From: Ignavibacteriota bacterium
Lineage (GTDB): Bacteria > Bacteroidota > Ignavibacteria > Ignavibacteriales > Melioribacteraceae
NCBI GenBank assembly: GCA_002698995.1
Contig: PAAX01000010.1
Location: 124,001 to 188,000, forward strand
Direction: 5' to 3'
DNA: 64,000 nt
Each line of letters begins with the position of its first letter. Position 1 is the stretch's first letter. Below are positions 1-64,000 of this stretch, piece by piece. A model generated the notes under the pieces. That model was not told where the DNA came from and did no database searches. It saw nothing but the letters and a program-made list of their open reading frames with translations. A program made the position numbers and the translations under genes.

Positions 1-2695
1 GAGGATATCTAGGTTGATAACCAATTCCAGCCGGTTGATTATAGGTAATCTTCCATGTTAATCTGAATGCATTATTTACATACTCTATCAATGTTATATG
101 ATCACCAATAGATAATTTACCGTCACCATTTGTATCAAATACTTCGGCTTGAGTAGTATCATTAGTAGTTTTATTAAATACTAAGAAATTAACCGGAATA
201 TTAAAGAATGGCGTTGTTGTTACATCGGAATCATAAAATTTAATTTCATAATCAGAAGGCCATTTAACATTTCTTGCAGGAGAACTACTGTCGGGTATTA
301 CATTCATAGTTAAATTGCTTTCGCCTATCAACCAACCTGTTGATGTATCTATTATACTTATCTCAGTTGAATTATTTATCGAAACAGTCATACCATCAAA
401 AGGTGTACTGAATTTACCTGTACCAATATTTGATGAATCCTGAGTAACCAAAGTATCCAATGAAGATTCGAATGTTCTTATAATATTGAACTGAGTTGTT
501 TTGTAACTTGGGAAATCCCCGTCTGAAACAAATTCTACTTTATAGCTGGCACCTTCTTTTATTTCACTAGGATTAAGAATTGCAACTGTAAGAGAACCGG
601 TTCCAACACCTTCCTTTACTTCAGTAGTACTTCCTAAAATATCAGGAGGTAAATAACCAGCCGCCGGTGCATTTGGAGTAACAACAGCACAGTTAATATC
701 TATAAACTGAATATTACCGCTGAAATCTTCTGTAATAGTTTTTGTACATTCCGAAGGTGTTAATCCTTTTGTTCCAAAAGTAGGATCACCTTGATCATAT
801 GATACAACTGCATAATAATACTGCACACCGTTTTCAACATCTTCATCTACAAAAGAGTGCTGCAAACCTGTGTCGTTTCCTCTCCAGAAACTTGCACCGT
901 TAATTCCAACAGGATCGGGACCAGAAATTCCATTCTTTAAGTCAAACTGAGCTATCGGTTTATAAAATTTTGGTTCCCCTTTAGAGTCAGTAATAATTTT
1001 TATATCATTAAATTCAGGTTCTGTACTTCTATAAATTACATATCCCTCAAAGTCTTTCTTATAGCCTAAAGTCGGATCATTCTGTTCATAACCCAAGAAA
1101 GGATCTCTTGATTCTTCAGCAATTGCATCCCAATATAAGAATACTTTACCGTCACCGGGAATAGCTTTAACTGTAGGCTTTAGCGGAGGTTTAGAGAAAT
1201 TATAGTTAGCATTGTAAATCTGCTGAACAGTTTCTTTATTGAATACCAAATCTTCAAGATTGCTTCCGAATACCAAAGCCATTGAAAATCTTTCACGTAA
1301 GTTTTTATCAAGCGGGAAAGTACCGGATGCAAAAACCATACTAATATTAGCTCTCTGTAAAGAGGTATCAAAGTTAGCTTTCTGCATTCTTAACCACATC
1401 GCTTCATCATCTTTAGGCCAGCCGCCGCCTGTACCGCCGTCACCTAATCTATAAATTGAAAGACTTGTTAAACCAATTTGATCAGATTCATCTTTGTCTG
1501 TTCTGTCAAAGTTCGGCTCACCGTCAGTTGGTATTCCATCACCTTCACCTTGGTCGGGACTAACATAATTAATATCAAAAGGACCAATACCATCTTGTCC
1601 AACGTCATTGTTCAACGGTTCATTTTCATCTGCATCCCATTGACCGTTATTATTTATATCGAGATAACCAACCCAGTCATTATCATTATCAACATTATCA
1701 TCTCTTCTTTCATCTACCATTCCATCCCCGTCATCATCAATTCCGTTGGTACCATTGCCAGGACTTTCCAAATAGGCATAACCGTAATAACCGGTTTCCC
1801 AGGCGCCCGGAGCTCCTTTACCATCATTATCATATGCATAAGCCAAGTCAAGTAAAACATCATAAGAAGCGTTATCATCTGCATTATCACCCGATCCGCC
1901 AACACCGGTATCGGTATAGAATCCAAAGAATGTCTTTTTATAATCAAAATCAGATATGTTTACTATGTCATAATGCCAGAAAATGATATCTTCGGCAAGA
2001 ACATGCGACCATTGAAAACCTCTAACTTCAACTCTTAATCCTAGTCCTTTTCTATCTGGGTAACCATTTATAGGAAGGAAATTATAAGGAGATCTAGACC
2101 ATTCACCATCTTTCGAATCATCCATAACAAAGAATGTTTCAAAATCGGCATTAGCAACACCTTTACCAAAGTAACCAAACCATTGACCATTCCATGAAGG
2201 ATCAATATTTGGAAGAGCAGCAGGCCATTCCTCAGGCCAAGATGTAGGATCATTACTAAAAGCCGGTTTTTCTGATCTTGGATTTATATAACCCGGAACA
2301 GGTTCCAATCCCCAAATTGTACCGTTTAACGGATCCTTATCCATCCATTCTCTGTATGATGTTTGAAGAGGATGGAATACCAAAGAGTCGTTAGGATCGG
2401 GAGTTAAAGTATTTGGAACCTTAACCTCAGTAGTTATTAAAAGAGCAACGCCGTCAAGGTAATTATGACCACTACCTTTAGGCCACTCACCAGAAGGTGA
2501 AAAGGGCCATTGACCAACTTCACCGTTGTTATAAAAAAGAGTTCTCACCAGGTTGCCATCCATCAAACCCTCTCTTCTATACTGGATATCACCCAGCGGT
2601 TCATCACGATATTTTTGAGTTTGAGGATTTACTTGAGCAAATAATTGCGAGAATCCTAAAAGCAATAAAAGAATTATAAATGATTTACGAAACAT
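1..2695 (-). CDS. Large secreted protein, 3' end outside window
   Basis: The reading frame is open from an ATG at 2695 to the left edge of the window (898 codons), so the C-terminus is missing. It starts with a clear signal peptide (MFRKSFIILLLLLGFSQLFAQ). An Asp/Gly-rich stretch at about residues 315-365 (GIDDDGDGMVDERRDD and similar) looks like thrombospondin-type-3 or dockerin-like calcium loops, and another DTNGDGKLS loop lies near residue 855. A fibronectin-III-like segment begins near residue 507. It follows the TonB-dependent receptor by 31 nt and is probably co-transcribed with it. The family is not recognised beyond 'large secreted protein of the FCB group'. A T9SS sorting domain probably follows off the window, which is inference. 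Confidence 0.85.
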   Translation of the reverse strand, partial: MFRKSFIILLLLLGFSQLFAQVNPQTQKYRDEPLGDIQYRREGLMDGNLVRTLFYNNGEVGQWPFSPSGEWPKGSGHNYLDGVALLITTEVKVPNTLTPDPNDSLVFHPLQTSYREWMDKDPLNGTIWGLEPVPGYINPRSEKPAFSNDPTSWPEEWPAALPNIDPSWNGQWFGYFGKGVANADFETFFVMDDSKDGEWSRSPYNFLPINGYPDRKGLGLRVEVRGFQWSHVLAEDIIFWHYDIVNISDFDYKKTFFGFYTDTGVGGSGDNADDNASYDVLLDLAYAYDNDGKGAPGAWETGYYGYAYLESPGNGTNGIDDDGDGMVDERRDDNVDNDNDWVGYLDINNNGQWDADENEPLNNDVGQDGIGPFDINYVSPDQGEGDGIPTDGEPNFDRTDKDESDQIGLTSLSIYRLGDGGTGGGWPKDDEAMWLRMQKANFDTSLQRANISMVFASGTFPLDKNLRERFSMALVFGSNLEDLVFNKETVQQIYNANYNFSKPPLKPTVKAIPGDGKVFLYWDAIAEESRDPFLGYEQNDPTLGYKKDFEGYVIYRSTEPEFNDIKIITDSKGEPKFYKPIAQFDLKNGISGPDPVGINGASFWRGNDTGLQHSFVDEDVENGVQYYYAVVSYDQGDPTFGTKGLTPSECTKTITEDFSGNIQFIDINCAVVTPNAPAAGYLPPDILGSTTEVKEGVGTGSLTVAILNPSEIKEGASYKVEFVSDGDFPSYKTTQFNIIRTFESSLDTLVTQDSSNIGTGKFSTPFDGMTVSINNSTEISIIDTSTGWLIGESNLTMNVIPDSSSPARNVKWPSDYEIKFYDSDVTTTPFFNIPVNFLVFNKTTNDTTQAEVFDTNGDGKLSIGDHITLIEYVNNAFRLTWKITYNQPAGIGYQPRYP

Positions 2696-2726
2696 TATAA
2701 GTTCCTCCGTTAGAGAATATTTATCA

Positions 2727-5393
2727 TTAGAAACCAAAACTTACTCCAAATCTAATTTGTCTTGGTGCGGAATACATAGATGGATTCATCACATATTCTT
2801 CTAATGTATTTAATCCAATTATTTCACCGGCAAATTTTGTATTTAGATCAGCGCCGGCTCTTCCGGTTGTAGAGTATACACCGTATTCATTTCTTATATC
2901 AAATAAATTATATACCAATAAATAAGTATGTAATCGAATTCCATAAATATCGAAGAATTTATCGGCTCTCAAATCAACATTAAGAGTGGTAGGTTTTCTG
3001 CCGCCGTTTTCAAATCTTACACCGTTAGAAATTCTAATATCTTCGGTAAATGGAGTACCTGAACCATACTGCATAATTAATCCAACAGTCCAGTTGCCGA
3101 TTTCACCAACTGTGGCGGTAAAGTTAAGAGTTGATCTCTGATCCCAATCTAATGGAACAACTTTCTTTTCCGATTCAACAGGTGGATTGGTTTGATTGTC
3201 ATTATAAACTGAGAAAGGATCAGAAGAGTTACCTTCAGCAACTTGATAAGTATAATCTATTTTTGCACTGAAGAAATCAACAAATCTTCTTTCCAAGGTA
3301 AGAATAATTCCTTTTACGTTTCCATAATCTTTATTGATAAAACGAGCATACTTAAATCCTTCATAGGTATTAATAATTTCCATACCAAGAAGATTTCTTA
3401 TGTCTGAGTAATAAGTTGTTATGTCAAGTGATATATTAGGAAATACAACTTGCTGTAAACCTAACTCATACTTAACTGTTTTTTGTGCATCTAAATCGGG
3501 GTTACCTGTAATTGATGATAAGGACTGTCCCCCTTCAATAATATATCTGTCATTTCTGTATAGGTTTTCAAAATTCGGAATCTGGAAAAAGTGACCATAG
3601 GAGAAATAAATTGCGCCTTGATCAGAAATTGGGAATGATACACCTATCCTAGGACTTAACTGATATTTAGCTTTTACTTTTTCAGTAATTCCAGCTCCCG
3701 GGAAGAAAGGATTTGGATTAAGTAAAGAAGGATTTCTCAAATCAACCGGAAGTGAAGTATTGGCATTAAAGTAATCCAATCTCAATCCGGCATTAATAAT
3801 CATTATATCATATTCCATTTTATCTTGAACATAGGCAGAAAACTGATAAGGATATTTTTTATAAGATTCGTTTCCAGGTGTACCAGGTTCTCTATATCCC
3901 AATGTAAATATTGGTATATCGTTTTCGTCTGTTTGATCTTCTGTAAGATTAACAATAGTTTTCCAAGAAGAAGATATTTCATGCAATTGAGCTTCTGCCC
4001 CTAACTTAATTTTATGTTCTTTAGATACTTGAGATTCAAAAGTCCATTGAGCAATATTAGTTTTTGTGTATCTTCTATATCTTTCACCGTTTGTTCCGCC
4101 GAATCTATAAGTATAATCGGAAGTTGGAATGCCGTTAAGAGGATTTTGATATCTAGCATCAAATTCATCTTCGTATAAGTATCCTTTGAACCGGTATAAA
4201 TTGGAAGCAAATTTAAGTGATGTAAAAGTGCTTTGAGAAGGATAGAAGGAAATTTGAAGATTATGAATTAAGTCATCACTAAAATGATTCATGATTCCAT
4301 CCGGAGCCCATCTGTAACCATGATCATAATATTTATTTTTTGCATCATCAAAAAAGAAAGAATAAGCAAATTTCCAATCCGGTAATGAATAACTTAATTT
4401 AGCATTAGCAGAAATTCTCTTATTTGTATTCATTGCAACATATTCACCGTCTCCGGTTGGCAAAAATGGAGAAATATCTGTAGTGTTATAAACTCTTTTA
4501 CCGTATAAATGTCCTTTTTCTTCAAGATATCTTGCAGTGGCAAAGAAATTTAATCCATCTAAAATTTGTGTAGGACCACTTAATGAAGCTTGAAAATCTT
4601 TTATTGATAACGGATCAAAGCTATTCAAATTGTAGAATAAATCGTTATTTGATGTATAAAAAGAACCAAAATAAGCTGCAGCAGTTCCTTCATAATTGCT
4701 GGATCCTTCTTTAGTAACAATATTTACAACACCTGATAAAGCTTGTCCGTACTCCGCATTAAATGTACCGCTAATTACTTCAAGTTCACGCACAGAACTG
4801 TTTTCGATATTTACGGAATTAGACCCGCTGAAAACATCAGTTACAGGAATACCATCAACTAAATATGCAACTTCGTTTGATCTTCCTCCTCTGAAGTGAC
4901 CGTTAATTACACCTGCTTGTAGGTTGATCACCTGCTGAATATTATCTACCGGAAGAAGTTCAATATCTTTTGAAGAAACTGTAGCTTTTGTTGAAGTTAA
5001 ATCTTTTGTAATCATAGGTCTTTCAGCAGTAACAACCACGTCCTGCCCTAACAAAACTGATTCAGAGATTAACTCTAGATCAAGTTTTGTAGTAAGATCT
5101 ATTTTCACAATTAAATCATTAACAATTGTTTTAGCATACCCAACAGAACTTATAGAAACTTGATAAGTACCTGGAGGAACATTATTGATATAATAATAAC
5201 CATCTAAATCCGCAGCAGCACCAAAGTATGTGCCTACAACAACAACGTTAGCTCCAATAACAGGTTCACCGGTTTCTTTATCTGTTATATAACCGGCAAT
5301 TTTACCGGTTTCGCCAGCTTTAATGATTAGCAGAGGCATAATCAAAAAAAGACTTAAAATCTTTACAAATAAATTCATTTTCCTCGTCAACAT
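2727..5393 (-). CDS. TonB-dependent receptor with carboxypeptidase-regulatory-like N-terminal domain
   Basis: The 888-residue protein is an outer-membrane active transporter of the TonB-dependent receptor family. After a signal peptide comes a CarboxypepD_reg-like beta-sandwich (about residues 30-115; GYITDKETGEPVIGANVVV). The plug follows at about 120-230 (LVDGIPVTDVFSG, ELEVISGTFNAEYGQALSGV), then a long beta-barrel ending in aromatic FGVSFGF. Two starts are possible. The ATG at 5393 has GGAAGAA upstream, and the ATG at 5378 has GAGG and gives a cleaner signal peptide. It lies between a CBM9-containing secreted protein and a large secreted protein, so glycan-fragment uptake is the likely role. 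It is not a convincing SusC, because no SusD partner is seen. A stem-loop precedes the gene. Confidence 0.93.
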   Translation of the reverse strand: MLTRKMNLFVKILSLFLIMPLLIIKAGETGKIAGYITDKETGEPVIGANVVVVGTYFGAAADLDGYYYINNVPPGTYQVSISSVGYAKTIVNDLIVKIDLTTKLDLELISESVLLGQDVVVTAERPMITKDLTSTKATVSSKDIELLPVDNIQQVINLQAGVINGHFRGGRSNEVAYLVDGIPVTDVFSGSNSVNIENSSVRELEVISGTFNAEYGQALSGVVNIVTKEGSSNYEGTAAAYFGSFYTSNNDLFYNLNSFDPLSIKDFQASLSGPTQILDGLNFFATARYLEEKGHLYGKRVYNTTDISPFLPTGDGEYVAMNTNKRISANAKLSYSLPDWKFAYSFFFDDAKNKYYDHGYRWAPDGIMNHFSDDLIHNLQISFYPSQSTFTSLKFASNLYRFKGYLYEDEFDARYQNPLNGIPTSDYTYRFGGTNGERYRRYTKTNIAQWTFESQVSKEHKIKLGAEAQLHEISSSWKTIVNLTEDQTDENDIPIFTLGYREPGTPGNESYKKYPYQFSAYVQDKMEYDIMIINAGLRLDYFNANTSLPVDLRNPSLLNPNPFFPGAGITEKVKAKYQLSPRIGVSFPISDQGAIYFSYGHFFQIPNFENLYRNDRYIIEGGQSLSSITGNPDLDAQKTVKYELGLQQVVFPNISLDITTYYSDIRNLLGMEIINTYEGFKYARFINKDYGNVKGIILTLERRFVDFFSAKIDYTYQVAEGNSSDPFSVYNDNQTNPPVESEKKVVPLDWDQRSTLNFTATVGEIGNWTVGLIMQYGSGTPFTEDIRISNGVRFENGGRKPTTLNVDLRADKFFDIYGIRLHTYLLVYNLFDIRNEYGVYSTTGRAGADLNTKFAGEIIGLNTLEEYVMNPSMYSAPRQIRFGVSFGF

Positions 5394-5422
5394 TTTATTC
5401 TTCCAAAATTTTTAATAAAATA

Positions 5423-5449
5423 AGAGGCATGTAGTTTTTACATGCCTCT
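5423..5449 (-). terminator. Intergenic stem-loop between CBM9 protein and TonB receptor genes
   Basis: A perfect 11-bp stem (AGAGGCATGTA at 5423-5433 with TACATGCCTCT at 5439-5449) closes a 5-nt loop. On the minus strand it is followed by TTATTTTATT, not a solid U-run. It may be a partial terminator or an mRNA-end stabiliser that sets different transcript levels for the genes on either side. Confidence 0.5.
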
Positions 5450-5464
5450 AATGAGGTACTTATG

Positions 5465-8008
5465 CTACTTAATTAGGAGCATCTTTTTGGTACTAACAAA
5501 ACTTCCTGCTGTAATTCTATATAAATAAACACCACTTGCTAAAGATGAAGCATTAAAACTTACAGTATGAACACCGGCATTTTTTACTTCATTAACTAAT
5601 GATGCAACTTCTTGACCTAATATGTTGAATACTTTTAATTCAACTAAATTAGAAGAAGGAATAGAATATTTAATAACTGTTGATGGGTTAAATGGGTTTG
5701 GATAGTTTTGACCAAGATCAAAAGTATAAACTATTGTTTCTTCATCACTATCTACATCAACCATTTGATCACCAATCCAAGTGTATGTCCATCTTGAAAC
5801 ATTATTCCAAGATTGATCTTCATTATTTGGTGAATAAGTTAAAATACCTTCTCTTTCGCCAGTTGCGTCAGCATCGTTAAAAGCGTAATCTAAAGGAATT
5901 CTCATTCCTACTAATGGTGAGAATAAATCATCCGGATTATCTGGAATAGCTGCTAATTCTGCAAATGATAATTTACCTTCAATTATATAACCACTAGGGA
6001 ATTTTTCTTCAAATACATAGCTTTCACCAGGACGTTTAATAAATTTACCGCCAGGATTATCACTATAAACACCATTTGAAATGAATCTTAAATGGTAATC
6101 AGGTTCAGAACCTCTCTTATAACCAGTATGAGAAGGACCTCTCCAATCATAAAGACCGAAGAATATATCTGCACCATCTGTTAAATAAGTTGCAAGTGTT
6201 GTATCTACTGAATTTACATCATCTGTAATATCGAAAGCATAATATAAATAATCATCATCAACTGCTAACCAAGCTTTTACTGATAAATCTGCATCACCAT
6301 CAATTTGCTGATTTGCAGGGATAAATCCTGTACCTTCAGAAAGTTTTATTGAAAATTCAGGTACTGATGACCATTCACCAAGATTACCATCAGCAGCAAA
6401 ATTTGATGGTGCTGTTGGATGAATTGTAGGAACACCTTGTGCTGTATTTGAAATTGATTCTGGTGAAGGAACACCAATCGGACTTGCATTTCCTGCTGCA
6501 TCATTACAAACAACTGCATAATAATATGTAACTGTTTGATCATTTATAGGAGCTTTAAGAACATGGTTTGCTGCTTGTTCGTTCTCAACTATTCCCATTT
6601 TTACTACTTCAACACCTTCGGCAGTTACATCAGTAATAGGATTAAAGCTGTAATATACATCATAAGTTTCATTTGATTCACCAGGAACATCAGCCCAGGT
6701 AATTAAATTTACATATGATCCCGGAGATACTGTTACTAATTCAGGAGCTAAAGGAGCAACAACGTCAAATTCAGGATTACCAGTCCAAACATCATCAAGA
6801 TAAACAACTTTTTTTGCACCGGCTGTACTTGCCATTAATATTTTAACTTGTTTAACTCTTGTTGAGTCCATTTCACCAGGAGTAGTTCCGCTTCCATTCC
6901 AGCCGCCGTCAAATCTTGAAAAATCTCTTAATGGAATAGAAACTTGTTTCCAAGTACCATCATAATTAACCATTGATTCTTCAATCATATATCCGGCTTC
7001 AAACATTAAGTCTTCACCGTCGCCGTCTGTATCATCATCGAGAATAACAGCTTTTAAAGCGCCTAAACCAGCATCAGCTTTAATTTTGAATTTCAATGAG
7101 TCAACTGTCCATCTATAACCTAAATTCTTTAATGAATTTAATGTCCAAGTTGGACCATCCCACATAGCCCAATCACTTCCTAAAGTCCATTTGATTGAGT
7201 TTGTACCAGGAGTAGAAGCTTGTTCATTTGTAATTTCAATTGCATGATCGCTCCATCCGCCTAAACCTAATGAAACATCACCAGGAACAGCAGCACCGTT
7301 AAAAAGAACAACCGGATTTTCTGCAGCACCTCTTAAGTAAAGTTTATCAAGAATAATAACACCTTGAGAGAAATCTCCTTCCCCGGCTCCACTAATTGAA
7401 AACTCGAGTGAGAAACCTTTAATTTTGTCGAGGTCTAATTGACCATTACCAGGAGCACCTGACCAACCAGTTAGGTTAAATCCTTGTCCCTCAAAGCTTA
7501 AATTATTTTCTAATGGCATTCTCCATTCATTCCAGCCTGGTTCGCCATCAAGTATGTAAATCATTGAATAATAATATTCAACATCTGCTACATCATAAGT
7601 ATTAGGACCATTTGGAGAATCAGAAGCATCATGTAAATTAAGTCTTAAATGAACTCTTCCTTCAAGACTTTGTTTTGCTTCAATGTAATAATGGAAAGCG
7701 ATTGTATCATATAATGACCAATCATAATAAGCAGTAGAGTCTTGATTCCAGTGTTCTAATTTGGTAAATCCGCCCCATGTTTCAGTATTATGAACACTAT
7801 AATCCAATCTCATTGCTCCGCTTCCTTCAACTATATCAGTTGTAGGGAAAGTTATGTCGATATAAGCATTGTTAGTATCAGCACCATCATTGTTCAATAT
7901 GAGCCAATAATTGGTGTCTGCTTCTGCAGTATCAAAACTGTTAATAATCTGTTCCTGTGCAAAGAGACCAGAAACCATGATTAATAAAACAGCTAACATT
8001 TTTTTCAT
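5465..8008 (-). CDS. Secreted carbohydrate-binding protein with CBM9-like domain and T9SS sorting domain
   Basis: The 847-residue protein starts with a signal peptide (MKKMLAVLLIMVSGLFAQ). Two beta-sandwich, galactose-binding-like regions follow (about 20-230 and 235-415). A fibronectin-III-like segment begins near 424, and a CBM9-like domain near 529 (FAADGNLGEWSSVPEF, AWLAVDDDYLYYAFDI). The last ~80 residues are a T9SS type A sorting domain (NYPNPFNPSTVIKYSIP, GVYLYRITAG, KKMLLIK). No catalytic module is evident, so a surface glycan-binding role is inferred. The start has a strong AAGGAGGAG ribosome-binding site. It lies 30 nt after the symporter gene and is probably read from the same sigma-54 promoter. 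Confidence 0.85.
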   Translation of the reverse strand: MKKMLAVLLIMVSGLFAQEQIINSFDTAEADTNYWLILNNDGADTNNAYIDITFPTTDIVEGSGAMRLDYSVHNTETWGGFTKLEHWNQDSTAYYDWSLYDTIAFHYYIEAKQSLEGRVHLRLNLHDASDSPNGPNTYDVADVEYYYSMIYILDGEPGWNEWRMPLENNLSFEGQGFNLTGWSGAPGNGQLDLDKIKGFSLEFSISGAGEGDFSQGVIILDKLYLRGAAENPVVLFNGAAVPGDVSLGLGGWSDHAIEITNEQASTPGTNSIKWTLGSDWAMWDGPTWTLNSLKNLGYRWTVDSLKFKIKADAGLGALKAVILDDDTDGDGEDLMFEAGYMIEESMVNYDGTWKQVSIPLRDFSRFDGGWNGSGTTPGEMDSTRVKQVKILMASTAGAKKVVYLDDVWTGNPEFDVVAPLAPELVTVSPGSYVNLITWADVPGESNETYDVYYSFNPITDVTAEGVEVVKMGIVENEQAANHVLKAPINDQTVTYYYAVVCNDAAGNASPIGVPSPESISNTAQGVPTIHPTAPSNFAADGNLGEWSSVPEFSIKLSEGTGFIPANQQIDGDADLSVKAWLAVDDDYLYYAFDITDDVNSVDTTLATYLTDGADIFFGLYDWRGPSHTGYKRGSEPDYHLRFISNGVYSDNPGGKFIKRPGESYVFEEKFPSGYIIEGKLSFAELAAIPDNPDDLFSPLVGMRIPLDYAFNDADATGEREGILTYSPNNEDQSWNNVSRWTYTWIGDQMVDVDSDEETIVYTFDLGQNYPNPFNPSTVIKYSIPSSNLVELKVFNILGQEVASLVNEVKNAGVHTVSFNASSLASGVYLYRITAGSFVSTKKMLLIK

Positions 8009-8038
8009 AAAGTACTCCTCCTTAAAGTTAATAATTGC

Positions 8039-9628
8039 TTATGCATTAAGCGTTTGTTTATTCTGATTAATTATTTCATAATCATCTATTTTTTCTGTAT
8101 TAAAGGAAAATTTTACTTCTTCTTTGGGATAGATAATTTCTTTTGGTTTGCCGATTTCAATTTCATCTTTAGTATCGTAAAGACTTATTACAATCATTAA
8201 TCCCATTGATATAATGAATAACATTACTGCAAAATGAAGGTAATTTAACTGGTTAATCAGATTTAGAATTATACTTTCCGGTATAATAAAATCTCCGGCA
8301 AATATTAAAATAACTCTTACCAATCCTATAATTCCGCCGATTATAAGTGTTAGAAATGCTCCTTTACTTGTAGCTTTACTCCAAAATATTCCCAATAAAA
8401 ATACTGCTGCAATTGGCGGACTAATAAAAGCTTGTATATGCTGCAGATAAATGTATATCTGTGTGTTTATCATTCTTATTAAAGGAATTAGTACTATTGT
8501 AAGAAAAACTATCATTACTGTAGAAAGTCTTCCAATTAAAACTAGTTCATGATCAGTTGAATTTTTGTTTCTAACTTTATATAAATCGTTTGCAATTAAA
8601 GTTGATGCACTATTAAATGCAGATGATAAAGAAGACATTAAGGCTGCAAATAGACCGGCAAATACAATTCCTTTAACTCCGCTTGGTAAAATATTACTTC
8701 CTAATAGATAAGGATAAACTTCATCTCCGCTAACTGTCGGGAATATTTCTACAGCAATCATTCCCGGAATAATAAATAATAAAATGGGGAGTGTTTTTAA
8801 TACAGCTGCAAGAGCAGTTCCTTTTTTTGCATCATTAATACTTCTAGAGCTGAAAATTCTCTGCATTATATATTGATCAGTACACCAATACCAAATTCCT
8901 AAAATTGGTGCACCTAATAGAATTCCGGTCCATGGCAAATCCGGATCGGAGAAAGATTTAAAGACTGCAAAATATTTTTGCGGTAAGGTTGAAGTTAAAA
9001 CGGATAATCCTCCGATTTCCTTTAAGCCAAATACCGTTAGGAAAAAAGCACCGAGAATTAAAACAACTGCCTGAAAAATCTGTGTTTTTATAACTGAATT
9101 TAATCCACCTATTACAGTATAAATACCGGTTAAAAGTACAACTAAAATTGATGCAAAAAACATATCCAGACCGATAATACGACTAAGAATAAATCCAGCT
9201 GCCAGAAGTGTAACACCAATTTTTGTGAAGAAATAAACAGCAAGAGATAAAATTGTAAGATATGTTCTGGTTCTTCCGTCAAATCTTTTTCCAAAAAACT
9301 CGGGCATAGTATAAACATTTGATTTTATTAGAATTGGAGCAAATACCCATCCCAAAAGGAATAAAATTAAAACTGCAAACCACTCAAAATAACCAACACT
9401 TAAACCATGAATTGAAGCTGATCCGGCTAAACCGACTAAATGTTCTGCAGAAATATTTGTAGCAAAAAGTGACATCCCGATTGCAAGCCAGCCCATATCT
9501 CTTCCGGCTAAAAAATAATCTTTTGCAGTTTTGTCTTTACCAATGGCTGAGTAAATTCCAATAACCATTACTATAGAGAAGTATAAGAGAAGTACAAGAT
9601 TATCGTAAAGACTTAAATTACCGATCAC
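8039..9628 (-). CDS. Sodium/solute symporter (SSS family, SGLT-like)
   Basis: The 529-residue inner-membrane protein has about 13-14 hydrophobic helices and is an SSS-family Na+-coupled symporter. Family features include an early helix with FATNISAEHLVGLAGSA, the TVIGGLNSVIKTQIFQ segment and the AALMSSLSSAFNSASTL segment that usually contributes to the sodium site. By similarity to the SGLT branch and by its neighbours (GH5, CBM9 protein, TonB receptor) the cargo is probably a sugar. The start is GTG at 9628 with AGGT upstream. A sigma-54 promoter at 9661-9675 gives a leader of about 20 nt. It appears to be the first gene of the unit that runs to position 1. Confidence 0.92.
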   Translation of the reverse strand: MIGNLSLYDNLVLLLYFSIVMVIGIYSAIGKDKTAKDYFLAGRDMGWLAIGMSLFATNISAEHLVGLAGSASIHGLSVGYFEWFAVLILFLLGWVFAPILIKSNVYTMPEFFGKRFDGRTRTYLTILSLAVYFFTKIGVTLLAAGFILSRIIGLDMFFASILVVLLTGIYTVIGGLNSVIKTQIFQAVVLILGAFFLTVFGLKEIGGLSVLTSTLPQKYFAVFKSFSDPDLPWTGILLGAPILGIWYWCTDQYIMQRIFSSRSINDAKKGTALAAVLKTLPILLFIIPGMIAVEIFPTVSGDEVYPYLLGSNILPSGVKGIVFAGLFAALMSSLSSAFNSASTLIANDLYKVRNKNSTDHELVLIGRLSTVMIVFLTIVLIPLIRMINTQIYIYLQHIQAFISPPIAAVFLLGIFWSKATSKGAFLTLIIGGIIGLVRVILIFAGDFIIPESIILNLINQLNYLHFAVMLFIISMGLMIVISLYDTKDEIEIGKPKEIIYPKEEVKFSFNTEKIDDYEIINQNKQTLNA

Positions 9629-9660
9629 TATCTACCTGTTAATTAAACTAAGTTATTCAT

Positions 9661-9675
9661 GCATTTTTGATGCCA
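9661..9675 (-). promoter_or_regulatory. Sigma-54 promoter of the symporter unit
   Basis: The minus strand reads TGGCATCAAAAATGC, matching the sigma-54 consensus TGGCACG-N4-TTGC. GG (-24) and GC (-12) are separated by exactly 10 bp, followed by A. The predicted start of transcription is near 9649, 21 nt before the GTG start codon. Confidence 0.75.
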
Positions 9676-9768
9676 GAAAGTAATCCATTTTTAGTTAGAG
9701 AAAAGTGTCGTTTTTGAGGTTTTTTGAAATAATGATTTTGGTTTGGTTATTATTACGATAACTATCTG

Positions 9769-9805
9769 TTATTGTTTTAATAAGAGTGGATTATTAATTT
9801 GATAA
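9769..9805. promoter_or_regulatory. Candidate enhancer pair for the NtrC-type regulator (symporter promoter)
   Basis: Two copies of a quasi-palindromic 15-mer lie here: TTATTGTTTTAATAA at 9769-9783 and TTATTAATTTGATAA at 9791-9805. Their starts are 22 bp apart, two helical turns. The second copy is identical to the reverse complement of a site in front of the GH5 gene. The pair lies about 100-125 bp upstream of the -24 element, a normal distance for a sigma-54 activator. The second site overlaps the 3' end of the GDSL/TPR gene. Confidence 0.55.
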
Positions 9806-11635
9806 TAAGGACTTTTTACTTAAGAATTCTTTGATTTTTTGAGCATCCTTGTACTTAGGATTTATTGAAATACAATTATTTATTGAATTCAACGCATTAC
9901 TAATATCATTAATTCTATAATAAGATTGGCTCAAATTGTAATATACTTCAGCCTGGTTTTTATTGTAATTCAGACTTTTTGTAAGATACATTATTGCCGA
10001 TTTATAATTACCAATTTCCAAATATATTTTTCCGATCAACGCTGTTGAAAAATAGTCTTCATACTTATTATTATATTTAAAAAGTATTGAAGCCGCAAAA
10101 TTATACTGTTTGCTTGCAATTAATTTTTCGGAGACATATTTGTAATTATATTTCACAAACGGTTTATCTTCAATTAAGCACCAATATTCTCTAAAAAATC
10201 TTTCAAAATTATTTTTTTGATATTCTTCATCAGCTAATTTAACATGTGCACTTTCCCAGCTTAATTCTCCTAATACTGCTTTTGAGGCTAATTCACTAGA
10301 ACGGTCATTGTATGAATTGTAGTTATCCAATATTTGATTTAATGATTTTTTTTCTTTGAAAGGATGAGAATTCAATAAAATTTCAATTCTCATTTCAGAA
10401 AAAACCGTATCAATTCTAGTAAATGGGAATGTAGATTTTAATGTTCTTTCAATAGTTGTAGAATCTAAATTAGTATTTAAATTCCCTAATAAATTTTCTT
10501 TGATGATAAAGTTATAAATCTGATCAGCTATTAATTTATGGCCGTCAATATTAGGATGAAGATGATCTACAAAAAGATCAAACCCCGAAATATTCTGTTT
10601 AGATTTCTCTTTAAATTCACTTTCTACCGGTATAAATGTAAATCCAAATTCATCGGATTTATTAATAATTATTTCATTTATTTCAGTTGGTGCTCTAAAT
10701 CTAAATGCATCTTTTTCTTTTGCTAGTAATAATAATTTTTCTTTCTGTTCTTTATTATTATTGTTAATTCCTTCCAAAAATAATTTTTCGGCTTCACCAT
10801 TTTTCTTAATGCTTACTTCCAAAGGTTCCTGCATATTATTGGATATAATTTCACAAAGAAAAACTTCTACTCCTTTATTTTTACATTCAGATAATATTAC
10901 TTCAAGATTTTCCTCAAACTGATTTAGTCCGTCATAAAACAGATCGGAGTTATGTTCAACCAGACTTTCCCCAGCCATTTCAGCCATTAGAGTTTTAGAT
11001 TGCGAGTTCTCTTTGGGAATTACTGATTTTATAAAATTACTTATCAACTGATAGATCTTGAATTCTCTGAGAGAATTATAAACTGAAGTTATGGCAGGAT
11101 TATAATTGAGTATTCCTCTATTTACAACTCCGTCTGCTCCATAATATTCATTATGTCCAGCATAAATTATTATTAAGTCCGGTTTTTCTTCCAACACATC
11201 ATCAATAATATCTCTAATTGTATTAGAATTTACAGCCGAGATGCCAAGATTTATAACTTCAAAAAATTTGTCTCTATATGTTATTTCAAGTTTTCTTTTT
11301 AACTGCCTGCTAAAAGCAGCATTGGTTGGATAAGGAAATCCGGCTGTTGTGCTTCCGCCTAAAACGAAAATTCTAAATCCGTTTTCTCTTTTATTTTTTT
11401 CAAATCCATCTGGAATTACAGATGGAACATGTGAATTATTACTAAAATATTTTTTAGGAAGTTTCGGATTAAAGAAAAGCAGATCATCAAACTGATCCGA
11501 AATTGTTACGAATGTATCATAATTATCACCATATTTAATTCCTCTAAGAATTAATTCGGTAGAAATTATAATAATAATCGGCAGAGAAAATAATATCAAA
11601 TAAAACCAAAGAGGATTTGTTTTATTCTTTTTCAA
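9794..11635 (-). CDS. Membrane-anchored SGNH/GDSL-type esterase with C-terminal TPR repeats
   Basis: The 613-residue protein has one N-terminal transmembrane helix (about 11-30) followed by an SGNH-hydrolase fold. Block I is VLGGSTTAG with the likely nucleophile Ser95. The Asn block is YAGHNEYYG, and the Asp/His block is VDHLHPNIDGH. The last ~110 residues are tetratricopeptide repeats (AAILFKYNNKYEDYF, YYNLSQSYYRINDISNAL). SGNH enzymes in glycan loci are often acetyl-esterases. Removing acetyl groups from a polysaccharide is a reasonable inference but not shown. It lies 39 nt after the GH5 gene, in the same unit. Confidence 0.82.
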   Translation of the reverse strand: MKKNKTNPLWFYLILFSLPIIIIISTELILRGIKYGDNYDTFVTISDQFDDLLFFNPKLPKKYFSNNSHVPSVIPDGFEKNKRENGFRIFVLGGSTTAGFPYPTNAAFSRQLKRKLEITYRDKFFEVINLGISAVNSNTIRDIIDDVLEEKPDLIIIYAGHNEYYGADGVVNRGILNYNPAITSVYNSLREFKIYQLISNFIKSVIPKENSQSKTLMAEMAGESLVEHNSDLFYDGLNQFEENLEVILSECKNKGVEVFLCEIISNNMQEPLEVSIKKNGEAEKLFLEGINNNNKEQKEKLLLLAKEKDAFRFRAPTEINEIIINKSDEFGFTFIPVESEFKEKSKQNISGFDLFVDHLHPNIDGHKLIADQIYNFIIKENLLGNLNTNLDSTTIERTLKSTFPFTRIDTVFSEMRIEILLNSHPFKEKKSLNQILDNYNSYNDRSSELASKAVLGELSWESAHVKLADEEYQKNNFERFFREYWCLIEDKPFVKYNYKYVSEKLIASKQYNFAASILFKYNNKYEDYFSTALIGKIYLEIGNYKSAIMYLTKSLNYNKNQAEVYYNLSQSYYRINDISNALNSINNCISINPKYKDAQKIKEFLSKKSLLSN

Positions 11636-11674
11636 TATTAATTCTCTTTTACTTTCTTCGGCATATTGTGAATA

Positions 11675-13681
11675 TTATTTAACCAAAATCATCTTTTTAA
11701 TTTCTGTATTAGATCCGGCAGCTAATTTGTAATAATATACTCCGCTAGAAAGATTTTTTCCATCAAAATTAATTTCATAATTTCCGGGTAATTTAGGTTC
11801 GTTAACTAAAGTTGAAATCTCATTACCAAGTATATCGTAAACTACAAGCTTAACAGTTGATGTTTCTTTATTATCAGAACGAGGAATTGAAAATTTTATT
11901 TTAGTAGATGGATTAAATGGATTGGGAAAATTCTGCTCAAGTCCAAATTTTTCGGGAGTTTCCATCTCATCTTCAACATCAACCGAAGTTTGAATAAACT
12001 CGAAATAATTTATATTGAATCCCCCGTAAAAAAACTTAGTTGTAATAGTATGAGTCCCTTCAGTTAAAGAAATATCTTTAATGACCATAGAGCTCCAATT
12101 CTGCCATCCACCAGTTGAAATTACTGGTGTTAAATTAGCTACAGCTTGATTATCAACTGCGACTAATATTTGTCCTTGACTGTTATTTGCAGCATATCTA
12201 ATAAGTAAATCATAAACACCGCTTGATTCAATATCAACAGTAAAATTTAGATATTCAGCAGATTCAATCCATCCCACATTAAAACCATTAGTTATTTGAT
12301 CGGAACATTCTTCTATATCAACTCCATCATTTCTGTAACTCCAGCCGTTATTCCAAACTCTGGCTCCATCCGAATTAGTGTTCTGATATTCCTTATCGTT
12401 ATAAGCCGAACCTCTTTTTCCTAAATCATAGTCTACTGCAAATATTCTTCCCGGAACTTTGTGCTCTTTAAAAGGAATTGAGGAATCATCATTAGGTTGT
12501 CTGAACATTGCATCAATAACATCAGGCTGAAATTTACAATTTTCAAAGCGAAGTTTTTCAGCCTGAAGAAGGAGCGCTGCGTTAGCAAAATCTACAGAAG
12601 GTTTAGAAGCTTGTCCGTTCCAATAATCTAGAAGCTGTTGATATTGTGGAGTAAGATCAGCAGAAAGTGGTCCCGAAATATTATCTATTTTTTTATGGGG
12701 CCACCATGCCCAGCCAATATTATTATCTCTCATAAGTTCTATACAATCCAAAAACCATGAGTTTGAATTTTCACCGGTTTCACCAAGCCACAAAGGACGA
12801 TTTGTTTGGTTTCTAATTGAAAGCAAATACTGAATTGCTCCAATATCATTCGAATTCCAGTATTTATGAAAACTATAAACCAAGTTATCATCCCATGGAG
12901 TTGTAAGTCCGGTAAACTCAGTTGCAAACCAATTCCCTTCAATAAAAACAATATGATTAGTATCTACTTCTCTGATAGCATTAGTTATTTCAATATATAA
13001 TTCTCGTAGTGGTGCATTATCATCGCCAAGCTCCCATTTAGGTTCATTAATCAAATCATAACCGCCAATCCATTCTTTATCCGCATATCTTTCGGCTAAT
13101 TTTCTCCATAATTTTACTGTAATTTCTTTGTTGATTTCAGATTCCCACAAAGAAGGATAATCGGGATTATAATCGCTAATCGGCTCATCACTTTGTCCCC
13201 CCGGCGCAGCGTGTAAATCAAGAATTAAGTACAATTCATATTTTTCGCACCAAGCAAGAATAGAATCAATCTGTTGAAATCCTACTTCATAATAAATATC
13301 CAAATTAGAAAGATCAGTAAGTTTATTATAATGCATCGGAAGACGAATGGAATTGAATCCCCATTCGGCAATATTTTTTATATCAATTTCTCTAACGTAG
13401 TTTTCCCAATATTTTTTATAGAATTCTTCAGTTCTCTGTTCACCAATTAGATCTTGAATTTTCTCTCTTATTTCATGTTCGGCATTTGCAAATCCAGAAG
13501 TCTTAAGCATATAACCTTCTTGAACTAACCAGCCGCCTAAACCAATTCCTCTTAAATAAAAATTGTTATTCGTTTCATCAACTATGGAAGTACCTGATAC
13601 TCTTAGAAATCCTTCAGCATTTAAATTTGATAGCGAGGTAGTGAGTATTAAAATTAAAGTTAAAATACGAGATAATTTCAT
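11675..13681 (-). CDS. Glycoside hydrolase family 5 (endoglucanase-like) with CBM6-like and T9SS sorting domains
   Basis: The 668-residue secreted enzyme has a signal peptide and a GH5 catalytic domain at about 25-355. The expected acid/base is Glu213 (YDLINEPKW) and the nucleophile is Glu301 (LWLGETGEN). The N-terminal RGIGLGGWLVQEGYM stretch resembles exo-beta-1,3-glucanase/cellulase members. A CBM6-like module spans about 408-565 (GVDIEECS, GWIESAEYLNFTV, GVYDLLIRYAAN). The T9SS domain starts near 578 (NFPNPFNPSTKIKFSIP). A beta-glucan substrate is likely, but the exact linkage cannot be read from sequence. Expression probably depends on the sigma-54 promoter at 13715-13729. Confidence 0.92.
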   Translation of the reverse strand: MKLSRILTLILILTTSLSNLNAEGFLRVSGTSIVDETNNNFYLRGIGLGGWLVQEGYMLKTSGFANAEHEIREKIQDLIGEQRTEEFYKKYWENYVREIDIKNIAEWGFNSIRLPMHYNKLTDLSNLDIYYEVGFQQIDSILAWCEKYELYLILDLHAAPGGQSDEPISDYNPDYPSLWESEINKEITVKLWRKLAERYADKEWIGGYDLINEPKWELGDDNAPLRELYIEITNAIREVDTNHIVFIEGNWFATEFTGLTTPWDDNLVYSFHKYWNSNDIGAIQYLLSIRNQTNRPLWLGETGENSNSWFLDCIELMRDNNIGWAWWPHKKIDNISGPLSADLTPQYQQLLDYWNGQASKPSVDFANAALLLQAEKLRFENCKFQPDVIDAMFRQPNDDSSIPFKEHKVPGRIFAVDYDLGKRGSAYNDKEYQNTNSDGARVWNNGWSYRNDGVDIEECSDQITNGFNVGWIESAEYLNFTVDIESSGVYDLLIRYAANNSQGQILVAVDNQAVANLTPVISTGGWQNWSSMVIKDISLTEGTHTITTKFFYGGFNINYFEFIQTSVDVEDEMETPEKFGLEQNFPNPFNPSTKIKFSIPRSDNKETSTVKLVVYDILGNEISTLVNEPKLPGNYEINFDGKNLSSGVYYYKLAAGSNTEIKKMILVK

Positions 13682-13714
13682 GTTATAATCCTATAGAAAG
13701 AAATTAAAATAGAG

Positions 13715-13729
13715 GCAAGATTTAAGCCA
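13715..13729 (-). promoter_or_regulatory. Sigma-54 promoter of the GH5-GDSL unit
   Basis: The minus strand reads TGGCTTAAATCTTGC, which fits TGGCACG-N4-TTGC with the exact GG-N10-GC spacing. Transcription should start near 13703, about 22 nt before the ATG at 13681, which has AGGA upstream. Confidence 0.8.
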
Positions 13730-13789
13730 GGTAAGAGTTTGATTTTTTTCTTCTATTCCAGCTTATTTATAATGAATTGGCAACAATGA

Positions 13790-13826
13790 TTATTAATTTA
13801 ATAAGATATTGTTATCAAATTAATAA
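13790..13826. promoter_or_regulatory. Candidate enhancer pair for the NtrC-type regulator (GH5 promoter)
   Basis: TTATTAATTTAATAA (13790-13804) and TTATCAAATTAATAA (13812-13826) are two copies of the palindrome TTATYAAWTTRATAA. They are 22 bp apart, as at the symporter promoter. They lie about 70-90 bp upstream of the -24 element and immediately after the stop codon of the regulator gene. Confidence 0.55.
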
Positions 13827-13827
13827 T

Positions 13828-15276
13828 TTATTTTATTCCAAGTTCTTTGCACATGCGATGATAATTTGGAGGAGCTAACCCAAGTTTTTGAGCAGCTTCT
13901 GCATCGGATTCAGAATTATTTCTAACGAACTTAAAATATTTTTCTCTGAATTCTTTCTCAATTACTTTCAACTGTTTTATATCAGATGAATTTGAAAACG
14001 AGATTGAGTTTTCTGATTTCACAGAATTTAAGCTTTTTCCAAATAGTGCTTCTTCCAAATTGGTAATGTTAATTCTTATATTACTGTTAAAGACTAATCT
14101 TTGAGCCAAATTCTTCAATTCTCTTACATTTCCGGGCCAATCATAATTTGCAAGTTTTTCCATAACGTTATCGTCAATACTTAATATCGGTTTGCCCATA
14201 TCGTAACTATAGACTTCAACAAAATGGTTTATCAAAGTTGGAATGTCTTCCCTTCTTTCTTTTAGCGGAAGAACAAAAACCGGAACTACATTTAGCCGGT
14301 AATAAAGATCTTCTCTAAATCTTCCCGCTTCAATTTCATTTTCCAAATTTTTATTAGTTGCGGCAATAATTCTTACATCAACTTTTATTCTTTTGGTTCT
14401 GCCAATTTTTTCAATTTCCCCTTCTTGAATTACTCTAAGCAATTTTACTTGAGCACTTAATGGAAGTTCAGCAATTTCATCTAAAAATAAAGTTCCTCTA
14501 TCGGCAATTTCAAAAAGACCGGCTTTACTGGTGTTTGCTCCGGTAAATGCTCCTTTTTCATAACCAAAGAGTTCGCTCTCAATTAAATCGTGCGGAATAC
14601 TTCCGCAGTTTATGGGAACAAAATTTTCAAATTTTCTTTTACTTCTATAATGAATATTATTTGCGACTAATTCTTTCCCTGTACCCGAAGCACCGATAAT
14701 CATAATATTCATTTCACTTTCGGCTAGACGATTAATCGTCTGTTTTAATTTTTCCATCGGCACAGAAGAGGATATAATTTTTCTTTTTTCAAGAATTTCT
14801 TCAATATTCTGATTAAGTTTTTTATTGGATTGATAACTTTGCATCTCCAATCTTTTCTTATCATAAGCATTAAAGATGCTCATTATAAAATCGGTTGGCT
14901 GATAAATATAGTCTTCAATATCTCCGGGATATTTTGTGCAGTACCAAAAAGCACCAGCCTGCATCAAGTTTTTTGCAAAATCAAAATCCGAAATATTTAT
15001 TGTAAGTTTAGTGATAACAATAATTTGAAGAACAGAATTAATTTCTTTTATTTTTCTGATTAACTCTTCTCCTCTTAAAGCACCGGCAATTTGATAATCC
15101 ATTACAATAATATCATATTTTTCCGGACTTTCATTAATCAGGTTAAGTGCATCGGATCCACTCGAAACTATTCCCCCTATTTCAATCGAATTTTCAAAAA
15201 GCTTAATAGTATTTTTCACTCTCTTAACATCAAATTCTTCATCTTCTATCAGTAATATTTTAATTTTATTCCGCAT
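13828..15276 (-). CDS. NtrC-family sigma-54-dependent response regulator
   Basis: The 482-residue protein has three domains. An N-terminal receiver carries acidic Glu11/Asp12 and phospho-acceptor Asp60 (DIIVMDYQIAG). The central AAA+ domain has Walker A GASGTGKE (195-202), the sigma-54 contact loop GAFTGA (242-247) and Walker B GTLFLDEIAEL. A short Fis-type helix-turn-helix lies at the C-terminus (DAEAAQKLGLAPPNYHRM). It is translationally coupled to the histidine kinase through a TAATG overlap at 15274-15278. Two sigma-54 promoters with matching 15-mer pairs flank the adjoining glycan genes, so it is the likely activator of both units. Confidence 0.95.
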   Translation of the reverse strand: MRNKIKILLIEDEEFDVKRVKNTIKLFENSIEIGGIVSSGSDALNLINESPEKYDIIVMDYQIAGALRGEELIRKIKEINSVLQIIVITKLTINISDFDFAKNLMQAGAFWYCTKYPGDIEDYIYQPTDFIMSIFNAYDKKRLEMQSYQSNKKLNQNIEEILEKRKIISSSVPMEKLKQTINRLAESEMNIMIIGASGTGKELVANNIHYRSKRKFENFVPINCGSIPHDLIESELFGYEKGAFTGANTSKAGLFEIADRGTLFLDEIAELPLSAQVKLLRVIQEGEIEKIGRTKRIKVDVRIIAATNKNLENEIEAGRFREDLYYRLNVVPVFVLPLKERREDIPTLINHFVEVYSYDMGKPILSIDDNVMEKLANYDWPGNVRELKNLAQRLVFNSNIRINITNLEEALFGKSLNSVKSENSISFSNSSDIKQLKVIEKEFREKYFKFVRNNSESDAEAAQKLGLAPPNYHRMCKELGIK

Positions 15277-16769
15277 TAATTTACCTTACCGTTTTTAATT
15301 TTAATTACGAAAACAGCTCCACCTTCCGGGTGATTGAAAGCATCAATTTCCCATCCGCATCTTTTTACAGCCATTTGATAAGCAATATAGCAGCCGTATC
15401 CGCTGTTTTGGTTAACTGTTACTTTTGTCGATTCGTTTTCCAAAAATATTTTCTTTGTCCCTTTTTTATCAGTCTCAAGCAAAGAGGTATCTATTCCCAT
15501 ACCGTTATCCCTTATAATTATTTGGGATACTCCTTCTGCTTCATCATACTTTGTTAAAATATCAACCACAACTTTATCAATTGCCGAGTGATCAATACTG
15601 TTTTGAATTATCGGTTCAATAATCTCCCAAATCACAAATTCATTAATATGAACTTTTGGAAGTCGATTATCCAAATTAGTTCTAAACTCATAAATATCTG
15701 TTTTTGAAGAAACTCTTAAAAATATATTATTGATTATAAAGTTAATTACTTCATTTATATCTGTATTAAAAAGCTGGCTTCTTATTGTTGTAATTGGAGG
15801 ATCATACCATTTCATATCATAAATAACTCTGGATACAAAATTAGAATACTTTATAACTCTGTTAATAATATTCTTCGATTCCTCTACATTAATGCTTCTT
15901 AAATCTTCTTTAATAAATCCCATTACCTTTTCGGCTTTATGATGAGTATGGTAAATTCTATTTGTAAATGATAATTCCTTTTCATGAATTATCTGTTCTT
16001 TCAAATACTTCTCTTTTTCTTCATAGAGAAGTTTTTGAGTCTCATCTCTTTCTCTTAATGTATAGGTAGAAATATAATACATTGCCAATAAACCAAATAA
16101 TATCAAAGAAGAATAAATAATTGTTGTCTCTTCATAACTTGAAACTATTTCATTTGTTATGTTTGAAAAATCGGGAGTATTTTTCATGAAAAGAACACCA
16201 TGAAACTCGCCATTAGGAACAAATGGAACATAAGTATTAAAAATATGCTGAGCTTCAATTACAGTTACAATTTTCTCACCGCTGAAAATCTGATCGGCCA
16301 TACTTCTATATTGATTTAAAATTAATTTTCTGCTTTCTAGTACTTCTGCAGTTGGTGTCTTTCCATTTTTCAAGAATTCAAATAAGCTGGCACCGTCATC
16401 AAGAACAAAAAGACTATCCCCTTTTGAAATAATTAAAAACATATCTTCCAAACTGTGCTGAAGAAGCTGCTGACTAAATATGATATTAAATGATTGTATC
16501 ATCTGTCTTTTATCATACTCGGAACTTATCTCTTGAATGTTAATATTTTCAAGAAGAATTTCTAATGAGGTTGTTGCAAGATTAGCAATTTTTTCTGCGG
16601 AATCCTGCTGATACCATTTCTGTGTATTTTCAATAAAATGCTGCAGTGATTCCTTTTGAACAAAGGATAAAATAATTTGAAAAATTATAAGAACTAAAAA
16701 CAGAATTGTGAGATGCCTAAACTCAAATCTGTATTTCTTTAGATTGTATGCTATTCTTTTAAATGCCAT
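15276..16769 (-). CDS. Membrane sensor histidine kinase
   Basis: The 497-residue protein has two transmembrane helices (about 19-38 and 214-236) around a ~170-residue periplasmic sensing domain. A coiled-coil then leads to a HATPase_c domain. The ATP-binding boxes are clear: N box EPIIQNSIDHS, G1 RDNGMGID and G2 NSGYGCYIAYQMA. The phospho-acceptor histidine is not in a classical H-box. The candidates are the histidines of YHTHHKAEKV. It is the middle gene of a three-gene operon, 3 nt after the binding-protein gene and overlapping the regulator gene by 1 nt. Confidence 0.9.
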   Translation of the reverse strand: MAFKRIAYNLKKYRFEFRHLTILFLVLIIFQIILSFVQKESLQHFIENTQKWYQQDSAEKIANLATTSLEILLENINIQEISSEYDKRQMIQSFNIIFSQQLLQHSLEDMFLIISKGDSLFVLDDGASLFEFLKNGKTPTAEVLESRKLILNQYRSMADQIFSGEKIVTVIEAQHIFNTYVPFVPNGEFHGVLFMKNTPDFSNITNEIVSSYEETTIIYSSLILFGLLAMYYISTYTLRERDETQKLLYEEKEKYLKEQIIHEKELSFTNRIYHTHHKAEKVMGFIKEDLRSINVEESKNIINRVIKYSNFVSRVIYDMKWYDPPITTIRSQLFNTDINEVINFIINNIFLRVSSKTDIYEFRTNLDNRLPKVHINEFVIWEIIEPIIQNSIDHSAIDKVVVDILTKYDEAEGVSQIIIRDNGMGIDTSLLETDKKGTKKIFLENESTKVTVNQNSGYGCYIAYQMAVKRCGWEIDAFNHPEGGAVFVIKIKNGKVN

Positions 16770-16772
16770 AGT

Positions 16773-18110
16773 TTATTTAAATAAAACCTCATTTGATTTT
16801 ATTTTCTTTGTTGCTAAGTAAAGTGCTTCTTCAATTCCAATTTTATTGTTTAATGCTTCGTGCACATAAAATGAAATAATATCTGAAATTCTTGTATAGT
16901 CTGTGAGCATAGGTCTGTGCACAGAATATTCAAAAGCTTTTTGATAATATTCCAGTTCTTCACTGTTTTTTGTTAAATGAATATTTTCGTAAACATCTTT
17001 ATGAACCGGAAGCGAACCGTTCTGTTCAAAAAGATATCTCTGAGAATCTTCACTAATTAAATACTTTAGAAATATTGCTGTTTCTTTTTTATTTCTGGAT
17101 GATTTAGCAATCATTAAATTCCAACCCCCCAATACAGAAGCCGGTTTTGTCTCTTCAAATTTTGGTAAAGGTGCTTTCTTAAAAAATTCATCTAGATTAC
17201 TGACATTATTATTACTTTCATATTCTTTTATAAATGTGGGCCAAGACCGCAAAAATAATCCGTCATTTTTAACAAAATATTCGTTTGCCGGCTGTTCGGT
17301 AAATGATGTTACTTTTTGTGTTGTAGATTTATATTTATAAATCAGATCATACAAAAGCTGTAAAGCTTTTTTTGCTTCAATTCTTGTAAAATCAATTTCA
17401 CTGTTGTTAAAAAAGTCTCTATTCTGATTAAGAATTAATTCATAGTAAGTACAAACAAGTCCTTCATAATCATCAGCCGGAAAAAGATAAAACCGATCCT
17501 CAATTTTTAATTTTCTCTGAAGTTCTAGAAGTCTATCCCAAGTAATTGAATTATTTATTTCTTCAATTATTCTATCTGAATTCGGAAGTTTTTTTAAAGC
17601 ATCCTCACGGTAGTAAAGTGTTCCAACATCAACCACAAAAGGAACTGCAATCAAACTATCTTTATAAATACAGGTCATTTTAGTTGGAGAAATAATTTTA
17701 TCAAGAAGGTCTTTCTCAATATATTTATCAAGATTTTCAGCCCATTTTGCAAATCTATATCCCCAAATAATATCAATGGAAAAAAGATCAATCTTATCAC
17801 TCTTACTTCTTAAAGATCTGGCAAGAAGCTCTTTTCTTTCATTAGTTGTAAACTTTGTGAAAGGAAGATCTATTGGAACAACTTTTATTTGTCCTTCATA
17901 GGTTTTATTAAATTTATCAATTAGAGTTTTATGAGCCGGAGTAATATTATCAGCATAAAAAATTACTTTTTCATTTGATTTTATTTGCTGTGTATCGAAT
18001 TTATTAATAGTAAGGAATATGTATATTAAGATGAAAAATAAAAAAATAAAGAGCCATGCTATATAAGTTTCTTTTATATATCGGGAAATTCTTAATGAAA
18101 GTTTTGCCAT
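16773..18110 (-). CDS. Membrane-anchored family 1 extracellular solute-binding protein
   Basis: The 445-residue protein has the fold signatures of ABC sugar-binding proteins (MalE-like family 1), such as VLGGWNLMIAKSSRNK, IFLKYLISEDSQRYLF and NGSLPVHKDVYE. Unlike a free binding protein it starts with a long hydrophobic segment (about 15-34) and no lipobox or obvious cleavage site, so it probably stays anchored facing the periplasm. No ABC permease or ATPase gene is nearby. It is the first gene of an operon with a histidine kinase and a sigma-54 activator. The likely role is ligand sensing for the kinase, not transport. Confidence 0.88.
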   Translation of the reverse strand: MAKLSLRISRYIKETYIAWLFIFLFFILIYIFLTINKFDTQQIKSNEKVIFYADNITPAHKTLIDKFNKTYEGQIKVVPIDLPFTKFTTNERKELLARSLRSKSDKIDLFSIDIIWGYRFAKWAENLDKYIEKDLLDKIISPTKMTCIYKDSLIAVPFVVDVGTLYYREDALKKLPNSDRIIEEINNSITWDRLLELQRKLKIEDRFYLFPADDYEGLVCTYYELILNQNRDFFNNSEIDFTRIEAKKALQLLYDLIYKYKSTTQKVTSFTEQPANEYFVKNDGLFLRSWPTFIKEYESNNNVSNLDEFFKKAPLPKFEETKPASVLGGWNLMIAKSSRNKKETAIFLKYLISEDSQRYLFEQNGSLPVHKDVYENIHLTKNSEELEYYQKAFEYSVHRPMLTDYTRISDIISFYVHEALNNKIGIEEALYLATKKIKSNEVLFK

Positions 18111-18215
18111 AATAGTGGTCTATTCTATTTTTTATTTAATTATGTCACAAAATAAATTAATTTTTGCAAACACTAAACTAATTGATAAAGTAAATAAATC
18201 TTAAAAGGTTAATTG

Positions 18216-20003
18216 ATGTTCAAAATGTATTTAAAAATATCGCAAATACTAATACTTATTTATCTAACCCAATTTATTAATGCCCAAGATAATTTTTTAG
18301 TCAAATCTGATAATTTTGAAATTTCGGAAGAGGAATTTAAAGTTAGATTTGAACTTACTCCAAAAGTTAAAACCGGCAGTGATATAAATGAAGAGAAAAC
18401 AAATTTTCTATTAACTCTTGCCGCTGAAAAATTATGGGTCTCGGAAATATTGGCAAACGGTAATTATAACAAAGAGAATCTTGAACAATACTTAATGAAC
18501 ATCGAAAGATTTTATGTTAGAGATGCTTACTTTAAAGATCAAATAGCCGATAAAGTAGTTATAACTAATGAAGAAATTCAAAAAGAAATGGAATACTACA
18601 GATCAATTTTCTATTTCAATTTTCTTTACTCCAATAATAAATCAGAAATTGATTCGCTTTATTCAGAAATGAACAAAGGTGTTTCTATTGATTCATTGTT
18701 AACAAATAGAGATGAATTTCAAGAGCAGCTTTCACCGGTTCAAGTTGAATATTCTCAATTGAATATTGGAATGGAAGAAAAATTGTTCTCTCTTAATATC
18801 AATGAGTTTACAAAACCATTAGAAGTTGATAATGATTGGGTGATTTATCAATTAAGAGATAAGAAATCAAAAGGATTGTCAAATCAAGAATTTAATGATG
18901 CGTATCAGAAATCAAGCAGCCGGCTGCGAGAAAAAAAGACTAAAGCTTTATATGAAATTTTTATAAAAGAATTCTATAAGGATAAAAAAGGAAGAGCAGA
19001 AGAAAAAGAGTTTAAGCTTTTGGTTAATAAATTAACCGAAGTAATTCAAAAGAAAAAAGATAAAACTGATGAAGAAAAAATCATTCTTTATTATGAAGAT
19101 ATTCTTAGAATAAATGAGGATATAGAATATTCCATCTTAGAGAAGCCCTTATTATTTGTTGGTGAAAAAGAAATTTCATTAAAAGAATTTATCCATTATC
19201 TGGCATTCAAAAATTTTGAAATAGAAAAAAGTAATCTTGCAAATCTTCCTTTTGTTCTCAATAATTACATTAGAAAGTTTATTGAACTCGAGTTTCTTTA
19301 TTTAGAAGCTAAAGTAAAAGGTTATGATAAACTTCCCGCAGTTCAAAAAGAATTAGAGTTTTGGCGTGATAATTATTTAGCACAGTTATATAAAAATGAA
19401 ATTACAGATTCAGTAAAAACCGACTTTGAAAAAAATCAAAATCTGAATAATGATTTAGTTACTGAAGTGAAAATAATTGAAGCGGTAACTGATGATTTGG
19501 AAAGCGTAAATAAAATATTAGCTTCAATTGATTCCGGTAATGATTTTGAAATTACATTGAAAGAGTTAAACATAAATTTAAAAACTCCGCAGTTTAACAG
19601 CGATGAATATGTTCCGCTTGTAAGAACAGGGAGTTACAAGGAATTAATTAGTGAAATGAATATCGGTGAAGTAATTGGTCCGCTTAATGTTTCAAGCGGT
19701 TATTCTATAATAAAACTTTTGGATAGAAGAGAAATTAAGAGTGATTCACTATCGCAACTGTTAAGAGAGCAGAACCTCTTTAATGAAATGGAAAATGTTC
19801 TTGAAGAGAAAACCGCAAAACTTGCAGTTAAAAATAATATCAAATTCAATTTTGATTCTCTTAACAAAGTTAGAGTAACTGATGTTAGAATGATTGTCTA
19901 TAGAAAATTTGGTTTCGGTGGAGTGTTGAATGCTGTTCCTTTTATAAATCAGTTTTATGAATGGAAAACTATTTATGATAATATTAAAGAACTCTCTCTC
20001 TAG
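18216..20003 (+). CDS. SurA/parvulin-like periplasmic peptidyl-prolyl isomerase
   Basis: The protein (595 residues from the ATG at 18216, AAAAGG upstream) has a signal peptide ending near INAQ and the layout of SurA-type chaperones. A helical N-terminal region is followed by two parvulin-like segments at roughly 115-225 and 400-510. Signs of the rotamase fold are VEYSQLNIGMEEKLFSLNINEF, then the GEVIGPLNVSSGYSIIKLLDRRE motif. Both domains are degenerate, so chaperone activity is more likely than catalysis. A TTG three nt earlier is an alternative start. It is followed 29 nt later by the GH97 gene and is divergent from the sensor operon. Confidence 0.75.
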   Translation: MFKMYLKISQILILIYLTQFINAQDNFLVKSDNFEISEEEFKVRFELTPKVKTGSDINEEKTNFLLTLAAEKLWVSEILANGNYNKENLEQYLMNIERFYVRDAYFKDQIADKVVITNEEIQKEMEYYRSIFYFNFLYSNNKSEIDSLYSEMNKGVSIDSLLTNRDEFQEQLSPVQVEYSQLNIGMEEKLFSLNINEFTKPLEVDNDWVIYQLRDKKSKGLSNQEFNDAYQKSSSRLREKKTKALYEIFIKEFYKDKKGRAEEKEFKLLVNKLTEVIQKKKDKTDEEKIILYYEDILRINEDIEYSILEKPLLFVGEKEISLKEFIHYLAFKNFEIEKSNLANLPFVLNNYIRKFIELEFLYLEAKVKGYDKLPAVQKELEFWRDNYLAQLYKNEITDSVKTDFEKNQNLNNDLVTEVKIIEAVTDDLESVNKILASIDSGNDFEITLKELNINLKTPQFNSDEYVPLVRTGSYKELISEMNIGEVIGPLNVSSGYSIIKLLDRREIKSDSLSQLLREQNLFNEMENVLEEKTAKLAVKNNIKFNFDSLNKVRVTDVRMIVYRKFGFGGVLNAVPFINQFYEWKTIYDNIKELSL

Positions 20004-20032
20004 TGTGGAAATCATTTAGTAATGGAGATAAA

Positions 20033-22111
20033 ATGCAGAATCAGTTAGTTAGAATTTTAGTTGTATTATTTGTCCTATTTTTTTGGTCATGTTCAAATCA
20101 AATTGATTTAGTTCAGGAAACTTCTCCCGACGGAAAAATTAGAGTTGAAGTTTTTACGAATAATTATCAAAAACCAGGTTACAAAGTATTTTATAAAGAT
20201 GATGTAATTATTGACTCTTCATTCATTGGATTTGATTTTAAAGATATCCCTTCAATTGATAAAAATATTTCCATAGTTAATTTCGAAAAACTCAAATTTG
20301 TTGAGGATTGGGAGACAGTCTGGGGAGATAGAAAAATTGTCAGCAATATTTACAATCAACTAAAAATAAATTTTGAAGAGACAGAAGCTCCCAACAGAAA
20401 ATTCAGCATGATTTTTAGAATTTATGATGATGGTTTAGGATTCAGATTTGATTTTCAACAAATCGATAATGTAAATCAATTAGTAATAATGGATGAGAAA
20501 ACTGAGTTTAAACTTACCGGGGATCATTTAGTTTGGTGGACTCCTGGAGATTGGGACATATATGAACATCTTTATAACACAACCAGATTAAGCAAAATTG
20601 ATGCTTTGAAATTTAGGAATCATGAAAATCTTGCACAGACATACATACCTTACAATGCAGTAAATACACCGGTAACAATGAAAACAGATAATAATATATA
20701 TCTCAGTTTTCATGAAGCTGATTTAAAGAATTATTCCGGAATGACATTAAAGATTGATACTACGAATTTTCTTCTGACAAGTGAATTAGTTGGTTCTCCT
20801 GATGAGTCTAAGGTCAAACTTGAAAGATCTTCCTTTGTAACTCCTTGGAGAACGATTCAAATTTCAGAAACTTCCGGTGGATTAATTGAATCTGATTTGA
20901 TTATTAATCTTAATGAACCGAATAAACTTGAAGATGTATCTTGGATTAAACCAATGAAATATGTTGGAATCTGGTGGGAAATGCATCTTGGTAAAAGTAC
21001 ATGGGATATGCAGAGTGGCAGACATGGTGCAACTACAGAGAATGCAAAAAAACATATTGATTTTGCAGCTGAAAATAATATTCATGCTGTTTTAGTTGAA
21101 GGCTGGAATACCGGTTGGGAGAGATGGATTGGATTTGAAGACCGTGAAGGGGTATTTGATTTTGTAACTCCTTATCCGGATTACAACCTTGATGAAGTAA
21201 TCAATTATGCTGATTCAAAAGGTGTTGAAATAATAATGCATCATGAAACTTCAGCCGCAGTTAGAACTTATGAACAACAGTTGGATACAGCATTTGCATT
21301 ATGTAAAAAGCTTGGAATTAATGGAGTTAAAACCGGTTATGTTGGAAAGATTATTCCTAAAGGGGAATATCATCATGGTCAATTTATGATTAACCATTAC
21401 AGAAAAGTTTTAGAAACTGCTGCTAAATATCAAATTATGGTAAATGCACATGAACCGATAAAAGATACCGGCGAAAGAAGAACTTTTCCAAATATGATTT
21501 CCCGAGAAGGATTAAGAGGACAAGAATTTAATGCATGGAGCAACGACGGCGGGAATCCACCTGAACATTTACCAATTGTTGCTTTCACTAGAATGTTAGC
21601 AGGACCAATAGATTATACTCCCGGAATTTTTGATATAAAATTTGACAAGTACAAAAAAGAGAACCAGGTTAATACAACATTAGCTCATCAACTTGCATTA
21701 TATGTTGTTATCAGTAGTCCGATTCAAATGGCAGCCGATCTTCTTGAAAATTATGAAGGAAATGATGCATTTCAGTTTATAAGTGATGTACCGGTAAATT
21801 GGGAGTATACAAAAGTATTAAATGGTGAAATTGGAGATTTTGTTACTATTGTTAGAAAGGATAGAAACAGCAATAATTGGTTTTTAGGAAGTATTACTGA
21901 TGAAAATCCAAGAGAGCTAAATATAAATTTGGATTTTCTTGATAAAGGGAAAAACTTTACAGCAGTAATTTATAAAGATGCAGATAATGCTCATTGGAAT
22001 GACAATCCGACAGAATATAAAATTGAGAAATTAAATGTTACTTCTGAAGATAAAATAAATCTAAAATTAGCAGCCGGCGGAGGAACAGCAATTTCGTTTT
22101 TTGTTGAGTAA
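20033..22111 (+). CDS. Glycoside hydrolase family 97, inverting alpha-glucosidase type (SusB-like)
   Basis: The protein is 692 residues from the ATG at 20033, which has GGAG upstream. An in-frame GTG at 20003 is less likely. It begins with a lipoprotein signal (FFWSC), so it is probably anchored in a membrane. Motifs of GH97 are plain: YVGIWWEMHLGKSTWD, VEGWNTGWE, GVKTGYVGKI. Three glutamates line up with inverting members of the family: Glu405 (HHETS), Glu474 (NAHEP) and Glu498 (RGQEFNA). The spacings of 69 and 24 residues equal those of SusB residues 439, 508 and 532, as recalled. Gly replaces the Asp nucleophile of retaining members. Starch-type alpha-glucoside hydrolysis is the expected activity. 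Confidence 0.93.
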   Translation: MQNQLVRILVVLFVLFFWSCSNQIDLVQETSPDGKIRVEVFTNNYQKPGYKVFYKDDVIIDSSFIGFDFKDIPSIDKNISIVNFEKLKFVEDWETVWGDRKIVSNIYNQLKINFEETEAPNRKFSMIFRIYDDGLGFRFDFQQIDNVNQLVIMDEKTEFKLTGDHLVWWTPGDWDIYEHLYNTTRLSKIDALKFRNHENLAQTYIPYNAVNTPVTMKTDNNIYLSFHEADLKNYSGMTLKIDTTNFLLTSELVGSPDESKVKLERSSFVTPWRTIQISETSGGLIESDLIINLNEPNKLEDVSWIKPMKYVGIWWEMHLGKSTWDMQSGRHGATTENAKKHIDFAAENNIHAVLVEGWNTGWERWIGFEDREGVFDFVTPYPDYNLDEVINYADSKGVEIIMHHETSAAVRTYEQQLDTAFALCKKLGINGVKTGYVGKIIPKGEYHHGQFMINHYRKVLETAAKYQIMVNAHEPIKDTGERRTFPNMISREGLRGQEFNAWSNDGGNPPEHLPIVAFTRMLAGPIDYTPGIFDIKFDKYKKENQVNTTLAHQLALYVVISSPIQMAADLLENYEGNDAFQFISDVPVNWEYTKVLNGEIGDFVTIVRKDRNSNNWFLGSITDENPRELNINLDFLDKGKNFTAVIYKDADNAHWNDNPTEYKIEKLNVTSEDKINLKLAAGGGTAISFFVE

Positions 22112-22152
22112 AATAGATATGATCGATTGACTTGTATTATCTTTAAAATAAC

Positions 22153-22180
22153 AATCCCGGCACTAAAACCGGGATTTTTT
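22153..22180. terminator. Rho-independent terminator between GH97 and icd genes
   Basis: An AATCCCGG/CCGGGATT stem (22153-22160 with 22169-22176) and 8-nt loop are followed by a T-run to 22180. It sits between convergent genes and mainly serves the plus-strand GH97 gene. Confidence 0.85.
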
Positions 22181-22199
22181 ATTTCATGAAATTTTAGAA

Positions 22200-24799
<2,600 letters not shown>

Positions 24800-25312
24800 T
24801 CACTTAGTGGAATTTACATCTTCAATAATTCTTTTTGCAGAGTTTTTTATTCCGGGTGAAAGATTTTCTAAATAATGATCTTGAGTTAAGAATTCGATTT
24901 CTTTAATAAGATCAGGATATTTAAGAGCAATTTTAATTATGAATTTCAAAGAGATAATTCTTACAGAGGGACTCTTTCCTATCTGTTCCCAAATATCCAT
25001 ACAAATACTAAAAACAAGGCCATCATACTTTTCGGTCAATTTCATTCTATCCAAAATTTTAAGAAGTTCTCTTTGATGTCCATCCTTCTTTGTTTTGACT
25101 GCCTCAATTATATTTTTGATAGATTTCTTTATTCTAACATCATTCTCCAGCATACAACTATTCAAAAGCCAAGCCGCGCGCCATGAATAAGGCTGATGAT
25201 CTAAAATGGATAACTCAAGCAAATCATTAAAATATTCCGGATGGGAATTTACATCAGCAATCATTTCATTCTTATTTGAATTTAACAACAACTCTTTAAT
25301 CGAAGGATTCAT
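24800..25312 (-). CDS. Small HEAT/ARM-like alpha-helical protein
   Basis: The 170-residue protein has no signal peptide or membrane helix. It consists of amphipathic helices with the hydrophobic spacing of HEAT/ARM repeats, such as YSWRAAWLLNSCMLEND, VRIISLKFIIKIALKYPDL and SPGIKNSAKRIIEDV. HEAT-like proteins act as binding scaffolds. No catalytic motif is visible and no function is assigned. It appears to be a single-gene unit between icd and the tRNA gene. Confidence 0.7.
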   Translation of the reverse strand: MNPSIKELLLNSNKNEMIADVNSHPEYFNDLLELSILDHQPYSWRAAWLLNSCMLENDVRIKKSIKNIIEAVKTKKDGHQRELLKILDRMKLTEKYDGLVFSICMDIWEQIGKSPSVRIISLKFIIKIALKYPDLIKEIEFLTQDHYLENLSPGIKNSAKRIIEDVNSTK

Positions 25313-25557
25313 AAATAACTTCTATCTTTTCACTATTGATTGGTTCTTTAGTCAACGAAAAGCATAACTAAAATTAATTTTCAAATAGAAATTTAGGGCA
25401 AACTTTTGAAAAAGTATAATTTGAATATAGAAATGACCGATTTGATTTGAAGATTAATAGCAGACTAATATACTACTACTATAGAGATGTATTCTATAGA
25501 ACCACAAACCAGTTTTTAATTTAGTGTGATTTCGATTTTGCATAGTAAGAATTGTTG

Positions 25558-25630
<73 letters not shown>

Positions 25631-25726
25631 AATTCAATTTATAATGTATAATGAACAATGTAAAATTCAGATTACAAATTTATTCAACATTACTATTACT
25701 TGCAATTTATTTCAATGTTTAGATTT

Positions 25727-27055
25727 CTATTTCTTTTTCAATTCATTTGCATTTATTTCATAAGTCCATTTTAACTCGCCATTAGAATTATAAACGGAAC
25801 ATTTTAATTTACGGTCTTTTCTTGGTCCGGTTATTTCAAACAATCCATAATTTCTTTCCTGAACTAAAGTATTATCTACTCTGTGGTTGTTAATCGGTTT
25901 ATCCCAAGTTGAAGGTCCGGCTGTTAAAGGTGAAAGTGTAAACTCATATAAAGGATAATTTCTATATCTATCTAATTTAGTTAATTCAGTTCTATGAATA
26001 TCTCCCGTTAAAAATATTACACCTTCAATTCCCTCTTTTTCTATTAAGTTAAGGATCTTAATTCTCTCTTCAGGAAATGTTGAATGATTTTCACCGATTG
26101 GTGTTGTATTTAGAAATTGTCCTCCCAGACAAACAAACTTGAATTCAGCATCAGTAGTTGTTAATCCATCAATTAGCCATTCAATTTGTTCATCACCTAA
26201 AATTTGTCTATCACCGGTTTTTCTATTTTCAGGAGTTCTATAATATCTATTATCCATCATGAAAAATGCAGCATCTCCCCATTCAAAATAAGTAGTTACA
26301 CCGGGTTTTCCGTTTATTCCATAAGATGGATTTGCCCAAAAATCCTTAAAGGCTTGCAATGTAGTTTCTTTAGCGACAAAACTTCTGTTGCTGTTATTTG
26401 GTCCGAATTCATGATCATCCCAGGTAGCGTAATGATGAGTACTTGCTAATATCGGCTGCAGTTCATTCAGACTTCTAGTGTGAGTATATCTATTATAGAT
26501 TCCGGTTTTTGAATACCAATCAGCTTCTCTCAAATAAGTATTATCCCCAAGCCAAACCATAAAATCGGCATCTTTGTTAAACATATCCGTTAAGATTTGA
26601 TATTTACCTCCATAAGGTTTCCCTGGTCTATCATATATTTCTTCATTGATATATAAACAGCTTCCAACCAAAAATTTATATGCTGGAGGATCCTCTCTCC
26701 ATTGCCATAATTTTTGTGTTTGAAATTCTAATGGGTAATCAAACTTCAATTCTTTATCATTTATAAAAACTTTATACTCATAACTTCTTCCGGGTTCAAC
26801 TTTATCTGCAATTAATGTTAGTGTAAACATATTATCGGATGAAGTAATTCTTTCAGAGGTAAATGTTAGTTCTGAATTTGATCCAACTTCTTTATAACCG
26901 ATTTTTACTTTAGCACTTTCTTTAGTCTGAATCCAAATAGATACTTCTCTCATTTGTGATTGTCCGAGCATAGGTCCCGACTGAAGTAAATCCTTTTGTG
27001 CATATATTGAAGAAACAAAAAAGATCACAAAAATTACATTAATAAAAACTCTCAT
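25727..27055 (-). CDS. phoD: PhoD-like metallophosphatase (alkaline phosphatase D family)
   Basis: The 442-residue protein starts with a signal peptide (IFVIFFVSSIYAQ), then a PhoD N-terminal beta-sandwich (SAKVKIGYKEVGS, PGRSYEYKVFIND). The metallophosphatase domain has metal-binding motifs DFMVWLGDNTYL, TWDDHEFGPNNS and FLTGDIHRTEL. Enzymes of this family hydrolyse phosphodiesters and monoesters outside the inner membrane, often under phosphate limitation. No Pho-box-like repeat is recognised upstream. The gene is transcribed divergently from the cytochrome-like lipoprotein, with 76 nt between them. Confidence 0.93.
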   Translation of the reverse strand: MRVFINVIFVIFFVSSIYAQKDLLQSGPMLGQSQMREVSIWIQTKESAKVKIGYKEVGSNSELTFTSERITSSDNMFTLTLIADKVEPGRSYEYKVFINDKELKFDYPLEFQTQKLWQWREDPPAYKFLVGSCLYINEEIYDRPGKPYGGKYQILTDMFNKDADFMVWLGDNTYLREADWYSKTGIYNRYTHTRSLNELQPILASTHHYATWDDHEFGPNNSNRSFVAKETTLQAFKDFWANPSYGINGKPGVTTYFEWGDAAFFMMDNRYYRTPENRKTGDRQILGDEQIEWLIDGLTTTDAEFKFVCLGGQFLNTTPIGENHSTFPEERIKILNLIEKEGIEGVIFLTGDIHRTELTKLDRYRNYPLYEFTLSPLTAGPSTWDKPINNHRVDNTLVQERNYGLFEITGPRKDRKLKCSVYNSNGELKWTYEINANELKKK

Positions 27056-27131
27056 ACCTTCTCCATTGGATTGAATTATTCAACTAACTACATTAATTTA
27101 GTAATTAATTATATAACTAATATACCGCAAA

Positions 27132-27530
27132 ATGAAAAATTATAAATATGTAAATCCGGCACTGATACTAATAGCAGCACTAATTTTGTTCAATTCTTGT
27201 GATGATACAAATCCGGCAGATATTCAATTCCCAACAGAGAATGTAAGTTTCAATAACCATGTACAGCCGTTATTAAATCTCAAGTGCAACTATTCCGGCT
27301 GTCATGATGACGGTTCTAGAGCAGGTGGAATAAGTTTAACTACTTGGACAAACGTAACAAATGATCCAACCTTAGTTTTCCCATTTGAACCAGAAAGCAG
27401 CAGATTGATCTGGTCGATTCAAAATAGACCAGGTGCATCTTTAATGCCTCCATTAGGTTATCAGCCATTAATTAAAAGAGAAATCGACGGCATATATAAA
27501 TGGATTGAAGAAGGTGCAAAAAATAACTGA
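27132..27530 (+). CDS. Small lipoprotein with a cytochrome c-like CX4CH motif
   Basis: The 132-residue protein has a lipoprotein-type signal peptide ending at Cys23 (LILFNSCDD). The mature part contains CNYSGCH, a CX4CH arrangement in place of the usual haem-binding CX2CH, followed by LMPPLGYQPL with a possible axial Met, and a C-terminal helix IDGIYKWIEEG. This matches a group of short lipoproteins seen in Bacteroidota-like genomes that resemble planctomycete-type cytochrome c domains. Whether haem is bound is unknown. The 3' end overlaps the following GIY-YIG frame. Confidence 0.75.
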   Translation: MKNYKYVNPALILIAALILFNSCDDTNPADIQFPTENVSFNNHVQPLLNLKCNYSGCHDDGSRAGGISLTTWTNVTNDPTLVFPFEPESSRLIWSIQNRPGASLMPPLGYQPLIKREIDGIYKWIEEGAKNN

Positions 27531-27978
27531 CGCAAAATCCGGGATTTATATTTTAGAATTATTTGCTGAAAAAGATTTTAAAGTTAGGATAAAGAAATTC
27601 AGTGATATAATATTAGACTCAGGTTTTTACTATTATATCGGAAGTGCTCAAAAAAATTATAATAGTAGATTAGTCAGACATCTCAAAAAATCCAAAACTA
27701 TACATTGGCACATTGATCATTTAACAACCAATGCTTTTCTAAAGATCAACAAAATTTATTTGTTGGAAAACTCTAATAAAGATCTAGAATGTGGAACGGT
27801 TCAATTATTAGAACAATTGAGAAATATTAATCATCCTTTAGAAGGATTTGGGAATTCAGACTGCAAAGTATGTAAGTCACATTTATTATACTCAAAAGAT
27901 GAAATAGCTTACAGCCATTTCATCTCTTTGTACCAAGATATAGTTCTTTTCAAGCCTTCGGATAAAGATACTTTTTGA
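27505..27978 (+). CDS. GIY-YIG family nuclease-like protein (DUF123/Uri type)
   Basis: The 157-residue cytoplasmic protein has the GIY-YIG signature split as SGIYILEL and FYYYIGSAQ, followed by RLVRHLKKSKTIHWHIDHL. This is the DUF123 branch. It also has cysteines in ECGTVQLLEQL and DCKVCKSH that are typical of the group. Proteins of this kind are putative endonucleases of unknown substrate. Start choice is uncertain: TTG at 27505 or GTG at 27514, both inside the lipoprotein gene, so translation is coupled. The 3' end overlaps the convergent SDR gene by 70 nt. Confidence 0.8.
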   Translation: MKKVQKITDAKSGIYILELFAEKDFKVRIKKFSDIILDSGFYYYIGSAQKNYNSRLVRHLKKSKTIHWHIDHLTTNAFLKINKIYLLENSNKDLECGTVQLLEQLRNINHPLEGFGNSDCKVCKSHLLYSKDEIAYSHFISLYQDIVLFKPSDKDTF

Positions 27979-28904
27979 GAATAACCAAAATCTCTTTTTG
28001 CTTTTGATACATCGCATGTCCAGTAGGTTTGAACAAAATCTCTAGCTTTCTCCAAATTAAATGTAGCCGGTTTAGATGAAAACATCGCAAAAAATTGGGC
28101 AATAGCTGCAACAGTATAGACAATAAAATGAGGAAGTTTTAAGGTGATTGCTTTTTTACCAAAAACTTTTGCAAGTTCGTTTCCAACAACTTCCCATGTA
28201 TAAAACTCTTCCGATGAAACAAAATAAATTTCGCCGATTGCTTTTTCTGAAAGTGATGATTCGTATACTCCTCTAACTAAATCGGCAACATGAATAAGGC
28301 TAAGCTCTTTTTTATCAAATCCGATTACAGTCAGTAATCCTTGCTTGTAAGTTTTAAATACCAAATAAATCTCAGTATCTCTTTCACCGTAAACTGCCGG
28401 AGCTCTGGTAATTGTTATTGGGAATTTGTCTTTATATGTTAATGCAAGTTCTTCTTGAGCTCGCTTGCTTCTTCCGTAGGTTGTTATTGGATGAGGAATT
28501 GTTTCTTCGTTGCAAACTTCACCATTTAAGGATGGTCCGCATGCTGTCTGACTACTCATTATCACTACACGCTGAATATTTTTATTACCCGAATTTTCGA
28601 GAGCTTCTAATAAGGTTCTTGTTGTTTCAACATTTCCTTTATAGTAACCTTCTTCGGTTTTAGCTTTTACAACTCCGGCTATATGATAAAGATAATCAGC
28701 ATCCTTAAGCAGATCTGTTAGTTTCTCTCGATCAAACAAACCGCAGTCAAATATTTTAACATCCTTATTCTGCAGCCATTTTAAGCTGCTGCTTTTCCTT
28801 ACGATGCATCTAACTTCATGCCCTTCGTTAATTAATAAATCTACTAAATGACTCCCGACAAAACCGGAGCCTCCTGTAACAACCGAAACTTTCTTTTTTT
28901 CCAT
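27909..28904 (-). CDS. Extended SDR (NAD-dependent epimerase-like), candidate ceramide-pathway reductase
   Basis: The 331-residue extended short-chain dehydrogenase has the cofactor loop TGGSGFVGSHL and the catalytic TTYGRSK (YxxxK). No sugar-nucleotide specificity is evident. It is divergent from a serine palmitoyltransferase gene (125 nt apart), and a GNAT-type acyltransferase gene follows that. In Caulobacter an epimerase-like SDR (CerR) works with Spt and a GNAT-type ceramide synthase. By gene context this protein could be the 3-oxo reductase of that pathway. The family call is firm and the pathway role is inference. Confidence 0.88.
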   Translation of the reverse strand: MEKKKVSVVTGGSGFVGSHLVDLLINEGHEVRCIVRKSSSLKWLQNKDVKIFDCGLFDREKLTDLLKDADYLYHIAGVVKAKTEEGYYKGNVETTRTLLEALENSGNKNIQRVVIMSSQTACGPSLNGEVCNEETIPHPITTYGRSKRAQEELALTYKDKFPITITRAPAVYGERDTEIYLVFKTYKQGLLTVIGFDKKELSLIHVADLVRGVYESSLSEKAIGEIYFVSSEEFYTWEVVGNELAKVFGKKAITLKLPHFIVYTVAAIAQFFAMFSSKPATFNLEKARDFVQTYWTCDVSKAKRDFGYSQKVSLSEGLKRTISWYKEMKWL

Positions 28905-29029
28905 AGTGTTTTGTATTAAATTAGCAAAATTGATTTTTCATTTTTGATGTAATAAATTTCGAACTTATTATTTTATTCTGAAAAATAATAAAAAGTTTTA
29001 TTGAAATATAACTTTATGGGAGGAAGAAC

Positions 29030-30223
29030 TTGGATCTTTTTAAGAAATGTTATGAGTTTACCAGGGCTGATGAAATTAAGGCTATGGGTGTGTATCCTTA
29101 TTTTAGGCCAATAGAAGAAAACGAAGGACCTGTTGTTGCTATTGAAGGAAGAAAAATTGTTATGGCAGGCTCAAATAATTATTTGGGATTAACAGCACAT
29201 CCTAAAGTTAAAGAAGCCGCAATTAAAGCTATTGAAAAGTATGGAACCGGATGTTCGGGCTCACGTTATTTAACAGGCACTTTGGATTTGCATATAGAAC
29301 TTGAAGAAAGATTGGCTAAGTTTTTTAATAAAGAAGCTGTTCTTCTATTCTCAACCGGATATCAATCTGCGCAAGGAATTATCCCTACTTTAGTTCAAAG
29401 AGGTGAATATGTTATTTCTGATAAAGATAATCATGCTTGTATAGTTGCTGCCAACCTTATGGCTCGCGGTGCAACCGCTGAACTCCTTCGTTATAAACAT
29501 AACGATATGAATGATCTTGAAAGAGTATTAAATAAAATTCCTAAAGATACTCCAAAGTTAATTGTATCCGATGGTGTATTTAGTACCGGGGGAGAAATTG
29601 TTGATTTACCCAGAATGGTAGAATTGGCTAAAGAATTTAACGCTAGATTATTGATTGATGACGCACACAGCGTTGGTGTTATTGGTAAAGGTGGAAGAGG
29701 TACTGCAAGCGAATTCGGTTTGGAAAAAGAAGTTGATATGACTATGGGTACTTTCAGTAAAACTTTTGCATCTTTAGGTGGATTTGTTTCTGGTGAAGCT
29801 AAGATAATAGATTACCTTAAACATCACGCTCCTGCATTAATTTTTAGTGCATCTCCTACTCCTGCTTCAGTAGCATCAGCTTTAGCAGCTTTAGATATTT
29901 TGGAAGCTGAACCGGAAAGAGTTACTCAACTTGTAAATAATGCTAATTATGTGAGAACAAATCTTAAAGAAGCCGGATTTAATGTAATTGACGGAAGGAC
30001 CGGTATTGTTCCGGTTATTGTTGGTAATGACGAAATTGCTTTTGCTATGTGGCGTAAACTTTTTGACTCGGGAGTTTTCGTAAATGTCTTTATTTCTCCG
30101 GGTGTTCCACAAGGAAGACAAATGATGAGAACAAGCTACATGTCAACTCATGAAAAAGAACATCTTGATTATATAATTGATACATTCAAAAAAGTTGGTA
30201 AAGAAGTTGGATTAATTCAGTAA
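29030..30223 (+). CDS. spt: Serine palmitoyltransferase-type alpha-oxoamine synthase
   Basis: The 397-residue PLP enzyme belongs to the group of serine palmitoyltransferase, 2-amino-3-ketobutyrate ligase and BioF. The Schiff-base lysine is Lys244 in [11 protein letters not shown]. Other family motifs are [32 protein letters not shown] and [17 protein letters not shown]. The N-terminal [14 protein letters not shown] and overall pattern are closest to FCB-group serine palmitoyltransferases, which condense serine with acyl-CoA to start sphingolipid synthesis. The start is TTG at 29030, fixed by GGGAGG just upstream. A BioF or Kbl role cannot be fully excluded, but no biotin gene is nearby. Confidence 0.85.
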
Positions 30224-30250
30224 ATCAAAGTAAATCTTTTACTAAATTTA

Positions 30251-30306
30251 AAGCCGTTTCATTCTATAATTGAAAATATAATGATAGATTTGAGACGGCT
30301 TTTTTA
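30251..30306 (+). terminator. Terminator after the serine palmitoyltransferase gene
   Basis: AAGCCGTTTC pairs with GAGACGGCTT (one G-U pair) across a 30-nt loop and is followed by a T-run. It separates spt from the acyltransferase gene, so they may be separate units despite the same strand. Confidence 0.65.
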
Positions 30307-30326
30307 TTTATTTAGAGGGAATTATA

Positions 30327-31460
30327 ATGAGTGATATAAAAGTAAGAATTGCAGAAGAAAATGAAATACCCAAGTTTATAAAATTTGCTTGGGAAATATA
30401 TAAAGATGATCCTTACTGGGTTCCCCCGCTAATTATGGAAAAGAAACAAATCTTAAACCGTAAAAAAAATCCTTTCTTCAAAGAAGCTGAAATGGAGTTG
30501 TTCTTTGCAGAACGTGACGGAAAGATTGTTGGTAGAATTGCTGCTATTAAAAATGATATTCATAATAAAATTCATAATGAAAATATTGGGTTCTTCGGTT
30601 TTTTTGAATCGATAAATGATCAGGAAGTTGCAAATGCTTTGTTAAGTAAAGCAGAAGAATGGATCAAAGCAAAAGGTCTGGATGCCATGCGCGGTCCTGC
30701 TAATCCAAGTAGTAATGAAGAATGGGGTTTGCTGGTTGAAGGATTTGAAGATTCTCCCAGAATGATGATGACTTACAATCCAAAGTATTACATAGAGCTT
30801 ATTGAAAATTATGGTTTATCAAAAGTGAAAGACTTAAATGCCTGGATGATAAGTAATCATAAAATGATAAAGCAGGAAAAGATAAAACGTGTTGCCGATA
30901 TTGCTATGAGAAGAAGCAACATGACTTTGCGTCCACTTAATATGAAAAACTTTAAGCAGGAGCTTGAAAAAGTTAAATACGTTTACAATAAAGCTTGGGC
31001 ACCTAATTGGGGATTTATTCCAATGACGGATGAAGAGATTGATCTTCTTGCTAAAAATCTCAAACCTCTTGTCGATCCCGACTTTGTTCTCTTTGGTGAA
31101 GTTGATGGGGAAACAATCGGCTTTTCTTTAACTATGCCCGATTACAATGTTGTCTTCAAGGAAATGAACGGACGACTTTTTCCATTTAATTTCTTAAAGC
31201 TGCTCCAGCCTAAGAAAAAGATTTATCCTAAAATTAAATTTGCCAGAATTATAACTCTCGGTATTATTCCCGAATATCAGAAACGTGGACTTGATGCTGC
31301 ATTTTATTATAATATTTTGGAAACTGCAGCTTCAAAAGGAATTTATTACGGAGAAGCAAGCTGGATACTTGAAGATAATGAAATGATGAATAGAGGCGCC
31401 AGAACTATGGATGGCGATCTTTACAAAGTTTATAGAATTTATGAGAAAAAAATAAAATGA
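30327..31460 (+). CDS. GNAT-fold acyltransferase, candidate bacterial ceramide synthase
   Basis: The 377-residue cytoplasmic protein has a GNAT-like fold (AERDGKIVGRIAAI, LGIIPEYQKRGLDAAFYY). It also has a distinctive extended architecture: YKDDPYWVPPLIMEKK, FFGFFESINDQE, GPANPSSNEEWGLLVEGF and MTYNPKYYIELIENYG. It belongs to a family of long GNAT proteins often found beside lipid genes. In Caulobacter a GNAT-type protein was shown to acylate the sphingoid base. Given spt next door this is a plausible counterpart, but general N-acyltransferase is the safe call. It overlaps the next gene by 4 nt (ATGA). Confidence 0.75.
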   Translation: MSDIKVRIAEENEIPKFIKFAWEIYKDDPYWVPPLIMEKKQILNRKKNPFFKEAEMELFFAERDGKIVGRIAAIKNDIHNKIHNENIGFFGFFESINDQEVANALLSKAEEWIKAKGLDAMRGPANPSSNEEWGLLVEGFEDSPRMMMTYNPKYYIELIENYGLSKVKDLNAWMISNHKMIKQEKIKRVADIAMRRSNMTLRPLNMKNFKQELEKVKYVYNKAWAPNWGFIPMTDEEIDLLAKNLKPLVDPDFVLFGEVDGETIGFSLTMPDYNVVFKEMNGRLFPFNFLKLLQPKKKIYPKIKFARIITLGIIPEYQKRGLDAAFYYNILETAASKGIYYGEASWILEDNEMMNRGARTMDGDLYKVYRIYEKKIK

Positions 31461-33382
31461 AAAACTTAATTGTAATTCTGATTCTTATTTCTTCCATCTC
31501 TGCTCAGTACAAAAAAGAATTTAAAGATTTAATTGAAACAACATACTTAAGAACTTTTGATGAGAAGATTGTATTGAAGTATCTTAATTCAGAAAGTGAA
31601 GATTCAATTAAAGCTGCCTTATTAACTATCGCAAATTCAAATCAGACAAAATTTATTGAAAATATTATTAATGTTGATAATGATTATCTTGTTGAAAAAT
31701 CTTTTGCCCTTGGTAAACTTGACGCAGATTCACTTTCAGAGAAATTTCTTCTTGAGAATTTGAATAATGTAGAATCTGATTTTAACTCACAAAGAATTTT
31801 CTTTGAAGCATTAGGAAATGTTATTTCTGAAGAGGACTTAATAAATCTGTTGAATGAAAAATCAGATTATTACGGTCTCCCTTTTGCTGTTGTTAATTCG
31901 GTAAATCAAAAATCAAAAATTGATAAAGAAATTATTAACAGTTATCTGCTGAATAATTTAGAAAGTACAAATGAAGATTTAATTTTCTCATCTCTTTATG
32001 CTTTGTATAGAATTTTTCCTCCTAATGGAAGTGAAGAATTTTTTGTTAATCTCTTATCAAAAAAAATTGATGACCGAGAGATAGAAATCAAAACTTATAC
32101 TCTAGGCTGTTTAAGAAGATTAAAAAGATTTCCTATTGATAAAGAATTATTCACAAATTTATTAGCAGACAAAGATTGGAAGATTAGAACTGAATTAGCA
32201 AGATCAGCAGTTTTCTTTAGGAACTTTGATAATATATTTGAACCATTCTTAAATTTAATTGTGGATGAAAATCCAAACGTATCAAGACAAGCTGCAATTT
32301 CTTTAAGAGAAATAAAGCCGGAATTCATCAATGAATCCAAAATTATAAATTTATTAAAATTGGATTTACCACTTAATACATTTGGAGAACTCATAATTTC
32401 CTACAGTAAATTATTTCCGGGTAAAAGTGAAGAATTAATTGAAGAATATAAATCAAAACTTGCTCGCAAATTTATTTTCGAAATAATAGACAATATTAAT
32501 GATGCAGAAACTCGATTTGATCTGCTTAAAAAAGAATTAGCCGGCAGCAATAGTTTTGATAGGATTTATCTTTCACAAAGTTTGTTAAAATTAGAAGATC
32601 AATTTAGAAGAGATGATGAATTTGCAAAAATTATTATTTCGTTATTAAGAGAAAGCAACGCTCCGGTTATTTCAATTGTTGCTGATGGAATTAGTGAGTC
32701 ATTTGTTTCTCAAAATTCATCTCTGCTTCAAGAGTTAATAATTGATCACCTGTTCACAAAAATTAATGATGCAAATTTTGTTGAGTCAATTCAAGCATTA
32801 TACAGATTATCAAAAAAAGTAAGCCCTCAATTCGAGAATCAAGTAAGTGAAATTATTTCTACGTCAAAAGTTTCATCTATCAAACAAATTACTTCGGGAA
32901 ATTCAATTAGAGAAAACGATTTAATGTTCAGCAAGATTTTCGAAAATTCATTTAAGTATTCCGAAGCTGTTATATTAACAAATAAAGGAGAATTCAGATT
33001 TGAATTCTTAAATGAAATTGCACCAATATCTGTAGGAAACTTTTGTTATTTAGCCGAAAAAAAATATTTCAATGGAAATAAATTTCATCGTGTAGTTCCA
33101 AATTTTGTAATACAAACCGGGGATTCAACTTCAACCGGCTGGGGCGGTCCTGGTTATGACATAATTTCAGAATTCAGCTGGCTTCCTTTTGAAACCGGTT
33201 ATGTAGGAATGGCTTCTGCCGGTAAAGATACAGAAGGTTCTCAGTGGTTTGTTATGCATAATTATTATCCGCATTTAAATAATAATTATACAGTATTTGG
33301 CAGACTTGTAAAGGGACAAAAAACAGTTGATATTATTGATGAAAATGATGTTGTTTTTGAAGTAAGATTAATTGAGAAGTAA
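31457..33382 (+). CDS. Secreted HEAT-repeat protein with C-terminal cyclophilin-type isomerase
   Basis: The 641-residue protein has a signal peptide (NLIVILILISSISAQ) and about 450 residues of HEAT-like helical repeats (ADKDWKIRTELARSAVFF, DENPNVSRQAAISLREI). A cyclophilin domain covers the last ~150 residues: FRFEFLNEIAPISVGNFCYL, GNKFHRVVPNFVIQTGD and SQWFVMH. Arg and Phe positions of the active site are present in FHRVVPNFVIQ. It should act as a periplasmic prolyl isomerase with a scaffold. Translation is coupled to the acyltransferase gene by ATGA overlap. Confidence 0.88.
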   Translation: MKNLIVILILISSISAQYKKEFKDLIETTYLRTFDEKIVLKYLNSESEDSIKAALLTIANSNQTKFIENIINVDNDYLVEKSFALGKLDADSLSEKFLLENLNNVESDFNSQRIFFEALGNVISEEDLINLLNEKSDYYGLPFAVVNSVNQKSKIDKEIINSYLLNNLESTNEDLIFSSLYALYRIFPPNGSEEFFVNLLSKKIDDREIEIKTYTLGCLRRLKRFPIDKELFTNLLADKDWKIRTELARSAVFFRNFDNIFEPFLNLIVDENPNVSRQAAISLREIKPEFINESKIINLLKLDLPLNTFGELIISYSKLFPGKSEELIEEYKSKLARKFIFEIIDNINDAETRFDLLKKELAGSNSFDRIYLSQSLLKLEDQFRRDDEFAKIIISLLRESNAPVISIVADGISESFVSQNSSLLQELIIDHLFTKINDANFVESIQALYRLSKKVSPQFENQVSEIISTSKVSSIKQITSGNSIRENDLMFSKIFENSFKYSEAVILTNKGEFRFEFLNEIAPISVGNFCYLAEKKYFNGNKFHRVVPNFVIQTGDSTSTGWGGPGYDIISEFSWLPFETGYVGMASAGKDTEGSQWFVMHNYYPHLNNNYTVFGRLVKGQKTVDIIDENDVVFEVRLIEK

Positions 33383-33407
33383 AAATAGATTTTATTAACT
33401 CATAAAA

Positions 33408-33435
33408 AAATTCCGGCTCATCACCGGAATTTTTT
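33408..33435. terminator. Bidirectional terminator between cyclophilin and DUF4835 genes
   Basis: The stem AAATTCCGG/CCGGAATTT closes a 7-nt loop with an A-run before and a T-run after, so it can serve both convergent genes. Confidence 0.85.
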
Positions 33436-33442
33436 ATCAATA

Positions 33443-34333
33443 TTAATTATTCAATGCTTCATCATACTTTGAAATGTGTGCCGGATCAATCCGTTTTAGT
33501 TTATCAAATATTTCTTTATTCGGAAAATCTTTTAAGTAATCAACAATCTCACCACTTTTAGCATCAAAAAATATTTTTAGTAAAACACTTCTTCTTTCAA
33601 TTTTATCTCTTTTTTCAAAAAGATTATTAATTAACTGAACCATTTTATTTTGTGCTTCAGCTTTATTAGTTGAGTATAAATCCAAACCGTTAAAATGATA
33701 TTCAAAAAAATCTTGCCTAAATTGCTGAAAATTTGCATTCGTAATATTTTCGATAAATCCTCGTTTGTTGTATGATTCACTTGATAAGGACCATCCGTCG
33801 GAAAATCTGCTTGATCCTCCTAACACAGAAATCTCAAAAGCTTTTTGAAAATATTGTGTCCCGCCCAAAGGTTCAAACGAATCCATATCATAAGCAATAA
33901 TTAGGTATGCATAAAAATCTAAAAAGCTTGTTAAAGGATCAAAATCAGTTTGATTAAAATACAAAGCTTGTCCTTGTTCATATTTAAACTGCCATTTCTG
34001 ATCTTGAATTCTTAACATAAGAGAACTGTTTTGACTTCTATAAATTGGTCTCTGACTTGTAACAACAACTTGTGCAGTATATGTTAAATCGTCACTTGCA
34101 CCCATAAAAAAAATAGTAAATGAACATTTGATCGGCTCACCTTCCCAAACTAAATCTGTAAAGCTAGTGTTGTTAAGATAATCTTCAACTCTTCTTGAAA
34201 AATCAACAAGTCTTTCTTTTCCCGAAGTTTCCAACTGTTCATAATTTACAGTTACGGTTGCAGCTAATTCTTTTGAACTAAGTATGTTTATCAATGAAAT
34301 AAAGATCAGAAACATCAAACTGAATCTTTTCAT
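33443..34333 (-). CDS. DUF4835 family secreted protein
   Basis: The 296-residue protein with a signal peptide matches the DUF4835 pattern typical of Bacteroidota-like genomes. An N-terminal part reads ATVTVNYEQLETSGKERL, then YRSQNSSLMLRIQDQKWQF, a conserved DFYAYLIIAYDMDSFEPLGG core and a helical C-terminus. The function is unknown. Members are predicted periplasmic or surface proteins often studied in the context of gliding and T9SS organisms. It is divergent from the PorV-like gene with 67 nt between. Confidence 0.85.
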   Translation of the reverse strand: MKRFSLMFLIFISLINILSSKELAATVTVNYEQLETSGKERLVDFSRRVEDYLNNTSFTDLVWEGEPIKCSFTIFFMGASDDLTYTAQVVVTSQRPIYRSQNSSLMLRIQDQKWQFKYEQGQALYFNQTDFDPLTSFLDFYAYLIIAYDMDSFEPLGGTQYFQKAFEISVLGGSSRFSDGWSLSSESYNKRGFIENITNANFQQFRQDFFEYHFNGLDLYSTNKAEAQNKMVQLINNLFEKRDKIERRSVLLKIFFDAKSGEIVDYLKDFPNKEIFDKLKRIDPAHISKYDEALNN

Positions 34334-34400
34334 AAAATAATCCTTATTGTTTTTATAAATATTAATTTGAATTAAACAAAATTTTTATTTAAAATAAATT

Positions 34401-35252
34401 ATGTTAAATGTAAGATACATAGTTTTAAGTCTTCTTATAATATTTGCTAATATACTTTCTCAAATTAATCCTGGTTCCCGTCAAATTGCTTTAGCAAACT
34501 CCGATGTTGCATTAAGCAATGATGTATTTTCAATTTTTAATAATCCAGCAGGTTTAGCACAAATTAAATGGACTGAAATCGGAATATACTATTCTCCTTC
34601 TCCATTTGGAATAAAAGAACTGGCAAACGGCTATGGTGCAGTAACACATAATTTTAATTTCGGTACAATTGCAGCCGGATTTTCTTTTTATGGTTTTGAA
34701 TTATACAAAGAACATAAACTAAGTTTAAGTTATGCAAGCAACTATAAACAATTTTATTTTGGAATTTCAGTTTTTTATAACACAATTGAAATAGAAAAGT
34801 ACGGAAACGATAATTCATTTTCACTTAATTTAGGCGGATTAACTTACGTAAGTAATACTTTTAGAATTGGCTTTTCAGCTCATAACATTAATCAAGCTAC
34901 ATTTGGAAATGAAGAAGACCAGATTCCAACAATTTTTTCTGCCGGAGTAAGTTATGATGTTCTCTCAAATCTCACTTTAAATTCTGCAGTTGAAAAAGAA
35001 TTAGAATATGATTTTTCTCTCAGAACCGGTATTGAATATAACATCATTAAATATCTTTCTTTGAGAATAGGATTTAATAATTACCCATCAACTTACACTG
35101 CCGGAGTTGGAATTAACTTTTTGTTTTTCAATCTTGACTATGCAGTTTTTACTCACGAATATTTAGGATTAACTCATCAAGCCGGATTAATAATTCATTT
35201 TGGTGATGAAACACCCCGAAGTCAAAAAGTAAAATCCTATATAAATGATTAA
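34401..35252 (+). CDS. PorV/PorQ-like outer-membrane beta-barrel protein
   Basis: The 283-residue protein has a signal peptide and alternating beta-strands throughout. The start of the mature part (NPGSRQIALANSDVALSND, VFSIFNNPAGLAQI) is characteristic of the PorV/PorQ branch of FadL-like barrels. PorV proteins take part in T9SS cargo handling. Members in this phylum are numerous, so a dedicated T9SS role cannot be claimed. It overlaps the next gene by 8 nt, so the pair is one operon. Confidence 0.78.
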   Translation: MLNVRYIVLSLLIIFANILSQINPGSRQIALANSDVALSNDVFSIFNNPAGLAQIKWTEIGIYYSPSPFGIKELANGYGAVTHNFNFGTIAAGFSFYGFELYKEHKLSLSYASNYKQFYFGISVFYNTIEIEKYGNDNSFSLNLGGLTYVSNTFRIGFSAHNINQATFGNEEDQIPTIFSAGVSYDVLSNLTLNSAVEKELEYDFSLRTGIEYNIIKYLSLRIGFNNYPSTYTAGVGINFLFFNLDYAVFTHEYLGLTHQAGLIIHFGDETPRSQKVKSYIND

Positions 35253-37209
35253 GAAATTTCTGCTCATATTTAATTTTACTGCGTTATCCTTAACTGCTCA
35301 GATTGATTCATTATCAAATTACTTTGATGCAGTATTAATCTATATGGAAAAATCTTCTTTAATTGATGAAGAAGAAGAGACAACAATTTTTGAATCGGTA
35401 GAAGAATTATTACGCAATCCAATTAACATTAACAAAGCACAAGTTGATGATTTACTTCAAATTCCTTTTCTAGATTTTTCTTCTGCAAATTTTATTATTG
35501 ACTACAGAGATTCAAACAAACAATACTATTCAATTAACGAATTGTTTTTGATTGATGAATTATCATCGGAGTTAGTAAATATTTTAAAACCTCTCTTAAC
35601 TACTTCTGAACAAGAATTAGTAATAACTGAAAAGAAATCCTTCTTAAAATTCATCGGTTCCAGAAATAGACTTGTTAACGATATTGAAACTAGAGAAGGA
35701 TATTCGAAAGGAAATTACTTAGGAAATAAATTAAAGTTTTATAATAGAATTCAAGCTTCTGCAGATAAATTTTTTGTTAATATCACTCAAGAAAAAGATG
35801 CCGGAGAAAAATCATTAACCGATTTTTATTCTGCCTCATTCAGCATTTCAGATTATTCTTTTGTTAATAAAATTATTTTGGGAGATTACAATTTAACTTT
35901 TGGTCAAGGATTAACACTTGCAAAACCGTTTGGTTCAAGAAAAGGAAGCTTTGCAACTTTATCGGTTTTAAAGAATCAAAAAAATCTTTCCGAATATACC
36001 AGCAGCGACGAAAACAGATTTTTTAGAGGTGCAGCAGGATATTTTACTTATTCAAATTTTGGTTTGACTCTTTTCTATTCAACAAATAAAATTAGTGCAA
36101 ATCTAAATGGGGAAAACAAAATTACATCCTTAAAAGAAGATGGAATTTTCCGAACCGAATTGGATATAAGCAAAAAACATAATACCAAACTTAATACCTT
36201 AGGCAGTTCAATTAATTATTCGCTTAATAAATTTAAGATCGGTTTCCTTTATCAAAATTTATTTTACAATAACTCATTCTCAGAAGATTATTCGATTTAC
36301 TTAAAAGATAAAAACAGATTCAGTTTTTACTCTTTTGATTACTCAATAAATTTTGATGATCTTTTTTTCAGCGGAGAATTCAGTTACAACGGTTTGAGTA
36401 TTGCTTCTATCAATAATCTTTTCATTAACATTAGCAGAAGATTTAAACTGATAACTTCCTTTAGAAATTATCCTTCTAACTATTATAACTTTTTTGCAAA
36501 TGGTTTTGGTGAAAGATCAAATACTCAAAATGAGATTGGCTTTTATACCGGCTTTCAAGTTTATACTGACTTTGGAATTTTTGATGTTTATTATGATCAA
36601 TTTCAATTCCCAAACAAAAATGAAAACAAATTCCAATTTTCCGGAAATGAGTTGAGTCTTTTTTATCAAAACAAATTGAGTAGAAATTTTTCACTAAACT
36701 TTAGAATCTTTATAGAACAAAAAGATGATGAATTTATTGAAAATACAATTCAAATAGGAAAATCAAAAAGAGAGAAAGTAAGAACTGATCTAATTTATTT
36801 TGCCTCAAAAAATCTTAGACTTAAAACCAGATTTGAACTAAATTATTTTTCTCTTGATGAAGCCAGCATTAATGAAAATGGATATTTAGTTTTTCAGGAT
36901 ATTAACTTAAATCCAATTCCAAATTTAAAATTTTACGGTAGAATAATTGTGTTTAAGACCGATAGTTTCAATACAAGAATTTATGAATTCGAAAATGATT
37001 TAACCGGCACATTTTCCAGTAAACCTTTATTCGGTGATGGTTTTAGATGGTATCTATTAATAAAATATCAGATTTTTAATCAGTTGGAAATCGCATTAAA
37101 ATACAGTACTACAATCCGCACAGATGTTGAATCAATAAGCTCCGGAAATCAAGAAATAAGAGATAATTCCGAGAGTGTTTTATCACTTCAAGTTGATCTT
37201 CAATTTTAG
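35245..37209 (+). CDS. Helix-hairpin-helix protein fused to an outer-membrane-like beta-barrel
   Basis: The 654-residue protein has a signal peptide. It then has ComEA-like helix-hairpin-helix motifs at about 50-115 (NPININKAQVDDLLQIPFL, YYSINELFLIDEL) and a long C-terminal part of amphipathic beta-strands rich in Phe/Tyr/Asn. The strand pattern looks like an outer-membrane barrel ending in LSLQVDLQF. The ComEA-like part suggests DNA binding at or near the outer membrane, for example in DNA uptake, which is inference. Translation overlaps the PorV-like gene. Confidence 0.75.
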   Translation: MIKKFLLIFNFTALSLTAQIDSLSNYFDAVLIYMEKSSLIDEEEETTIFESVEELLRNPININKAQVDDLLQIPFLDFSSANFIIDYRDSNKQYYSINELFLIDELSSELVNILKPLLTTSEQELVITEKKSFLKFIGSRNRLVNDIETREGYSKGNYLGNKLKFYNRIQASADKFFVNITQEKDAGEKSLTDFYSASFSISDYSFVNKIILGDYNLTFGQGLTLAKPFGSRKGSFATLSVLKNQKNLSEYTSSDENRFFRGAAGYFTYSNFGLTLFYSTNKISANLNGENKITSLKEDGIFRTELDISKKHNTKLNTLGSSINYSLNKFKIGFLYQNLFYNNSFSEDYSIYLKDKNRFSFYSFDYSINFDDLFFSGEFSYNGLSIASINNLFINISRRFKLITSFRNYPSNYYNFFANGFGERSNTQNEIGFYTGFQVYTDFGIFDVYYDQFQFPNKNENKFQFSGNELSLFYQNKLSRNFSLNFRIFIEQKDDEFIENTIQIGKSKREKVRTDLIYFASKNLRLKTRFELNYFSLDEASINENGYLVFQDINLNPIPNLKFYGRIIVFKTDSFNTRIYEFENDLTGTFSSKPLFGDGFRWYLLIKYQIFNQLEIALKYSTTIRTDVESISSGNQEIRDNSESVLSLQVDLQF

Positions 37210-37315
37210 TATGTAAACAAATAAAAATTAAAGATCCAGCTTTTACTTGTTAGTTTATATCATTGTCTATAATTTTGAATGACTAACATTCAATAATAAT
37301 ACAAGGAAGTCCGTA

Positions 37316-38497
37316 ATGAGAACAATAGTAGCTCTACCCGGTGATGGAATTGGAAAGGTAGTATTAGACGAATCAATTAGAGTATTAAATGCAGTTGGAT
37401 TTGAAGCAAATTATGTTCATGGTGATATCGGCTGGGAATTTTGGTGTAAAGAAGGAAATGCTCTCCCTGAAAGAACAATTAAATTATTAGAAGAGCACAA
37501 AATTGGTTTGTTTGGTGCAATAACAAGTAAACCAAAAGATGATGCAGTAAAAGAACTTGCTCCAGAACTACAAGATAAAGGTTATGTTTATTTTTCTCCG
37601 ATTGTTGGTTTACGTCAGCATTTTAATTTGGATATTTGCGTTCGTCCTTGCAAAGCATTCAAAGGAAATCCACTTAATTTTATTAGAAAAGATGGAAAAG
37701 GGGGATTTGAAGAACCTGCTGTTGATGCTGTTATTTTCAGACAAAATACAGAAGGAATGTATGGCGGAATTGAATGGACAAATCCACCAAAGAATGTTAG
37801 AGATGCATTTGAAACTCATCCAAAGATGAAAGGATTCAAACATGTACCAAGTGAAGAAATGGCAATCTCAACAAGAATTGTAACTAAGAAAGCTACGGAA
37901 AGAATTATAAGAGCTGCATTCGAATATGCAAAAAAATTCGGTTATAAAAATGTTACAGTCTGCGAAAAACCAAATGTACTAAGAGAGACATCGGGAATGT
38001 ATCTTAAAACAGCAAAGCAAATTGCTAAAGAATTTCCTGGAATAGATTTATGGGATACAAACATTGATGCACAAATGATGTGGCTGACAAAGAATCCCGA
38101 GAACTACGGTGTATTGGTTTCTGAAAATATGTTTGGAGATATTATAAGTGACGGCTTTGCCGGTCTGGTTGGTGGATTAGGTTTTGCTTGCAGCGCCAAC
38201 ATTGGTGATGAAGTTGCAGTTTTTGAACCGACACATGGTTCAGCCCCAAAATATGCTGAATTAAATCCTTCAATTGTAAATCCAATTGCAATGATTTTAA
38301 GTGCATGTATGATGTTGGATCATATTGGTGAAAATGATAAAGCAGAAAAAATACGCAAAGCAGTTGCAGAAGTTATTGGAGAAGGAAAAGTCAAAACATA
38401 CGATATGATGAAACTTAGAGGAAGCGCAAAAGCAATTGATGAAGGAGCCGCAACAACCCAGCAAATGGGAGATGCGATAATTGAGAAACTAAAGTAA
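37316..38497 (+). CDS. Isocitrate/isopropylmalate dehydrogenase family enzyme, NAD-isocitrate dehydrogenase type
   Basis: The 393-residue beta-decarboxylating dehydrogenase has the conserved GDGIG start and the substrate loop FRQNTEGMYGGIEW. NTEGxYxG favours isocitrate over isopropylmalate. Other hallmarks are the YKNVTVCEKPNV segment, metal-site aspartates in SENMFGDIISDGFAG, and the nucleotide loop EPTHGSAPKYA. Downstream aconitase supports a TCA role. No leu genes are nearby. AAGGAAG precedes the ATG. The stop codon lies inside the first unit of a heptamer array that flanks the next gene. Confidence 0.88.
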   Translation: MRTIVALPGDGIGKVVLDESIRVLNAVGFEANYVHGDIGWEFWCKEGNALPERTIKLLEEHKIGLFGAITSKPKDDAVKELAPELQDKGYVYFSPIVGLRQHFNLDICVRPCKAFKGNPLNFIRKDGKGGFEEPAVDAVIFRQNTEGMYGGIEWTNPPKNVRDAFETHPKMKGFKHVPSEEMAISTRIVTKKATERIIRAAFEYAKKFGYKNVTVCEKPNVLRETSGMYLKTAKQIAKEFPGIDLWDTNIDAQMMWLTKNPENYGVLVSENMFGDIISDGFAGLVGGLGFACSANIGDEVAVFEPTHGSAPKYAELNPSIVNPIAMILSACMMLDHIGENDKAEKIRKAVAEVIGEGKVKTYDMMKLRGSAKAIDEGAATTQQMGDAIIEKLK

Positions 38498-38521
38498 GAA
38501 GCTAGAAGTAAGAGGTTAGAA
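38494..38521 (+). repeat. Direct array of four heptamers (GTWAGAA), left flank of S23 gene A
   Basis: Four contiguous 7-bp units run here: GTAAGAA, GCTAGAA, GTAAGAG, GTTAGAA. The first overlaps the stop codon of the upstream dehydrogenase and the last abuts the GTG start of the S23 gene. The same unit recurs inverted at 38884-38911. Confidence 0.85.
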
Positions 38522-38881
38522 GTGATAGAGCTTAGTCATAAAAAATTAAAGGTCTGGCTTAAAAGTAAAAAATTAGTTTTAGAAGTTTATAAACTAACTG
38601 CAAACTTTCCAAAATCTGAAGTTTATGGAATTACCTCTCAATTAAGAAGGGCTTCAATTTCTATCATTTCTAACCTCTCAGAAGGTGCTTCTAGAAATTC
38701 CTCACAAGAGAAAAAACGATTTTTTGAAATTTCAAGATCATCATTAGTAGAATTAGATACACAAATTGAGATTTCTATAGAACTTGGATTTCTCAATCAA
38801 ATAGAGATTGAAAATTTGTCTAAACTCTCAAATGAGGTTTTTGCAATGTTGACTAATTTAATAAAGAGATATGAAAAATAA
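38522..38881 (+). CDS. S23-type four-helix-bundle protein (23S rRNA intervening-sequence family), copy A
   Basis: The 119-residue protein is a clear member of the four-helix-bundle family first seen in 23S rRNA intervening sequences: LKVWLKSKKLVLEVYKLTAN, FPKSEVYGITSQLRRASIS and SNLSEGASRNS. Here it is not in an rRNA gene but lies between an isocitrate dehydrogenase gene and an HD-domain gene. The start is GTG at 38522, directly after a heptamer array. An inverted copy of the array follows its stop. The biochemical role is unknown. Related folds include diversity-generating-retroelement Avd proteins. The layout suggests a small inserted cassette. Confidence 0.9.
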   Translation: MIELSHKKLKVWLKSKKLVLEVYKLTANFPKSEVYGITSQLRRASISIISNLSEGASRNSSQEKKRFFEISRSSLVELDTQIEISIELGFLNQIEIENLSKLSNEVFAMLTNLIKRYEK

Positions 38882-38883
38882 AC

Positions 38884-38911
38884 TTCTTACTTCTAACATC
38901 TAACTTCTTAC
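38884..38911 (-). repeat. Inverted array of four heptamers, right flank of S23 gene A
   Basis: Read on the minus strand the four units are GTAAGAA, GTTAGAT, GTTAGAA, GTAAGAA. The array begins 3 nt after the S23 stop codon and mirrors 38494-38521. Confidence 0.85.
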
Positions 38912-38923
38912 TCGGAGAAAAAA

Positions 38924-39474
38924 ATGAGAGAAAAAATTAAAAAATATGGCCCGAAATTGAATGGATTAAAGATTCGGAAATCAAAGAAAAAACTTATCAG
39001 TGCTGGGAATATGCAATTGAGAATAGTCCCTTACAGCCTGAAGATTTAGAAACAATCCCCTTTTCCCTATTGATTAATAACTGTGATATATCATTTATGA
39101 ATCACAAAAGAACTGCTGTTCATCTTTCTGTTGAAATTGCAAAAATTATGGAAAAGAATTTTGACAAAGATGTTAAAATCAATTGGGACTATCTAATATC
39201 CGGAGCAATTCTAATTGATGCTGGGAAATTACTCGAATATGAAATTATTGATGGAAAACTTTCAACCAGCAGAGATGGAAAATTATTAAGACATCCTTTC
39301 AGCGGTGTTTCCATTGCAGATAGATTCGGACTTCCGGCAGACATTCAGCACATTATTGCTTATCACTCTAAAGAAGGTGATCTTGGAAAAAGAACTATTG
39401 AATCAATAATTGTACATCATGCTGATTTTGTAAGCTTCGAACCGTTTCAAGATGCAAAAACGTTAAAATGTTGA
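38924..39474 (+). pseudogene. HD-domain protein gene interrupted by a one-base frameshift
   Basis: An ATG at 38924 with GGAG upstream starts MREKIK, but the frame is lost in an A6 run (38939-38944). The following frame reads IWPEIEWIKDSEIKEKTYQ and continues without a break to 39474, giving about 183 residues if one A were added. The HD domain has FMNHKRTAVHLS, ILIDAGK (ID in place of the usual HD), RHPFSG and IIAYHSKEG, so a metal-dependent phosphohydrolase fold with an altered centre. Without repair, only a TTG start at 39070 is available. The last codons and stop lie in an octamer array. It may be a sequencing error, a phase-variable tract or a true pseudogene. Confidence 0.7.
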
Positions 39475-39528
39475 GAAGTCAAAACGTAGAGACGTGGAGA
39501 AGTAGTTGCGTAGAGACGTTAAAAAGTT
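39461..39528 (+). repeat. Direct octamer array (CGTAGAGA type)
   Basis: Eight units in strict 8-bp register run here: CGTTAAAA, TGTTGAGA, AGTCAAAA, CGTAGAGA, CGTGGAGA, AGTAGTTG, CGTAGAGA, CGTTAAAA, then AGTT. The array starts inside the 3' end of the HD gene and supplies its stop codon. No S23 gene accompanies it. Confidence 0.7.
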
Positions 39529-39585
39529 ATTACTGTTCTTTTATTAATATATTATGACTATAACTGATATTCGATAATGGTTAAA

Positions 39586-39646
39586 TTGTCATATTGATTA
39601 ATTGTTAAAAACAATGAAGCAATAAAACTATTTGACAATAAACAAT
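39586..39646. repeat. Gene-less inverted octamer array (TTGTTAAA type) upstream of aconitase
   Basis: TTG recurs at 39586, 39594 and 39602 (8-bp steps). After a 2-nt centre, the inverted CAA recurs at 39612, 39620, 39636 and 39643, with a variant CTA at 39628. The units match those flanking S23 gene B at 57.4-57.8 kb. The array could form a long imperfect hairpin in the aconitase leader region. Confidence 0.65.
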
Positions 39647-39688
39647 CTTTCAAAATGAAAGTAAACTCAGAAATTATGAGGTAAAAAT

Positions 39689-41668
39689 ATGCCCCAAAAT
39701 CTAATTGAAAAAATCGTTCAAAAATTTGCTGTCGGACTTGAAGAAGGACAGATTATTCAAAGCGGTGATTATGTATCTATTAAACCGGCTTATGTTATGA
39801 CGCACGATAATACTGGTGCAGTAATTCCCAAGTTTAAAGGTTTAGGTGCAACTAAATTTGCGAATCCAAGACAAGTAGTACATACTTTAGATCATAACAT
39901 TCAGGATACATCTGAAAAAAATCTTGAGAAGTATAAAAAGATTGAAGATTTCTCAAGAACAATGGGAGCCGATTTTTATCCAGCCGGAAGAGGAATCGGT
40001 CATCAAATTATGTGTGAAGAAGGATATGCTTGGCCTGGAACTGTAGTTGTTGCTTCTGATAGTCACTCTAATATGTACGGCGGATTGGGTTGTCTCGGAA
40101 CTCCCATAGTAAGAACAGACGCAGCGGCAATTTGGGCAACCGGAAGAACTTGGTGGCAGATACCTCCTGTCGCAAAAGTTGAACTAAAAGGAAATCTTAA
40201 TAAAGGAGTTGTAGGAAAAGATGTAATTATTGCTTTATGCGGATTTTTCAATAATGATGAAGTTTTAAACCATGTTATAGAATTTACCGGAGAAGCAATT
40301 AAGAATTTAAATATTGATCAAAGATTAACAATTGCAAATATGACTACCGAATGGGGAGCTTTAGCCGGAGTTTTTCCTATTGATGAAATTACAATTGAGT
40401 GGCTGCTCAATAGAGCAAATTACATTAAAGAAAGAGGACTTGCCGGAGTCCCTTCAGATGCGGACGGTAATGGCATTCACCCACGATTAAATGAAGAAAA
40501 AATTAGTATGCTCAAAGAAGAAATTGATTTACTTCAATCAGACGTGGATTCATTCTATGCAAAAGAATTAGAAATTGACTTAAGTACAATTGAACCTTTA
40601 GTATCCGGTCCAAATACTGTTAAGATTATGAAACCTGTTTCCGAAATTAAAAAAGAGAAGGTGAAAATTCATAAAGCTTATTTAGTGTCGTGTGTTAATA
40701 GTCGCATTGATGATATTGCCGAAGCTGCTGAAGTAATAAATGGGAAAAAGGTAGCCAACGGAGTTGATTTCTACATTGCTGCTGCTTCTAGTGAAGTTCA
40801 GAAAGAGAGTGAAAAGAGAGGCGATTGGCAGAAATTAATTGAAGCAGGTGCAAAACCATTACCTCCCGGATGCGGTCCTTGTATTGGTTTGGGAACCGGA
40901 CTTCTCGAAGATGGTGAAGTTGGAATTTCTGCTACAAACAGAAACTTCAAAGGAAGAATGGGTTCAAAAGATGCATTGGCTTATCTTGCCTCTCCCGCTG
41001 TTGTAGCTGCTTCCGCCGTTTCCGGATATATTGATTTTGATCTTATTGATGAAAAAAAATCAATCCTAGCTGAGATTAAAAAAGTAAATAAGAAATCTAA
41101 AAAAACTTCATCAGTAAGAATTGTTGAAGGATTTCCTGAAGTAATTGAAGGTGATCTAGTTTTTTGTCATCAAGATAATTTGAATACTGATGGAATTTAT
41201 CCCGGGAAATATACATACATAGATGACTTTAAACCGGAAGATCAAGCAAAAGTTGTTATGGAAAATTATGATGCAGATTTTTCCATGAAAGTGAAAGAAG
41301 GTGATATTTTAGTGGGTGGATATAATTTCGGAACTGGAAGTTCAAGAGAACAGGCTGCAACTGCATTGAAACATCGCGGTATTCAAGCAGTAATTGTAGG
41401 TTCTGCAAGTCAGACATATATGCGTAACGCACTTAACAATGGATTCCTAGTTATTGAAAGTCCCGATTTAGTTGATTATCTGAAAAATAAATATGGTAAA
41501 GAAAAATTAACTGTTCATACTCAAGAAAAATCAAAAATCAATTTTAAGGAATCTATTTTACTATTTGATAACAATGAATTTTCGATTTCACCGGTAGGCG
41601 GAGCAGCTCAGGAATTAATTGTAGTGGGTGGTTTGGAAAATTGGATTATAAAAAATCTTGAAAAATAA
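39689..41668 (+). CDS. acn: Aconitase (aconitate hydratase family)
   Basis: The 659-residue 4Fe-4S hydratase isomerises citrate and isocitrate. Cluster ligands are Cys335 (SCVNSRIDD), Cys395 and Cys398 (PPGCGPCIGLG). The N-terminal region has VASDSHSNMYGGLGCLGTPI. The swivel domain has YNFGTGSSREQAATALKHRG and IVGSASQTYMRNALNNGF. The length fits the shorter bacterial aconitase/homoaconitase branch rather than ~900-residue AcnA. A homoaconitase role is less likely given the neighbouring isocitrate dehydrogenase and citrate-lyase-type genes. Confidence 0.92.
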   Translation: MPQNLIEKIVQKFAVGLEEGQIIQSGDYVSIKPAYVMTHDNTGAVIPKFKGLGATKFANPRQVVHTLDHNIQDTSEKNLEKYKKIEDFSRTMGADFYPAGRGIGHQIMCEEGYAWPGTVVVASDSHSNMYGGLGCLGTPIVRTDAAAIWATGRTWWQIPPVAKVELKGNLNKGVVGKDVIIALCGFFNNDEVLNHVIEFTGEAIKNLNIDQRLTIANMTTEWGALAGVFPIDEITIEWLLNRANYIKERGLAGVPSDADGNGIHPRLNEEKISMLKEEIDLLQSDVDSFYAKELEIDLSTIEPLVSGPNTVKIMKPVSEIKKEKVKIHKAYLVSCVNSRIDDIAEAAEVINGKKVANGVDFYIAAASSEVQKESEKRGDWQKLIEAGAKPLPPGCGPCIGLGTGLLEDGEVGISATNRNFKGRMGSKDALAYLASPAVVAASAVSGYIDFDLIDEKKSILAEIKKVNKKSKKTSSVRIVEGFPEVIEGDLVFCHQDNLNTDGIYPGKYTYIDDFKPEDQAKVVMENYDADFSMKVKEGDILVGGYNFGTGSSREQAATALKHRGIQAVIVGSASQTYMRNALNNGFLVIESPDLVDYLKNKYGKEKLTVHTQEKSKINFKESILLFDNNEFSISPVGGAAQELIVVGGLENWIIKNLEK

Positions 41669-41675
41669 TTTGCCG

Positions 41676-41708
41676 AAAGCAGAGATTTAGCCGCTTAGTC
41701 TCTGCTTT
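41676..41708 (+). terminator. Stem-loop after aconitase gene
   Basis: AAAGCAGAGA pairs with TCTCTGCTTT across 13 nt, starting 8 nt after the stop. There is only a short T tail, so termination strength is uncertain. Confidence 0.6.
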
Positions 41709-41803
41709 ATAAAACCAATTCCAATTGAATTTCAGAAAAAATTATATCACATTTACAAAGACAAGTAAGTCATATTAAAATATCTAAATATTTTGAGGTG
41801 AAT

Positions 41804-42088
41804 ATGGTAACAGAAAACTTAAAAGAATTAACTAAAGATTTAATTCACCTTGAATACCGAATAGATATTCATAAACTTGAAGACGACTGCTTCTTCATTT
41901 CAGATTTTTATACTATAGTTAATGACCAAAACAATGAAATTGAAATAACGGTTTTTGAAAAAGGGAACAAAAAACTTCTTCAAATAACTGCAATAGTTGA
42001 GACGCATTCGGAGGGAACTCTTTACTATACTAATTATTACATCAATGAGAGATTTAAAAAAGGGATAAGCAAATACAGACTTCAATAG
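41804..42088 (+). CDS. Small hypothetical cytoplasmic protein
   Basis: About 94 residues from ATG 41804 with GAGGTG upstream; a GTG at 41798 is a longer alternative. No signal peptide, membrane helix or known motif is present. The predicted mix is alpha/beta (IEITVFEKGNKKLLQITAIVE, TLYYTNYYINERFKKG). Nothing links it firmly to the aconitase upstream or the kinase operon downstream. It is not recognised. Confidence 0.55.
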   Translation: MVTENLKELTKDLIHLEYRIDIHKLEDDCFFISDFYTIVNDQNNEIEITVFEKGNKKLLQITAIVETHSEGTLYYTNYYINERFKKGISKYRLQ

Positions 42089-42207
42089 AATTAAAGTTTT
42101 ATTTTCTTAAATCGCAGCATCAAATTATTGGCTAAATTAATAAATTAATTTGATAATAATAAGATATTTGTGTACTTTATATCTGTTATTTTTCACCCGG
42201 GAAGAAA

Positions 42208-43188
42208 ATGGAAAGGAACCAAAAAGAAAGGACTAAAGAGAAAGAACTTTCCAAATCATTAGAACAGAAAGAAGAGCAAGTTTCAACTTCTGGATTAAAA
42301 TCATGTTCAAATTGCGGACATAAAAATGAATCCGAAGCAATGTTCTGTGAAGAATGCGGTAATCCATTCGGAAGTCATATCTGCCCAAGTTGTAAAGCAA
42401 TGGTTCATCCTCATCAAGATGTTTGTGAAGAATGCGGAGCTTGGATTTTAACAGATCAATGTAAATTTTGTTATTCTCCAATTTCTCCAGAAGATAAATT
42501 TTGTGCTGAGTGCGGAAATCCTACAGAAGGAATTATTTGTCCCGGCTGCAGCACATTAAACTTTTTTGATTTTTGCACTAAGTGTCACAAACCATTAACA
42601 GAATCAGCCTTGGCTGAAATTCAAAGAAGTAAATCCGATCCGGAACTAATGCAGATAAGAAGCTTTATTGCCGAATTGGAAGAACTAGAAATTGAACTTG
42701 AAGAAGATGCAAAACTTTCCAAAACAGAATTAATGGAAATGAAACTTCAAGAGGAAATTGAAAAAGAAGAAGAAATATTAAGACAAAAAGCAGAAGAAAT
42801 TAGACAGATAAAAGAACAACTAAATTCTTTTCTGCCTCCTAAGGAAACAAAAAAAGAAAGCCCTCCTACCACAATAAATAAAAAACCAAAAGTAAATAAC
42901 TTTAATAAACTCCAAGAAAAAATCAAAGAAAGAGAATTAAAGCGAAAGAATTTGCTTAACAATATTCAGACGAAACTAAATGAAATGCAGAGCAGAACAT
43001 TCGATAATTCTCAATCAGCAAGAAGATTTTTTAATGCTAATCGTCCTCCCGGAAATTATGTATGGAACTGCAATTTTAATGATTCGATTCATCCCGATCC
43101 GAATAATTGCGGCAGCCCGGAAAAAGGTGGAAAATGGATTATTGAATATGGAGAAATTAAATGGCGGACTCACCACGGTGAATGTTAA
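42208..43188 (+). CDS. Protein with four zinc ribbons, coiled coil and Cys/His-rich tail
   Basis: The 326-residue soluble protein has eight CxxC knuckles forming four zinc ribbons at about 32-130 (CSNCGH...FCEECG, CPSCKAM...VCEECG, CKFCYSP...FCAECG, CPGCST...FCTKCH). A highly charged coiled-coil follows (about 150-260; EIEKEEEILRQKAEEIRQIK). The tail reads NYVWNCNFND, then ends HHGEC. It is the first gene of the kinase-AAA-FHA-PP2C locus. Because the AAA protein and the FHA protein also begin with zinc ribbons, it is likely an adaptor or scaffold of that complex. No enzyme motif is seen. Confidence 0.82.
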   Translation: MERNQKERTKEKELSKSLEQKEEQVSTSGLKSCSNCGHKNESEAMFCEECGNPFGSHICPSCKAMVHPHQDVCEECGAWILTDQCKFCYSPISPEDKFCAECGNPTEGIICPGCSTLNFFDFCTKCHKPLTESALAEIQRSKSDPELMQIRSFIAELEELEIELEEDAKLSKTELMEMKLQEEIEKEEEILRQKAEEIRQIKEQLNSFLPPKETKKESPPTTINKKPKVNNFNKLQEKIKERELKRKNLLNNIQTKLNEMQSRTFDNSQSARRFFNANRPPGNYVWNCNFNDSIHPDPNNCGSPEKGGKWIIEYGEIKWRTHHGEC

Positions 43189-43282
43189 CAGCCGATTTTT
43201 ATTTATAACATTTTGGTTTTTGTTTAAGTGATTTAAAAATTTTTTGTGAACAGAATTACATAATGAAAAATTAACTGAACTT

Positions 43283-43290
43283 TATATTTG
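43283..43290 (+). promoter_or_regulatory. Possible -7 element of FCB-type sigma factor
   Basis: TATATTTG matches TAnnTTTG, the -7 consensus of the main sigma factor in Bacteroidota. No well-spaced -33 TTG was found and the leader would be very short, so this is a weak call. Confidence 0.25.
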
Positions 43291-43302
43291 TGCGGCGGCT
43301 TA

Positions 43303-44082
43303 ATGCTAAGCAATATCATAAATAAAATTAAAGAGAATAAAAATATCTTTACCGGAAACCCGGAAGATAATTCATTTATTAATTCTCTTTCTGATAGATT
43401 AAAAAAGCTCAACATCTCTCCCCTTTCAGATGAATTAATTCAATTTTATCAATCCATAAATGGAATGATGTACAATGGAATTGAAATTTTTTCTTATTCA
43501 CTAGAAAAAGTTATTGAACCAGAATCATCCTATACATTAATAGATTTATACGAATTCAATCGATCAATTACATATAGTAAAAAATGGCAGTCGATAAACG
43601 GTTTATTAATTTTCGGTAAATCAGATGAAGAGTTTTACGCAGTAAACAGTTCAAGAAATAAATATTCTCTTTTAGCAAGGGAAGATTATGCTGTTTATAA
43701 AATCTTCAATTCATTAGCTGAATTTTTGTATTACATTCTTGAAGAAAGAGGAGGAATTGAAAAAAATTCCACCATTTTTTTTGAAGGAAGATTAAAGAAA
43801 ATTCTGCTGGATGAAATTATCAATGAAATAAATGTTGTTCAAAAAATTCCCGTTTCTATTATTGATTTGGAACTTGATAAAGATTTAACCGGCTCTATCA
43901 TTGGTCGAGAAACACATCACATCATTAAAACAATTCTAAAAGTTGATATAATAGATCACATAGTTTTATGGTCATTTAATGACAGCGAACCTTATAAATT
44001 TTCATTAAAAAAATATTTAAGTGATGAAGAAATAAATAAAATTAATTCTACAGATACAAATCAAGGATTGCAAAATGAATAA
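43303..44082 (+). CDS. SUKH (SMI1/KNR4) family protein
   Basis: From ATG 43303 the protein has about 259 residues; a TTG at 43288 is an alternative. The N-terminal ~150 residues fit the SMI1/KNR4 fold: ISPLSDELIQFYQSINGMMYNG, IEIFSYSLEKVIEPE, LLIFGKSDEEFYAVN and IFNSLAEFLYYILEERGG. SUKH domains serve as toxin-immunity or protein-binding modules. The C-terminal ~100 residues are of unknown type. It overlaps the kinase gene by 8 nt, so the two are co-translated. A role as a partner of the kinase is inferred from that. Confidence 0.78.
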   Translation: MLSNIINKIKENKNIFTGNPEDNSFINSLSDRLKKLNISPLSDELIQFYQSINGMMYNGIEIFSYSLEKVIEPESSYTLIDLYEFNRSITYSKKWQSINGLLIFGKSDEEFYAVNSSRNKYSLLAREDYAVYKIFNSLAEFLYYILEERGGIEKNSTIFFEGRLKKILLDEIINEINVVQKIPVSIIDLELDKDLTGSIIGRETHHIIKTILKVDIIDHIVLWSFNDSEPYKFSLKKYLSDEEINKINSTDTNQGLQNE

Positions 44083-47000
44083 AGATGATGACAAAACCAT
44101 CCGTCCTTCAGATAATATTATTCCCTCTGATGATGAAAAAACTATTAGACCTTCTTCTAATATTATTAATGCCGATAATAATGACGATGATAAAACTATT
44201 AGATCAAACAGTAATATAATCAGTTCAAATAAAATTAAGCGGGATGATGAATCTACAATTCGTTCTGATAGTAAAGTAATTTCTGCAAAAGGTTCGCCGG
44301 AAGATTTAGATCAAACCCCGGTTTATATACCCCCTAAAAATTTTACTCTTAAAGAAAAAGTTTACAACCATATTAAAACCATATCTCAAAATACCGGCGA
44401 AGGACAAATTTATCTTGTAGAAAATGACGGGCAGCAAGTCGTACTAAAGCTGTATCTCCCAAATATTCAACCTAAGATAAAATTGGTTGAAAGGCTGAGA
44501 GAATATAAAAACGATAAGGTTATAAAAGTTTTTGATTTTGGTACTACCGATGACGGAAGATTTTATGAGTTAATGGAATATTTAGCCGGCGGTACTTTAG
44601 ATAAATATCTCCCAATCAAGGATACATCCAAACTAAAAAAAATGGTGAAGGATGTTGCTGATGGTTTAGAGTTTTGTCATAAGAATGGAATTATTCATAA
44701 AGATATAAAACCATCAAATATATTTTTAAGAGACGGAAACAGTGACCAATATGTACTTGGTGATTTTGGAATATCATCATTATTTGACAGCGAGGACAGG
44801 CTTCAGGTAACTTCTCAAGCAAGATCAGATTTATACGCTGCTCCCGAAATGTATATTTCAAGAGATGGTAGAATAATGATTACTCCAGGGATTGATTACT
44901 ATGCCTTGGGCTTATCATTAATTTATATATGGAACAATAAAAATCCGTTTAAGGGAATTAATGAGATGGTTATTCCACAATTAAAACTTGACGGACAAGT
45001 TAAACCACCGGAAGATATGCCGAAAGATTTTGCTACTCTTGTTAGAGGATTAATTGTTTCCGATCCTAAAAAACGCTGGGGATATGATGAAGTTCAAAGA
45101 TATTTAAATGGTGAAAAAGTTGAAGTATTTGATGAAATAATTAAACTCGATTACGATACTTTTGTTTTTGATGCAGAAGAAAATCTTTTTGCTAAAACTC
45201 CATCAGATTTAGCAAGACTTATGAAAGATGATCCACAAACAGCTAAAAGATATTTATATGCCGGTAAAATTGATGAATGGCTTCGCAAAGCAAAGAATAC
45301 TAAACTTGAATTGACAATTACGGAAATTTACGAAAAATTATTTCCTAAAAATCAAGATGCCGGTTTAACGGCAGCTTTGTATGCATTAGATAAGGAAATG
45401 CCTTATACAGATATAGATGGAAATGACTGCGATGACGTACCTCAATTTGTAGATGCATTCCTAAACCACTTTGAAGAATATTCTGAAAAACTTTCCAATA
45501 AAAATGACAGTTTCTATTTATACTTACACAGCAGAGACAATTCAGCTTTGGCTGAAAAATTTTATTCATTTTTTAAGAAAGAAAAAGAGAAAAGTACAGC
45601 ATTATTAAGAGTGATTTACGAATTAGCTCCTTCTTCACCTTTTAGATTTGTTTACACAGAAAACAACAATCTATACTATGCCTTAATTAATGATCCCGCT
45701 GAACTTTCTACTTACTTTGATAAATATCATTCGGATGCTGAAAATGCAATATTTGACGGATTGTTATCAATTTGGCTTGAAGCTAAAATAATGGATGATT
45801 CACTCTCAAAAGAGGAAAAGGAAACGTATCAAACTTATCTAACTTGGGTTAACTGGGTAATTGAGAACTATGATCATAATATGAATGCTGCAAGAAAAAT
45901 TATGGTTTATGTTCTTAATCCTCAAATGGGTTATTTAGGTGATGATGACAAAACTATGAGATATACTCTTGATGATATGGCACAAGAGCTTTTCGATTTT
46001 ACCGACAGCTACAAAGAAAGATTATTATTTATTGATGATTTCTTTTACTTATATCTTATTAGCCGCGGCTGGACTGATGAAGAGGCATACATTCGTTCAT
46101 TGTTCTTAAATATAAATCAAATTCAAAAAAACAAAATTGGTCCTTACGATGAATACATGGCAGTTTATAAGGCTATAACATATTTAGGAATCAAGTTAAA
46201 TTATTTCTTGGAAGGAACATCATATAAAGAACCGAGTGATTTGTTAAAAGCGAGTTCATCCGATAAAAAAGTAATTCTGGATGATCTTAAGTATATCAAT
46301 TCATATTTATTCCAATGGTTAAGTTTATTTTATCAAGAAAATCCGGAATTGGATGCAGATGAAACGGAATTTATATATGAAACAAAGCTCTTAGAATTAA
46401 TGGAATTCGTTTATAAACTTGATCCTAAAAATGAAACAGCAAAAAGATTTCATGATGCAAGAAAATCAATCCCTAAAAAAATAAATAAAGAGAAAGCCGC
46501 AGATAAAAGATTTCTATTAATGAAACTGATTTCTATGATTATGCCTGTTGCAACCGGTGCTGTTTTATTTATGCTGGTTTTCTTTAATCCGGAAACAACT
46601 ATAGAGACTGGTTTCTGGAATATTACTCCATTATATTTTATTTCCTTCTTAGGATTATCACTTATTGCATATTTTGTAACAAGAGGATACGGGGATGGAA
46701 TTTCATTCATGAATGGCTTTATACTCTCTCCGTTAGTCGCACTTCTTTCCTCGGTATTAGTTTTTTATGTATTTGTAATTGCTTATACTCTTTACCCTCT
46801 TTCTGTTGGCGGAATAGCACTCTTGGCGATAATTTATATTTTCTGGAAAGTATTTAAGTTCAAATCCTATACAAACAAAGATGTTAGAAATCAGTTATTT
46901 GATACTTCTGATAAAGAGACATTTGATTTTGAACCTCTTGCTTATGCATTCAGTAATAACGATAATTTTAAGTCAACCAGACTTAATCTTCTTAACGATT

Positions 47001-48058
47001 ATAATATGAGAAGAAATGAGGCTAAGAAAGTTGTAATGAGTAATACTATTATGCCGGCAATAATATTCTTCAGTTTAATTGTGCTTTTTGCTTACTCTAG
47101 CAGAGATGTTTCTAATTATTTAGATGAAGCCGGATTGTCGGAGAAATCAATTGTTTCTTTAATCAATTTAGATAATAACATTCCCGACATTGAAGGAACT
47201 TGGGAAGGTAAAATTGGGAATAATGATCTTAAACTTCTTGTTTCTGATCAATCGGATTTAAATTTAAGCGGTAAGTTCTTACTAGGAAAAGAAAATCCTG
47301 CCGAAATAATTATTACTGGTATTCTAGATACTGCAAACAGTAAAATCACTTTTACGAACAGTGAAAATGAAACTTATGAAGCAGAATTAAAGGATGAGAA
47401 TAAAAATATAGCCGGAATATTCAGTCCTAAAAAAGGAAGAAAGCAAAACTTTAATTTAGCTTTTGTTAGTTCAACCATTGCTGAACCAGAAGAAGAAAAG
47501 GTTGAAGAACCAATTGAAGAATCCTCAAAAGAGACTTCAAAAAAAGTAACTGAAAATAAACCTGTAACAAAACCTAATGATTCTGAGGTCAATAAATCAG
47601 TTGAAGAATCTGCAAAACCTAAGTCTGAAAATACTGAAGAAAAATCAGAAGAAACAAAACCAACAAAATTCTATGCAGCTCCTATTTCCACAAATGGAGT
47701 AGCTTTTGAAATAATGGATAGTTATACATTAGGTGGAAACAGATTACGTATTGATTTTAGAGTGACTAACAATAACTCAAAAGATATGGAAATTATTATT
47801 CCGGCAAAAGGAGCAGTTGCTGCTGATAATGTAGGAAATCAATATTCGGCTTCTATCAGATCATTAGCAAATGTAACTGCTACAACTAATGATGTTGATG
47901 TTATTTATACGGTAAATCAATCTGGTATGGCATATGGCGGATTGATTTTTGAAAATCTTAAGCCTGGAGCAAATTTAATTACAACGCTAAATCTAAAAGT
48001 TGATGTTAACGGATCAACTACACTTAAGTTTACAAATATTCCTATAAGAATAGAATAA
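44075..48058 (+). CDS. Membrane Ser/Thr protein kinase with N-terminal KTIR-motif tail
   Basis: The 1327-residue protein begins with a disordered tail bearing four copies of D-D-x-(K/S)-T-I-R at Thr8, Thr23, Thr41 and Thr61. The Hanks-type kinase domain (about 92-350) has Lys125 (VVLKLY), catalytic Asp210 in HKDIKPSN and Asp230 of GDFG, so it should be active. A helical region of ~450 residues includes a fifth motif, DDDKTMR at Thr627. Four membrane helices span about 812-925 and one lies near 993-1012. The C-terminal part has a beta domain with GTWEGKIG (about 1035-1130), an acidic linker and a terminal beta-sandwich (1205-1327), probably extracytoplasmic. No PASTA repeats. Confidence 0.92.
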   Translation: MNKDDDKTIRPSDNIIPSDDEKTIRPSSNIINADNNDDDKTIRSNSNIISSNKIKRDDESTIRSDSKVISAKGSPEDLDQTPVYIPPKNFTLKEKVYNHIKTISQNTGEGQIYLVENDGQQVVLKLYLPNIQPKIKLVERLREYKNDKVIKVFDFGTTDDGRFYELMEYLAGGTLDKYLPIKDTSKLKKMVKDVADGLEFCHKNGIIHKDIKPSNIFLRDGNSDQYVLGDFGISSLFDSEDRLQVTSQARSDLYAAPEMYISRDGRIMITPGIDYYALGLSLIYIWNNKNPFKGINEMVIPQLKLDGQVKPPEDMPKDFATLVRGLIVSDPKKRWGYDEVQRYLNGEKVEVFDEIIKLDYDTFVFDAEENLFAKTPSDLARLMKDDPQTAKRYLYAGKIDEWLRKAKNTKLELTITEIYEKLFPKNQDAGLTAALYALDKEMPYTDIDGNDCDDVPQFVDAFLNHFEEYSEKLSNKNDSFYLYLHSRDNSALAEKFYSFFKKEKEKSTALLRVIYELAPSSPFRFVYTENNNLYYALINDPAELSTYFDKYHSDAENAIFDGLLSIWLEAKIMDDSLSKEEKETYQTYLTWVNWVIENYDHNMNAARKIMVYVLNPQMGYLGDDDKTMRYTLDDMAQELFDFTDSYKERLLFIDDFFYLYLISRGWTDEEAYIRSLFLNINQIQKNKIGPYDEYMAVYKAITYLGIKLNYFLEGTSYKEPSDLLKASSSDKKVILDDLKYINSYLFQWLSLFYQENPELDADETEFIYETKLLELMEFVYKLDPKNETAKRFHDARKSIPKKINKEKAADKRFLLMKLISMIMPVATGAVLFMLVFFNPETTIETGFWNITPLYFISFLGLSLIAYFVTRGYGDGISFMNGFILSPLVALLSSVLVFYVFVIAYTLYPLSVGGIALLAIIYIFWKVFKFKSYTNKDVRNQLFDTSDKETFDFEPLAYAFSNNDNFKSTRLNLLNDYNMRRNEAKKVVMSNTIMPAIIFFSLIVLFAYSSRDVSNYLDEAGLSEKSIVSLINLDNNIPDIEGTWEGKIGNNDLKLLVSDQSDLNLSGKFLLGKENPAEIIITGILDTANSKITFTNSENETYEAELKDENKNIAGIFSPKKGRKQNFNLAFVSSTIAEPEEEKVEEPIEESSKETSKKVTENKPVTKPNDSEVNKSVEESAKPKSENTEEKSEETKPTKFYAAPISTNGVAFEIMDSYTLGGNRLRIDFRVTNNNSKDMEIIIPAKGAVAADNVGNQYSASIRSLANVTATTNDVDVIYTVNQSGMAYGGLIFENLKPGANLITTLNLKVDVNGSTTLKFTNIPIRIE

Positions 48059-48073
48059 GATTGAGGATTTATT

Positions 48074-51000
48074 ATGGCTTTAACCTGCGAAAAATGTAAT
48101 GCACAAAATAGAGATATTGCAAAATATTGTAAGAAGTGCGGCACGGAAATTTTAAACGAAAATACTATTGGACTGGATGAATTAGTTGGATTGGGTCAGA
48201 TAAAAGATGAAATTAGAAATCTTGTTAATATTACAAAAGCCTTAAAAAACCGAAACGGCGGTGCACAGAAAATTAATATGCACTCAATTATAATCGGTGA
48301 TTCCGGTACCGGAAAAAGTACAATTGCAAATGTTTTGCAAAATTTATTTTATCAAAACGGGTTAATAACAAAGAAGCACGCTGAAATTGTTGATGCAGTT
48401 GACTACCGCGATTATACTGAAAAATTTCAAGAGAATATTCAAAAAGCTAAAGGTGGAATTCTATTTATTGATAATGCCCAGAAATTAGTACCGGGCGGGT
48501 TTGCTTCCGATATTCATCAATTGGATAAACTATTCTCCGAAATGGATAAGTTTGGTTTTGATCCTATTGTTATTCTTGCCGGATTACCGGAAGGATTTGA
48601 AGACTTTCTCGAAAAAAATCCATCTATTAAAAATCGTTTTGAATTTCACTTTAAGCTGCCTGAGTATTCGGTTAATGAATTAAATGAAATTTGTGTAAGA
48701 AAACTTGCTTCTTATAATCTATCATTAAATGAAGACTCTGCAAAAAGATTGAAATCATTATTCAAGCAGGCTTTTAAAAGTAAGAGTTCGGCTTTTGGAA
48801 ACGGGCATTTTGCTGTTAATGTTGCTGAAGATATTTTCAAAGTATATTTATCCAGAATTGCAAAGGGAGATCCTGATAATAACATTATTAAACCGGAAGA
48901 TATTAAAGGTGATATTCCGGAAGAAAAATCTTTAGATGATATAATGCATGAGTTAGATGATTTTATCGGAATGGAAAATATTAAGACTGCAGTGCGTGAA
49001 ATTGCAAAACAGATTCAAGCACAAAAGCAACGAACGGAAAGAGGAATTTGCAATGATGAAAAGCTGGGTCTTCATATAATTCTTACCGGAAATCCCGGTA
49101 CCGGAAAAACTACAATTGCAAGAAAACTTGGTGAAATATTAGCATCTATAGATTATCTGGAAAGCGGTCATGTAATAGAGGTTGATAGAAGTTCACTTGT
49201 CAGCCAATATAAAGGTGAAACTCCCAAAGTAGTTAAAGAACAATGTGATGGTGCAATGGGTGGAATTCTTTTTGTTGATGAAGCTTATACTCTTTCCGGT
49301 ACCAGCGATATTGGAGAAAAAGATGCATACGGAACAGAAGCAATTGAAACTCTGATGAAACGAATGGAAGATGATAGAGGTAAATTTGTTGTAATTGCAG
49401 CAGGTTATAAAAATTTGATGGATAAATTTTTAGATGTAAATCCGGGTATGAAAAGCCGGTTTAATAAGTATTTACATATTGAAGATTATAATCCCGTTGA
49501 GCTTTTTGAAATCTATAAAATGTTTATTAAAAAGAAAAAGTATCATTTGAGCGAAGCGGCAGAATTAAAAGTAAAAAAACTTATAGAAACCATTTACGAA
49601 AGCAGAGATAAAAATTTTGGTAATGGAAGAGAAATGAGGAAAATATTTGAGGAAACTTTGAACAAGTTTTCTCAAAGAATTAGTACAATTCCAATTTCGG
49701 AACAAACTGATGAAACTCTTATCACAATAACAGCTGAAGATATACCTTACGAAGAACCAAAAGAAAATGCCGTTGAAGAAGTTCTTGCTGAATTAAATGA
49801 ACTAACAGGATTAAAAGGAGTTAAGGATGAAATTACAAATCTTACAAACTACTTAAATCTTGAGAAGAAAAGAGCTGAACAGGGCGGAACCAAAACTCCC
49901 CTAAATATTCATTTTGTTTTTACCGGAAATCCAGGTACAGGCAAAACTACTGTAGCCAGAATATTGGGAAACGTATTCAAATCACTTGGATTATTATCCC
50001 AAGGACATGTTGTTGAAGTTGACAGATCAAAACTAGTTGCAAATTTTATTGGGCAAACCGGACCGAAAACCGATCAGATTATCAACAGTGCTTTAGGAGG
50101 AATTCTTTTTATTGATGAAGCTTATACCCTTATGCCTAAAGGATCAGACGGGGATTTCGGCAAAGAAGCAATAGAAGTGTTGCTTAAAAGAATGGAAGAT
50201 GACAGAGGAAGATTTATTGTTGTTGCAGCAGGTTACATTCAAGAGATGGATCAATTTCTCGGTGCTAATCCTGGATTAAAATCCCGCTTTACAAAGTATA
50301 TAAATTTTGAAGATTATAAAGCAGATGAACTGCAGGATATTTTCTTAAGACTTCTCAAAAAGAAAGGAATGAATTTATCCGAAGAGGCAAATGCTAAATT
50401 GAATAATTACTTTAAATCAATTTATAACAGTAAAGACAAAACATTCGGTAATGCAAGAGAAGTTAGAAATATTTTCGAAAAAACTCTGCAAAGACAAAGT
50501 GCAAGGCTTGCTGAACTGATTAAAAATAACGAACAGGTTGACAGCCAATTAAATTTAATAACATATGAAGATATTATTGGTGAAAAAGAAGAAACAAGAA
50601 CAATTGATGAAATATTGAGCAGTTTAGATTCTTTTGTTGGAATGAGCAAAGTGAAAGAATCAATAAAAGAAATAGCACAGCAGATTCAGATACAACAGGA
50701 AAGGTTGAACAGAGGTTTAGCTGGAGTTGAAAAACCTGGAGTTAACATTATTCTGACAGGAAATCCTGGAACCGGAAAAACTACTGTAACAAGAAAACTT
50801 GGGGAAATATTTAAGGCAATTGGTTTTCTTCCAAGAAATACTGTTGTTGAAGTTGACAGATCAAAGTTAGTTGCGCAGTATGTTGGCCAAACTCCACATT
50901 TGGTTAATGAGAATTGCGATAAAGCAATGGGTGGAATTCTTTTTGTTGATGAAGCTTATACTCTTACCGGAAACAGTGATATTGGTGAAAAAGATAATTA

Positions 51001-52252
51001 CGGAACAGAAGCAATTGAAACATTGATGAAAAGAATGGAAGATGATAGAGGCAAATTTGTTGTTATTGCAGCAGGTTATAAATCTGAAATGGAGAAATTT
51101 CTTGAAGCTAATCCGGGAATGAAAAGTCGTTTCGATAAATCAATTCATATTGACGATTATAAACCTGAAGAGCTATTCGAAATATTTAAAATGTTCGCTA
51201 AAAAAAGTAACTATACTCTTTCAAACAGTGCAGAAATTAAGGCTCAAAAGGCTATTTCAACAATTTATGAAAAAAGAGATAAGAATTTTGCAAATGCACG
51301 TGAGATGAGAAAACTTTTTGATGAAACTATAATGAAAGTCTCTGATAGATTAATGAGACTGCCGGAATCGGAAAAAACCAACGAGGCTTATTCAACTATT
51401 CTGCCGGAAGATATTCCTATTGAAGTACAAAAGGATTTATCAATTGAAGATGCTTTAGGCGGATTAAAAAATTTAATAGGAATGGATTCTATTAAGGATG
51501 AAGTAAGAAATCTTGCTAAATATTTAAGAGTAGAAAAGAAGCGAATTGAACTTGGTGGTGAAAAAACAGCACTGAATATTCACTTTGTATTTACAGGAAA
51601 TCCCGGAACAGGAAAAACAACGGTAGCAAGAATTATTGCAGAAGTATTTAAATCACTTGGACTTTTATCTCAAGGTCAATTAATTGAGGTCGATCGTACA
51701 AAGCTTGTTGGCTCTTACATTGGACAAACAGCACCAAAGACTGAGCAGGTTATAAATAAAGCCATGGGAGGAGTTTTATTTATTGATGAAGCATATACCT
51801 TATCTCCGCAGACACAAAGTGATTTTGGACCGGAGGCTATTAATACTTTGTTAAAACGGATGGAAGATGATAGAGGAAAGTTCTTAGTGATTGTCGCCGG
51901 TTATACAAATGAAATGGCTGAATTCTTAGAGACCAATCCAGGCTTGGCTTCCCGCTTTACAAAGAAAATTCATTTTGATGATTATCAACCTAATGAAATG
52001 ATGCAGATTATGAAATTGTTTGTAGCTAAGAAAGGAATGATTTTAGATTCTGAAGCAGAGCAATATTTAATAAATCATTTTACAGAATTATATAATAACA
52101 GAGATAAAAACTTTGGTAATGCCAGAACAGTTAGAAATATTTTTGAAAATACAATTCAAAAACAGAGCGGAAGGATTTCTGATATTTTAGATTCTCCCGA
52201 TTTTTCAGATGATCAAATAAATGTTATAAAACTTGAGGATGTAATACAATGA
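48074..52252 (+). CDS. Single-chain AAA+ ATPase with five CbxX/EccA-type modules and N-terminal zinc ribbon
   Basis: The 1392-residue protein starts with a zinc ribbon (Cys5, Cys8, Cys19, Cys22), then five tandem AAA+ modules of the CbxX/CfqX (SpoVK, EccA) family. Walker A motifs begin near residues 75, 339, 618, 896 and 1175, a ~278-residue period after the first. Modules 2-5 have TGNPGTGKT and complete (F/I)DEAYTL Walker B motifs, plus conserved PGMKSRF/PGLKSRF arginines. Module 1 has GDSGTGKST but FIDNAQ, losing the Walker B glutamate, so it may bind but not hydrolyse ATP. Modules 2 and 4 resemble each other, as do 3 and 5, implying duplication of a pair. The start is 16 nt after the kinase gene. 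Confidence 0.95.
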   Translation: MALTCEKCNAQNRDIAKYCKKCGTEILNENTIGLDELVGLGQIKDEIRNLVNITKALKNRNGGAQKINMHSIIIGDSGTGKSTIANVLQNLFYQNGLITKKHAEIVDAVDYRDYTEKFQENIQKAKGGILFIDNAQKLVPGGFASDIHQLDKLFSEMDKFGFDPIVILAGLPEGFEDFLEKNPSIKNRFEFHFKLPEYSVNELNEICVRKLASYNLSLNEDSAKRLKSLFKQAFKSKSSAFGNGHFAVNVAEDIFKVYLSRIAKGDPDNNIIKPEDIKGDIPEEKSLDDIMHELDDFIGMENIKTAVREIAKQIQAQKQRTERGICNDEKLGLHIILTGNPGTGKTTIARKLGEILASIDYLESGHVIEVDRSSLVSQYKGETPKVVKEQCDGAMGGILFVDEAYTLSGTSDIGEKDAYGTEAIETLMKRMEDDRGKFVVIAAGYKNLMDKFLDVNPGMKSRFNKYLHIEDYNPVELFEIYKMFIKKKKYHLSEAAELKVKKLIETIYESRDKNFGNGREMRKIFEETLNKFSQRISTIPISEQTDETLITITAEDIPYEEPKENAVEEVLAELNELTGLKGVKDEITNLTNYLNLEKKRAEQGGTKTPLNIHFVFTGNPGTGKTTVARILGNVFKSLGLLSQGHVVEVDRSKLVANFIGQTGPKTDQIINSALGGILFIDEAYTLMPKGSDGDFGKEAIEVLLKRMEDDRGRFIVVAAGYIQEMDQFLGANPGLKSRFTKYINFEDYKADELQDIFLRLLKKKGMNLSEEANAKLNNYFKSIYNSKDKTFGNAREVRNIFEKTLQRQSARLAELIKNNEQVDSQLNLITYEDIIGEKEETRTIDEILSSLDSFVGMSKVKESIKEIAQQIQIQQERLNRGLAGVEKPGVNIILTGNPGTGKTTVTRKLGEIFKAIGFLPRNTVVEVDRSKLVAQYVGQTPHLVNENCDKAMGGILFVDEAYTLTGNSDIGEKDNYGTEAIETLMKRMEDDRGKFVVIAAGYKSEMEKFLEANPGMKSRFDKSIHIDDYKPEELFEIFKMFAKKSNYTLSNSAEIKAQKAISTIYEKRDKNFANAREMRKLFDETIMKVSDRLMRLPESEKTNEAYSTILPEDIPIEVQKDLSIEDALGGLKNLIGMDSIKDEVRNLAKYLRVEKKRIELGGEKTALNIHFVFTGNPGTGKTTVARIIAEVFKSLGLLSQGQLIEVDRTKLVGSYIGQTAPKTEQVINKAMGGVLFIDEAYTLSPQTQSDFGPEAINTLLKRMEDDRGKFLVIVAGYTNEMAEFLETNPGLASRFTKKIHFDDYQPNEMMQIMKLFVAKKGMILDSEAEQYLINHFTELYNNRDKNFGNARTVRNIFENTIQKQSGRISDILDSPDFSDDQINVIKLEDVIQ

Positions 52253-52878
52253 TTTGCGGAACTTGTAAAAACGAAATAGATCATGATTCTTTTTACTGCG
52301 ATCAATGCGGCGTTGAAATATTAATCTGCCCCAAATGCGGTAAAACCGGGAAAGGTAAAATTTGTACTGCCGATGGAACAAAACTTATTCTGGCAAAGGA
52401 TAAGGAAAATGGAAAATCTGAAACACCCCAGCCTGTTAAACCGGCATTTGTGAATGAGAATACCGTTCAATCTCCCGAGGAGAGAATTGAAGCACCTATC
52501 AATACTCAACCTTCAATTTCAACACAAACTTCTGGAGATCAAATTTCATTTATAAATAATGCAATAAATATTAAATTTAATGCTAAGCACGGAGATATTA
52601 TTGGGAGGAAAAAAGGTCCTTTTGCAGATATATTTGGTTCATATAAACAAATTTCCGGTGCACATGCTCAAATAACTTTTGAGCAGAACAAAGGATGGTT
52701 TATTACCGATTTGGATTCATCCAACGGAACAAAATATAACAACGCACAACTTCAGCCGAATATTCCGCAATTACTGCAAAATAAGACTTATATTCTTTTA
52801 GCAAATATTGAATTTTTGGTGCAATTTAATTCTCCGATTCAAAGTGATGACGACGGAGAAAAAACTATTAGAGTATGA
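52249..52878 (+). CDS. Zinc-ribbon/FHA-domain protein with C-terminal KTIR motif
   Basis: The 209-residue protein has N-terminal zinc knuckles (CGTCKNE, FYCDQCG, CPKCGKTGKGKIC) and a flexible Pro/Glu/Gln-rich linker (about 55-95). An FHA domain follows, with phosphothreonine-binding signatures IIGRKKG, QISGAHAQITF and DLDSSNGTKYN. It ends DDDGEKTIRV, the same motif repeated at the kinase N-terminus, with Thr206 as the candidate phospho-site. FHA domains read pThr, so it could bind the kinase tail, or its own tail once phosphorylated. The start overlaps the AAA gene by 4 nt (ATGA). Confidence 0.92.
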   Translation: MICGTCKNEIDHDSFYCDQCGVEILICPKCGKTGKGKICTADGTKLILAKDKENGKSETPQPVKPAFVNENTVQSPEERIEAPINTQPSISTQTSGDQISFINNAINIKFNAKHGDIIGRKKGPFADIFGSYKQISGAHAQITFEQNKGWFITDLDSSNGTKYNNAQLQPNIPQLLQNKTYILLANIEFLVQFNSPIQSDDDGEKTIRV

Positions 52879-52885
52879 GAATAAT

Positions 52886-53632
52886 ATGAAATTAATTATA
52901 AATGCTGCTTCAGATAAAGGTTTAGTTAGACAAAGAAACGAGGATATGATTCTAGTTGGAAGCAGTCTTGTTCGTGATTCACAGTTTTCTACTGTTCAAA
53001 ATATTGATGATGAAAATACAATTTTCCTTTTTGCAGTTGCTGATGGTATGGGAGGACATAACGCCGGAGATTTTGCAAGTGAATATGTCGTTAATTCTAT
53101 TGCTAAAATTATTTCCAATATGCCTGTAAATCTTTCTGAAGATGATTTAACTAATTTTTTAGAATTAAGTTTTTCTGATATTCACAATGAATTAAATAAT
53201 AAGGGTAAACTTGAAAAAGAAAGAGCCGGTATGGGTTCAACGTTTAACGGATTACTCTTTTATAATCAGAAAATCTTGAATATTAATATTGGAGACAGCC
53301 GTTTTTTCAGATTTCGTGATGGAATCTTAAAGCAAATGTCAAAGGATCATTCCTTAGCGGAAGTTACCGGTTTAAATAGAAATGAATCTCATATTTTACT
53401 AAATTCTGTAGGTGGCGGAGAATCTATTTTTGTGGAAATTAAAAATGTAACCGACTTAATATTAGAGAATGATATTCTGCTTTTATGCAGTGATGGTTTA
53501 TCCGATATGATTTCTAATGATGAGATTGAAAATGTTCTTACTAAAAGTGCTACAACTTCAGCCTTAATTGAAGCGTCAAAAGCAAATGGCGGGCACGATA
53601 ATATTTCTGTTGTTCTTTGTATGGTTAGGTAA
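52886..53632 (+). CDS. PP2C-type Ser/Thr protein phosphatase
   Basis: About 248 residues from ATG 52886, the start that aligns with the family; a longer in-frame start inside the FHA gene is unlikely. PPM/PP2C motifs run in order: VRQRNEDMI, VADGMGGHNAGDFAS, AGMGSTFNGLLF, NIGDSRFFRFRDG, KDHSLAEVTG, LLCSDGLSDMI and GGHDNISVVL. Metal-binding aspartates are all present, so it should be active. It lies 7 nt after the FHA gene and is the natural opposing enzyme to the kinase of the same operon. Confidence 0.95.
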   Translation: MKLIINAASDKGLVRQRNEDMILVGSSLVRDSQFSTVQNIDDENTIFLFAVADGMGGHNAGDFASEYVVNSIAKIISNMPVNLSEDDLTNFLELSFSDIHNELNNKGKLEKERAGMGSTFNGLLFYNQKILNINIGDSRFFRFRDGILKQMSKDHSLAEVTGLNRNESHILLNSVGGGESIFVEIKNVTDLILENDILLLCSDGLSDMISNDEIENVLTKSATTSALIEASKANGGHDNISVVLCMVR

Positions 53633-53682
53633 GTTTTATTTTATAAATAAATACATTCAACCCAAGTACAACGGAGGCAGCT

Positions 53683-54132
53683 ATGAAGATTACTCATTCT
53701 TTTGATTCTCCTCGAAACATATTTGAAAAACTAATCCGAGATTCCGAAGCTTTAGATATTCGGGTTAACGGCGACAACATGATGAATTTTGTATGTACTT
53801 CATTTCATATGCTTGAATGGCTTAAAAAATCTCCAATAACAGATACCGAACAAGGAAAAAGATTGCTTAAAAAAGCTCAAAAAGAAGATTGGATGAGAAC
53901 TTGCAAAGATATTCTTAATGCTAAAATAAACTTTTCAATCGAAATTGAGGATTCAACTTTGGAAGAAGGTGAAGTACCGGATTTCACCAAAAGACCAAAA
54001 ATTCAAGATGTTGTTCATTATAAAAACGGAAGAAAGAATTTCAAATTTATTGTTGGAACCAATGAGTATAATCCATACGATTTTAAAAACGAAATTGTAG
54101 ATTTTTATTCATTCTATTTTCAAACTAAATAA
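53683..54132 (+). CDS. Hypothetical protein downstream of the phosphatase
   Basis: The 149-residue soluble protein has GGAGG upstream of its ATG. No domain is recognised. The N-terminal half is helical (FEKLIRDSEALDIR, SFHMLEWLKKSPI, LLKKAQKEDWMRTCKDIL) and the C-terminal half is beta-rich with DVVHYKNGRKNFKFIVG. The 50-nt gap after the PP2C gene and same strand allow co-transcription, but membership in the kinase system is unproven. Confidence 0.65.
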   Translation: MKITHSFDSPRNIFEKLIRDSEALDIRVNGDNMMNFVCTSFHMLEWLKKSPITDTEQGKRLLKKAQKEDWMRTCKDILNAKINFSIEIEDSTLEEGEVPDFTKRPKIQDVVHYKNGRKNFKFIVGTNEYNPYDFKNEIVDFYSFYFQTK

Positions 54133-54198
54133 AAGCAGAACTTGATAATTTTACAGCTATTTCTCGACAAATAACTCTGAAATTCCATAAGTTTATTT

Positions 54199-54648
54199 AT
54201 GGGAAAATTTTCGATTAATATTGATAATATTAATTCTCCAAAAAGAAAAAAATATTGGATTGTAAATAGTGTGCTTGGTCTGGTTTGGACAGCAAACGGA
54301 ATAACAAATTTGATCAGAAACTCCGAACCAGATTTTTTTTCATACTTCTATTTAATTGTCGGACCACTTTTAATCATCACTTCTATAAATCAACGAAATG
54401 TTGAAAAATCTTATCATATCTCTTACGATGATGATTTTGTAAAAGCTAGAACTTCATTCTTCAAAAAAGTAGAAATTCAATGGAAAGATATAAAGAAAAT
54501 TGTTATCAAAAATTTGGTGATAGAAATTATTACATCAAATAAAAAGGAAGAAATAAAATTAGATTTACTACCATATATCTATGTCAAAGAAGTAAAATCA
54601 AAATTTATTGAAGCGGCTAAACTTAAAAATGTTGAAATAAATGAATAG
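54199..54648 (+). CDS. Small membrane protein with two helices and PH-like C-terminus
   Basis: The 149-residue protein has two membrane helices (about 19-37 and 49-65; SVLGLVWTANGITNLI and YFYLIVGPLLIIT). An ~80-residue beta-rich cytoplasmic domain follows (YHISYDDDFVKARTSFFKKV, IQWKDIKKIVIKNLVIEI) that resembles a bacterial PH-like domain. The function is unknown. It ends 8 nt before the MmgE/PrpD gene and may share its transcript. Confidence 0.6.
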   Translation: MGKFSINIDNINSPKRKKYWIVNSVLGLVWTANGITNLIRNSEPDFFSYFYLIVGPLLIITSINQRNVEKSYHISYDDDFVKARTSFFKKVEIQWKDIKKIVIKNLVIEIITSNKKEEIKLDLLPYIYVKEVKSKFIEAAKLKNVEINE

Positions 54649-54656
54649 GAATTAAT

Positions 54657-56090
54657 ATGGAAAAATCAATAGCACGTCAAATAGCAGAATTTGCAGTTAA
54701 TCTTAAATACGAAGATTTACCTAAAGAAGTTGTTTATGAAGTTAAAAGATATTTATATGATTCTATTGGTTGTGCTTACGGCAGTTTTAAAACCAAAGAT
54801 GTAAATATTATAAGAGATATTTACCTTGAGATGGGAGGTAAAGAAGAAGCATCATTAATTGGTTTTCCCGATAAAATGCCTGCTGTAAATGCAACTCTAA
54901 TAAATTCTTTAATGATTAGAGCTCTCGACTTTAATGATATATACTGGAAAGAAGATCCTTCTCATCCATCTGATATAATTCCCGCAGCATTATCTGCCGC
55001 TGAGCTTGTTAATGCTTCAATGGAAGATGTAATTACAGCAATTGTTCTTGCCTATGAATTTGAGCAAAGATTATGCTTATTTGGTAAACCCGGAATAAGA
55101 GAAAGAAAATGGCATCATGCAACTTTAACTCAGTTTGTCTCCCCTATTGTTGCTGGTAAAGTACTCGGTTTAACAGTTGATCAAATGGTTAATGCAATTG
55201 GAATTAACGGCTCTCATAATCACACAATCGGCTGTCCAACTGCAGGAAAATTAACAATGATGAAAAATACTGTCGATCCGATGGCTGTTCAAAGCGGAGT
55301 ATTTGCTGCATTAATGGCAAAGAGAGGTTATTCCGGAACAGAAAAAGTATTTGAAGGAAAAGAAGGTTTTATGGATGCATTTATTGGATGGAATGCAAAA
55401 GAGGAAAAAGCTAATCCTACCGAAATGAAAGGACGTGATGGAGTTTCTTCTTGGTCGTGGGATGTTGATGCACTTGTTAAAGGTTTAGGGGAATCTTATA
55501 AAATATTAGATTGTGGAATGAAAGCATTCCCAACTGAAGCTTTAACTCATACTCATATTTCATGCGTTTTAAATGCAATGACAAAAAATAATTTGAGTTA
55601 CACAGATATCGAAGAAGTTAAGGTGACTGCATTCGCTCAAGCTTATGATATTTTATTCGATCCGGCAAAATACCGCCCAGAATCAAGAGAAACTGCAGAT
55701 CATTCACTCCCCTATTGTTTAGCTGCTGCAATTGTTGATAAGAAAATAACTACTCATTCATTTGATGAAGAAAAATTAAACGACCCACGAATTTTTGAAG
55801 TAATTGATAAAATTAAAGGGGAACCTTCAATTGAATTCGAGAAAATGTTTCCTGCTAAACAGCCTTCAAAAGTTGTTGTAAAAACTAAAGATGGAAAAGA
55901 ATATTCGGAATATATGGAATATCCTAAAGGTGATCCAAGAGAGCCAATGACTATGCATGATTTGGATAATAAGTTTGAAGGTTTGTCATCGGACTTATTA
56001 AGTAAAGAAAGACAAGCAGAAGTTAAGGAGACAATATTCAATTGCGAAAAATATTCAGCAAAAGAGTTTATGCAGAAGTTAGTCGTTTAG
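54657..56090 (+). CDS. MmgE/PrpD family dehydratase-like enzyme
   Basis: The 477-residue cytoplasmic protein covers the full family length. It has LYDSIGCAYGSF, MIRALDFNDIYWKEDPSHPSD (the conserved Asp/His region), HHATLTQFVSPIVAG, GINGSHNHTIGC and CGMKAFPTEALTH. The family includes 2-methylcitrate dehydratase (PrpD), MmgE and cis-aconitate decarboxylase. Next to CitD-CitE and CitF genes and near aconitase, a citrate or methylcitrate dehydratase role is likely. No prpB or prpC is visible. Which substrate it uses cannot be read from sequence. Confidence 0.88.
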   Translation: MEKSIARQIAEFAVNLKYEDLPKEVVYEVKRYLYDSIGCAYGSFKTKDVNIIRDIYLEMGGKEEASLIGFPDKMPAVNATLINSLMIRALDFNDIYWKEDPSHPSDIIPAALSAAELVNASMEDVITAIVLAYEFEQRLCLFGKPGIRERKWHHATLTQFVSPIVAGKVLGLTVDQMVNAIGINGSHNHTIGCPTAGKLTMMKNTVDPMAVQSGVFAALMAKRGYSGTEKVFEGKEGFMDAFIGWNAKEEKANPTEMKGRDGVSSWSWDVDALVKGLGESYKILDCGMKAFPTEALTHTHISCVLNAMTKNNLSYTDIEEVKVTAFAQAYDILFDPAKYRPESRETADHSLPYCLAAAIVDKKITTHSFDEEKLNDPRIFEVIDKIKGEPSIEFEKMFPAKQPSKVVVKTKDGKEYSEYMEYPKGDPREPMTMHDLDNKFEGLSSDLLSKERQAEVKETIFNCEKYSAKEFMQKLVV

Positions 56091-56125
56091 AAGTAACTTG
56101 AAAACGAAATTTTATTGAGGATAAA

Positions 56126-57355
56126 ATGAATTCTGAGAATAAAAAAATATCTGTAGGCAAAAGAGGAAAAGAAGTCCGCTCCGATTGCTACATAGAGCTT
56201 GAGCTAAAAGAAAAAGGGGGATTAAAAATCAACCTTAACAGTAAAGTTGAATCAATGTATGGCGATTCGATAAAAACACTAATTCTTGGTATGTGTGATT
56301 TTTACAATATCGAAAATGCAGAAATTTTTATTGAGGATTCAGGTGCATTGAATTATACTTTAATGGCAAGATTTGAACTTGCAGTTAAGAAACTTTTCCC
56401 CGAAGAAAAACGGGAATGTCTCCCCGATTTCAATAAAGTAAATAAGTATAATTCATCAAAAGATAAACTAAGAAGAAGCCGTCTTTATTTACCGGGAAAC
56501 GAACCGAAATTTTACTCAAATGCCGGTCTTCATAAACCTGATGGAATTATTCTTGATCTTGAAGATAGTGTTGCTCCATCAGAAAAAGAAGCCGCACAGT
56601 TGTTAGTTAGAAATGCATTGCGAAGAGTCGATTTTTACGGTGCAGAAAGAATGGTAAGAATTAATCAGCTCCCAAAAGGATTGGATGACTTGAGGTTTAT
56701 CGTTCCTAACAATATACATGTTATTCTTATTCCAAAAGTTGAATCTGAAGAAGATATCAAACTTATTGAAGAAAAAGTTCTTTCATTAAAAGAAGAATAT
56801 AAAATCAAAAATGATATTTATTTTATGCCGATAATCGAAAGTGCAAAAGGAGTTGTTAATTCATTTCAAATAGCTTCTGCTTCAAAATTTAACTGTGCTT
56901 TAGCAGTTGGATTAGAAGATTACACAGCAGATATAGGTACAGAAAGAACGAAAGAAGGAACAGAAAGTTTTTATGCCAGAAGTGCAGTAATTAATGCTGC
57001 CAAAGCTGCTAAAATTCAAGCTATTGATACTGTCTTTTCTGATGTAAGCGATATGGAAGGATTACGAAATTCAGTTCTTGAAGCTAAGTCACTAGGATTT
57101 GATGGAAAAGGATGTATTCACCCAAGACAGATAAAAGTGATAAATGAAGCATTCCTTCCAAGTGAAAAAGAAATTGAGAAAGCGAAGAAAATTGTTATTG
57201 CCTTTGAAGAAGCTGAAGCAAAAGGATTAGGTGTAGTATCTCTAGGAAGCAAAATGATTGATGCTCCGGTAGTAAAAAGAGCAAGAAGAGTTGTAAATCT
57301 AGCCGAAGAAAATGGATTGATTGAGAAGGATTGGAGAAATATTAAGTCGCTATAG
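56126..57355 (+). CDS. citE: Fused citrate lyase acyl-carrier (CitD-like) and beta subunit (CitE-like)
   Basis: The 409-residue protein has two parts. Residues ~8-95 look like citrate lyase gamma subunit CitD: RSDCYIELELKEKGGLKINL, VESMYGDSIKTLILGM and IEDSGALNYTLMARFELAVKK. Ser19 sits where the phosphoribosyl-dephospho-CoA prosthetic group is attached in CitD. Residues ~115-409 are the CitE/HpcH-HpaI aldolase barrel: RSRLYLPGNEPKFYSNAG, IILDLEDSVAPSEKEAA, IIESAKGVVNSF and GFDGKGCIHPRQI. CitE cleaves the citryl thioester to acetyl thioester and oxaloacetate. CitF follows after an S23 gene. No citC, citX or citG is seen in the window. Confidence 0.9.
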   Translation: MNSENKKISVGKRGKEVRSDCYIELELKEKGGLKINLNSKVESMYGDSIKTLILGMCDFYNIENAEIFIEDSGALNYTLMARFELAVKKLFPEEKRECLPDFNKVNKYNSSKDKLRRSRLYLPGNEPKFYSNAGLHKPDGIILDLEDSVAPSEKEAAQLLVRNALRRVDFYGAERMVRINQLPKGLDDLRFIVPNNIHVILIPKVESEEDIKLIEEKVLSLKEEYKIKNDIYFMPIIESAKGVVNSFQIASASKFNCALAVGLEDYTADIGTERTKEGTESFYARSAVINAAKAAKIQAIDTVFSDVSDMEGLRNSVLEAKSLGFDGKGCIHPRQIKVINEAFLPSEKEIEKAKKIVIAFEEAEAKGLGVVSLGSKMIDAPVVKRARRVVNLAEENGLIEKDWRNIKSL

Positions 57356-57360
57356 ACGTT

Positions 57361-57400
57361 TTGGTCAATTGTTAAATTGCTAAATTGCTTTATTGTTAAT
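57361..57400 (+). repeat. Direct array of five octamers (TTGTTAAA), left flank of S23 gene B
   Basis: TTG starts at 57361, 57369, 57377, 57385 and 57393, exactly every 8 bp (TTGGTCAA, TTGTTAAA, TTGCTAAA, TTGCTTTA, TTGTTAAT). It begins 6 nt after the citE stop and ends 6 nt before the S23 ATG. Confidence 0.85.
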
Positions 57401-57405
57401 TTTTT

Positions 57406-57792
57406 ATGGTAGAGAAGAAAAACAAATATCTAAAACTTAATGATATTGAATCATATAAAATTGCATTTAACCTAAGCAATTATGTTTGGGAAATTGTAAA
57501 CAACTGGGATTATTTCGAAAAGAAAACAATTGGATCACAATTTGTGAATGCTATTGATTCAATTTCGGCAAATATCGCTGAGGGATTTGGAAGATACTCT
57601 AAAAAGGATAAAATCAGATTCTTCAGAATTGCCTTTGGTTCAATGTATGAATCTCTGGATTGGAATGAAAAAGCTAAAATTAGAAAATTATTAAGTGATG
57701 AAGAGTACCAGCTTATTTTTAACGAATTACAATTACTTCCAAAAGCAATAAACAGTTTGATAAAATTTACTAACGATAAACTAACAATTTAA
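57406..57792 (+). CDS. S23-type four-helix-bundle protein, copy B
   Basis: The 128-residue member of the intervening-sequence protein family has IESYKIAFNLSNYVWEIVNN, GSQFVNAIDSISANIAEGFG and RYSKKDKIRFFRIAFGSMYE. It is only distantly similar to copy A, so the two are not a recent duplication. It lies between citE and citF and is flanked by inverted octamer arrays. Its last codons (KLTI-stop) are encoded by the right-hand array. No good ribosome-binding site is seen before the ATG. Confidence 0.88.
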   Translation: MVEKKNKYLKLNDIESYKIAFNLSNYVWEIVNNWDYFEKKTIGSQFVNAIDSISANIAEGFGRYSKKDKIRFFRIAFGSMYESLDWNEKAKIRKLLSDEEYQLIFNELQLLPKAINSLIKFTNDKLTI

Positions 57793-57812
57793 CAATTAGA
57801 CAATTCAGCAAT
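57781..57812 (-). repeat. Inverted array of four octamers, right flank of S23 gene B
   Basis: CAA recurs at 57785, 57793, 57801 and 57809 (8-bp steps). On the minus strand these are TTGCTGAA, TTGTCTAA, TTGTTAAA, TTGTTAGT, mirroring the left array. The array overlaps the end of the S23 gene. Confidence 0.85.
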
Positions 57813-57840
57813 AAAAAAATTATAAACTCTGGACATAAAT

Positions 57841-59397
57841 ATGAAACTAGTTAAAAATGCAGTCAACAGACTCGTACCAAATGAGGTTAATGGTGAAAAA
57901 CAAATTCCATTTCAAGGTGTTGGTAAGTATAAGCCAATTGGGAACAAAGCTAAACCACCTATTAGAAGCTGTGCCGACTATCCAGCTGATGGGAATAAAA
58001 TTATTAAATCACTAAAAGAAGCATTGAAAAAAGCCGGGCTGAAAGATGGAATGACAATCTCAACACATCATCATTTGAGAAACGGTGATGTTTTAACAAA
58101 TTTCCTTTTTGATACTATTAAAGAAATGGGAATAAAAAATATTAGATGGTTTCCAAGTGCATCCTTCCCCTGTCATCAGCATTTGATTCAATATTTGGAA
58201 GATGGAACAATCCATCATATTGAAGGAAGTATGAACGGACCTTTAGGAAGATTTACGACTGAGGGCAAGATGAAGGGAATCGGAATTCTACGTTCTCACG
58301 GCGGAAGATATCAGTCAATTCAAGACGGTGATGTTCATATTGATATTGCAGTTATTGCAGCTCCAACTGCTGATTCATTTGGAAATGCTACAGGAGATAG
58401 AGGAAAATCAGCTTGCGGATTATTAGGTTTTGCCCTTGGTGATTCTGAATATGCAGATAAAGTTATTGTTGTAACAGATAACTTAGTTCCCTTCCCTTGT
58501 TATCCATGGCAAATACAAGGGAATAATGTTGATTATGTTGTTGAGATTGATTCACTCGGCGATCCTTCCAAAATTGTTTCCGGAACAACAGAAGTTACAA
58601 AAAGTCCGGATAGACTATTAATAGCAGAATATGTAGCTCAATTTTTTGAAGATGCCGGAATTATGAAAGATGGATTTTCATTCCAAGCAGGTGCCGGTGG
58701 AACTAATCTTGCCTTTGCAGTCTATCTAAAAGAAAAAATGAAAGCCAAAGGAATTAAAGCAAGATTTATAAGAGGCGGAAGTACAAAATATCTTGTTGAA
58801 ATGCTTGAAGAAGGATTAACCGATTATATTCTTGACGGACAAACTTTTGATCTTGAAGGAGTAAGATCTATGAGAGAAAATCCTGGGCATGTAAATACTT
58901 CTCCTTTTACAAGTTATAATTATCATGGTAAAGGAAACTTTGCATCAATTATTGATGCTGTTGTTCTTGGCGCTACAGAAGTTGATATTAACTTTAATGC
59001 AAATGTTGTAACTCATTCAGATGGTTATTTACTTCATGGAATTGGAGGATGGCAGAACTGCTTATTTTCTAAATGTACTATTTTAGCAATTCCATCATTT
59101 AGAGATAGGATTCCTGTTATTGTTGATGAAGTAACTACTTTATGCGGTCCAGGCGAACTTATTGATGTCATTATCACAGAAAGAGGAATTGCTATTAATC
59201 CAAAGAGAAAAGATTTAATTAAAGCAATGAAAAATTCTTCTCTTCCGGTTAAAAAGATTGAAGAGATAAAAGCTGAAGTAGATTCAATCTGTGGCGGAGA
59301 ACCGGCAAAACCTAAATTGAATAAAGAGAATGTTGTTGCAGTTGTTAAATGGGTTGATGGAACTCTTCTAGATTCCGTTTTTCAAATTGAGAATTAG
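57841..59397 (+). CDS. citF: Citrate lyase alpha subunit (citrate CoA-transferase)
   Basis: The 518-residue protein matches CitF over its whole length: TISTHHHLRNGDVLTNFLFD, SMNGPLGRFTTEGKM, ILRSHGGRYQSIQDGDVHID, GNATGDRGKSACGLLGF, FQAGAGGTNLAFAV and LCGPGELIDVIITERGIAI. CitF transfers the acyl-carrier thiol from acetate to citrate in the citrate lyase complex. With the CitD-CitE fusion upstream, all three structural parts of citrate lyase are present. An S23 cassette lies between them. In this organism type the complex might also serve acetyl-CoA formation from citrate, which is inference. Confidence 0.93.
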   Translation: MKLVKNAVNRLVPNEVNGEKQIPFQGVGKYKPIGNKAKPPIRSCADYPADGNKIIKSLKEALKKAGLKDGMTISTHHHLRNGDVLTNFLFDTIKEMGIKNIRWFPSASFPCHQHLIQYLEDGTIHHIEGSMNGPLGRFTTEGKMKGIGILRSHGGRYQSIQDGDVHIDIAVIAAPTADSFGNATGDRGKSACGLLGFALGDSEYADKVIVVTDNLVPFPCYPWQIQGNNVDYVVEIDSLGDPSKIVSGTTEVTKSPDRLLIAEYVAQFFEDAGIMKDGFSFQAGAGGTNLAFAVYLKEKMKAKGIKARFIRGGSTKYLVEMLEEGLTDYILDGQTFDLEGVRSMRENPGHVNTSPFTSYNYHGKGNFASIIDAVVLGATEVDINFNANVVTHSDGYLLHGIGGWQNCLFSKCTILAIPSFRDRIPVIVDEVTTLCGPGELIDVIITERGIAINPKRKDLIKAMKNSSLPVKKIEEIKAEVDSICGGEPAKPKLNKENVVAVVKWVDGTLLDSVFQIEN

Positions 59398-59407
59398 CGT
59401 AATATTT

Positions 59408-59439
59408 AATTCCGGTACTCTATTAAGAATACCGGAATT
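59408..59439. terminator. Hairpin between citF and propeller protein genes
   Basis: AATTCCGGTA pairs with TACCGGAATT across 12 nt between convergent genes. There is no strong T-run on either side, so it is a plausible but weak bidirectional terminator. Confidence 0.6.
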
Positions 59440-59451
59440 ATGTTTCAATGA

Positions 59452-60642
59452 TTATTTAATCAGCATCATTTTTCTTGATAAAATATTGTTTCCTGCCGAT
59501 AATCTGTAAATATAAATTCCGCTTGTTAATGATGAAGCATCAAAATTAATTTTATAGTTACCCGCATTCTTCTTTTCATTTACCAAAGTAGAAATTTCAT
59601 TTCCCAGTACATCATAAACCTTCAATGTTACAAACTCACTACTCACAACTGAATACTCAATACTGGTAGTTGGATTAAAAGGATTAGGATAATTTTGTTC
59701 AAGAGAAAAATCATTAACTAACAATTGATTTTCTTCAACAGATGTTGCCAAGCCAAAGTCAGATGCTTTCTTTCTGTAAATTCCTGGTCCGTCTATACCG
59801 ATAATTAAATATTCACCATCATAAACTATATCAAGTATATCATCAACATTTTCAATACCTTGATTAAATTCAACAAAATTTTCTCCCCCGTCTCTACTGT
59901 GGTAGAAACCATTGGATCCTTGAAAAACATAATCACCAAAAGCCAATACTGATTTAGCATTCTTTCCATGCTTCTCTTCAAAATTAACACCATTATCAGT
60001 GCTTAAATATAAGCTGCCTCCGGCAGCCCATAAATTATTGCCGTCTTGATAATATTGATTAGCACCTACGGCACCGTTTGATTCAATTAAAGTCCAGCTG
60101 GCACCTAAATCATCAGAAAAATAATTATGCATAAAAAGTCTGCCGCCGCTGGTATAATAAATCGGAGCAGTATCTGTTGTAGGTAGTCCGGTTAATTCTT
60201 CCCAGGTTTCACCGTGATCTGTACTTTTATAAGTTTTCTGAAAATTAGAAAAAGCGAACATCAAGTTATTGTTAACATAGCAGATATCGGATATTTGTGA
60301 CTGTGTTACATTTGTACTATTCCAAGTTTCTCCGTTATCATCTGAATAGAGCAAAGTGCTTCCCCCAAAAGAGAATACTATCCCGGTAAATATTCTTCCG
60401 CCGCCCGATTCTAATGAGGCAAAGCCCATTCCATCGGCAGTTGTTCTGTCCCATGTTTCTCCATTGTTTGTGCTGTACATTAGGCTTCCATTTGTAGCCG
60501 CAAATATTTTACCGTCATTAACAAGAAGATCATAAACAATTGTACTATTTGTATTGGTACCATAAACTTTTTCCCATTCAGCTTTAATAGGAAATAATGA
60601 AACTACAAGAATGAAAAAGATTAGTTGATATATTTTTTTCAT
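59452..60642 (-). CDS. Secreted beta-propeller (BNR/sortilin-like) protein with T9SS sorting domain
   Basis: The 396-residue protein has a signal peptide and repeated Asp-box-type motifs (MYSTNNGETWDRTT, LYSDDNGETWNSTN, YKSTDHGETWEELTG, YHSRDGGENF), which form a BNR/sortilin-like propeller. A T9SS domain begins near residue 315 (LEQNYPNPFNPTTSIEYS). The C-terminus is nearly identical to that of the protein at 62123-63385, so the two are paralogues. The ligand or enzyme activity is unknown. Confidence 0.87.
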   Translation of the reverse strand: MKKIYQLIFFILVVSLFPIKAEWEKVYGTNTNSTIVYDLLVNDGKIFAATNGSLMYSTNNGETWDRTTADGMGFASLESGGGRIFTGIVFSFGGSTLLYSDDNGETWNSTNVTQSQISDICYVNNNLMFAFSNFQKTYKSTDHGETWEELTGLPTTDTAPIYYTSGGRLFMHNYFSDDLGASWTLIESNGAVGANQYYQDGNNLWAAGGSLYLSTDNGVNFEEKHGKNAKSVLAFGDYVFQGSNGFYHSRDGGENFVEFNQGIENVDDILDIVYDGEYLIIGIDGPGIYRKKASDFGLATSVEENQLLVNDFSLEQNYPNPFNPTTSIEYSVVSSEFVTLKVYDVLGNEISTLVNEKKNAGNYKINFDASSLTSGIYIYRLSAGNNILSRKMMLIK

Positions 60643-60843
60643 ATTGCCCTCACTTTTTTGAAAGAATAACTTCTAATATTTTTCAATTATTAGACCAAAA
60701 TAAAAGTCAATCATTTAGAAAAAAATCACATGAATTTTAAGCAGTAGTCTGATTTTAACGACAAATAAAAGAATTTTAAAGTTCCTTAAATGCGACAATG
60801 AGTTGTATTTGGGGGATGAAACGGTTTTTGAAATTAGGTTAAT

Positions 60844-60873
60844 AAAAAAATCCGGTTAATTGATTAACCGGAT
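60844..60873 (-). terminator. Terminator of the ferredoxin gene
   Basis: ATCCGGTTAAT and ATTAACCGGAT form a near-continuous palindrome. On the minus strand it is followed by a run of seven T, directly after the ferredoxin stop. Confidence 0.85.
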
Positions 60874-60879
60874 TATAAA

Positions 60880-61068
60880 TTATCTTTTGCAATCATCACA
60901 AGAAAAGACAAAACATGACTTTGCACATTTTCCGCATTTAATACATTTTGATTCATCAATCTTGGGTGCACTAAATGGTGAATCTTGTATAATTGCATCT
61001 GTTGGACAAATATTTAAAACAGGACAAGGATGATTTTGAGGACAATAATGTGAATTCACTTTAACCAT
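60880..61068 (-). CDS. Small ferredoxin-like 4Fe-4S protein
   Basis: The 62-residue protein has one classical cluster motif, CIKCGKCAKSC. A second cysteine-rich part, HYCPQNHPCPVLNICP, is followed by TDAI, as in 2[4Fe-4S] ferredoxins but with changed spacing. The C-terminus adds SCDDCKR. It probably acts in cytoplasmic electron transfer. It is a single-gene unit between two surface-protein genes. The redox partner cannot be inferred. Confidence 0.85.
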   Translation of the reverse strand: MVKVNSHYCPQNHPCPVLNICPTDAIIQDSPFSAPKIDESKCIKCGKCAKSCFVFSCDDCKR

Positions 61069-61135
61069 TTTACCTAAACCTTTCAGTTTTTAGGATAATT
61101 TGATGCCGATATACTACAAAAGATTCGAGCATAAA

Positions 61136-61172
61136 AAAAACCGGCAATGATAAAAAATCAAAACCGGTTTTT
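61136..61172 (-). terminator. Terminator of the PA14 lipoprotein gene
   Basis: AAAAACCGG pairs with CCGGTTTTT across a 19-nt loop. On the minus strand a further T-run follows. Confidence 0.75.
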
Positions 61173-61199
61173 ATTGAGTCACTATGCGTATGTCACTTA

Positions 61200-62111
61200 T
61201 TATCTAATTTGATCTATATCGGGAAGATTAATTGATTCTGCCGGAACTATTTCCTTTTGACCTCCCGGTTTTGTCCAGAATAATCTCATTGCAATATTAA
61301 ATCTTGGACCTTGGAAATAATCAACTCTTATTCTGTGTTCACCTGCTGGTAATGTAACAACACCGGATCTTTCTAAATATCCGTGTGTACCGTCATTATC
61401 AACAATCAGTTCATTATCAATGTACAGTTTTGAACCATCATCGGAACCAATATGGAAAGTATATTCACCAGCAGTTTCAATAACTAATTTGCCGACAAAT
61501 TTGATTCCAAACCATTCTACTAATCCTCCTTGAACTCCGGGAAAACCATCCGAAAATGATCTTGTTGGAACATCTAAATTAGGGGCTAAGAGAACGCTTT
61601 TAATCGGCATTGTGCTGAAATCGGGAAGACTTGGAGTATTTACTTCTAATTGATAAACATTTCCTATAAATCCTTTACCGGGAAGCCAGGTATCTCCAAA
61701 AGCTGATGATTCAATACCATACACGGGAGTTGATGTATTTGTAACAGTTCCTTTAGGTGTTGTTACCACTATTTCATTTCCTTCAGGAGCAGTATCAATA
61801 TCAGCAGGAACTTTCACCGTAATCTTTGTTGGTTCAACAGATTGGATGACGCCCTCTTTTTCCTGCTGATTAGCTCTGCTTTTAAATTTCACCGAAACAG
61901 TCCCCGCAGTTTGACCAAAATTTTCACCTATCAAATAAATATAACCGTTTGGTATTGCTACCGAAGGAAATATTTCCGATATAGCAGGTTCTGCCGGGTA
62001 TTCTGTGTTGTTGTCTCCATCACCGGGTTCGGTTGGGTTATCTTCTTTAGTACAACTGGATAAAAATATTCCAACTGCTATAAAATATAATACTAACAAA
62101 AAATATTTCAT
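61200..62111 (-). CDS. Lipoprotein with IPT/TIG and PA14 domains
   Basis: The 303-residue protein has a lipobox (GIFLSSC) and a flexible acidic linker. An IPT/TIG immunoglobulin-like domain spans about 40-130 (AISEIFPSVAIPNGYIYLIG, ITVKVPADIDTAPEGNEIVV). A PA14 domain follows at about 165-290 (GKLVIETAGEYTFHIGSDDG, SKLYIDNELIVDNDG, GEHRIRVDYFQG). PA14 modules bind carbohydrates in many surface proteins. It lies 11 nt after the propeller gene at 62123 on the same strand, so the two are probably co-transcribed. Confidence 0.87.
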   Translation of the reverse strand: MKYFLLVLYFIAVGIFLSSCTKEDNPTEPGDGDNNTEYPAEPAISEIFPSVAIPNGYIYLIGENFGQTAGTVSVKFKSRANQQEKEGVIQSVEPTKITVKVPADIDTAPEGNEIVVTTPKGTVTNTSTPVYGIESSAFGDTWLPGKGFIGNVYQLEVNTPSLPDFSTMPIKSVLLAPNLDVPTRSFSDGFPGVQGGLVEWFGIKFVGKLVIETAGEYTFHIGSDDGSKLYIDNELIVDNDGTHGYLERSGVVTLPAGEHRIRVDYFQGPRFNIAMRLFWTKPGGQKEIVPAESINLPDIDQIR

Positions 62112-62122
62112 TTACACTCCTT

Positions 62123-63385
62123 TTATTTTATTAAGATCATTTTTCGTGATAAAATATTGTTCCCTGCTGATAATCTGTAAATATAAATTCCGCTTGTCAG
62201 CGATGAAGCATCAAAGTTCATTTTATATTTACCAGCATTCTTTTGTTCATTTACTAATGTGGAAATCTCATTGCCGAGTACATCATAAACCTTTAATGTT
62301 ACAAACTCACTGTTCACTAACGAAAATTCAATTATGGTGCTTGGATTAAAAGGATTAGGATAATTTTGAGAAAGATTAAAATCTGATGGAACTTCTAAGT
62401 TATCATTTACAGATGTTGAAGTAAGGTTAGATTTATAAACTCCGGTGTAGTTTGGTGCAAAGATAGCAAGTCCATACAAATATGCAGTTATAGAATTTTT
62501 ATGTGGTGTTATGAAATCATGAAGACCGGTAGTTATAGATTTTGGCAGCTCGGAATCATATTCAGTCCAATTTTCGCCATTATCATTGGAATGATAAATA
62601 AATCCCTCAAATAAAGTAGACACAAATGCAAAAATATTATCACCGGAACTGACTAATCCTTTTGAATTGGCATAAGTTCCGGCAGTTAATTCTGGAATTC
62701 CGTTATTCTTGCTTATCCAATTGCCGGAATCATCAAGTTTATAGATACCTGCACCGCCTCCGTATATTTCATTATTAAAAGTAACTACATTCCCTAAAAT
62801 GGTAGGAGGATTCTTTACTTCCCAATTAACTCCTCCATCTAAAGAGACAACTGCCCCAACACCGCCGGCACTAACAAAAACCATTTTTTGTCCTGCTACT
62901 GCAAAATCTATCCCCAATAAATCGCTTGAAATATCAACAAATATTGAACTCCAATTTGCACCATTATCTGTCGATTTAAAAACATAAGATCGGTTTGAAA
63001 CAGCATATAAATCTGAACCATCCGAAACCATCATCATAACTGCCCCGCTTCCCGAGGGGAAATTTATACTTCCTCTTGAACTCCATGTATTTCCATCATC
63101 CGCAGAAACCATAATATTATTTATACCTACTATACCCAACAATTCATTATTGTGGTAATGAATTGCATAAGCATCATCCTGAAAGTTACTTGTTATATCT
63201 TCAAATGTATTACCGTCATCACTTGAACGAAGCACTTTATCACCATAAACAAAAAGTGAATTTCCATTACTTTCAATCTTTCCAGTTGCACCAACATCCG
63301 CCGAATTTACTTTCAGCCATTGAGCTTCAATACTTACGTATGAATTAATGACTAAGCATAAAAATAACAAATTTATAACTCTCAT
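62123..63385 (-). CDS. Secreted beta-propeller (BNR/sortilin-like) protein with T9SS sorting domain
   Basis: The 420-residue paralogue of the protein at 59452-60642 has a signal peptide and Asp-box repeats (LRSSDDGNTFEDIT, MVSADDGNTWSSRG, FKSTDNGANWSSIF, YHSNDNGENWTEYD). The C-terminal T9SS domain contains LSQNYPNPFNPSTIIEFSL. The final ~70 residues are almost the same as in the paralogue, suggesting shared ancestry or gene conversion of the sorting domain. The partner gene downstream is the PA14 lipoprotein. The function is unknown. Confidence 0.87.
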   Translation of the reverse strand: MRVINLLFLCLVINSYVSIEAQWLKVNSADVGATGKIESNGNSLFVYGDKVLRSSDDGNTFEDITSNFQDDAYAIHYHNNELLGIVGINNIMVSADDGNTWSSRGSINFPSGSGAVMMMVSDGSDLYAVSNRSYVFKSTDNGANWSSIFVDISSDLLGIDFAVAGQKMVFVSAGGVGAVVSLDGGVNWEVKNPPTILGNVVTFNNEIYGGGAGIYKLDDSGNWISKNNGIPELTAGTYANSKGLVSSGDNIFAFVSTLFEGFIYHSNDNGENWTEYDSELPKSITTGLHDFITPHKNSITAYLYGLAIFAPNYTGVYKSNLTSTSVNDNLEVPSDFNLSQNYPNPFNPSTIIEFSLVNSEFVTLKVYDVLGNEISTLVNEQKNAGKYKMNFDASSLTSGIYIYRLSAGNNILSRKMILIK

Positions 63386-63623
63386 TTTAGTTTCTCACTT
63401 TCTGAAAATGCTTTGGTTATTTTTGAGGATAATTACTCCAAGAATGTGCCATAAACAAATAATTACAATTTGGATTAATTTTAGAGCATTTCAGAAATTA
63501 TGTCGCTTAGAACAAACAGAAAGAGAGATTAAAGCGTCGTACAGATAAGACAATTTTCAAATAATTTTCAGATTATAATTTCTCATAATAATTAATTAAT
63601 TTTGAATTTTTGGGAGAATTGAG

Positions 63624-63938
63624 ATGGAAAAACTTATTCAAAAATTAAGAACGAATCTATTAATTACTTTTATATTAGGATTACTTTCTGTAACATGGAT
63701 TATAATCGATTACTTTGTGCTAGATACTATAATTAATGAAGGTTTAAGTAAATTTAGTCTTGAGTGGATATTAGTAATAATAAGTGGAATCGCATTTATC
63801 GCATTCCATATATCAGTTTTTGTTACAATATATTATTCATTCAGATTATTACGAAAAATAAAATCGGAGAATAAAAAAGCTATAAAATTAGATGAAGAGA
63901 AGAAACTGAATAATTCTGAAAATCAAGGGAATAAATGA
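63624..63938 (+). CDS. Small two-helix membrane protein
   Basis: The 104-residue protein has GGGAGA upstream of its ATG and two strong membrane helices (about 12-34 and 48-72; ITFILGLLSVTWIIIDYFVL and WILVIISGIAFIAFHISVFV). A charged Lys/Glu tail follows. No family is recognised. It overlaps the patatin gene start by 4 nt (ATGA), so the two are translationally coupled. Confidence 0.7.
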   Translation: MEKLIQKLRTNLLITFILGLLSVTWIIIDYFVLDTIINEGLSKFSLEWILVIISGIAFIAFHISVFVTIYYSFRLLRKIKSENKKAIKLDEEKKLNNSENQGNK

Positions 63939-64000
63939 AAATAGGATTAGCACTTGGAGCAGGCGGAGCACGTGGTTTAGCTTTTATTGTAATTTTAGAA
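63935..64000 (+). CDS. Patatin-like phospholipase, 5' end only
   Basis: Only 22 codons lie in the window, but they read MKIGLALGAGGARGLAF, the glycine-rich oxyanion-hole start of patatin-like (RssA/NTE-type) serine hydrolases. The usual GLAHIGVL is GLAFIVIL here. The nucleophile motif GxSxG would be outside the window. The start codon overlaps the stop of the preceding gene. Confidence 0.85.
   Translation, partial: MKIGLALGAGGARGLAFIVILE

Follow-up and report, generated by a model that had tools for sequence, protein, structure and literature searches.

The 64,000-nucleotide stretch of DNA analysed here (hereafter, the window) carries a citDE-citF operon in which the gap between the fused citDE gene and citF is occupied by a gene of the 23S rRNA-intervening-sequence (S23) protein family, here called copy B, with an array of short tandem repeats at either end (Table 1). 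Upstream, four clear octamers (AATTGTTA, 57367-57374; AATTGCTA, 57375-57382; AATTGCTT, 57383-57390; TATTGTTA, 57391-57398) follow one another at exact 8-bp steps; a fifth, ATTTTTTA (57399-57406), is degenerate, and its final A is the first base of the ATG. The original prediction had counted five octamers at exact 8-bp steps, of which the spacing and four units stand, but the fifth does not as a clear unit. At the other end, four octamers in inverted orientation (TAACAATT at both 57782-57789 and 57790-57797, AGACAATT at 57798-57805 and CAGCAATA at 57806-57813) run across the end of the ORF, and direct reading agrees with the prediction that they encode its last residues, the first octamer coding for Thr-Ile and the second containing the TAA stop.

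Table 1. Genes and repeat arms of the two S23 loci (positions in the window)
Feature	Position	Strand	Description	Basis
Upstream arm, copy A	38493..38523	+	7-bp unit, AGAAGTA type	Arm alignment score 37
S23 gene, copy A	38522..38881	+	119 aa	PF05635, 118 bits
Downstream arm, copy A	38882..38912	+	Inverted	
CitE (citrate lyase beta subunit), upstream operon neighbour of copy B	56126..57355	+		PF03328, PF06857
Upstream arm, copy B	57367..57406	+	Octamers (A/T)ATTG(T/C)T(A/T), four, plus a degenerate unit into the start codon	Direct reading; TRF 57367-57389, period 8; alignment with inverted downstream arm, score 35
S23 gene, copy B (23S rRNA-intervening-sequence protein)	57406..57792	+	128 aa	
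Downstream arm, copy B	57782..57813	+	4 inverted octamers	Direct reading; TRF 57782-57805, period 8
CitF (citrate lyase alpha subunit), downstream operon neighbour of copy B	57841..59397	+		PF04223; TIGR01584 above cut-off

The copy B protein matched PF05635 (81.2 bits, cut-off 33.8) and TIGR02436 (85.9 bits, cut-off 24), and its relatives in the PDB, 2GSC (XCC0516) and 2RLD, belong to the stand-alone S23/four-helix-bundle family. The citDE product matched TIGR01588 and TIGR01608, both below cut-off, and has a CitD acyl-carrier domain fused N-terminally (PF06857, residues 19-89). Elsewhere in the window, a 1392-aa protein (48074-52252) resembles, by eye, several tandem AAA+ ATPase repeats after a zinc-ribbon-like start, and its gene adjoins an FHA-like ORF and a PP2C-like ORF.

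A second S23 gene, copy A, has an upstream arm that starts within the 3′ end of the isocitrate dehydrogenase gene, and is followed by a 134-aa ORF without a Pfam match and then by the aconitase gene. As had been predicted, the layout of A and B is the same, while the unit differs (7 versus 8 bp) and the proteins are diverged (24 % identity). In the gap between the 134-aa ORF and the aconitase gene (39475-39688), there is a ACGTAGAG-type array without an S23 gene. A short inverted pair of TTGTTAAA type, which is the unit type of copy B, can also be made out there by eye; in the relatives L045, L050, L070 and L077, this same gap holds an S23 gene.

Arm scores were obtained by local alignment of the upstream flank of an S23 gene with the reverse complement of its downstream flank. 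As inverted copies, the arms of copy B scored 35 (match 2, mismatch -3), against a median of 19 and a 99th percentile of 34 for 210 control ORFs of related loci, and a median of 18 and a 99th percentile of 37 for arms swapped among S23 loci. By these yardsticks, copy B is only moderately strong on its own, and the case rests on the whole set. The genome that contains the window has 11 PF05635 matches at about nine loci, eight of which show inverted arrays by eye, and six of the seven S23 genes that were scored reached at least 35 (copy A, 37). Locus L001 of this genome scored 19 and has no convincing arms; two further S23 genes, which are in pieces and not among the seven, have arrays visible by eye. 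At L198 (G000:C26:1500-5000, 1186-1907), an S23 gene of the same genome is split by an 87-aa GIY-YIG nuclease ORF (PF01541, 55.7 bits) lying between its two halves.

Matches to PF05635 were obtained in 77 of the 79 genomes of the GTDB family and, in a sample of 148 genomes from the phylum, in 116. For 70 unique loci from the own genome and family, the median arm score was 34, compared with 18 for swapped arms, 19 for arms in direct orientation and 19 for the 210 control ORFs, and 20/70 loci versus 1/210 control ORFs exceeded the swapped-arm 99th percentile (37). A wider scoring, restricted to loci that have 150 bp of flanking sequence and an almost full-length domain, covered 226 unique S23 loci in five groups, with own-arm medians of 32 in the own genome and family (n=88), 29 in the phylum (n=25), 41 in a many-phyla set (n=74), 35.5 in eight further genomes (n=18) and 45 in cyanobacteria (n=21); swapped arms had medians of 17-18 in all five (AUC own versus swapped, 0.88-0.98). 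A score of at least 28 was reached by 167/226 S23 loci against 3/66 control ORFs from outside the family, leaving 59 S23 loci below that value. The many-phyla set is biased, as it comprises the best 80 of 571 relatives of one query (six of the 80 were dropped for short flanks); the titles of its loci include Planctomycetota, Acidobacteria, Verrucomicrobia, Deltaproteobacteria, Clostridia, Chloroflexi, Omnitrophota and a Lyngbya. The upper tail of its swapped-arm scores is long (95th percentile 39; 38/74 own pairs lie above this value), because the units have a common core. In one cyanobacterial genome, inspection by eye showed units that vary among its six S23 loci (L258 and L314 designate a single locus).

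We are highly confident that the S23 gene and its arms belong together. The original prediction had argued that chance was an improbable source of the layout, and chance or base composition was indeed rejected on the basis of the swapped arms, the direct-orientation arms and the control ORFs. It had proposed a genome-wide check of the association and of unit variation; S23 genes and arms proved to be associated in the own genome and also in the GTDB family, the phylum, many phyla and cyanobacteria, and the units of the own-genome loci differ by eye from one locus to the next. The weight that it gave to the citrate-metabolism setting was misplaced: further copies occupy the nuoC-nuoD gap or lie in other operons, which rules out a citrate-specific meaning and makes the setting of copies A and B incidental.

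The association was also approached from the side of the arrays, by scanning 399 kb (the window plus L041-L080) for array pairs whose members are separated by 200-900 bp; this is an S23-centred sample and not a genome-wide census. The scan yielded 25 inverted pairs: 23 have an S23 gene between their arrays, and the others are 3 and 73 bp away from one. Only one of six direct pairs was with S23. The scan was strict, returning 23 pairs against 48 S23 ORFs or pieces in the scanned sequence and missing copy B. With looser settings, there were 34 inverted pairs (31 at S23) and eight direct pairs (four) at a spacer of 250-900 bp, and two inverted pairs (one near S23) and 17 direct pairs (nine near S23) at 5-250 bp. 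These counts bear on the idea that the arrays are neutral microsatellites, generated by slippage and inverted copying, which gather in intergenic gaps and have nothing to do with S23. Heptads are over-represented among the long simple repeats of many bacteria, with slippage proposed as their origin in the parts of the two reports available to us (PMC4679880, PMC4692102), and two repeat-rich genomes described below have many arrays and few S23 genes. The idea does not account for inverted pairs that almost all enclose an S23 gene, for a unit that follows the S23 protein over many phyla or for arms that change more slowly than the neighbouring spacer (both below); it is already disfavoured, and we regard it as very improbable.

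The repeat unit has a period of 7 bp in 130 of 167 arms, 8 bp in 27, 6 bp in five and 9 bp in five. Phase alignment of the heptads gave the consensus A(.84) G(.82) T(.63) R G T Y; such alignment inflates a consensus, a point met by 30 position-permuted controls, which reached a mean information of 1.62 and a maximum of 1.72 compared with 2.96 for the heptads. The upstream arm presents the G-rich strand in 149/167 loci and the C-rich strand in 10/167. The 8-bp unit of copy B (ATTGTTAA type) is among those without the AG core. At two citE-citF loci, L171 and L193, the arms contain two successive units, of TCATTGG/TCATTAG type and TTGTTAAA type, an arrangement suggestive of the replacement of an array or of nesting of one array in another.

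The relation between unit and protein was assessed with pairs of S23 loci. Among 239 pairs with proteins of at least 65 % identity, 117 share a neighbouring gene, 102 share none on either side and 20 are undetermined; the comparison was made on 24190 pairs, excluding those that share a neighbour or are undetermined and including all pairs below 65 %, for which neighbours were not compared. Upstream-arm similarity rose with protein similarity, from 15.3 (<0.2) through 20.6 (0.5-0.6) and 25.1 (0.6-0.7) to 33.6 (>0.7, n=16), while a control stretch further upstream gave 14.5, 15.8, 17.4 and 14.7 in the same bins. The control rises somewhat in the middle bins, so unrecognised relatedness of the surroundings may account for part of the rise of the units there. 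When only the own family is considered, unit and protein have a weak rank correlation of 0.10, against 0.09 for the control; in the many-phyla set, on which the result mainly rests, it was 0.28 against 0.07. These sequence comparisons establish that the unit follows the S23 protein across many phyla, even where no shared neighbour is found. As a separate observation, three loci from genomes titled Oligosphaera, Fibrobacter and Anaerolineaceae (L233, L244 and L276) encode S23 proteins that are 86-92 % identical, and L233 has neighbours in common (66-69 %) with both of the others, suggesting horizontal transfer of an operon including the S23 element.

Two operon sites could be compared among relatives. 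At 67 nuoC-nuoD junctions, 20 contain S23 (one truncated), 35 have a gap of <60 bp, six have a longer gap without S23 and six were unresolved; at citE-citF, the site of copy B, where 57 of 60 listed places were examined, the corresponding numbers are 17, 22, 11 and seven. The short gaps represent empty target sites in relatives (35/61 resolved nuoC-nuoD and 22/50 resolved citE-citF junctions). In the nuoC-nuoD gaps of L122, L139 and L156, an apparent scar of the downstream arm remains. The array starts at a nuoC stop TAG in 18/20 filled loci, and TAG is present in 3/35 empty sites. No target-site duplication stood out at the nuo and cit sites, which were inspected by eye only, and no excision product of the S23 element was seen.

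At both sites, the arms of a locus resemble each other more than they resemble arms swapped across species (nuoC-nuoD: own-arm mean 32.8 versus 21.7, n=19, 0/20000 permutations as high; citE-citF: 34.1 versus 25.9, n=17, p 0.0001), so that, as judged from these alignments, the two arms of one locus change together. This is an effect of averages, with the own partner being the single best match in only 3/19 nuo and 3/17 cit loci and with arm scores of 15-20 at four citE-citF loci.

One explanation would place the matching in RNA: in the polycistronic transcript, the arrays would pair in a long stem, and cleavage of this stem by RNase III would remove or isolate the S23 message, much as in a 23S rRNA intervening sequence (IVS); selection on the stem would keep the arms alike. 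It can point to the nearly constant co-orientation of S23 with its operon in the own genome and family (upstream neighbour 84/85, downstream 74/80) and in the phylum (21/22 and 21/24), which is weaker outside the phylum (many-phyla set, 39/51 and 38/55; remaining loci, 29/35 and 30/37), as well as to predicted duplexes of -17.6 kcal/mol for copy B and -31.8 kcal/mol for copy A, compared with -9.7 (sd 2.6) and -13.8 (sd 3.3), respectively, for mononucleotide shuffles. The IVS of Coxiella is, according to the portion of the source consulted, excised by RNase III at a stem of its complementary ends (PMC4990558). A selected RNA stem should, however, tolerate G.U over A.C mismatches, and no such excess was found, with 272 G.U-type against 249 A.C-type mismatches at 167 loci (p 0.34) and 230 against 198 at the 125 loci of a stricter cut (p 0.13), so RNA pairing has not been shown to match the arms. 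Some arms, moreover, take in the upstream stop codon or the start or stop of S23. From the sequences, the matching looks strand-symmetric. With no support from the wobble test, the RNA stem was rejected as the sole reason for the matching; the explanation as a whole appears rather unlikely to us, although action of the arms in RNA is possible.

For 12 close pairs of loci, the arms differ at 51/606 positions and the spacer between arm and gene at 96/520 (60 gap positions, in the arms only, were counted apart); in two of the pairs, L024/L038 and L353/L354, the arms change as fast as the spacer or faster. The S23 proteins themselves are kept under purifying selection, as indicated by dN/dS values that were mostly 0.02-0.2 among the 40 closest of 86 S23 pairs (highest 0.35, one undefined). 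In a tree of 88 family S23 proteins, the 18 nuo rows group in a single clade (support 87/61), 14 rows of the cit site make up another, and a third unites seven rows from two neighbouring gaps of the icd-aconitase operon, with the gap changing inside it. The cit clade has a deep internal split (branch 1.2), so two insertions at citE-citF are not excluded; in the labelling of the tree, L171, L186 and L191 are tagged as 'other' even though they are citE-citF loci, and L098, L172 and L178 are absent. Clades so faithful to their sites suggest that the element is long resident at a site, with loss or regain, and that movement is rare; the most similar S23 pair in different contexts, L279/L303, is 84 % identical.

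Site-faithful clades, purifying selection, arms that are overall more conserved than the nearby spacer and downstream arms that stop shortly ahead of the next start codon would all be expected if the arms were regulatory hairpins or translation-control leaders serving the S23 gene and its downstream neighbour, never mobile, with S23 an ordinary, vertically inherited operon gene. Such a gene would not readily show the patchy presence and the empty sites in relatives, nor would loci for which no common neighbouring gene is found be likely to resemble each other in both S23 protein and unit. The units also vary freely across loci, unlike the site of a regulator. We consider this account unlikely.

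Of the known systems, the IVS is the closest in our reading. That of Coxiella burnetii is described, in the part of the report available, as 428 nt long with complementary ends forming a 28-bp stem that is cut by RNase III, and its S23 ORF is preceded by two to three tandem heptamers, GACAGAT, whose number varies among strains (PMC4990558). The same portion of that source states that the Coxiella S23 protein is probably not made in vivo and is under reductive evolution, describes its family as without known function, names IVSs also for Leptospira and Brucella, and cites a solved Xanthomonas relative that forms a ring of five four-helix bundles (PMC4990558). The operon elements share with the IVS an S23-family ORF (PF05635, and TIGR02436 above cut-off in copy B), complementary ends, a similar size and, as far as the Coxiella description goes, tandem heptamers ahead of the ORF (PMC4990558). 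They differ in that they lie between protein genes rather than within 23S rRNA, in that their ends are short-unit arrays with a unit that differs among loci, and in that their S23 gene is conserved, in contrast to the reductively evolving gene reported, in the text seen, for Coxiella (PMC4990558). No 23S rRNA location was detected for the copies of the window, in which Rfam at gathering score finds only a tRNA. For the other loci, such a location was tried and set aside: exact matches to seven 23S motifs, a weak test, hit only L348, where Rfam found nothing.

Avd (bAvd, PF22296) of diversity-generating retroelements belongs to a family related to S23 and is likewise a four-helix bundle. Neither copy qualifies as bAvd, copy A reaching 29.5 bits against a cut-off of 40 and copy B giving no match at E 0.001. 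The empty sites in relatives are like those of an insertion sequence or transposon; unlike in such elements, there is no transposase or recombinase between the arms of A and B, where S23 is the sole ORF.

Short, mostly intergenic 7-bp tandem arrays are the point of likeness with the heptameric repeats (STRRs and kin) of other bacteria, copy B itself being of 8 bp. From partial access to the reports, these include GGGAATC in Xanthomonas, two genomes of which have 70 and 75 convergent (inverted) heptamer pairs, and GGGGA(C/T)T in Nostoc (PMC4692102), TAACTGA in Beggiatoaceae (PMC4679880) and heptameric repeats in Thiomargarita (PMC4853749). The terms S23, four helix and 23S are absent from the main texts of PMC4692102 and PMC4679880, as is S23 from that of PMC4853749, and inverted arrays around S23 genes were undescribed in the literature searched (titles and abstract openings, with subscription journals mostly uncovered).

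The strong form of this likeness, in which all bacterial heptad repeats would be S23 arms, fails in two repeat-rich genomes, which, as a mere guess based on their repeats, might be a xanthomonad and a relative of Nostoc. Among 369 genomes of the class of G215 that were searched, one, the gammaproteobacterial G646, has the GGGAATC pattern, at nine overlapping places, and its sole S23 match is partial. Of five places viewed, two have a single array and three have arrays in both orientations that are tens to about 200 bp apart, leaving no room for S23. In the cyanobacterial G263, 597 matches to the GGGGA(C/T)T pattern stand against three to S23. Among the listed positions, which are part of the 597, none lies <1 kb from the S23 match at C1:743937, and two arrays viewed near that match have no inverted partner within the 3-kb stretch. 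Both S23 loci that were viewed in this genome carry units other than GGGGA(C/T)T. With so few S23 genes, the heptad arrays of G263 and G646 cannot mostly be S23 arms in cis. L364, L367 and L371, in G646, resemble small non-autonomous elements of inverted arrays, with no S23 between them.

We lean, with modest confidence at most, towards reading copy B as a compact element consisting of an S23 gene and inverted short-unit arrays in an operon gap, the working of which is inferred. By analogy, the best reading of the element is as an operon-dwelling counterpart of the 23S rRNA IVS, with its function and movement likewise inferred. The arms would be part of the element and would be recognised by the S23 protein, for which there are no binding data and against which the net charge of the S23 domains, only about +2, counts. 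The protein, a five-fold ring in a solved relative, might recognise them as a hairpin or cruciform joining both ends. The matching of the arms would be kept at the DNA level and not by RNA stem stability alone, either through one arm being copied from the other or through selection for a common recognition sequence. Such an element may be selfish or commensal, settling directly after a stop codon, where it would do the least harm, and would be inherited faithfully at its site for long periods while moving rarely. A further step, in which each S23 variant recognises its own repeat at both ends, and builds and maintains it there by some kind of copying, and orphan heptad arrays are leftover or non-autonomous members, is speculative and, in our estimate, distinctly improbable; if true, such protein-programmed repeats would provide a source for the heptamer arrays of Nostoc, Xanthomonas and Beggiatoaceae.

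In our reading, this is an IVS-like cassette in operons with locus-specific repeat arms, and the finding is more general than it first seemed. Separated arrays that change together offer a natural case in which DNA-level copying may be told from selection for pairing. The paired, locus-specific arrays would make of the scattered, hypothetical S23 gene a defined element that has ends, empty sites and partners open to testing, and this element would link 23S rRNA intervening sequences, stand-alone S23 genes and, possibly, some unexplained heptamer repeats.
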